Shown piece after piece: positions 1 to 36,582 of a stretch of DNA of 36,582 bases. The position numbers and the translations under genes are program-made. The notes under the pieces are model-generated. The model saw only the letters and a program-made list of their open reading frames with translations. It was not told where the DNA came from and did not search any database. Within the stretch, counting starts at the first letter, position 1. Every line of letters begins with the position of its first letter. The stretch comes from a bacterium (GTDB lineage Bacteria > Actinomycetota > Acidimicrobiia > Acidimicrobiales > RAAP-2): contig DAHXOD010000004.1 of NCBI GenBank assembly GCA_027365055.1, forward strand, positions 1 through 36,582. The letters run 5' to 3'.

Positions 1-57
1 CGGGCCCGGCTGCAGCCGCCCGAGGGGTGGCGCGCCGGGCGTCGGAGAGCGCACAGT

Positions 58-176
58 TTCCGGTGGCCATAGCGGCGGAGAGACACCCGTTCCCATTCCG
101 AACACGGCAGTTAAGCCCGCCAGCGCCGATGGTACTTGGGGGGTAGCCCCCTGGGAGAGTAGGACGCCGCCGGGAT
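58..176 (+). rRNA. rrf: 5S ribosomal RNA
   Basis: Contains the 5S hallmark 'acacccgttcccattccgaacacggcagttaagcccgccagcgccgatggtactt...gggagagtagga'; helix I pairs ccggtggc (60-67) with gccgccgg (166-173). Confidence 0.95.
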
Positions 177-183
177 TTCTCCG

Positions 184-217
184 GACAATGCCCCCCGCTT
201 CAGCGGGGGGCATTGTC
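184..217 (+). terminator. Strong hairpin terminator downstream of the rRNA operon
   Basis: Perfect inverted repeat gacaatgccccccgct-tc-agcggggggcattgtc directly after the 5S rRNA; no long T-tract. Confidence 0.8.
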
Positions 218-328
218 GCGTCCGGGGTGGGTGTGCGGTAGTGATGCGCGGTGTCGTGCGTGCCAGGTGGCCGGTGCCGGTCGTTGAGGCTGTGCTGTCG
301 GCGGGCTGGCCGGAGCTACAATCGTCGG

Positions 329-1789
329 ATGTCACCTCCTCCTTCTGGTTCGTCGCGGTCGCGCGCATCAGGTGGTGGTGGTGGGGCCCGTCGCGGCGTG
401 TCCCGTGGTTCGGGTGTTGGAGGTGCGGCACCCCGGACGCCTGGTGGAAAGGGTGGAAAGGGACGTGGTGGCGGCTCGGGGGGTGCCTCGGGTGGGAATC
501 GGAGTCGCACCGGGGGTACGGGGGGTTCCGGTGGTCGGACTGCGACGGCCGGTTCGGACCGACCAGAGTCTGGCTCTGGGGGCACCGGCTACAAGGGGGC
601 CGCCTCGAAGGGAGCCGGCTACAAGGGCACCGGCTACAAGGGGGCCGCCTCGACGCGGGCCGGCTACAAGGGGGGCGGCTACAAGGGCACCGCCTCGAAG
701 GGGGCCGGCTACAAGGGGGCCGGCGGCAATCGTTCCGCGGGGAAGGACGCTGACGGCAGTTCGGACTCCGGGTCGAACCGGCCCCGTCGGGTCACTCCCC
801 CTGGCACCCCCACCGGGGCACGGCGTGATGGTTCGAGCAGGTCCGCGGATCCTCGGGATGGGCGGCCGGCACGGACCGCAGTGGTCCGCAAGGGTTGGGG
901 CAGCGTGGCTCGTCGTGGAGCGAGCGCCGTGCGCGACGGCGTCGATCATGGTCCCGACCTGGACACCCCGGAGGGTCGTCGGGGCGCTCGGCGGCGAACC
1001 GATGAGTTCGTCCCGGAGCAGTGGATCGAGGAGGACCGGAGCCCCGGTCGCCGCTCCGCTCCGCGGTCGGTCTCTCGCCGGGCAGTGGCACCCCCGGCAG
1101 AGCTTCCGGCGGATATCGCCAACGAGCTCGCTTCTGCGGCCGGCCCTGACTGGAGTCATCTCCGCGAACGCATGACCGAGCGAATGGCGGCGGGAATCGG
1201 TGCGTACGAGCGGGAGCGCTACCGGGACGCGTCCCGGATACTGAAGACGGTTGCCGACGCGATCCCCAATGCCCCGTCCCTGCGTGAGCTACTGGCCCTC
1301 AGTCAGTATCATCAAGGGTTCTGGAAGGCGGCGCTGGTCAATTTGGAGGCGTACGCCGCACTGACCGGATCAGTCGACCAACATCCGGTGCGGATGGACT
1401 GTCAGCGTGCGCTCGGGCGTCCCCGAAGGGTGGAGACCCTCTTCACCGAGCTGCGTCACGGTTCGCCCGACCCTGAAGTGCTCTCGGAGGGTCGGCTGGT
1501 GCTGGCTGGTACCCGTGCCGACGCTGGGGATCTGGCCGGGGCGATCGGGTTGCTCGTCGATGCGGGCGCTGGTCGTCTGGTGAGAAATCCGGCCGAACGC
1601 CACCTCCGTCAGTGGTACCTGCTGGCCGATCTGACGGAACGTTCTGGCGATGTGCCGAGGGCCCGCGAGTTGTTCCTCCGGGTAGCAGCGACCGACCCTG
1701 AGGCGTTCGATGTCGCCTTGCGGCTCGAGGCGCTGGGTTCCGTGCCGCGCCGTCGGCGGAAGGAGGCCGGCCCCCGTCCCGAGCGCTGA
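329..1789 (+). CDS. TPR-like protein with a low-complexity Gly/Lys/Tyr/Ser N-terminal region
   Basis: Start placed at ATG 329 (the ORF-track start at 251 is upstream of the promoter-like TACAAT at 317-322). The C-terminal half has alpha-helical TPR-like repeats (AYERERYRDASRILKTVADAIPNAPSLRELLALSQYHQGFWKAALVNLEAY; ...DVPRARELFLRVAATDPEAFDVALRLEALG), resembling a TPR protein family common in Actinobacteria. The N-terminus holds ten 5-aa repeats. Confidence 0.8.
   Translation: MSPPPSGSSRSRASGGGGGARRGVSRGSGVGGAAPRTPGGKGGKGRGGGSGGASGGNRSRTGGTGGSGGRTATAGSDRPESGSGGTGYKGAASKGAGYKGTGYKGAASTRAGYKGGGYKGTASKGAGYKGAGGNRSAGKDADGSSDSGSNRPRRVTPPGTPTGARRDGSSRSADPRDGRPARTAVVRKGWGSVARRGASAVRDGVDHGPDLDTPEGRRGARRRTDEFVPEQWIEEDRSPGRRSAPRSVSRRAVAPPAELPADIANELASAAGPDWSHLRERMTERMAAGIGAYERERYRDASRILKTVADAIPNAPSLRELLALSQYHQGFWKAALVNLEAYAALTGSVDQHPVRMDCQRALGRPRRVETLFTELRHGSPDPEVLSEGRLVLAGTRADAGDLAGAIGLLVDAGAGRLVRNPAERHLRQWYLLADLTERSGDVPRARELFLRVAATDPEAFDVALRLEALGSVPRRRRKEAGPRPER
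581..730 (+). repeat. Ten in-frame 15-bp degenerate tandem repeats (GxGYK/GxASK pentapeptides)
   Basis: Translation GTGYK-GAASK-GAGYK-GTGYK-GAAST-RAGYK-GGGYK-GTASK-GAGYK-GAGGN, read directly from the sequence. Confidence 0.95.
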
Positions 1790-1843
1790 CCGGGGGTCGG
1801 CGGTGGCTTTTCGGCCGTGGCCACCTGCCGGTAGGCTCGCCCG

Positions 1844-2893
1844 ATGCATCTCGAACAACTCCTTGGCGACGAAGCGGAGTCGCTGCTCAACCACCAGGCA
1901 ACGGCGTTCCCGGCTGCTCTGCTCACCTTGCCCGGTCCTGGTCACCTGGAGGAGGTGTTCCTCCACTCCGATCGATCCCCCACGGTGCTGCGTAATCTCG
2001 GGATGCTGCAGGGGACCGGTCGCCTGGCCGGGACCGGCTACCTCTCCATCCTTCCGGTCGACCAGGGGATCGAGCACTCGGCGGGAGCCAGTTTTGCCAA
2101 GGTTCCGGCCTATTTCGACCCGGCCCGTCTCTGTGACCTGGCGATCGCCGCCGACTGCAACGCAATTGCCACCACCTTGGGTGGTTTGGGCATCGTCGCT
2201 CGCCGCTACGTCCACAAGATCCCGTTCATCGTCAAGCTGAACCACAACGACTTTCTGAACTATCCCAACACGTACGACCAGGTGTTGTTCGGACAGGCCC
2301 AACAGGCCAGCGATCTCGGGGCCGTCGGTGTGGGCGCCACGATCTACTTCGGATCGCCGGAGGCGGATCGTCAGATCGTGGAGGTCTCCCGAGCGTTCGC
2401 CGAGGCTCATCGTCTCGGCATGTTCACCGTGCTCTGGTGCTATCTGCGCAACAGTGCGTTCAAACAAGGCGACACCGACTACCACCTCTCTGCGGATCTG
2501 ACCGGCCAGGCCAATCATCTCGGTGTCACCATCGAAGCTGACCTGATCAAGCAGAAGCAGCCGGAGAACAACGGGGGCTACAACGCACTCTCCTTCGGGA
2601 AGACCGACCCGCTCGTCTACAGCCAGCTGACCACCGACCATCCCATCGACCTGACCCGTTGGCAGGTGGCCTGCTGCTACGCCGGACGGGTTGGACTGAT
2701 CAACTCGGGTGGCGAGTCGAAGGGCGACGACGATCTCGCCCAAGCGGTCCGGACCGCGGTGATCAACAAGCGGGCCGGAGGTGCCGGCCTGATCGTCGGG
2801 CGCAAGGCGTTCCAACGTCCCATCGACGAAGGCGCCGCCTTGATCCATTCGATCCAGGACGTGTACCTCGATCCGGAGGTCACCATCGCCTGA
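1844..2893 (+). CDS. fbaB: Class I fructose-bisphosphate aldolase (FbaB/DhnA type)
   Basis: 349 aa; motifs [15 protein letters not shown] and [12 protein letters not shown] (Schiff-base Lys region), typical of this aldolase family. Confidence 0.88.
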
Positions 2894-2962
2894 GCGGCCA
2901 CCGACCGGGCCGCACTGCCAGTGCTCGTCCCGGGCCAACGCCGGTGCCGGTGCGTCCAGCGT

Positions 2963-2968
2963 TACACT
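2963..2968 (+). promoter_or_regulatory. Putative -10 element (TACACT) for the kor operon
   Basis: TANNNT motif in the fbaB-korA intergenic region; implies a leader of about 250 nt. Confidence 0.4.
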
Positions 2969-3097
2969 GTGGCGGGGGCTCGCCTTGCTTCATGGGCGCA
3001 CGCTGTCCGGTCCGCCGCCACTCGGGACGGCCCCGAGCTGGTCCCGGTGCACGCCGGGGGCGCGCCCGTCTCCGACCGGGTCGGAGCCCTCGGCGCC

Positions 3098-3212
3098 ACC
3101 AGCAGCAGCAGTAGTAGCAGCAATACAGCAGCAGTAGCAGTAGCAGCAGAGCAGCAGCAGCAATACAGAGCAGTTCCAGTGCAGAGCAGTTCGAACAACC
3201 AGCAGTACGAGC
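3098..3212 (+). repeat. CAG/TAG trinucleotide-like low-complexity tract in the kor 5' leader
   Basis: accagcagcagcagtagtagcagcaatacagcagcagtagcagtagcagcagagcagcagcagcaatacagagcag...; compositionally unlike flanking DNA. Confidence 0.9.
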
Positions 3213-3228
3213 CACAATGAGGAGCACG

Positions 3229-5211
3229 GTGTCTGACACCTCGAGCAAAGAGCATCCGCCCCAGCTACTCGATCGCGTGGTGATTCGGTTCGCCGGCGAC
3301 TCGGGCGACGGGATGCAGCTGGCGGGAGATCGGTTCACCACGTCCTCGGCGTTGCTCGGGAACGACCTGGCGACGTTCCCGGACTTTCCGGCGGAGATCC
3401 GGGCGCCGGCTGGCACGTTGGCTGGTGTGTCTGCTTTTCAGGTGCACATCTCCGACCACGACATCTCGACCCCGGGGGATGCGCCGAACGTGCTGGTGGC
3501 CATGAACCCCGCTGCGCTCCGGGCCAATCTCGACACCCTGCCTCCGGGTGCGACCATCATTGTGAACGTCGACGCCTTCGAGGAGCGCAATCTGCGCAAG
3601 GCGGGGTACGAAGTGAACCCGCTCGGGGACGGGAGCCTGTCGGCCTACACCGTCTACGAGGTACCGATGACCTCGATCACCACCGAGGTGTCCAAAGATG
3701 CCGGGGTCAAGCCCCGGGACGCCGAACGGTCGAAGAACTTCTTCGCACTCGGGCTGATCAGCTGGCTCTACACCCGGCCGGTCGAGGCCACCGCGGCCTG
3801 GGTGAACGAGCGCTACGCCGACAAGCCGCTGGTCCAAGAGGCCAACCTCCGGGCGCTGAAGGCCGGATTCCACTTCGGCGAGACCGCCGAGCTGTTCGAG
3901 TCCTCCTACGAGGTGCGTCCGGCGGAACTGGCACCCGGGGAGTACGTCAACATCACGGGGAACACGGCCACCGCCTGGGGGTTGATCGCCGCGGCCAGCC
4001 GCAGTGGCCTGCCGCTCTTCCTCGGCACCTACCCGATCACTCCGGCCTCCGACATCCTCCACGAGCTCTCCAAGCACAAGGAGTTCGGTGTCCGCACCTT
4101 TCAGGCCGAGGACGAGATTGCCGGGATCGGCGCCGCTCTCGGCGCCTCGTTCGGCGGCGCTCTCGGCGTGACCACCACCTCCGGACCGGGGATCGACCTC
4201 AAGGCGGAGATGATCGGACTGGCCATCAACCTGGAGCTGCCGCTGCTCATCATCGACGTCCAGCGGGGGGGACCCTCGACCGGTCTTCCCACCAAGACGG
4301 AGCAGGCCGACCTGCTCCATGCCATGTACGGCCGCCATGGTGAGGCCCCGTTGCCGATCGTGGCGCCCAAGACCCCCTCGGACTGCTTTGCGGCGACCCT
4401 CGAGGCGGCCCGCCTGGCCGTCAAGTACCGCACACCGGTGATGCTGCTCTCGGACGGCTACCTGGCCAACGGTACCGAGCCCTGGCGACTTCCCGAGATC
4501 GACGAGCTTCCGGTGATTGATCCCGGCTTCGCCACCGGAACCAATCATGTCGACGGAGACGGCGTTGCGGCGTTCTGGCCATATCTCCGCGATCCTGACA
4601 CCCTGGCCCGACCGTGGGCCCCGCCGGGACTCGCCGGTCTGGAGCATCGCATCGGGGGCCTCGAGAAGGAGGACGGGACCGGCAACGTCAACTACGACGG
4701 CGCCAATCACGAACGGATGACCCGGCTACGCGCCGCCAAGATCGCCGGCATCGCCAACGACATTCCCCCGACCGAGCTCGATCCCGGTGAGGGTGACGCA
4801 GCCATTCTGGTCATCGGCTGGGGGTCGACCTACGGGGCGATCGCGGCCGGCGTGCAGCGGGCCAGAGCCCGTGGCCACCAGGTGGCCCACGCACATCTCG
4901 ACCACCTCAACCCGTTCCCGGCCGACTTGGGCGACGTGCTGTCCCGCTACGAGAAGGTGCTGGTCCCCGAGGTCAACCTGGGGCAGCTCAGCCGGTTGCT
5001 CCGGGCCGAGTACCTGGTCGACGCCATCTCCTTCACCCAGGTCAAGGGCGTGCCGTTCCGGGCGGCCTCGATGGAGTCCGCCATCCTTGAGCTGATCAAC
5101 GCCCGAGGCGTGGGCCCGGTGCCGGGTGGCCCCTCGGAGGGGGCCCCACCCGCCGAGCACCCCGGCCGAACGTTCCCGTCCAACGGTTCCAACGGAAAGG
5201 TGGCCGACTGA
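3229..5211 (+). CDS. korA: 2-oxoacid (2-oxoglutarate):ferredoxin oxidoreductase, fused gamma-alpha subunit
   Basis: Motifs RFAGDSGDGMQLAGDRF (gamma domain) and TYPITPASDILHELSKHKEFGVRTFQAEDEIAGIGAALGASFGGALGVTTTSGPG (alpha domain). Start moved from ATG 3217 to GTG 3229 because AGGAG (3220-3224) is well spaced for it. Confidence 0.9.
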   Translation: MSDTSSKEHPPQLLDRVVIRFAGDSGDGMQLAGDRFTTSSALLGNDLATFPDFPAEIRAPAGTLAGVSAFQVHISDHDISTPGDAPNVLVAMNPAALRANLDTLPPGATIIVNVDAFEERNLRKAGYEVNPLGDGSLSAYTVYEVPMTSITTEVSKDAGVKPRDAERSKNFFALGLISWLYTRPVEATAAWVNERYADKPLVQEANLRALKAGFHFGETAELFESSYEVRPAELAPGEYVNITGNTATAWGLIAAASRSGLPLFLGTYPITPASDILHELSKHKEFGVRTFQAEDEIAGIGAALGASFGGALGVTTTSGPGIDLKAEMIGLAINLELPLLIIDVQRGGPSTGLPTKTEQADLLHAMYGRHGEAPLPIVAPKTPSDCFAATLEAARLAVKYRTPVMLLSDGYLANGTEPWRLPEIDELPVIDPGFATGTNHVDGDGVAAFWPYLRDPDTLARPWAPPGLAGLEHRIGGLEKEDGTGNVNYDGANHERMTRLRAAKIAGIANDIPPTELDPGEGDAAILVIGWGSTYGAIAAGVQRARARGHQVAHAHLDHLNPFPADLGDVLSRYEKVLVPEVNLGQLSRLLRAEYLVDAISFTQVKGVPFRAASMESAILELINARGVGPVPGGPSEGAPPAEHPGRTFPSNGSNGKVAD

Positions 5212-6263
5212 TGACTGATCTGGCCGACGCCCCGACCGGCGACCAAGCGGTCGCTGTCCCGCTCACCACCCGCAAGGACTGGTCGTCCGACCAAGAGGTC
5301 CGGTGGTGCCCCGGCTGCGGTGACTACTCGATCCTCGCTGCGGTCCAGATGCTGATGCCCGAGCTCGGTGTCCGTCGTGAGCGCACGGTCTTCCTCTCCG
5401 GGATCGGCTGCGCAGCTCGGTTCCCGTACTACATGAACACCTACGGCTTGCACTCCATCCACGGGAGGGCTCCGGCCATTGCCACCGGTTTGGCGGCCAC
5501 CCGGCCCGACCTCGACGTGTGGGTGGTGACCGGCGACGGCGATTCGTTGTCGATCGGCGGGAACCACTTGATCCACGCGCTCCGGCGCAACATCAACATC
5601 ACCATTCTGCTGTTCAACAATCAGATTTACGGACTGACCAAGGGGCAGTACTCGCCCACCTCCGAGGTCCACAAGGTCACCAAGTCCACACCCTTCGGGT
5701 CGCTGGAGCAGCCGTTCAATCCACTCAGCCTGGCGTTGGGCGCCGAGGCGACCTTCGTCGCCCGTACCCACGACATGGATCGCAAGCACATGATGGAGGT
5801 GTTCCGCCGCGCCCATGCGCACCGGGGTGCGTCGTTCGTCGAGATCTACCAGAACTGCAACGTGTTCAATGACGGAGCATTCGAGGCGATCACCGGGAAG
5901 GACCAACGGGCGGACATGCTGATTCCCCTGGTCCACGGCGCACCGATCCGTTTCGGCACCGAAGGCCAGCGTGGCGTGGTGATGCGGACCGACGGAACGG
6001 TCGAGATCGTGGATGCCACGTCGGTGGACGAGTCGGAACTGCTGGTCCACGACGAGCACCGCGACAACCCGGGTCTGGCGTTCCAGCTGAGCCACCTGGC
6101 CGCCGGACCGACCGAGCCGACCCCGGTCGGGATCTTCCGCGACGTCGAGCGCCCCGAGTACGGGACCGAGATGCGTCGCCAGGTCGACCAGGTCATCGAG
6201 CGGAGGGGGCCGGGCGACCTCCACCACCTGTTGCGCTCCGGCTCGTCGTGGACGGTGGAGTAG
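5211..6263 (+). CDS. korB: 2-oxoacid (2-oxoglutarate):ferredoxin oxidoreductase, beta subunit
   Basis: WCPGCGDYSILAAVQ, GIGCAARFPYYMNTYGLHSIHGRAPAIATGL and GDGDSLSIGGNHLIHALRRN (TPP-binding); TGATG junction with korA. Confidence 0.92.
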   Translation: MTDLADAPTGDQAVAVPLTTRKDWSSDQEVRWCPGCGDYSILAAVQMLMPELGVRRERTVFLSGIGCAARFPYYMNTYGLHSIHGRAPAIATGLAATRPDLDVWVVTGDGDSLSIGGNHLIHALRRNINITILLFNNQIYGLTKGQYSPTSEVHKVTKSTPFGSLEQPFNPLSLALGAEATFVARTHDMDRKHMMEVFRRAHAHRGASFVEIYQNCNVFNDGAFEAITGKDQRADMLIPLVHGAPIRFGTEGQRGVVMRTDGTVEIVDATSVDESELLVHDEHRDNPGLAFQLSHLAAGPTEPTPVGIFRDVERPEYGTEMRRQVDQVIERRGPGDLHHLLRSGSSWTVE

Positions 6264-6291
6264 CGCCGGGGCGAACGACGGTCGAGGTGCC

Positions 6292-7341
6292 TCAACCGGC
6301 CAGGCGTTTCACCGTCTCGATCAGGTCGACGGCGCGCTGATCGCCCACCGGGACCGGAGCGACCTGGAGGTGGGTGACGCCTGCTTCGCCATAGGCGGCG
6401 ATGCGCTCGGCGACGTATCCTTCGGGCCCACACAGCGTGGTGCGTTCGAGGAGTTCATCGGGCACGGCAGCGGCGGCATCCTGTTTGTGCCCCGCGAGGT
6501 AGAGGTCCTGGATCTTGGCCGCCGCCTCCGCGTAGCCCGCTCGGACCGCCACCTCGTTGTAGAAGTTCTTCCCCTTGGCGCCCATGCCGCCGATGTACAG
6601 AGCGAGCATCGATCGGGAGAAGTCACGCACCGCCATGACGTCGGGGCCTTCACCGATGGCCAGCGATCCGCCGGCGGTGATCTGGAGCGGTCCGAGGGCG
6701 GGATCCCGGCGGGACGCGCCGTCGGCGAGCGCCGAACCCCACACCTCCTTGGCCACCTCGGGGACGAAGATCATCGGGATCCAGCCGTCAGCCACTTCGG
6801 CGGTGAGCGCCACGTTCTTCTCCCCCAAGGAGGCCACCCAGATCGGGATGGAGGGGCGGACCGGGTGGCCGATGATCTTGAGGGCCTTGCCCAGGCCGGT
6901 GCCCTGGTTCGGCGGAAGCGGGAGGGTGAACACCGAACCGTCGTAGGACAGTGGCGCCTCGCGGGCCCAGGTCAACCGGCAGATGTCGATCATCTCGCGG
7001 GTACGAGCCAACGGCTTCGTGTAGGGCACGCCGTGGAATCCTTCGATCACCTGGGGGCCGGACGCGCCCAGTCCGAGGTGGAACCGGCCGTCGGACAGTG
7101 CGTCGATGCCCGCCGCGGTCATGGCGACCAGCGTGGGCGTGCGGGTGTAGATGGGGAGGATCGCCGCGCCGATCTCGACCCGTTTGGTCAAGGCGGCCAG
7201 GTACCCCATGAGGCTGGGGCTGTCATAGCCATAGGCCTCGGCCACCCAGACCAGATCGAGTCCTCCCTGTTCGAGCTCGGCCACTTGGGCGGCCGCCTGG
7301 CGGAATCCACCGGCGTAGCTGAGCATCGTGGTGATCTTCAT
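6292..7341 (-). CDS. LLM class F420-dependent (luciferase-like) oxidoreductase
   Basis: MKITTMLSYAGGFRQAAAQVAELEQGGLDLVWVAEAYGYDSPSLMGYLAALTKRVEIGAAILPIYTRTPTLVAMTAAGIDALSDGRFHLGLGASGPQVIEG; SD ggagg upstream of ATG 7341. Confidence 0.88.
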   Translation of the reverse strand: MKITTMLSYAGGFRQAAAQVAELEQGGLDLVWVAEAYGYDSPSLMGYLAALTKRVEIGAAILPIYTRTPTLVAMTAAGIDALSDGRFHLGLGASGPQVIEGFHGVPYTKPLARTREMIDICRLTWAREAPLSYDGSVFTLPLPPNQGTGLGKALKIIGHPVRPSIPIWVASLGEKNVALTAEVADGWIPMIFVPEVAKEVWGSALADGASRRDPALGPLQITAGGSLAIGEGPDVMAVRDFSRSMLALYIGGMGAKGKNFYNEVAVRAGYAEAAAKIQDLYLAGHKQDAAAAVPDELLERTTLCGPEGYVAERIAAYGEAGVTHLQVAPVPVGDQRAVDLIETVKRLAG

Positions 7342-7439
7342 CGACTGTCCTCCATCGGGTGCGACGTGCAACCCCGTGGGCACGTTAGCCAACGGGACCG
7401 GATGGGGTCGACGCCTGCTCGGCAGTCCACGGCACCGGT

Positions 7440-8309
7440 TCAGTACAACGGTGGCGTACTCCCGGGAAACAGGTCGGGGAGCCCGTCGCTGACGCGCCCG
7501 GGGAATCGCGGCGGTCGCTTGTCGAGGAACGAAGCGATCCCCTCGTGGGCATCCTCCGAGGGCCCGCGGAACGACATGGCCAGCGAGTCCGCTCGATGCG
7601 CATCCATCGGATGGGTCGCGCCCAGCATCGTCCACAGCAGGCGGCGAGTCAGTGCGACCGAGACCGGAGCGGTGTGCTCGGCGATCTCCACGGCGAGATC
7701 GTGGGCCGCGGCGGCCAAGTCGCCCGCTGGGTGCACGCTGCGGACCAACCCGCCCCGCCGCGCTTCGGCGGCATCGAACACCCTGCCGGTGGCCATCCAC
7801 TCCATGGCCTGGCCGATGCCGACCAGGCGCGGAAGGAACCAGCTCGAGGCAGCCTCGGGGACCAGGCCGCGCCGGGTGAAGACGAACCCGAACCTGGCTT
7901 GGTCCGAAGCCAAACGTACGTCCATCGGCAGCGTCAGCGTGACACCTACCCCGACAGCAGGACCGTTGATCGCGGCGATCACCGGCTTCACCGAGTCGAA
8001 GATCCGGAGCGCCACGGTGCCACCACCGTCTCGGGGGACCGCCGCGCCGGAACGGTGGGCGATCCGGTCGAACGTGGCCGCTCCGTCACCGAGGTCGGCG
8101 CCGGCGCAGAACGCTCGACCGGAACCGGTCACGATCACGGCGCGGACCTCGTCGTCGCGGTCCGTCGCGTCGAACGCGTCGATCAGCTCCTTGCGCATCG
8201 TGTCGGTGAAGGCGTTGAGTCGCTCGGGACGGTGCAGGGTGATGGTGGCGATCCGCTCCGCGATCTGGAGTTCGATGGTCGTGTACCGGTCGACGGTCAC
8301 GGTCTCCAC
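7440..8309 (-). CDS. Enoyl-CoA hydratase/isomerase family protein
   Basis: IATITLHRPERLNAFTDTMRKELIDAFDATDRDDEVRAVIVTGSGRAFCAGADL: crotonase fold; GTG start. Confidence 0.9.
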   Translation of the reverse strand: METVTVDRYTTIELQIAERIATITLHRPERLNAFTDTMRKELIDAFDATDRDDEVRAVIVTGSGRAFCAGADLGDGAATFDRIAHRSGAAVPRDGGGTVALRIFDSVKPVIAAINGPAVGVGVTLTLPMDVRLASDQARFGFVFTRRGLVPEAASSWFLPRLVGIGQAMEWMATGRVFDAAEARRGGLVRSVHPAGDLAAAAHDLAVEIAEHTAPVSVALTRRLLWTMLGATHPMDAHRADSLAMSFRGPSEDAHEGIASFLDKRPPRFPGRVSDGLPDLFPGSTPPLY

Positions 8310-8399
8310 CGGGTGTGCGTGTGCATGTCGGTCGCAATGCCTCCTTCGTCATCTGCGGCGGTCCGAGTGTGTCGAGATCATCGGTCCCCGTCCTGCGGG

Positions 8400-9704
8400 T
8401 CAACCAGTCGGGGACGCCCCGGTGAACGTCGCATAGTCGCCGTCGCCGTTCACGACCATACAGAACCGAGACGAGCTGCACGAGACGGTGGTGCCGATGC
8501 CCGGGTAGGTCGTCGGGGGAGGAAGGACACGTACGGGTGGCGACCATGTGCTGCCGTTCCACGACACCACGTCGCCACTGGTGTCGGCCGCCATGCAGAA
8601 GGCGGGGGTCGGGCACGAGATGGAGTCGAGCGATCCTCCGGGGTCGACGGCCTGAGGCGCGGCCCACGGGGTGGACCACCCCCCGTTGCGATAGGTGACC
8701 ACTGACCCGCTCACGATGGCGCAGAGGGTCGCGGTCGGACACGAGAGTGCGGAACCGCTGACCACGCCGGGGGAGGGCCAGGGGGTCGGCAGCCGTGACC
8801 AGGAGCTGCCATCCCAGTTGATCACCGTGGCACCGACCACCGCAGTGCACGAGGTGGGAGAAGGGCACGAGATGCCCACCCGTCCCGGTGCGTAGAGCGC
8901 GACCGGGGCGGGTGGGGAGGGAGAGGCGGTGGCGGGCTCGGTGAACGATCGGGTCGGGAGCCAGCGACCATGGGACCAGGTCCAGACCTGCCCGGTGTTG
9001 TCGACGAGGGCACAAAAGTGAGCGGTCGGACACGAGACGCCGATGGATCGTGCCCCGGGCGTCCCGGGGCCGGGATCTGCCGGGTTCGGGGCCACGGACG
9101 GCGCAGCCGGGAGGGGTACCGCGGTGATCCAGTCGGTCCCGTCTCCGTTGGTCACCATGCCGGTCGCCTCGGCGACCACACAGAACGGTCCTTCCGTGCA
9201 GGTGACGGTAGGCAGCACCGGCCAGGAACCGGACGACGATGCCGGCGGCGGGAACGCCACACTGGGGGCTGACCAGGACTCCCCGTCCCATGACTCGGTC
9301 AGACCGGCTCCGGTGGTCTGCGCCTGGTTCGCCCCGCCTCCGGCAGCGATGCAGAAGGTGTCGGACAGGCACGAGACCGAGGTCAGGCCACCTGGTGGCG
9401 GTAGCGTGTTGAGGGCGACCGACCACCCGGGGGCCTGCGTAGGGACGGCGATGGCGGGCGCCGTCGACTGGGTCGGACGGGGCGCCGTCGACTGGGTCGG
9501 ACGGGTCGCCGCCGGTGGGCCGGTCGGGGCCGAAGCGATCGCGGCGGCGGCACTGGCGGTGGTGCGATGACCGGCGACCTGCCGGGCCGGACGCTGGTGG
9601 CGCGTGACCGCCGTGTGCACCGAGGGGGAACCACCCGAGCACCCGACAGCGCCCAACAGTACGAAGGTCAGCGCGACCCCTCTGGCGACTCGTCTCTGAT
9701 CCAT
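8400..9704 (-). CDS. Putative lipoprotein with seven CX5C repeat modules (candidate beta-propeller)
   Basis: MDQRRVARGVALTFVLLGAVGCSGG: signal peptide with lipobox-like LGAVGC; then seven modules SCLSDTFC, TCTEGPFC, SCPTAHFC, SCPSPTSC, SCPTATLC, SCPTPAFC, SCSSSRFC, several with 'W(D/N)GxxW' between them. Confidence 0.75.
   Translation of the reverse strand: MDQRRVARGVALTFVLLGAVGCSGGSPSVHTAVTRHQRPARQVAGHRTTASAAAAIASAPTGPPAATRPTQSTAPRPTQSTAPAIAVPTQAPGWSVALNTLPPPGGLTSVSCLSDTFCIAAGGGANQAQTTGAGLTESWDGESWSAPSVAFPPPASSSGSWPVLPTVTCTEGPFCVVAEATGMVTNGDGTDWITAVPLPAAPSVAPNPADPGPGTPGARSIGVSCPTAHFCALVDNTGQVWTWSHGRWLPTRSFTEPATASPSPPAPVALYAPGRVGISCPSPTSCTAVVGATVINWDGSSWSRLPTPWPSPGVVSGSALSCPTATLCAIVSGSVVTYRNGGWSTPWAAPQAVDPGGSLDSISCPTPAFCMAADTSGDVVSWNGSTWSPPVRVLPPPTTYPGIGTTVSCSSSRFCMVVNGDGDYATFTGASPTG
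9457..9504 (-). repeat. Perfect 24-bp x2 tandem duplication in the lipoprotein linker
   Basis: ggcgccgtcgactgggtcggacgg repeated twice; encodes (RPTQSTAP)2. Confidence 0.95.
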
Positions 9705-9744
9705 CACCTGATCCGACCCCCGTCGATGCGCCTTGACCGATGCG

Positions 9745-9750
9745 AGGCTA
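9745..9750 (-). promoter_or_regulatory. Putative -10 element (TAGCCT) for the minus-strand lipoprotein gene
   Basis: Reverse complement of aggcta; predicted TSS near 9738, 35-nt leader to ATG 9704. Confidence 0.4.
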
Positions 9751-9780
9751 ACGACGGACGGCCCGACTGTCCATGTTGGC

Positions 9781-9847
9781 CGGTTCCGACAGGAGCGTCG
9801 GCTGCCGGCGCGATCGCCCTCCGGTCCCGACGGGAGCGTCGGCTGCC
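9781..9847. promoter_or_regulatory. Two 26-bp direct repeats (41-bp period), each with dyad CCGAC-N6-GTCGG, in the divergent pdxS promoter region
   Basis: cggttccgacaggagcgtcggctgcc (9781-9806) versus cggtcccgacgggagcgtcggctgcc (9822-9847): 24/26 identical. Confidence 0.8.
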
Positions 9848-9889
9848 CTTGCTCGGAGGGAGACAACCCGCCGACGGTAGAGTGGGTGC

Positions 9890-10858
9890 ATGAGCGATGG
9901 ACCCGAACGTGGAGCTGTGGATCATGGACCGGATCGATCGGGATCCGACGCCCTGTCGACGCCCGGCACGGCCGACGGGGTGGCCGTCACCGGCACCCTG
10001 ACCGTGAAGCGAGGCCTGGCCGACATGTTGCGTGGCGGCGTGATCATGGACGTCGTGGACGCCGAGCAGGCCAAGGTGGCTGAAGACGCCGGAGCGGTGG
10101 CGGTGATGGCCCTCGAGCGGGTCCCATCGGACATCCGTCGAGACGGAGGCGTGGCCCGGATGAGCGATCCGGAGATGATCGAGGGCATTCAACAGGCCGT
10201 CACCATTCCGGTGATGGCGAAGGCACGCATCGGCCACTTCGCCGAGGCGCAGGTGCTGGCGTCACTGGGCGTCGACTACATCGATGAGAGCGAGGTCTTG
10301 ACCCCCGCCGACGAGGCGCACCACATCGACAAGTGGACGTTCGAGATCCCCTTCGTCTGTGGTGCGACCACGCTCGGGGAGGCGCTGCGGCGGATTTCGG
10401 AAGGGGCGTGCCTGATCCGCTCCAAGGGCGAAGCCGGGACGGGCAATATCGTCGAAGCGGTTCGACACCTCCGTTCCATCCTCGGTGACGTCCGGCGGAT
10501 CACCCAGGCGGACCCGGCCGAGCAGTACGCCTGGGCCAAGCAGCTGGCGGCCCCGATCGACCTGGTACGGGAGATCGCCGCCACCGGCCGGCTCCCGGTC
10601 CCACTGTTCTGTGCCGGAGGCATCGCCACCCCGGCCGACGCGTCCCTGGTGATGCAACTCGGTGCGGAGGCCGTGTTCGTCGGCTCGGGCATCTTCAAGA
10701 GCGCCGACCCGGCACGTCGGGCGAGCGCCATCGTCGAAGCGACCGCCCATTACGCCGATGCAGCGTTGGTGGCCAAGGTGTCCACTGGCCTGGGAGAGGC
10801 GATGGCCGGTCAGGAGATCGCCTCGCTCGAGGTTCACCTGGCAGACCGTGGCTGGTGA
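9890..10858 (+). CDS. pdxS: Pyridoxal 5'-phosphate synthase subunit PdxS
   Basis: [95 protein letters not shown]. Confidence 0.97.
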
Positions 10859-10888
10859 GTGGGCGGTCGCCGCTCCGGGTGCGCCGGC

Positions 10889-11470
10889 GTGACGATCGGC
10901 GTGCTCGCGCTCCAGGGTGACGCGCGCGAGCACACGGCGGCGTTGGCCGATCTGGGTGAAGGGTCGAGGCCGGTTCGCACCCCCGGCGATCTGGACGGCT
11001 TGAGTGGTCTGGTGCTTCCTGGTGGCGAGTCCACCACGCTGTCGATGCTGCTGGAGTCGTCCGGGCTCTTCGATCCCCTGTCCGGAGCGTTGCGGGCCGG
11101 GCTGCCGGCGTTCGGAACGTGCGCCGGAATGATCCTGCTGGCGTCGACGGTGCTCGACGGGCGCAGCGACCAGCGCCGTTTCGGGATGATCGATCTCACG
11201 GTCCGGAGGAACGGCTACGGTCGGCAGGCGGCTTCTTTCGAGAAGGAGCTGTCGGTGTCGGGGTTCGACAGCCCGGTCCCCGCCGTGTTCATCCGTGCTC
11301 CGGTCGTCGAGACCGTCGGACCTGACGTGGACGTGCTCGCGTGCCTCGACGGGGCTCGTCCGGTGCTCTGCCGTCAAGGACGGGTGCTGGTGTCCGCGTT
11401 CCATCCGGAGCTGACCTCGGACCGGCGGCTCCACCGGATGTTCGTGGCGATGACCAAGACCGAGTGCTGA
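10889..11470 (+). CDS. pdxT: Pyridoxal 5'-phosphate synthase glutaminase subunit PdxT
   Basis: IGVLALQGDAREHTAAL; LPGGESTTLSMLLE; FGTCAGMILLA (nucleophile Cys); GTG start 10889. Confidence 0.93.
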   Translation: MTIGVLALQGDAREHTAALADLGEGSRPVRTPGDLDGLSGLVLPGGESTTLSMLLESSGLFDPLSGALRAGLPAFGTCAGMILLASTVLDGRSDQRRFGMIDLTVRRNGYGRQAASFEKELSVSGFDSPVPAVFIRAPVVETVGPDVDVLACLDGARPVLCRQGRVLVSAFHPELTSDRRLHRMFVAMTKTEC

Positions 11471-11527
11471 TCGGAGTATCCATCGCAGGTGCGGCCGGCT
11501 TTAGCTGGTCGAGGAGGAGGACGGGAG

Positions 11528-12277
11528 ATGTCGGGACACTCGAAGTGGGCGACCACCAAGTACCGGAAGGGCGCGCAGGACTCCGCCCGGGCCAAGGTGT
11601 TCGCCAAAATTATCCGCCAGGTCGAAGTGGCCGCCCGCGAGGGCGGCAGCGATATGACGGCCAACGCCAGCCTCCGCACGATGTACGCCAAGGCACGAGA
11701 TGCATCGGTGCCGATCGACACCATCGAGCGGGCGATCAAGCGGGGCTCGGGAGAGCTCGAAGGGGTGCGGTACGAGGCGGTGGCCTATGAGGGCTACGCG
11801 GTCGAAGGGGTGGCGGTCATCGTGGAATGCCTGACCGACAATCGGAACCGGACCGGCGCCGAGGTGCGCAACATCTTCTCGAAGCTCGGCGGCTCGATGG
11901 CGGAGCCCGGCGCGGTGAGCTGGCAGTTCGAGCGCAAGGGCATCGTCGGGGTGCCGCGCTCCTTCGACGAGGACCGGGTCATGGAAGTGGCGATGGAGGC
12001 CGGCGCCGAGGACCTCGCCGATGCCGGGGATCACTGGGCGGTGACCACCGATCCTCACGATCTGATGGCAGTCCGAGGAGCGTTGGACCAGGCAGGCCTG
12101 GCGCCCAGCTCGTCGGATCTGTCGATGGTGCCGACCACCAGCATCGATGTGGCCGACGCCGGGACGGCCCGGAAGATCCTCCGTCTCCTCGAAGCACTCG
12201 AGGACCACGACGACGTGCAGAACGTGTACGCCAACGTCGAGATCCCCGAAGAGGTGCTGGCTGGTTACGACGGGTGA
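11528..12277 (+). CDS. yebC: YebC/PmpR family protein
   Basis: MSGHSKWATTKYRKGAQDSARAKVFAKIIRQVEVAAREGG; strong purine-rich SD gaggaggaggacgggag upstream. Confidence 0.95.
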   Translation: MSGHSKWATTKYRKGAQDSARAKVFAKIIRQVEVAAREGGSDMTANASLRTMYAKARDASVPIDTIERAIKRGSGELEGVRYEAVAYEGYAVEGVAVIVECLTDNRNRTGAEVRNIFSKLGGSMAEPGAVSWQFERKGIVGVPRSFDEDRVMEVAMEAGAEDLADAGDHWAVTTDPHDLMAVRGALDQAGLAPSSSDLSMVPTTSIDVADAGTARKILRLLEALEDHDDVQNVYANVEIPEEVLAGYDG

Positions 12278-12300
12278 CGGTGACGGTGACGGTGACGGTG
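12273..12300 (+). repeat. GGTGAC hexamer tandem repeat at the yebC stop codon
   Basis: gggtgacggtgacggtgacggtgacggtg; in-frame TGA at 12275, 12281, 12287 and 12293. Confidence 0.95.
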
Positions 12301-12411
12301 CACCGCCCGCTGTGCTGGAGGCTCGACCGAGCGGATGCGTGGGCAGCCTGGTCGTAACGGGCCGACGGACCATCACCACCACCCCTCGTGCACTGCGATA
12401 CAGTCGAACGC

Positions 12412-12990
12412 ATGTTCGTGCTGGGAATCGACCCCGGGCTCTCGCGCTGCGGTTACGGCGTGGTCTCGCGACGCCGCTCGGCCCTGGTCGCCGTCGCCGG
12501 CGGGGTGATCTCCACGTCCCCCGAAGTCCCGCTCCCCGAGCGGCTCCGGGTCCTGGCGGTCGAGCTGCGCTCGCTGGTGGCCCAGTACCGTCCGTCGGCG
12601 GTGGTGGTCGAGCGAGTGTTCTTTCAAGTCAACGCCCGGACGGCGATGGCCACCGGGCAGGCCGCCGGCATCGCTCTGGTGGCCGCGGCCGAGGCCGGGT
12701 GCGAGGTGGCGCAGCTCACCTCCAACGAGGTCAAGCAAGCGCTGGTCGGGTACGGGGGCGCGTCGAAGGACCAGGTGCAGCGGATGGTCGCTTCGGTGCT
12801 GGGACTGCCCGGGCCGCCCCGTCCGCCCGACGTGGCCGATGCCCTGGCCCTGGCCACCTGCTACCTGACCATGCAGCCGCTGCGGCGGGCGGTGGCGGCT
12901 GCCACGACCAGCACCTCCGCCACCGATGGTGCCGGCGAGCGCGCCACCTTGCCACCCGGCGCCCAAGGCTTCGGGGTGGACGTGTCGTGA
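12412..12990 (+). CDS. ruvC: Crossover junction endodeoxyribonuclease RuvC
   Basis: MFVLGIDPGLSRCGYGVV; VVVERVFFQVNARTAMATGQAAGIALVAAA. Confidence 0.95.
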   Translation: MFVLGIDPGLSRCGYGVVSRRRSALVAVAGGVISTSPEVPLPERLRVLAVELRSLVAQYRPSAVVVERVFFQVNARTAMATGQAAGIALVAAAEAGCEVAQLTSNEVKQALVGYGGASKDQVQRMVASVLGLPGPPRPPDVADALALATCYLTMQPLRRAVAAATTSTSATDGAGERATLPPGAQGFGVDVS

Positions 12991-13583
12991 TCGGGTCGCT
13001 GCGCGGTGTGCTCACCGATCGTCGCGGGCCGGGCGAGGTGGTGGTCGACATCGGGGGGGTGGGCTACCTGCTGTCCGTGCCGGCCTCGACCGACCGTTCG
13101 TTGGGAGCGGTCGGATCGGAGGTCGTCCTCGACGTCCACACCCACGTCCGGGAGGATGCGATCGTGCTCTTCGGGTTCTCCCGTGCCGAGGAGCGCCGCA
13201 CGTTCGAGGCGCTCCTCGGTGCCCACGGAGTCGGACCGACGCTGGCATTGGCGATCGTGTCATCGCTGTCTCCCGAGGCCCTGGCGGTTGCCGTGCTCGA
13301 AGACGATCTCGACACGCTCTGCAGGGTGCCCGGAGTGGGAAAGAAGACGGCGGCGCGCCTGCTGCTCGAGCTGAAGGCGCGCCTGGATGCGCCGGTGCCC
13401 GACCCTGCCGGGGGGGCATCATCGACCGGGGAACGTCCGGTGCGAGGAGAGACCCGTGCCGCGCTCGCCGAGCTGGGGTACGGACCTGAGGAGGTCCGCG
13501 CCGCGCTCGACATGATCGGCGACGCCGAGACCGTCGAGGAGCTGTTGCGGGCCGCGCTTCGTCAGCTCGCGACCACCCGATGA
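12987..13583 (+). CDS. ruvA: Holliday junction DNA helicase RuvA
   Basis: [54 protein letters not shown] overlap with ruvC. Confidence 0.95.
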
Positions 13584-14716
13584 CCCCCGAGGCCCGACGC
13601 GAGGTCCTCGAAGGGTGGACCGATGGGGAGGGCGATCGCTCCGACGACGGGCGGCTCGGGGCGCCCGCTCTCCAGCCGGACGGGTCGTCGGTTGGCGTGG
13701 CGTCGTCCGGGCACCGCGACGTGGCACCGGAGGCAGTACCCGCAGAGGAGCTCGACGAATCCGGCCTCCGTCCCCGGACGCTGGCCGAGTTCGTCGGCCA
13801 GCGTCAGCTGACCGAGCATCTTCAGATCGTCATCGAGGCTGCGCGGCGGAGAAAGCAGCCGGTGGACCACCTGCTCTTCGCCGGGCCTCCCGGACTGGGC
13901 AAAACCTCTCTCTCGGGGATCGTCGCCGCCGAGATGGGCGTCGGCCTGCGGATCACCGCCGGGCCGGTCCTGGTCCGGGCGGGTGACCTGGCTGCGCTGT
14001 TGACCGATCTCCAAGAGGGGGATGTGCTCTTCATCGACGAGATCCATCGATTGAACCGGGCGGTCGAGGAGATCCTCTATCCGGCGATGGAGGACTTCAA
14101 GTTGGACATCCTGATCGGCAAGGGGCCGACCGCCCGCAGCATCCGGCTCGACCTGCCCCGGTTCACCCTGGTGGGCGCCACCACCCGCACCGGCCTGGTC
14201 ACCGGCCCGCTCCGGGATCGTTTCGGCTTCGTCGGCCGTCTCGATCTCTACGACATCGACGAGCTCGAGGCCATTGTCGTGCGGTCGGCCGGCATTCTCG
14301 GCGTTCCGATCGATGCCGAGGGAGCCCTCCGGATCGCCGAACGGTCGCGCGGGACGCCGCGCATCGCCAACCGCTTGCTGCGCCGGGTGCGCGATTTCGT
14401 CGAGGTCCGGGCGGAGGGGAGGATCACCGGCCCGGCCGCCGTCGAGGGACTCGACGTCTTCGGTGTCGACACATTGGGCTTGGACAAGGTGGATAGGGCG
14501 ATCCTCGACGTGCTCTGCCGCAAGTTCGCGGGCCGGGCGGTGGGGTTGACCACGTTGGCCCAGTGCATCGGGGAGGAGCCATCGACGGTGGAGGATGCCT
14601 ACGAGCCCTACCTCCTCCAGCAGGGGCTGCTGCAGCGCACTGCCCGGGGAAGGATGGCCGCCTCTCGCGCGTTCCAGCACCTCGGGCTGACGCCGGTCGA
14701 CGCCGGCATGTTCTGA
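13580..14716 (+). CDS. ruvB: Holliday junction branch migration helicase RuvB
   Basis: [86 protein letters not shown] overlap with ruvA. Confidence 0.97.
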
Positions 14717-14877
14717 TCCGATGGCCGAGGCCCCGCCACCGACCGGGGCGCCCACCGGCGCACCGGTGGCGGCCCTTCGCCCACCCGGTGTCAATCGCGG
14801 TGGCGGCCGTCTGCGACGATGGGGCGGTGCTTCCCTCGTTCCGTAGCCGGCTCGACGCCGGCGGTGACCCGATCTCG

Positions 14878-14949
14878 GTGGACCTGGACGTGGACATCGA
14901 CATGAACATGGACGTGGACATGGACATGAACATGGACATGGACTCGATG
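14878..14949 (+). repeat. GACATG/GACGTG hexamer-type array at the 5' end of queA (in-frame start codons)
   Basis: gtggacctggacgtggacatcgacatgaacatggacgtggacatggacatgaacatggacatggactcgatg; encodes VDLDVDIDMNMDVDMDMNMDMDSM. Confidence 0.9.
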
Positions 14950-16020
14950 GATGCCTATGACTACGGGCTGCCGCCGGATGCGATTGCCCAAGAGCCGATC
15001 GAACCTCGCAGTGCGGCACGCTTGCTGGTCTCGGGACGGCTGACGGCTGACGGGCACGTCGGTCACGCCACCATGGCCGATCTTCCCGGCCTCCTCCGTG
15101 ACGGCGACGTGGTGGTGGTCAACGAGACCAGGGTGCTCCCGGCCCGGTTGGTACTGCAGAAATCCTCGGGTGGGCGGGCCGAGGTCCTCCTCCTCGAACC
15201 GATGGATCCGCTGGGCACCACCTGGGAGGCGCTGGTGAGGCCCGGGCGGAGGTTGATCCCGGGCACGGTGCTCTTCGAGCAACGGATGCCGGGTGGTGAG
15301 GAGGCAGGGATCGGCCAGGAGGCCGGGGTGTTGGAGGTGGGAGAGCGGCTGGTCGGGCACGACGATGGACGGCGATCGGTCCGGCTCCTGGACTCGGGGG
15401 TGATCGAACGGGTGGGTGCGATGCCGCTGCCGCCCTACATCCACCAGCCGCTCACCGATCCCGAGCGCTACCAGACCGTCTATGCGGTGGAGCGCCCTGA
15501 CGGGGAACGTTCCACCGCGGCACCGACGGCGGGGTTGCACTTCACACCGGAGCTGTTGGCGGCGTGCCGGCGGGCCGGCGCCGAGTTGGTGCCGGTGGAC
15601 CTGGCGATCGGACTCGACACGTTCCGGCCGGTGACCGCTCGGACACCGGCCGAGCACGTGATCCACACCGAGCGCTACTCGGTCCCGGAGGCCACGTTGC
15701 AGGCCTGCACCGAGGCGCGTCGGGTGGTGGCAGTGGGGACCACGGCGGTGCGGGCACTCGAATCGGCGGCTGCTACCGGACGTCGGAGTGGTCGGACCAA
15801 CCTCTACATTCACGGGCCGTTCCCGTTCCGGGTCGTGGACGTGCTGGTCACCAACTTCCACCTGCCCCGTTCGACCCTGCTGCTCCTGGTGGAGTCGTTC
15901 TGTGGACCCGAGTGGCGCCAGCTCTACGCCACGGCGATCGCCGAGCGGTACCGCTTCCTCTCCTTCGGTGATGCGATGATCGTGGCTCGTTCCGCTCCGA
16001 AGGCCCCTCCGGTCTGGTGA
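14947..16020 (+). CDS. queA: S-adenosylmethionine:tRNA ribosyltransferase-isomerase QueA
   Basis: YDYGLPPDAIAQEPIEPRSAARLLV; VVVNETRVLPARL; ERSTAAPTAGLHFTPELL; VTNFHLPRSTLLLLVESF. Start is ambiguous: any of the upstream in-frame GTG/ATG codons back to GTG 14827 is possible. Confidence 0.9.
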   Translation: MDAYDYGLPPDAIAQEPIEPRSAARLLVSGRLTADGHVGHATMADLPGLLRDGDVVVVNETRVLPARLVLQKSSGGRAEVLLLEPMDPLGTTWEALVRPGRRLIPGTVLFEQRMPGGEEAGIGQEAGVLEVGERLVGHDDGRRSVRLLDSGVIERVGAMPLPPYIHQPLTDPERYQTVYAVERPDGERSTAAPTAGLHFTPELLAACRRAGAELVPVDLAIGLDTFRPVTARTPAEHVIHTERYSVPEATLQACTEARRVVAVGTTAVRALESAAATGRRSGRTNLYIHGPFPFRVVDVLVTNFHLPRSTLLLLVESFCGPEWRQLYATAIAERYRFLSFGDAMIVARSAPKAPPVW

Positions 16021-17132
16021 CGGCCGTACGGATGGAGATCACCGTGACCGACGGCGCGGCACGGACCGGCCGGGTCGTGACGGCGCGAGGCGCCTATCCG
16101 GTCCCGGCCTTCATGCCGGTCGGGACCCGCGGTGCGGTCAAGGCACTCGACAGCGCTGATCTGGAAGCGCTCGGAGCCACGGTGGTGTTGGCCAACACGT
16201 ACCACCTGCTGCTGCGGCCCGGGGTGGAGCAGGTCGCCGCACTCGGTGGGCTTCACCGGTTCACCGGCTGGTCCGGGCACACCCTCACCGACTCCGGTGG
16301 CTTCCAGGTGCACTCGCTGCGGCCGGCGGTCGACGACGACGGCGTCACCTTCGCGTCGGTCTACGACGGCACGAAGGTGCGCCTGACGCCCGAAGGTGCC
16401 GTCGAAGCCCAGGGGAGGATCGGTGCCGACATCCAGATGGCCCTCGACGTGTGCGTCAGCCTGCCGGCCGAGCCTGGCGCGCTCCGGCTGGGCGTGGAGC
16501 GGACCGCCGCCTGGGCGGCCCGGGCCAAGCGGCGCCACGCCACCTTCGACGGGCGTCCCGAGGGGCAGGCGCTGTTCGGGATCGTCCAGGGGGGCACCGA
16601 CTCGCGCCTGCGGGTCGAGAGCGCCCTCCGGACCGTCGAGATCGGCTTCGACGGCTACGGCATCGGCGGCCTGTCGGTGGGGGAGCCGCGCGGGGCGATG
16701 CTCGACGCTCTGGCCGCCGCCGTGGCGGAGCTGCCGGGCGACCGGCCCCGCTACCTGATGGGCGTGGGCGACCCGGTCGGGCTGGTCGAGGCCATCGCTC
16801 TCGGGGTCGACCAGTTCGACTGCGTGGCCCCGACCCGGATGGCACGCCACGGATCGATCCTGACCGGCCAGGGTCGGCTCAACCTCCGCAACGCCGTGCA
16901 CGCCGGCGACGACGGCCCACTCGACGGGCGCTGTCCGTGCCTGACCTGCTCGCGCTGGTCGAGGGGGTACCTGCGGCACCTGCTGTTGGTCGGCGAACCC
17001 ACCGCGTGGCGGCTGCTCAGCATCCACAACCTGGCTCATCTCCTCGGGCTGATGGAGCGGGCCCGTTCCGCCATTGCCGGGGGGACGTTCGCCGACCTGC
17101 GTCGGGAGGTGGCCACTACCTGGGGACCCTGA
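16017..17132 (+). CDS. tgt: Queuine/guanine tRNA-ribosyltransferase
   Basis: TVVLANTYHLLLRPG; LTDSGGFQVHSLR; CPCLTCSRWSRGYLRHLL (Zn site); GTGA overlap with queA. Confidence 0.96.
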   Translation: MTAVRMEITVTDGAARTGRVVTARGAYPVPAFMPVGTRGAVKALDSADLEALGATVVLANTYHLLLRPGVEQVAALGGLHRFTGWSGHTLTDSGGFQVHSLRPAVDDDGVTFASVYDGTKVRLTPEGAVEAQGRIGADIQMALDVCVSLPAEPGALRLGVERTAAWAARAKRRHATFDGRPEGQALFGIVQGGTDSRLRVESALRTVEIGFDGYGIGGLSVGEPRGAMLDALAAAVAELPGDRPRYLMGVGDPVGLVEAIALGVDQFDCVAPTRMARHGSILTGQGRLNLRNAVHAGDDGPLDGRCPCLTCSRWSRGYLRHLLLVGEPTAWRLLSIHNLAHLLGLMERARSAIAGGTFADLRREVATTWGP

Positions 17133-17181
17133 CGGGCGGTGGTCCCGGAGCGCCTGCGGCCTCTAGTACAGTCTGACCGCT

Positions 17182-17904
17182 GTGCAGCCCACCCCCTCCC
17201 TCCACCATTCGCTGACGGCCGCCTTGTCGGGCGCAGCGGGTCGCGTCTCCACCCTGGCGGCCGCCGCCCCGAAGAAGACCAGCGGGTCGAGCGGCACCGT
17301 CCTGCTGCTGGTGGTGATCGCGGCCGGGTTCTACTTCCTCATCCTGCGGCCACAGCAGCAGAAGGCGAAGCGGCAACGGACCCAGGTCAGCCAGTGGGAG
17401 GTCGGTGACGAGGTACTGACCGCCGGCGGCATCGTGGGGCACATCCTCGATATCGAAGACGACCGGGTGACCATCGAGACCAGTGTCGGCGCGTCGTTCG
17501 TGGTGCTCCGCCAGTACATCATCCGCAAACTCGACTCCGCTCCTTCGGTTGGCCTGGACGGCGGCGAACTGGGGCTTCACCACGGCGACCAGGGGTTTCA
17601 CGACGGTGAGGCGGACGAGCACGACGAGGACGAGGACGAGGACGACGAGGACGAGCACGACGAGGACGAGGACCGCTCGGACGATCGGGAAGCGGTGTCC
17701 GGCCGCACCGAGGGGAGCGACGGGAACCGTGACCACGGGGACGACGGGGACGACACTGGCGGTCGGGGAGACGACGGACATGGAGTGGATGACGATGATG
17801 ACGACGCAGGGGGGGCTGTCGGCGGACACGCCGGGGGGGAACCCGAAGGCGGTGGCGACGGGAGGCCCGGTGGTCGCGGTCGCGGCTGGAAGCGAAGGGG
17901 CTGA
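17182..17904 (+). CDS. yajC: Preprotein translocase subunit YajC with a long acidic C-terminal tail
   Basis: LLLVVIAAGFYFLILRPQQQKAKRQRTQVSQWEVGDEVLTAGGIVGHILDIEDDRVTIE, followed by a D/E/H/G-rich tail; located directly upstream of secD. Confidence 0.88.
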   Translation: MQPTPSLHHSLTAALSGAAGRVSTLAAAAPKKTSGSSGTVLLLVVIAAGFYFLILRPQQQKAKRQRTQVSQWEVGDEVLTAGGIVGHILDIEDDRVTIETSVGASFVVLRQYIIRKLDSAPSVGLDGGELGLHHGDQGFHDGEADEHDEDEDEDDEDEHDEDEDRSDDREAVSGRTEGSDGNRDHGDDGDDTGGRGDDGHGVDDDDDDAGGAVGGHAGGEPEGGGDGRPGGRGRGWKRRG

Positions 17905-17910
17905 GCCTCG

Positions 17911-19440
17911 ATGAAGAACAAGCGGTCCCTCTGGATCAGCCTGGGAAGCGTGGTCGCCATCGCGCTGATCGCGTTCGGTGCCACGGTGGCCGCCGGGTGG
18001 ACCCCCAAGCTCGGTCTCGACCTGAAGGGCGGGCTCTCGGTGGTCTACAAGACGGCCAAGCCGGTCACCGCCCAGGAGCTGAGCGACGTGGTGACGATCC
18101 TGGGCAACCGGGTGAACGCCGGGACCAGCGGTGCCACGGTGGGGAGCCAGGGCACCAACGAGATCGCGGTGTCGATCCCCGGTGAGAAGAACACCCAGCA
18201 GGTGTTGAACACCCTCGGCAACACCGCCCAGCTGTTCCTCCGGCCCGCGCTCTGCTACGCGCCCGCATTCAGCGTCGCCAAAGGGAAGAAGCCCTCGACC
18301 GGTCCACTCCCCACGTCGTGCGCCGCGTCCTCGCAGCTCACCGCGGCCAACCTGAACGTGAAGCCGAACACGTCCAACGTCAACCAGCCCTATACCTACA
18401 ACACCAACATCCCCGACGATCCCCAGTTCGCCTCCTATCCCTCGACCCCTCCGTCCAAGGACGTGAAGAACGCCACCGTTCTGCTGCCGCCCGCCTCGTC
18501 GTCACAAGGCACGGCCCGTTACGTGCTCGGGCCGGCCGCGGTCACCGGAAACGCCATCAAGTCGGCATCGGCCCAGCTGGTCAACAATCAGTGGGCGGTG
18601 GACATCGTCCTCACCGGTCCGGGGTCGACCGCCTGGGACGCACTGGCCAGCCAGCAGTTCCACGCCATCGTGGCGTTCGACCTCGATGGGCAGGTGATCT
18701 CCGCCCCGATCACCCAGCCGTCCAATGGCTCGTTCACCTCGTTCAACGGGCAGGTGCAGATCTCGGGTGGATTCACCCAGACCCAGGCCAAGACATTGGC
18801 GGTGGAGCTGAACTACGGCGCCCTGCCGGTCAAGCTCGATCGCATCAACGTCCAGACCGTGTCGCCCACACTGGGTGCCGCATCGTTGCGGGCCGGCCTG
18901 ATCTCCGGACTGGCGGGCCTGGCCCTGGTGATGCTCTACATGCTGTTCTACTACCGACTCCTCGGCGTGGTGGTGCTGAGCGGTCTCACCGTGACCGCGG
19001 CGCTGCTGTGGGCGATCATCTCGGCCATGGGCCAGAGTCTCAACACCACGATCGACCTGGCCGGCATCATCGGCCTGATCGTGTCGGTGGGGATCACCGT
19101 CGATTCGTACATCGTCTACTTCGAACGATTAAAGGACGAGACCCGTTCCGGCAGAACCGTGAGGACCAGCGTCGACAAGGGCTTCTCCAGCGCCTTCCGA
19201 ACCGTGCTGGCCGCCGACGCGGTGTCGTTGCTGGCCGCGGCCATCCTTTACTTCGTCTCCATCGGTTCCGTCAAGGGTTTCGCGCTGTTTCTGGGGCTGT
19301 CGACCATCCTCGACATCTTCGTCACCTATTTCTTCACCAAACCGTTCGTGATCCTGCTCGGTCGTAGCCGGAACGCCAACGAGTCGAGTGCCCTCGGCGT
19401 CGCCGCCGGCCTCGGTGTCGCCACGGAGGGAGCACGGTGA
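17911..19440 (+). CDS. secD: Protein translocase subunit SecD
   Basis: PKLGLDLKGGLSVVYKT; FDLDGQVISAPITQ; LAGIIGLIVSVGITVDSYIVYFERLKDE. Confidence 0.95.
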   Translation: MKNKRSLWISLGSVVAIALIAFGATVAAGWTPKLGLDLKGGLSVVYKTAKPVTAQELSDVVTILGNRVNAGTSGATVGSQGTNEIAVSIPGEKNTQQVLNTLGNTAQLFLRPALCYAPAFSVAKGKKPSTGPLPTSCAASSQLTAANLNVKPNTSNVNQPYTYNTNIPDDPQFASYPSTPPSKDVKNATVLLPPASSSQGTARYVLGPAAVTGNAIKSASAQLVNNQWAVDIVLTGPGSTAWDALASQQFHAIVAFDLDGQVISAPITQPSNGSFTSFNGQVQISGGFTQTQAKTLAVELNYGALPVKLDRINVQTVSPTLGAASLRAGLISGLAGLALVMLYMLFYYRLLGVVVLSGLTVTAALLWAIISAMGQSLNTTIDLAGIIGLIVSVGITVDSYIVYFERLKDETRSGRTVRTSVDKGFSSAFRTVLAADAVSLLAAAILYFVSIGSVKGFALFLGLSTILDIFVTYFFTKPFVILLGRSRNANESSALGVAAGLGVATEGAR

Positions 19441-20954
19441 GCCCCGACGGAACGAACGGAAAACGAGGCAAGGGCGCGGCGGCCGGCAGTCAGGGCCCCG
19501 GCGCCACCGGCGAGTCGGACGAGGTCATCGAACCCGAGGAGCCGCTCGAGGAGCCGGTCGAGATCGACGATGCCGCCGACGAGCTCGAGGAGGCCTTCGA
19601 GGAAGAGCTCGAGGCGGCGGAGCGGACCAGCAAGGCCAAGCGCGAGGGTCCCAACGCGCTGATCCGTCTCTACCGAGGTGGTACGTCGTTCGACTTCATC
19701 GGGAACCGGCGCTGGTGGTTCGCCATCTCCGCGCTGATCATTCTGGCCGGTGTGGTGTCGCTCGGAACCCGGGGCCTCAACCTGGGGATCGACTTCAAGG
19801 GTGGGACGTCGTGGACCATCCCGTCCCAGACGCTCACGGTGTCCCAGGCAACCGCCGCGGCCAAGGCCGCCGGCGCCAACCAGCCGACGGTGGTCGAGCT
19901 GACCAATCAGATCACCCACCAGAAGCAGATCGAGGTCCAGGCCGATCTGAACGCGTTGTCGACCAGCCAGCACCAGGCGACGGTGACTCGCGTGCAGAAC
20001 GCGCTGGCCCATGCCGCCGGCGAGTCTCCGTCCACCGTGTCCATCACCGACGTCGGTCCCACCTGGGGCGGTCAGGTGACGGCCAAGGCAGTCGAGGCGC
20101 TCATCCTCTTCTTCATCGCGGTGACGGTCTACATCTCTGTCCGTTTCGAGTTCAAGATGGCGGTGGCGGCGATTGCCGCAGTCATCCACGACCTGTTGGT
20201 CACGGTCGGCATCTACTCCCTGACCGGGTTCCAGGTGACGCCCGACACGGTGATCGCGGTGCTGACCGTGCTCGGTTACTCGCTCTACGACACCGTCGTC
20301 GTCTTTGACCGGATCGGTGAGAACGCCAAGGGTCTGGGCGCGTCCGGTCGGGTGACCTACTCGGACATGGTGAACCTCTCGATGAACCAGACCCTGGCCC
20401 GTTCCATCAACACCTCGTTGGTGGCGATCATCCCGGTCCTGTCCGTCCTGATCGTGGGTTCGGTCATCCTCGGCGCCACCACCCTGCAGAGTTTCGGGCT
20501 GGCCCTGGTGATCGGCCTGACCAGTGGGGCCTACTCCTCGATCTTCATCGCCTCTCCCTTGCTGGCCCTGATGAAGGAGCGGGAGCCCCGCTACACCACC
20601 ATCCGGCAGCGACTCGAGACCCGGGGAGACCGGATCGGCATCCTCACCCCGGCAGCAGCGGCCGCCATGGTGGGTGCTGCGGCCGGCCCGGGCACCGGAC
20701 GCAACGGACGAGGCCGCTCCCAGTCGGCTGGTGTGCTGCGGCCGACGAGCGCCGGCGGACAGCCGTCCAGGGGCGGCGCACGGACCGGTGTGGCCACGGC
20801 TACCGCTGCCGCACCGGTGACCACCCCGACCGCTCCTGGCGCTCCCGCGTCGGGGGGAGCCTCGCGTACCTCGCCGGCACGACCGTCCGGGAACCGTCCC
20901 CCGCCGCGCCCGCGCAAGGGTAAGGGGAAGGGCGGCAAGGGTCGTCGGCGCTGA
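19437..20954 (+). CDS. secF: Protein translocase subunit SecF
   Basis: LNLGIDFKGGTSW; VLTVLGYSLYDTVVVFDRIGENAK; GTGA overlap with secD. Confidence 0.95.
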   Translation: MSPDGTNGKRGKGAAAGSQGPGATGESDEVIEPEEPLEEPVEIDDAADELEEAFEEELEAAERTSKAKREGPNALIRLYRGGTSFDFIGNRRWWFAISALIILAGVVSLGTRGLNLGIDFKGGTSWTIPSQTLTVSQATAAAKAAGANQPTVVELTNQITHQKQIEVQADLNALSTSQHQATVTRVQNALAHAAGESPSTVSITDVGPTWGGQVTAKAVEALILFFIAVTVYISVRFEFKMAVAAIAAVIHDLLVTVGIYSLTGFQVTPDTVIAVLTVLGYSLYDTVVVFDRIGENAKGLGASGRVTYSDMVNLSMNQTLARSINTSLVAIIPVLSVLIVGSVILGATTLQSFGLALVIGLTSGAYSSIFIASPLLALMKEREPRYTTIRQRLETRGDRIGILTPAAAAAMVGAAAGPGTGRNGRGRSQSAGVLRPTSAGGQPSRGGARTGVATATAAAPVTTPTAPGAPASGGASRTSPARPSGNRPPPRPRKGKGKGGKGRRR

Positions 20955-21000
20955 GTGGTGACCGGTCGTCGGGCAGGGTGCGGGCGGGTACCGTAGGGGG

Positions 21001-23571
21001 ATGACCTTGGCCCAACCGGCTCCCGAGCAGGGACTGCTGCTCGGCGGTCCGCCAGGTGGCTCCGGCGGACCGAGCCCAGGGGCGTCGCCGCTCGGGGAAC
21101 AGCCCGGCCTGTCGGCCGACGAGCAGGCGTCGCTGGAACGGGTGATCGATGCGTTCCACCTCCGTCATCCCGGCGAGGACGAGTCCCTGATCAGACGAGC
21201 GGCGGAGACGGCAGCCGTTGCTCACGCCGGTCAGTTTCGCCGATCAGGGGAGCCGTACATCACCCACCCACTGGCGGTGGCCGGCGTGGTGGCAGATCTG
21301 GGTCTCGATTCGCAGACGGTCGCCGCAGCGTTGCTCCACGACGCGGTGGAGGACACCGGGGTCACCACCGAGGCCATCGAGAGCGACTTCGGGGAAGCGG
21401 TGGCTCTCATCGTCGAAGGGGTGACCAAGCTCGACCGGCTGCAGTTCGACTCCAAAGAAGCCCAACAGGCCGCCACCATTCGCAAGATGCTGGTGGCGAT
21501 GGCCAACGACTGGCGGGGGCTGATCATCAAGCTGGCGGACCGCCTGCACAATATGCGGACCCTGTCGGTGATGCCCGAATGGAAGCAGCGGCGGATCGCC
21601 CAGGAGACCCTGGACATCTACGCACCGCTCGCCCACCGCCTCGGCATCCAAGAAGTGCGATGGCAGCTCGAGGACCTGGCCTTCGCCACGTTGCATCCCA
21701 AGCGGTACCGGGAGATCGAGCAGATGGTGGCGAGCCGTGCGCCGATGCGCAACGAGTACGTCGCCCGGGTGCTGGTGGCGGTGCGCGAGCGCATCGCTGC
21801 TTCGGGGATCGGGGCAGAGGTGACGGGGCGCCCGAAGCACCTGTGGAGCATCTACGAAAAGATGGTGGTCAGAGGGAAGGAGTTCGACGACCTGTTCGAC
21901 CTGGTGGGAATCCGGGTGATCGTCGACACGGAGAAGGACTGCTGGGCGGCGCTTGGATCGATCCACGCCATCTGGCCTCCCGTGCAAGGCCGCTTCAAGG
22001 ACTACATCAACTCACCGAAGTTCAACCTCTACCAGTCACTGCACACGACGGTGATCGGTTTGGACGGCAAGCCGATCGAGGTGCAGGTCCGGACCCACGA
22101 GATGCACCGTCGGGCCGAGTACGGCATCGCTGCCCACTGGGGGTACAAGGAAGGGACATCGATCGGAGACGGCGCCTCCGACCGGGCGGTGCGAGCCCTC
22201 GAACGCGAATCGAAGGGCCAGCGGGGCCGGGGAGGGCGCTCCCGATCGACCAAGGGCGACCTCGGGCCAGGGGACGAGGGCAGGCGATTGCGCGGGTTCC
22301 GTGCCGCCAAGTCCGCCAAAGGGGGGCGCGGCGGCGAGGGGGGCAAGGGCGGATCGGGCATCACCGACGCCCAGCGAGCGGAGATGGTCGAACGTGACCG
22401 CAGGGCCGAGCGGGTCGCCCTGGCCAAGGAGACGTCGTCCACCACTGCGGAGATCGAGTGGATGCAGCGCATCGTCGACTTCCAGAACGAGACGACCGAT
22501 CCGATCGAATTCCTCGAGGCCCTCAAGCTCGACCTGGAACAGGACGAGGTCTACGTGTTCACCCCGAAGGGGAAGGTGATCTCGCTCACCGCCAATTCGA
22601 CGTCGGTGGACTTCGCCTATGCGATCCACACCGAGGTCGGGCACCGCTGCATCGGCGCCAGGGTCAACGGCCGGTTGGTCCCGCTGGACACCCGGCTCTC
22701 GTCGGCGGACACGGTCGAGATCTTCACGTCGAAGGCCCCCACCGCCGGTCCGTCCCGGGACTGGCTGCAGATGGTCGCCTCCTCGAGGGCGCGGGCGAAG
22801 ATCCGCCAGTGGTTCTCCAAGGAACGGCGCGAGGACGCCAAGGAGCTCGGTCGCGAGGATCTGGTGAAGGAGCTCCGACGCGAGGGGCTACCGGTGCAGA
22901 AGTTGGCCTCGGATCGCACGCTCTCCGAGCTGGCCACGACCATGCATTACGCGGATCTCGACGCCCTGCACGCCGCGATCGGTGAGAACCGCTTGTCGGC
23001 CCGGGCCGTCGCCCAGCGTCTGTTGCGGGACCTGCGCGGTGGCGTCTACGAGGAGCAGCTCCCGGTCACCGCACGCGAGCCGACGACGACCAGGCCCGGG
23101 CGGGGCAGCTCGGCCGGCGTCTACGTCGAAGGCCTCGACGACCTGATGGTCCGCCTCTCGAAGTGCTGCACCCCGGTGCCGGGGGACGAGATCGTCGGGT
23201 TCGTCACCCGTGGCCGGGGGGTGTCGGTCCACCGGGCCGACTGCTCCAATGCGGCATCGCTGGCCTCGCGGTCCCGCGAACGACTCATCGAGGTCGAGTG
23301 GGACCATCGCTCGTCGGGTGTGTTCGTCGCCACCATCGAGGTGGCCGCCATCGATCGTTCCAGTCTTCTGGCCGACGTGACGAAGGTCGTCTCGGACCAT
23401 CACCTCAACATCGTCGGGGCCAACACCCAGACCAACGCCGACCGGATCAGCCGGATGCGCTTCGACGTGGAGCTGGCCGATCCGGCTCATCTCGATTCGG
23501 TGCTGCAGCAGATCCGTCACCTCGACGCGGTCTATGACGCCTACCGGATCCTCCCCGGGCAGAAGGGCTGA
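21001..23571 (+). CDS. rel: Bifunctional (p)ppGpp synthetase/hydrolase (Rel/SpoT family)
   Basis: HD domain ALLHDAVEDTGVTTE; synthetase RFKDYINSPKFNLYQSLHTTVIG (RXKD motif); TGS VYVFTPKGKVISL; C-terminal ACT. Confidence 0.95.
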   Translation: MTLAQPAPEQGLLLGGPPGGSGGPSPGASPLGEQPGLSADEQASLERVIDAFHLRHPGEDESLIRRAAETAAVAHAGQFRRSGEPYITHPLAVAGVVADLGLDSQTVAAALLHDAVEDTGVTTEAIESDFGEAVALIVEGVTKLDRLQFDSKEAQQAATIRKMLVAMANDWRGLIIKLADRLHNMRTLSVMPEWKQRRIAQETLDIYAPLAHRLGIQEVRWQLEDLAFATLHPKRYREIEQMVASRAPMRNEYVARVLVAVRERIAASGIGAEVTGRPKHLWSIYEKMVVRGKEFDDLFDLVGIRVIVDTEKDCWAALGSIHAIWPPVQGRFKDYINSPKFNLYQSLHTTVIGLDGKPIEVQVRTHEMHRRAEYGIAAHWGYKEGTSIGDGASDRAVRALERESKGQRGRGGRSRSTKGDLGPGDEGRRLRGFRAAKSAKGGRGGEGGKGGSGITDAQRAEMVERDRRAERVALAKETSSTTAEIEWMQRIVDFQNETTDPIEFLEALKLDLEQDEVYVFTPKGKVISLTANSTSVDFAYAIHTEVGHRCIGARVNGRLVPLDTRLSSADTVEIFTSKAPTAGPSRDWLQMVASSRARAKIRQWFSKERREDAKELGREDLVKELRREGLPVQKLASDRTLSELATTMHYADLDALHAAIGENRLSARAVAQRLLRDLRGGVYEEQLPVTAREPTTTRPGRGSSAGVYVEGLDDLMVRLSKCCTPVPGDEIVGFVTRGRGVSVHRADCSNAASLASRSRERLIEVEWDHRSSGVFVATIEVAAIDRSSLLADVTKVVSDHHLNIVGANTQTNADRISRMRFDVELADPAHLDSVLQQIRHLDAVYDAYRILPGQKG

Positions 23572-23575
23572 GCGT

Positions 23576-24895
23576 GTGGTGACCGACGACCGTTCTGCTG
23601 CGCGCGCCCCGACGGGGACCCACGACGTGCTGTGGCCCGAGTCCACGCGCTGGGAGGCGCTCCTCGCCCGTTTCGCCGGGTGGGTCGAGCGGGCCGGCTA
23701 CGGGCTGGCCCATACCCCGATCTTCGAGGACGTGAGGGTGTTCCGGCGCGGGATCGGCGAGGCGAGCGATGTGGTGGGCAAGGAGATGTACGAGTTCGAG
23801 GACCGGGGTGGCCGGACGTTGGCGTTGCGCCCGGAAGGCACCGCCCCCATGGTCCGGGCGTTCGTCCAGCATCGTCCACCCCTCCCGTGGAAGGCCTGGT
23901 ACGCCACGCCCGCCTTCCGTTACGAGCGTCCGCAGGCCGGACGCTACCGCCAGCACCACCAGTTGGGGGTCGAGGCGCTCGGTCCGACCGATCCTGACCT
24001 CGACGTCGAGGTGGTGGCCCTGGCCGACGGGTTCTTCCGCTCGGTCGGCCTGGCGGCCTTCGAGCTGAAACTCAACTCCATGGGCGACGGGTTGTGCCGC
24101 CCGGCCTACGTGGCGCTGCTGCGCGACTACCTCGGCGAACGGCGCGACGCCCTCTGCGACGAGCACGTCGCCCGGTTCGAGTCCAACCCGTTGCGCACGC
24201 TCGACTGCAAGCGGGCGCCGTGCCGTGCGGCCACGGACGGCGCCCCCAGGCTGGTCGACCATCTCTGCGAGTCCTGCGCGGCTCACTTCGATCGGGTCCT
24301 CGGCGGCTTGGCCGCGCTCGGCGTCCCCTACCGGCTCGACCACCGGCTGGTCCGTGGTTTCGACTACTACACCCGCACCACGTTCGAGTTCGCCTCCGGT
24401 GCGCTCGACGCCGCGCAGAACGGCATCGGGGGTGGGGGTCGCTACGACGGCCTGGTCGAGATGCTCGGTGGACCGGCGACGCCGGGGATCGGGTTCGGCA
24501 TCGGGGTCGAGCGGCTGCTGATGGCCTGCGACGCCGAGGACGTCTTTCCGGTCCAGCCCCCCGTGCTCGACGCGTTCGTCGTCGACGTCGCCGGCGGCGA
24601 GGTGGCCCGGGATCTGAGCGCCCGGCTGCGCCAGGCTGGCCTACGAGCAGATCGGGCCTTCGACGGGCGATCGATGAAGTCTCAGCTGAAGGCGGCCGAC
24701 CGCTCGGGCGCACGGGTGGCGCTCCTGTTCGGGCCGGACCAGGCGGGGACCGGGACGGTGATCGTCAGGCCTCTGCGGGGGACCGGGGAGCAGCGCACGG
24801 TGGCGCTTCGTGAGGTGGTAGAAGCTGTGCGGGCCGCATGCACCCTCGAAGGCGGGCCCACGGGGGCCGAGCCGACCCGAAAGGACCAACCATGA
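23576..24895 (+). CDS. hisS: Histidyl-tRNA synthetase
   Basis: GTHDVLWPES; LRPEGTAPMVRAFVQH; HQLGVEALG; GGGRYDGLVEMLGG. GTG start at 23576 or 23579. Confidence 0.93.
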   Translation: MVTDDRSAARAPTGTHDVLWPESTRWEALLARFAGWVERAGYGLAHTPIFEDVRVFRRGIGEASDVVGKEMYEFEDRGGRTLALRPEGTAPMVRAFVQHRPPLPWKAWYATPAFRYERPQAGRYRQHHQLGVEALGPTDPDLDVEVVALADGFFRSVGLAAFELKLNSMGDGLCRPAYVALLRDYLGERRDALCDEHVARFESNPLRTLDCKRAPCRAATDGAPRLVDHLCESCAAHFDRVLGGLAALGVPYRLDHRLVRGFDYYTRTTFEFASGALDAAQNGIGGGGRYDGLVEMLGGPATPGIGFGIGVERLLMACDAEDVFPVQPPVLDAFVVDVAGGEVARDLSARLRQAGLRADRAFDGRSMKSQLKAADRSGARVALLFGPDQAGTGTVIVRPLRGTGEQRTVALREVVEAVRAACTLEGGPTGAEPTRKDQP

Positions 24896-26718
24896 CCGCC
24901 AACTCTGGAGCGCTCGGCGTCACGTCGATGCGGACCCATCTCTGCGGGCGGGTCGCCATCTCCGACGTGGGCACCGCCGTCCGGGTCTGTGGCTGGGTGG
25001 CCAAACGCCGTGAGCACGGCGAGCACCTGGCGTTCATCGACCTGCGCGACCACACCGGCATCGTCCAGTGCGTGGTCCCGGGCACGGTGGACGTCCGCAG
25101 CGAGTACGTGCTCGCGATCGAAGGCGTGGTCCGACCTCGCCCCGAGGGGACGGTCAACCCGGACCTTCCCACTGGGATGGTGGAGCTCGGGGAGTGCTCG
25201 GTGACCGTGCTGGCATCGGCCGACCCGCCACCGTTCGTGGTCGAGGACCGGGTGGAGGTCGACGAGGGGATCCGGCTCAAGTACCGCTATGTCGACCTGC
25301 GGCGCCCCCGGATGCAGGCGAACCTGCGCCTGCGGGCCGCAGTGAACGGCGCGCTCCGGGCGGCCATGGATCGTCAGGGCTTCGTGGAGGTCGAGACCCC
25401 GCTCCTGTGGGCGCCCACGCCCGAGGGCGCTCGGGAGTTCGTCGTCCCGAGCCGCCTCCACCATGGCTCGTCCTACGTGCTGCCCCAGAGCCCGCAGTTG
25501 GCCAAGCAGCTCCTGATGGTGGCCGGTGTCGACCGCTACTACCAGATCGCCCGTTGCCTGCGCGACGAGGATCTCCGAGCCGACCGCCAGTTCGAGTTCT
25601 CCCAGCTTGACATCGAAGCGTCGTTCGTCACTCAACCGGACATCCTCGGCTTCGTCTCCGAAGCGGTGCTCGATGGCGCCGAGGCGGCGACCGGCGAGCG
25701 ACCGGGTTCGATCGAAACGATGACCTGGGCCCAGGCCATCGACCGGTTCGGTACCGACAAGCCCGACCTGCGATTCGGAATGGAGCTGATCGACCTTTCG
25801 GCGGTCTTCGAGGGCACCGAGGTGAAGGCGTTCGGTGCACCGTGCGTCCGTGCCATCGTGCTCCCGGGGGGCGCCACGCTCTCTCGGTCGCGGCTCGACA
25901 CTCTCACCGACCGGGCCAAGGCGATGGGCGCCAGGGGTCTGGCCTGGTTCCGGGTGACAGACGGTGAAGGCGAGGGCGCCGGCAACGGCGGCGGTGCCGG
26001 CAACGGTGGCGGTGCCGGCAACGGTGGCGCTGTCGGGCTCGACTCGCCGCTCGACCGGTTCCTGTCCGAGGACGAGCGGTCGGGCTTGCTGGCCGGCACC
26101 GCGGCCCAGGCCGGAGACCTGGTGCTGGTGGTGGCAGACGAGTACCGGTTGGCCTGCACCGTGCTCGGCCAGCTCCGTGTGGAGCTGGCCGGTCGGCCGG
26201 TCTCCGAAGGTCCCTATCGGTACGTGTGGGTGGTCGACTTCCCGATGTTCGACGGTGTGGACGGCGCCGGTCACCCGGTTGCGGCCCATCACCCGTTCAC
26301 CATGCCCCATCCCGACGATCTCGACCGGCTCGAAACAGACCCGCTCTCGGTCCGCTCCCAGGCCTATGACCTGGTGCTCAATGGATGGGAGCTCGGGTCG
26401 GGCAGCGTCCGGATCCATCGGGGCGACATCCAGGGCCGGGTGTTCGCCGTGCTCGGGATCAGCGAGGAGGAGGCGGAGTCTCGCTTCGGGTTTCTGCTCG
26501 GGGCGTTCCGCTACGGAGCACCTCCTCACGCCGGCTTCGCGGTAGGGATCGACCGGCTGGCCGCCATCTTCGCCGGCGAGGACAGCATCCGCGAAGTGAT
26601 CGCGTTCCCCAAGACCCAGTCGGGTTCCGACCCGATGACCGGCGCTCCGAAGCCGGTGTCCCCCGGCACCCTCGCCGAGCTCGGAGTGCGCTCGGTCGCG
26701 GTACCGGCCCAGGGCTGA
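24892..26718 (+). CDS. aspS: Aspartyl-tRNA synthetase (with a Gly/Asn-rich insert in the GAD region)
   Basis: EHLAFIDLRDHTGIVQCV; LPQSPQLAKQLLMVAGVDRYYQIARCLRDEDLRADRQFEFSQLDIE; GAFRYGAPPHAGFAVGIDRL. Confidence 0.96.
   Translation: MTANSGALGVTSMRTHLCGRVAISDVGTAVRVCGWVAKRREHGEHLAFIDLRDHTGIVQCVVPGTVDVRSEYVLAIEGVVRPRPEGTVNPDLPTGMVELGECSVTVLASADPPPFVVEDRVEVDEGIRLKYRYVDLRRPRMQANLRLRAAVNGALRAAMDRQGFVEVETPLLWAPTPEGAREFVVPSRLHHGSSYVLPQSPQLAKQLLMVAGVDRYYQIARCLRDEDLRADRQFEFSQLDIEASFVTQPDILGFVSEAVLDGAEAATGERPGSIETMTWAQAIDRFGTDKPDLRFGMELIDLSAVFEGTEVKAFGAPCVRAIVLPGGATLSRSRLDTLTDRAKAMGARGLAWFRVTDGEGEGAGNGGGAGNGGGAGNGGAVGLDSPLDRFLSEDERSGLLAGTAAQAGDLVLVVADEYRLACTVLGQLRVELAGRPVSEGPYRYVWVVDFPMFDGVDGAGHPVAAHHPFTMPHPDDLDRLETDPLSVRSQAYDLVLNGWELGSGSVRIHRGDIQGRVFAVLGISEEEAESRFGFLLGAFRYGAPPHAGFAVGIDRLAAIFAGEDSIREVIAFPKTQSGSDPMTGAPKPVSPGTLAELGVRSVAVPAQG
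25970..26035 (+). repeat. In-frame (GCCGGCAACGGTGGCGGT)n repeat inside aspS
   Basis: Encodes GEGAGNGGGAGNGGGAGNGGAVG. Confidence 0.9.
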
Positions 26719-26726
26719 GTCTCGAG

Positions 26727-28088
26727 GTGGCCGCCGAGGACCTGTTCTCCGACGCGGCCGAGCGACGGGTCGCCGCCCGCGCCCCCCTGGCCGCCCGCCT
26801 GCGTCCCCGGACGCTCGACGAGATCGTCGGTCAGCAGCACCTGCTCGGGCCGGGAGCGCCGTTGCGGGCGCTCATCGAGTCGGACCGGCTGACGTCGGCG
26901 ATCCTGTGGGGACCTCCGGGAACGGGGAAGACCACCCTGGCGACGGTGGTGGCGTCGGCCACCGCCAAGCGATTCGTTCCGCTCTCCGCGGTGACCGCCG
27001 GCGTCAAGGACGTCCGCCACGTGGTCGACGACGCCAAGCGACTCCTCGGGGAGCAGGGGAGAGGGACCATCCTCTTTTTGGACGAGGTCCATCGGTTCAA
27101 CCGCTCGCAACAGGACGCGCTGCTCCCGTCGGTGGAAGAAGGTCTGCTGGTGCTGATCGGGGCCACCACGGAGAACCCGTTCTTCGAGGTCAACGCCCCG
27201 CTCCTGTCGCGCTCCACCTTGTGGCGGCTGGAACCGCTGTCGGACCGCGAGCTCACCGAGGTGGTGGCCCGGGCCTCTGCCGCGGAGCGCGCCTCGGTGG
27301 AGCCGGATGCGGTGGCCGCCTTGGTCGGCCTGGCCGATGGGGACGCGCGGGCGGTGCTGACCACGTTGGAGGTGGCGTTCGCCCTGGCCGGGGACCGACC
27401 GGTCGTCCTCGGCGACGTGGAGCGGGCCCGCAACGCGCGGCTCCAGCACTACGGCGAACAGGACCACTACGACCAGATCTCCGCGTTCATCAAATCGGTG
27501 CGGGGATCGGACCCTGACGCCGGGCTCTACTGGTTGGCGCGCCTGCTCGAGTCGGGTGAGGATGCGCGGTTCATCGCTCGCCGGCTGGTGATCCTGGCCA
27601 GCGAGGACATCGGGGAGGCGGATCCCCTGGCTCTGGTGGTCGCCGACGCCGCCGCCCGGGCGGTGGAGTTCGTCGGGCTGCCCGAGGCCCAGCTCAATCT
27701 GGCCCAGGCGGTGGTGCACCTGGCGTGCGCGCCCAAGTCCAACCGGGTCACGGTGGCGCTCGGCCGTGCCCAGCGCGACGTGCGGGATGGCCCTCGAGGG
27801 GACGTTCCCGCCCACCTCCGAGACGCGCACTACCGGAGTGCGGCGACGATCGGCCACGGTGAGGGCTACGTCTACCCGCACGACCAGCCCGGAGCTTGGG
27901 TGGATCAACAGTACCGCCCGGCCGAGCTGGGGGTCGCCCGGTACTACGAGCCCAGCGATCGCGGTCACGAAGCAGTGGTGGCCGAACGGCTCCGGAGCCG
28001 GCGTTCCGCCGGCAGTGGCGGAGAGCGCAGTGGTGACGGTGGAGAGGGCGGGGATCGCAGTGGTGACGGCGGGACCCGGTCTGCCTAG
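26727..28088 (+). CDS. rarA: Replication-associated recombination protein RarA (MgsA) AAA ATPase
   Basis: LRPRTLDEIVGQQHLLGPGAPLRALIESDRLTSAILWGPPGTGKTTLA; LFLDEVHRFNRSQQDALLPSVEEG. GTG 26727 is the most plausible start after the aspS stop. Confidence 0.92.
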   Translation: MAAEDLFSDAAERRVAARAPLAARLRPRTLDEIVGQQHLLGPGAPLRALIESDRLTSAILWGPPGTGKTTLATVVASATAKRFVPLSAVTAGVKDVRHVVDDAKRLLGEQGRGTILFLDEVHRFNRSQQDALLPSVEEGLLVLIGATTENPFFEVNAPLLSRSTLWRLEPLSDRELTEVVARASAAERASVEPDAVAALVGLADGDARAVLTTLEVAFALAGDRPVVLGDVERARNARLQHYGEQDHYDQISAFIKSVRGSDPDAGLYWLARLLESGEDARFIARRLVILASEDIGEADPLALVVADAAARAVEFVGLPEAQLNLAQAVVHLACAPKSNRVTVALGRAQRDVRDGPRGDVPAHLRDAHYRSAATIGHGEGYVYPHDQPGAWVDQQYRPAELGVARYYEPSDRGHEAVVAERLRSRRSAGSGGERSGDGGEGGDRSGDGGTRSA

Positions 28089-28103
28089 GCCAGACTGACA
28101 CCT

Positions 28104-30395
28104 ATGCCGGCGTGTCCGAAGGTAGGGAGGAGCCGGGGCCGACGACCCTTCCTGCCCCGACGACATGATCGGCCTCACCAGCCGGCGTGGTTGCCGGCGA
28201 CCGTCGTCGTGACGGTGACCGTGACCGTCGTCGTGGCCGTGCTGACCGCAGCGGCCCTCCCCGACGGGCGGGCGGCAGCCACTCCGGCACCGTCCCGTGC
28301 CACCCCGGCGCTTGCAGCTCCGGCGGCCCTGGTGCGACTGGGCGGTGGGAGGCCACCGCTCCCGCCGGGGAGCACCGTGACCGGGGTGGCGAGCGCGGAC
28401 GTGCCGGTGACGGTCGACCTCTCCTTGAGGCCACGTGATCCGGCGGGCCTGGCTGCCTTCATCCGGACGGTGGACGATCCGGGATCACCCCGGTTCCGCC
28501 ACTTCCTGCAGCCCGGTGCGTTCGCGGCGGCATTCGGACCGTCACCGTCCACGGTGGGCGCCGCTCGGGCCTGGCTGGCGAGCGACGGCTTCCGGGTGGG
28601 ACCGACCGCGCCCGACCGGTTGCTGATCCCGTTCACCGCCACGACGGGGCAGGTTGCGCGCGCGTTGGGGATCGCGGTGGACACGGTGGTGCTGCCCTCC
28701 GGTCGCGTGGCCCGGATTCCCTCGCAGGGGCCGCTGGTGCCCGGGAACCTCGCCCCGTCCATCGCCGGAGTGGTCGGACTGGACACCGTGAGCCGGCCCC
28801 ACGCACAGCCGCTCGCCGGGTCGTCGCGGCCGGCGGCCACCGTGCCCGGACCACTCTATTCGGCGGTGGTGCCCCAGAGCACCACGACCGGCCCGCAACC
28901 CTGCTCCTCGGCGGTCGCGCTCCAGCCCAGTGGGTACACCGCCAACCAGCTCGCCGGCACCTACGGCTTCGATTCGCTCTATCGGTCCGGCCGCACCGGA
29001 GCGGGGGAGACGGTCGGGGTCTACGAGCTCGAGCCGTTCACCACCAGTGACGTCACCGCCTATGAACGCTGCTACGGGCTGTCCGTGCCGGTTCACACCG
29101 TCGCCGTCGACGGCGGGGCGTTCGGGCCCCAGTCGGGGGAGGCGGCCTTGGACATCGAAGACATCGCCGGACTGGCCCCGGGAGCCTCGATCTCGGTCTA
29201 CTCGGGCCCGGCACTCGGGAGCGGCCCCATCGACACCTACGCCAGGATCGTCGACGACGACAGCGCAACGGTCATCTCGACCAGCTGGGGACAGTGCGAG
29301 CCCCAGATGGATCCGGTCGAGCAGGCGACCGAGACTGCGCTGTTCGAACAGGCGGCGGCCCAGGGGCAGACGGTGCTCGCTGCGTCGGGTGACTCCGGAT
29401 CGTCGGACTGTCTGAGTGCGAACACCCCGACGGACGTGTCGCTGCAGGTCGACGACCCGGCCGACCAGCCTTGGGTCACCGGCGTGGGGGGCACGTCGTT
29501 GGTGAGCGCCGGCGCCACCCCGACGGAGACCGTTTGGAACGCCGGCGGCGGCGCCGGCGGTGGCGGGGTCTCCACCGACTTCGCTCAGCCGGGGTGGCAG
29601 TCCGGTCACGGGGTCGGTGGCGCGGTCGCGGCGGCGCAGTGCGCCTCGCTGGGACGGGCGACATGCCGGGAGGTCCCCGACGTCTCCGCTTCGGCCGATC
29701 CGGCTCATGGTTACATCGTCTACTACGCCGGTGACTGGACGGTGCTGGGGGGGACCAGCGGGGCCGCGCCGCTGTGGGCGGCGCTCATCGCCGTGGTGGA
29801 CCAGGGACTTCCGTCACCGGTCGGCTTTCTGAACCCGGCGCTCTACGCGTGTGGGGCATCGCCGTCGATCTTCAACGACGTGACGGCCGGTTCGAACGAC
29901 CTGGTGAACCCGGGCGGCAGCCACTACCTCGCCACCTCAGGGTACGACCTGGCGACCGGCTGGGGATCCCCGAACGGTCCTGCGCTGGCCAGCGAGCTGG
30001 CGGCACCGCCGATCTGTCCCGAGGTGCTCGGGCTCAGCCGGACATCCGGGCCGGTGTCCGGGGGGGAGACGATGACCATCTCCGGTGCGTACCTCTCGGG
30101 TGCGCTGTCGGTGCAGTTCGGCACTACGACAGCCGCGTTCACGATCGACACTTCCACGTCGCTCTCCGTGGTGGTCCCACCAGGTCCAGCGCAAGGAACC
30201 ACCGTCGCCGTCACCGTCCGCAACCGCTTCGGACCGAGCAGTCCGTCGGTCGCCAGTCGCTTCACGTACGTGATGCCGGGCTACTGGCTGGTGGCGTCCG
30301 ACGGCGGGGTGTTCGCCTTCGGGAGCGCCGGCTTCTACGGCTCGACCGGCGGGATGACCTTGAACCGACCGATCGTGGGCATGGCCGCGGCCTAG
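28104..30395 (+). CDS. Secreted sedolisin (S53-family) peptidase with pro-domain, IPT/TIG-like domain and one C-terminal YWLVASDGGVFAFG repeat
   Basis: GGTSGAAPLWAALIAVVDQ (S53 catalytic Ser region); GEAALDIEDIAGLAPGASISVYSG (Glu/Asp region); YDLATGWGSPNG (Ca-binding region); Pro-kumamolisin-like N-terminal region; TMTISGAYLSGALSVQFGTTTAAF (IPT-like). Confidence 0.9.
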   Translation: MPACPKVGRSRGRRPFLPRRHDRPHQPAWLPATVVVTVTVTVVVAVLTAAALPDGRAAATPAPSRATPALAAPAALVRLGGGRPPLPPGSTVTGVASADVPVTVDLSLRPRDPAGLAAFIRTVDDPGSPRFRHFLQPGAFAAAFGPSPSTVGAARAWLASDGFRVGPTAPDRLLIPFTATTGQVARALGIAVDTVVLPSGRVARIPSQGPLVPGNLAPSIAGVVGLDTVSRPHAQPLAGSSRPAATVPGPLYSAVVPQSTTTGPQPCSSAVALQPSGYTANQLAGTYGFDSLYRSGRTGAGETVGVYELEPFTTSDVTAYERCYGLSVPVHTVAVDGGAFGPQSGEAALDIEDIAGLAPGASISVYSGPALGSGPIDTYARIVDDDSATVISTSWGQCEPQMDPVEQATETALFEQAAAQGQTVLAASGDSGSSDCLSANTPTDVSLQVDDPADQPWVTGVGGTSLVSAGATPTETVWNAGGGAGGGGVSTDFAQPGWQSGHGVGGAVAAAQCASLGRATCREVPDVSASADPAHGYIVYYAGDWTVLGGTSGAAPLWAALIAVVDQGLPSPVGFLNPALYACGASPSIFNDVTAGSNDLVNPGGSHYLATSGYDLATGWGSPNGPALASELAAPPICPEVLGLSRTSGPVSGGETMTISGAYLSGALSVQFGTTTAAFTIDTSTSLSVVVPPGPAQGTTVAVTVRNRFGPSSPSVASRFTYVMPGYWLVASDGGVFAFGSAGFYGSTGGMTLNRPIVGMAAA

Positions 30396-30465
30396 GGGCT
30401 CGCCGGACCGGATCCCTCGGCGGTGGTGGGTCGGTGCCACAAGCAGGTTCTAAGCTGTCACGACC

Positions 30466-30879
30466 ATGACCTCCGGTGACACCTTCGTGCTCGTCGCCGC
30501 GATCGCCTGTCTGGTGAGCGTGCTGGTGCTGGTCGTCACGGTGGCCGCGTTGCGCGGCCAGGTGCGCGAGTTGCGGGGGATCACCGACGACCTGCGCAGG
30601 CAGACACTGCCTCTGCTGACCGAAGCGCACCGCGTGGTCGACCAGGCGTCGTCGGAGCTCGAGCGGGTGGGAGCGGTGCTCGAATCGACCGAGTCGGTCC
30701 ATGCCACGGTCGATTCTGCGTCCCGGCTCGCCTATCGGGCGTTCGCCAACCCGGTGGTCAAGGTGCTCGCGGTCAAGGCAGGGGCGGCCGGGGGCGTTCG
30801 ACGGTTGCGGACCCGCACGGGGGGCTCTGGCCCCAGCCGGCCTTCCGGTGCGGAGAGCCGGCGGACGGGAGCGTCCTGA
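30466..30879 (+). CDS. Small membrane-anchored coiled-coil protein (DUF948-like)
   Basis: N-terminal TM FVLVAAIACLVSVLVLVVTVAALRGQVREL followed by a helical region; position upstream of alaS is common in Actinobacteria. Confidence 0.7.
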   Translation: MTSGDTFVLVAAIACLVSVLVLVVTVAALRGQVRELRGITDDLRRQTLPLLTEAHRVVDQASSELERVGAVLESTESVHATVDSASRLAYRAFANPVVKVLAVKAGAAGGVRRLRTRTGGSGPSRPSGAESRRTGAS

Positions 30880-30882
30880 CCG

Positions 30883-31272
30883 ATGCCGAAGCGGACGTTC
30901 TGGTTGGTGACCGGCGCGGCGCTGGGAGCGGGCTCCTCGCTGTGGGCGGAGCGACGAATCCGGCGGACGGTGGCTGAGGCCGCCGCACGGCTGCAGCCCG
31001 ACTCGATAGCGGCCGAGGTGGGTCGCGCCACCCGCAACGGCATCGAGCGTGTCGGCGAGCGGGTCCGGGACGCGGTGGCGACCGGCCGCGAGGAGATGCA
31101 CCTCCACGAGGAGCAACTGTGGGAAGGCCTGGCCGATGCAGGGGCCGTGCCCGCCGGTCGGGAACCGGTCACCCACGTGGCCGCCGATGGAACCCGGGCC
31201 GCCTCGCGGCGCATCGTCCGGGGCACCCGTTTCCCGGTCCCGGCCGCCCAACCACCTCGCAGGGGCCGGTAG
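30883..31272 (+). CDS. Small conserved hypothetical protein upstream of alaS (DUF6167-like)
   Basis: MPKRTFWLVTGAALGAGSSLWAERRIRRTVAEAAARLQPDSIAAEVGRATRNG; resembles the short protein often found before alaS in Actinobacteria. Confidence 0.65.
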   Translation: MPKRTFWLVTGAALGAGSSLWAERRIRRTVAEAAARLQPDSIAAEVGRATRNGIERVGERVRDAVATGREEMHLHEEQLWEGLADAGAVPAGREPVTHVAADGTRAASRRIVRGTRFPVPAAQPPRRGR

Positions 31273-31283
31273 GCTCACCCGTC

Positions 31284-33884
31284 GTGACCTCCGGCACCGC
31301 CCCTGACGCTGATCACCTGAGGGACGCGTTCACCTCGTACTTCTCCGAGCGAGGGCACGCACCGGTGCCGTCGGCCAGCCTGATCCCCCACGATCCCACC
31401 GTGCTCTTCACCATCGCCGGCATGGTCCCGTTCAAGCCGTTCTTCGTGGGAGAGGAGACCGCTCCCTGGCCGCGCGCCACCTCGGTCCAGAAGTGCTTCC
31501 GGACCCTCGACATCGACATCGTCGGCACGACCCAGCGGCACTGCACCTTCTTCGAGATGCTCGGCAATTTCAGTTTCGGCGACTACTTCAAGGAACTGGC
31601 GATCCCCTATGCCTGGGAACTGGTCACCGACGTGCTCGGGATCGACGGCGATCGGCTGTGGGTGACCGTCCACGACAGCGACGACGAGGCGGAAGCGATC
31701 TGGAGAGACGTGGTCGGCGTGCCCGCGTCGCGGATCCAGCGCATGGGCGACGACAATTTCTGGAAGATGGCCGACACCGGACCCTGTGGGCCCTGCTCGG
31801 AGCTCTATTTCGACAAGGGGGACGCCTACGGCGAGCCCGGTGGACCCGCCCATGGGGGCAGCGAGCGCTTCGTGGAGATCTGGAACCTGGTGTTCATGCA
31901 GTACAACCGGCGCGACGCAACGACGTTGGAGCCGCTGCCGAGCCCGAGCATCGATACCGGAGCCGGCTTGGAGCGGATCCTTCCCGTGGTCCAGGGAGTG
32001 GACTCCATCTTCGCCACCGACCTGTTCGCTCCGATGATCGAGACCGCACAGTCGATGACCGGGCTGACCTACGGGGTGGACGAGCGTACGGACGTCGGGC
32101 TCCGGATCCTTGCTGATCACGGGCGGGCGATGGCGATGCTGGTGGCGGACGGCGTACTGCCCGCCAACGAGGGCCGGGGCTACGTGCTCCGCCGGATCAT
32201 CCGCCGGGCGGTACGGCGTGGCCGCCAATTCGGGGTGGACGGTCCGCTGACACCCCGATTGGTCGACACCGCGGTCGCCACCCTGGGCGCGGCCTATCCC
32301 GAGCTGGCGGAGAACCATCGGCTGGTCACCGAGGTCACCACCCGTGAGGAGGAGGGGTTTCTGCGGACGCTGGCCAACGGGACCGCGATCCTCGAGGAGC
32401 AGCTGGCCACCGGGGTGGTGACCATCCCCGGCGACGTGGCCTTCCGGCTGCACGATACGTTCGGATTCCCGGTCGAGCTCACGGTGGAGATGGCCGGGGA
32501 ATCGGGGGTCACCGTCGACCTGGCCGGGTTCGAGGCGGCGATGGAGATCCAGCGGACCCAGGCTCGCCGTGCCACTCGATCCGGCGCCACCCTGCCGGGT
32601 GAAGGGACCTACCGGTCCATCCTGGATGCCGAGGGGCCCACCAGGTTCGTCGGTCAACGCATGGACGGCTACTCGTCACCGGCCCGGGTGCTGGCGGTCA
32701 TCGAGGACGGTGACCATCCCGGTCAGGCCGAAGTGTTCCTCGATCGGACCCCCTTCTATGCAGAGAGCGGTGGGCAGTTGGGGGACACCGGGTCGATCGT
32801 CACGGAGACGGGAACCGCCCTGGTGTTCGACACCGTGCCGGTGGCCGGGGGCCTCAGCGCACACCGGGCGCGCCTCACCGGCACGCTGGCCGTAGGCCAG
32901 GATGCCCTGGCCACCATCGACGCGGCGCGGCGCGACGCCCTGCGTCGCAACCACACCGGCACTCACCTGCTGCACGCGGCGCTGCGCACGGTGCTGGGCG
33001 ATCACGTGCGTCAGCAAGGGTCGCTGGTCGCTCCGGACCGTCTGCGGTTCGACTTCAGCCACCACGCCCCGGTCGCTCCTGAGGAGCTGACCGCAGTGGT
33101 GGCGATGGCCAACACCGAGGTCTTGAGCGATGCCGGGGTGACGGTGGAGGAGACGAGCAAGGCCGAGGCCGAGGCCATGGGCGCGTTGGCCTTCTTCGGC
33201 GACAAGTACGGCGATCGGGTCCGGGTGGTCCGGGCGGGTCCCCGCTCGGTGGAGCTGTGCGGGGGAACCCACGTCGACGCGCTGGGGATGATCGGTCCGA
33301 TCGCCGTGGTGACCGAGTCGTCGATCGGGTCCAACACCAGGCGCATCGAGGCGGTCACCGGCCAGGGTGCCTTGGAACGGATCACCGCGAGGGAGGGACT
33401 GCTGACCGAGGCGGCGTCCTTGTTGCGCACCGAGCCCGAGCACGTGCCCGAGTCGATCGAACGGCTGGTCGAGCGGCAGCGAACCTTGGAGAAGGCTCTG
33501 GCCGCCGCGAAGAGCAAGGAATTGCAGGCCGAGTCGGCGGCCGTGGCGGCCATGGCCGCCGAGGGGGTGGTGGTCGCCCGTCGGGACGGACTCGAACCGG
33601 ATCAGCTCCGCGAGCTCGCCCAGGGTGCCCGGCGGTCCGGTGGACTCCGTGCCGTGGTGATCGGCGGGAGCCCCGACGGGTCGAAGGTGGCCGTAGCGGT
33701 GGCCTGTGATCCGGGTCAGGGACCGGGGCCGTGGGCGGACGCGGGGGCGTTGGTCAAGCGAGTGGCTCCATTGGTCGGGGGCGGCGGTGGAGGCTCACCC
33801 GAGCTGGCGTTGGCCGGCGGCAAGGATCCGTCGGGCATCGACCGGGCCCTCGACGAGGCGCGTGCGGTGCTCGCCCGTGGGTGA
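31284..33884 (+). CDS. alaS: Alanyl-tRNA synthetase
   Basis: LRDAFTSYFSERGHAPVPSASLIPHDPTVLFTIAGMVPFKPFF; RNHTGTHLLHAALR; ELCGGTHVDALG. GTG start 31284 with TAGGCT immediately upstream. Confidence 0.96.
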   Translation: MTSGTAPDADHLRDAFTSYFSERGHAPVPSASLIPHDPTVLFTIAGMVPFKPFFVGEETAPWPRATSVQKCFRTLDIDIVGTTQRHCTFFEMLGNFSFGDYFKELAIPYAWELVTDVLGIDGDRLWVTVHDSDDEAEAIWRDVVGVPASRIQRMGDDNFWKMADTGPCGPCSELYFDKGDAYGEPGGPAHGGSERFVEIWNLVFMQYNRRDATTLEPLPSPSIDTGAGLERILPVVQGVDSIFATDLFAPMIETAQSMTGLTYGVDERTDVGLRILADHGRAMAMLVADGVLPANEGRGYVLRRIIRRAVRRGRQFGVDGPLTPRLVDTAVATLGAAYPELAENHRLVTEVTTREEEGFLRTLANGTAILEEQLATGVVTIPGDVAFRLHDTFGFPVELTVEMAGESGVTVDLAGFEAAMEIQRTQARRATRSGATLPGEGTYRSILDAEGPTRFVGQRMDGYSSPARVLAVIEDGDHPGQAEVFLDRTPFYAESGGQLGDTGSIVTETGTALVFDTVPVAGGLSAHRARLTGTLAVGQDALATIDAARRDALRRNHTGTHLLHAALRTVLGDHVRQQGSLVAPDRLRFDFSHHAPVAPEELTAVVAMANTEVLSDAGVTVEETSKAEAEAMGALAFFGDKYGDRVRVVRAGPRSVELCGGTHVDALGMIGPIAVVTESSIGSNTRRIEAVTGQGALERITAREGLLTEAASLLRTEPEHVPESIERLVERQRTLEKALAAAKSKELQAESAAVAAMAAEGVVVARRDGLEPDQLRELAQGARRSGGLRAVVIGGSPDGSKVAVAVACDPGQGPGPWADAGALVKRVAPLVGGGGGGSPELALAGGKDPSGIDRALDEARAVLARG

Positions 33885-34359
33885 ACCTCCGCTGGGGACG
33901 GGGAGAGCCGGGGCGTCGACGGTCCCGGGTCGGGCGGTCGGTGTCGACCTGGGAGCCCGCCGCATCGGGGTCGCCGTCAGCGACTCCGCCCGGACCGTGG
34001 CGTCGCCCCGCACGACGGTGGACCGTTCGGGGGATCGGGAACGGGACCACCGCGCCCTGGCCTCCTTGGTCGAAGAGGAGTGCGCAACCGTCGTCGTGGT
34101 CGGCTTGCCGCTCTCCCTCGACGGGCGACCCCGCCAGGCGGCGATGGCGGCCCGAGCGGAGGCCGAAGAGCTGCGTGCCCTGCTGGCTCCGGGGGGGGTC
34201 GACGTGGTGCTCCACGACGAGCGTCTCACCACGGTCACCGCGCACCGTTCCCTGGCATGGGGCGGGCGCAACGCCCGCAGCCGCAAAGCGGTGGTGGATC
34301 GGTCGGCCGCCGCGGTGCTGCTGCAGCACTGGATCGACGGCCACCGGGACACCTGGTGA
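33877..34359 (+). CDS. ruvX: Holliday junction resolvase-like RuvX/YqgF
   Basis: GRAVGVDLGARRIGVAVSDSARTVASPRTTV; VVVVGLPLSLDGRP; overlaps the alaS 3' end. Confidence 0.9.
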   Translation: MGEPPLGTGRAGASTVPGRAVGVDLGARRIGVAVSDSARTVASPRTTVDRSGDRERDHRALASLVEEECATVVVVGLPLSLDGRPRQAAMAARAEAEELRALLAPGGVDVVLHDERLTTVTAHRSLAWGGRNARSRKAVVDRSAAAVLLQHWIDGHRDTW

Positions 34360-35537
34360 TTCCCGAGGATCCGGGCGGGTCCGAGGATCTGGGGCGTCCC
34401 GCCCGCTCGCAGGTGCCCAGTCGTCACGACCTGACCGGTCGTGACACCCTGGCGGGCCGGCCCCCAGAGGATCGGGAGGCGGACGGAGCCCGGTACCGTC
34501 CGCGTCGGAGGGCGGCCATCTGGGTGCGGCATCCGTTCTGGACGGTGATGGCCGCGCTGGCCGCACTGGCCATCGTGGTGGTCGTTGCCGGGTTCGTGTG
34601 GGTCGATTCGCAGGCGAGCCCTTCGGGCCCCCCGGGTCCGCAGGTGATCGTGGCGGTGCCGAGCGGTACCGGGACGGGACAGTTCGCCCAGCTCCTGGTC
34701 GATCACCGGGTCATCGGGAGTGCCCTGGCCTTCCGGATCTGGATCGACATCCATGGCAACCCGGGTGTGGACGCGGGGAGCTACGCGTTCGATCGCAACG
34801 AGAGCTTCGGCGCGGTCAAGCAGGTCCTCGACGGAGGGCCCAACGTCTACGACCTGCAGGTTCCCCCGGGGTTCACCGTGGCGGAGATCGCCACCCGGTT
34901 GGGACAGTTCCCCGGCGAGGACCCGGTGGCGTTCCAGCGGCTGGCCACCAGTGGGTCGGTGAAGTCGCCTTGGCAACCACCGGGGGTGACCAACCTCGAC
35001 GGGCTCCTCGGTACCGGCACCTATCAGGTGCTCCCGGGAGAGACCGCCACCCAGCTGCTCACCCAGATGGTGGACCGTTTCAACTCGCAGGCCGTGGCGA
35101 TGAACCTCGCTCACGGCGCGGCCGCCCTTGGGCTCACGCCCTATCAGGCGATCACCATGGCGTCCATCGTCGAGAAGGAAGGGGTCATTCAGAAGAACCT
35201 GGGTCCCGTCGCCCGGGTCATCCTCAACCGGCTGTCCCAGAACATGCCGCTCCAGATGGACTCGACCGTGCTGTACGCAGAGGGACGGGACGGGGGCACG
35301 GTCACCAGCAAGGACCTCCACCTGCAGACCCCGTACAACACCTATCTCAACAAGGGACTGACCCCGACCCCGATCTGCTTCCCCTCGCCTGCTGCCTTGA
35401 CGGCGACCCTGAACCCACCGGCGGGGTCGTGGCTCTTCTTCGTCGTCGTCCAACCGGACGGGACCGAGGCGTTTGCCACGACCTTCGCTCAACAACTGGC
35501 CAACGAGGCCCTCGCCTCCCGGCGCGGGCTCCCGTAG
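34356..35537 (+). CDS. mltG: Endolytic transglycosylase MltG (YceG-like)
   Basis: TM HPFWTVMAALAALAIVVVVAGFVWV; YQAITMASIVEKEGVIQKNLGPVARVILNRL; LHLQTPYNTYLNKGLTPTPICFPSPAALTATLNPP; GTGA overlap with ruvX. Confidence 0.94.
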   Translation: MIPEDPGGSEDLGRPARSQVPSRHDLTGRDTLAGRPPEDREADGARYRPRRRAAIWVRHPFWTVMAALAALAIVVVVAGFVWVDSQASPSGPPGPQVIVAVPSGTGTGQFAQLLVDHRVIGSALAFRIWIDIHGNPGVDAGSYAFDRNESFGAVKQVLDGGPNVYDLQVPPGFTVAEIATRLGQFPGEDPVAFQRLATSGSVKSPWQPPGVTNLDGLLGTGTYQVLPGETATQLLTQMVDRFNSQAVAMNLAHGAAALGLTPYQAITMASIVEKEGVIQKNLGPVARVILNRLSQNMPLQMDSTVLYAEGRDGGTVTSKDLHLQTPYNTYLNKGLTPTPICFPSPAALTATLNPPAGSWLFFVVVQPDGTEAFATTFAQQLANEALASRRGLP

Positions 35538-35546
35538 GAGACCCGG

Positions 35547-36500
35547 TTGCCCTCCCCGTCCGACCCCGGGCTCGTTGCGAGCACCCACACTGATCCTGGC
35601 TCGGCGGCCGGCGGCGACCGCCACCGCGGGGGTCTGTCTGCGGCCACCACGGTGGTCGGGGTTATCGGGGACCCGGTGGATCACTCCCGGTCGCCGCTTC
35701 TCCACAACCAGGCATTCGCGGCCATGGGACTCGACTGGGTCTCGGTCGGGTTCCGGGTTCGGGAGGGAGCGGTGGACCGGGCCCTCATCGGGATGCGAGC
35801 GCTCGGGATTCGAGGCCTGTCGGTGACGATGCCGCACAAGGAGGTGGCCGCGGCGCTGGTCGATCGGAAGACCCCGGTTGCAGAACGCCTGGGGGCGGTC
35901 AACTGCATCGCCAACGAGGACGGAGTGCTGGTGGGGGACAACACCGACGGGTCGGGGTTCGTCGCCGCCCTCCGAGTGGAGGCCGGGTTCGACCCCCGAG
36001 GCCAGCGTTGCCTGGTCGTGGGGGCCGGCGGCGCCGGCCGGGCGGTGATCGCCGGTCTGGCCGATGCCGGGGCGTCGGAGGTGATCGTGGTGAACCGCTC
36101 CGCCGACCGGGCGACCGCTGCTGCGGCCCTCGCCGGTGCGGCGGGACACGTCGACGCACGCCGGTGTGCGCTGGTGGTCAATGCCACGCCGGTCGGCATG
36201 GGCTCGACGGAGGCGGGCCGAGCGGACGTCGAGGGGAGCCGAGCGAGACGACCGGACGGAGAGCCTGGCGGGATGCTGGTCGATCCGGGGGTCCTCGGTC
36301 CCGGTCAGCTGGTCGTGGACCTGGTGTATCACCCGGCGACGACGCCCTGGCTCGACGCGGCACGCACCTCGGGAGCGACGGCGATGAATGGGCTGGGCAT
36401 GCTGGTTCACCAGGCAGCGCTCCAGATCGAACGCTGGTCCGGCCGTCCGGCACCGTTGGAGGCGATGCGGCGAGCGGTCCTGCCCCCGACCCCGGGGTAA
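35547..36500 (+). CDS. aroE: Shikimate dehydrogenase
   Basis: VVGVIGDPVDHSRSPLLHNQAF; LSVTMPHKEVAA; GAVNCIANEDGVLVGDNTDGSGF; VVGAGGAGRAVIAGL. TTG start with ggaga SD. Confidence 0.92.
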   Translation: MPSPSDPGLVASTHTDPGSAAGGDRHRGGLSAATTVVGVIGDPVDHSRSPLLHNQAFAAMGLDWVSVGFRVREGAVDRALIGMRALGIRGLSVTMPHKEVAAALVDRKTPVAERLGAVNCIANEDGVLVGDNTDGSGFVAALRVEAGFDPRGQRCLVVGAGGAGRAVIAGLADAGASEVIVVNRSADRATAAAALAGAAGHVDARRCALVVNATPVGMGSTEAGRADVEGSRARRPDGEPGGMLVDPGVLGPGQLVVDLVYHPATTPWLDAARTSGATAMNGLGMLVHQAALQIERWSGRPAPLEAMRRAVLPPTPG

Positions 36501-36582
36501 ACTGGCTCATCGGATCTCCCTTGACCTACGCCACCGCGCACGCGCCGTCACGCCACCGCCAGGTCGCCGGCCGCCTCGATCT

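Follow-up and report, generated by a model that had tools for sequence, protein, structure and literature searches.

A lineage-specific direct-repeat pair upstream of pdxS in an acidimicrobial genus: putative operator or short duplication

The intergenic region between pdxS and its divergent neighbour, in a 36,582-nucleotide stretch of an acidimicrobial genome (contig DAHXOD010000004.1, hereafter the window), contains a pair of 27-bp direct repeats with a related but altered counterpart in a single congener, G003 (MAG FK3.bin95, contig JAJYYG010000159.1). The reading preferred here, in which we place about even confidence on sequence grounds, is that the repeats form a lineage-specific pair of putative binding sites recognised by a single sequence-specific DNA-binding protein. 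Within the reach of the tests made here, the putative regulator is probably not of the MocR/PdxR type, and since only one other known species has a related pair in the corresponding position, the pair is probably an ordinary local binding site.

The features of the region are as follows.

8400-9704, minus strand: divergent gene, a predicted lipoprotein with repeated SCP..FC motifs (ORF list; no Pfam family; G003 homologue 61% identical)
9745-9750, minus strand: predicted -10 TAGCCT of the divergent gene (sequence alone; no consensus promoter found)
9780-9806, plus strand: direct repeat copy 1, CCGGTTCCGACAGGAGCGTCGGCTGCC (repeat search; sole occurrence in the genome assembly)
9786-9801, no strand: dyad CCGAC-N6-GTCGG in copy 1 (pattern search; G003 pair without the dyad)
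9821-9847, plus strand: direct repeat copy 2, CCGGTCCCGACGGGAGCGTCGGCTGCC (repeat search; sole occurrence in the genome assembly)
9827-9842, no strand: dyad CCGAC-N6-GTCGG in copy 2 (pattern search; G003 pair without the dyad)
9878-9883, plus strand: pdxS -10 box TAGAGT (TAnnnT 6-7 nt before the start codon in 30/30 pdxS loci)
9890-10858, plus strand: pdxS (SOR/SNZ family), pyridoxal phosphate synthase subunit (Pfam PF01680, E 2.6e-102)
10859-11470, plus strand: pdxT (SNO family), listed ORF with the family match from 10892 onward (Pfam PF01174, E 3.7e-51)

The repeats and the pdxS promoter

The two copies agree at 25 of 27 positions and have a period of 41 bp (repeat search). An earlier note on this DNA had located and spelled them correctly, though its unit of 26 bp was one base short, and its 41-bp period and paired dyads were both borne out. 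Among 3000 first-order Markov sequences made for the 186-bp intergenic region, the best pair of 27-mers matched at 22 positions and 25/27 was never reached; the pair stands far above chance in its own intergenic region, which counts in favour of an operator. The exact element has these two copies in the 1.72-Mb assembly, itself 64% complete, and the rest of that assembly is at background level. Pairs matching at 25 or more of 27 positions within 200 bp were found at 21 places in 377 kb of the same genome, and in three of these, the pair upstream of pdxS among them, the period is not divisible by 3. The pdxS-upstream pair is no artefact; it is unusual, not singular.

Counted by eye, the 14-nt stretches 3' of the two copies match at only 2 of 14 positions, so the arrangement is not a plain 41-bp tandem duplication, and the divergence of the spacer beside units that are still 25/27 alike again favours an operator. 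Neither this period nor that of the G003 pair (64 bp) is divisible by 3, which sets both pairs apart from coding repeats. The earlier description of a non-coding, operator-like pair in the divergent intergenic region is supported, and one congener has a related pair.

Several other repeats occur in the window. The lipoprotein gene has an exact 24-bp tandem duplication (9456-9503) in its opening proline/serine/threonine-rich part; eleven 15-bp periods at 555-767 encode Gly/Lys-rich five-residue repeats (e.g. AGYKG) in a protein that matches TPR weakly; and 12-bp repeats at 14879-14938 encode an Asp/Met/Asn-rich stretch (DLDVDIDMNMD...) in an open frame just upstream of queA homology, where the Pfam match runs from residue 130. 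Repeats of 18 bp at 25962-26033 give a Gly/Ala/Asn-rich run in the GAD-domain region of an aspartyl-tRNA-synthetase-like protein, and at 17600-17671 there are repeats in the acidic, Asp/Glu/His-rich tail of a YajC-family protein.

Each of the 30 pdxS loci, across the genera of the order, has a TAnnnT box followed after 6-7 nt by a usable start codon, and the box nearly always reads GTAnnnT; the script took the start codon at which the box fits and is therefore biased toward a match, and the GTAnnnT alignment is regular nonetheless. Because box and spacing are so regular across these genera, the pdxS mRNA is very probably leaderless, with its transcription start site (TSS) at or adjoining the ATG at 9890, the position that had been proposed earlier and that the conserved box supports. 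With GTAGAGT six bases before the ATG, pdxS resembles the leaderless TANNNT promoters of actinobacteria (PMC3160421, PMC3898074), and in this respect it shows no difference from them and is ordinary. The repeats lie upstream of this TSS and hence outside the leaderless mRNA, a further point for an operator. The TSS at 9738 suggested for the divergent gene did not fare as well: it depends on TAGCCT, which found no independent support, and in G003 another gene, for a DUF1015 protein, takes the directly divergent position. Scans for sigma-70 promoters and terminators found nothing.

Relatives and the altered pair in one congener

The region upstream of pdxS could be read in 29 relatives, comprising three congeners (G003 included), 21 other members of the family and five of the order; a further congener, G001, was left out because a contig end cuts its pdxS. 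No similar element was present upstream of pdxS in 28 of the 29, two congeners among them, which weighs against an operator. General conservation among relatives was therefore not borne out, and the absence of the repeats from close relatives, which the earlier note had taken as telling against its own proposal, is largely what was found, tempered by a related but altered pair in one of the three testable congeners.

That one exception is G003, with 87% identity to the window in PdxS and 61% in the lipoprotein. Its pdxS intergenic region carries CCGGTGAGGAGACGGCTGCC twice, as a perfect 20-bp direct repeat in the same orientation as the window pair. A search of 11.7 kb of the orthologous G003 contig found no other direct repeat, and a 20/20 pair never arose in 3000 Markov sequences of the G003 intergenic region; both findings speak for an operator. 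When the units of the two species were delimited separately, both proved to start with CCGGT and to end with CGGCTGCC, giving 5 + 8 matching end bases. Shared unit ends, place and orientation argue for homology of the two pairs, and the common ends also favour an operator. Against an operator, the G003 unit is 7 bp shorter and has no CCGAC-N6-GTCGG dyad, so the dyad does not hold up as a conserved feature, and in a plain local alignment of the G003 unit to the window's intergenic region, with no fixed ends, the similarity is weak, matched by about 5% of random 20-mers.

The spacing differs as well. In G003, 82.5 bp separate the centre of copy 2 from the pdxS ATG downstream, and 42.5 bp separate that of copy 1 from the ATG of the divergent DUF1015 gene; the corresponding distances in the window are about 56 bp and a claimed 55.5 bp. 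This mismatch between the genomes, which affects both flanking starts, counts against an operator. The earlier placement of each repeat at -55.5 from its TSS is correct as arithmetic to 9890 and 9738, but the symmetric geometry built on it is unsupported and is not kept in G003. At 10.5 bp per turn, the periods of 41 and 64 bp correspond to 3.90 and 6.10 turns, so that both would place the copies on roughly one face of the DNA, a regularity that is only suggestive.

The DUF1015 gene of G003 (Pfam PF06245) separates the lipoprotein gene from pdxS, to which it is directly divergent. It was not found in the window's own 64%-complete assembly, being either lost or missing from that assembly, and it is present elsewhere in the genome in the three other congeners. 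No such repeat was found in the DUF1015 upstream regions of other genomes. Beyond the DUF1015 position the order is alike in the window and G003, with the lipoprotein gene followed by enoyl-CoA hydratase and luciferase-like monooxygenase genes.

Searches for further sites gave no indication of a regulon: in the genus as a whole, both GGAGN0-4CGGCTGCC and CCGGTN0-20CGGCTGCC were at or below the reversed-pattern control, which again argues against an operator. Individual matches were set aside. The match to the 27-mer in G004, inside a coding frame adjoining a CO-dehydrogenase-like protein, was taken as chance; two GGAGACGGCTGCC matches elsewhere in the window's own genome are apparently within coding sequence; matches to the G003 20-mer elsewhere in the family are scattered singles; and a two-copy match to it in G103 belongs to a 36-bp tandem array with a period divisible by 3.

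Operator, duplication and other explanations

If the repeats are an operator, one sequence-specific protein would bind both copies between pdxS and the divergent gene. With the copies about four helical turns apart (six in G003), it could bind twice on roughly the same DNA face, and such binding may have a cooperative effect at the leaderless pdxS promoter, perhaps also at the divergent one. We infer the binding itself, the sign of regulation and any action on the divergent gene. No candidate regulator gene for the repeats was identified, which counts against an operator.

The regulator suggested earlier by analogy, a PdxR/MocR protein controlling pdxST, would fit the published arrangement to some extent. 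In published MocR sites, two or three helical turns separate the direct repeats, which often lie within a pdxR-pdxST divergon (PMC5320631), and the pair described here shares with the PdxR operators of Corynebacterium glutamicum and Bacillus clausii (PMC5320631) the one-face direct repeats upstream of pdxST with a divergent gene beyond. The period here, in contrast, is four or six turns (41 or 64 bp), the usual divergon is missing, the divergent gene being no regulator (a predicted lipoprotein, or DUF1015 in G003), and the genome has no further sites. Moreover, reading of translated frames in five genus genomes (the window's own assembly at 64% completeness, three congeners at 94-96%) turned up no MocR/PdxR-type protein. 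Because all 19 GntR-domain hits are without an aminotransferase domain, a PdxR/MocR regulator in the genus is very unlikely, and the explanation of the pair as a PdxR operator may be regarded as mostly refuted and highly improbable. Control at the RNA level, with the repeats as hairpins (GGAG in the loop) in an upstream pdxS leader or an antisense transcript, appears improbable too: the window units could fold into a 5-bp stem closing a 6-nt loop that contains GGAG, but the repeats lie upstream of the primary pdxS TSS, which is at the ATG, the G003 unit lacks the stem, and no Rfam match appeared at E up to 5 in 9400-10100. Single-strand folding with DNA parameters was no better than for shuffled sequence, a result that is also counted against an operator. 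Like REP-like dispersed palindromic elements, the unit is a short dyad-bearing intergenic repeat; many copies would be expected of such an element, whereas the assembly has just two exact ones.

The main rival, which we consider quite possible, is that the pair is a recent, functionless and non-tandem short duplication, produced by template switching or slippage where the intergenic sequence evolves fast. Absence from 28 of 29 relatives is as this would predict, and the copies are near-identical within each genome, whereas the length and core of the unit vary from one genome to the other, as would follow from repeated fresh duplication. Similar non-coding-type pairs occur, besides, about once per 125 kb here and once per 70 kb in G003. 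Harder to reconcile with duplication alone are the unit ends common to two species, in the same orientation at an orthologous place, and the spacers that diverged while the units did not.

Possible meaning for vitamin B6 synthesis

The broader proposal that a lineage-specific, PdxR-independent regulator controls vitamin B6 synthesis in the genus through two phased copies of a fast-changing putative operator is doubtful at present. If the pair is not an operator, the locus is an ordinary one, with a leaderless promoter for pdxS and a short repeat confined to the lineage. If it is, vitamin B6 synthesis in a poorly studied actinobacterial lineage would be under a non-PdxR regulator.
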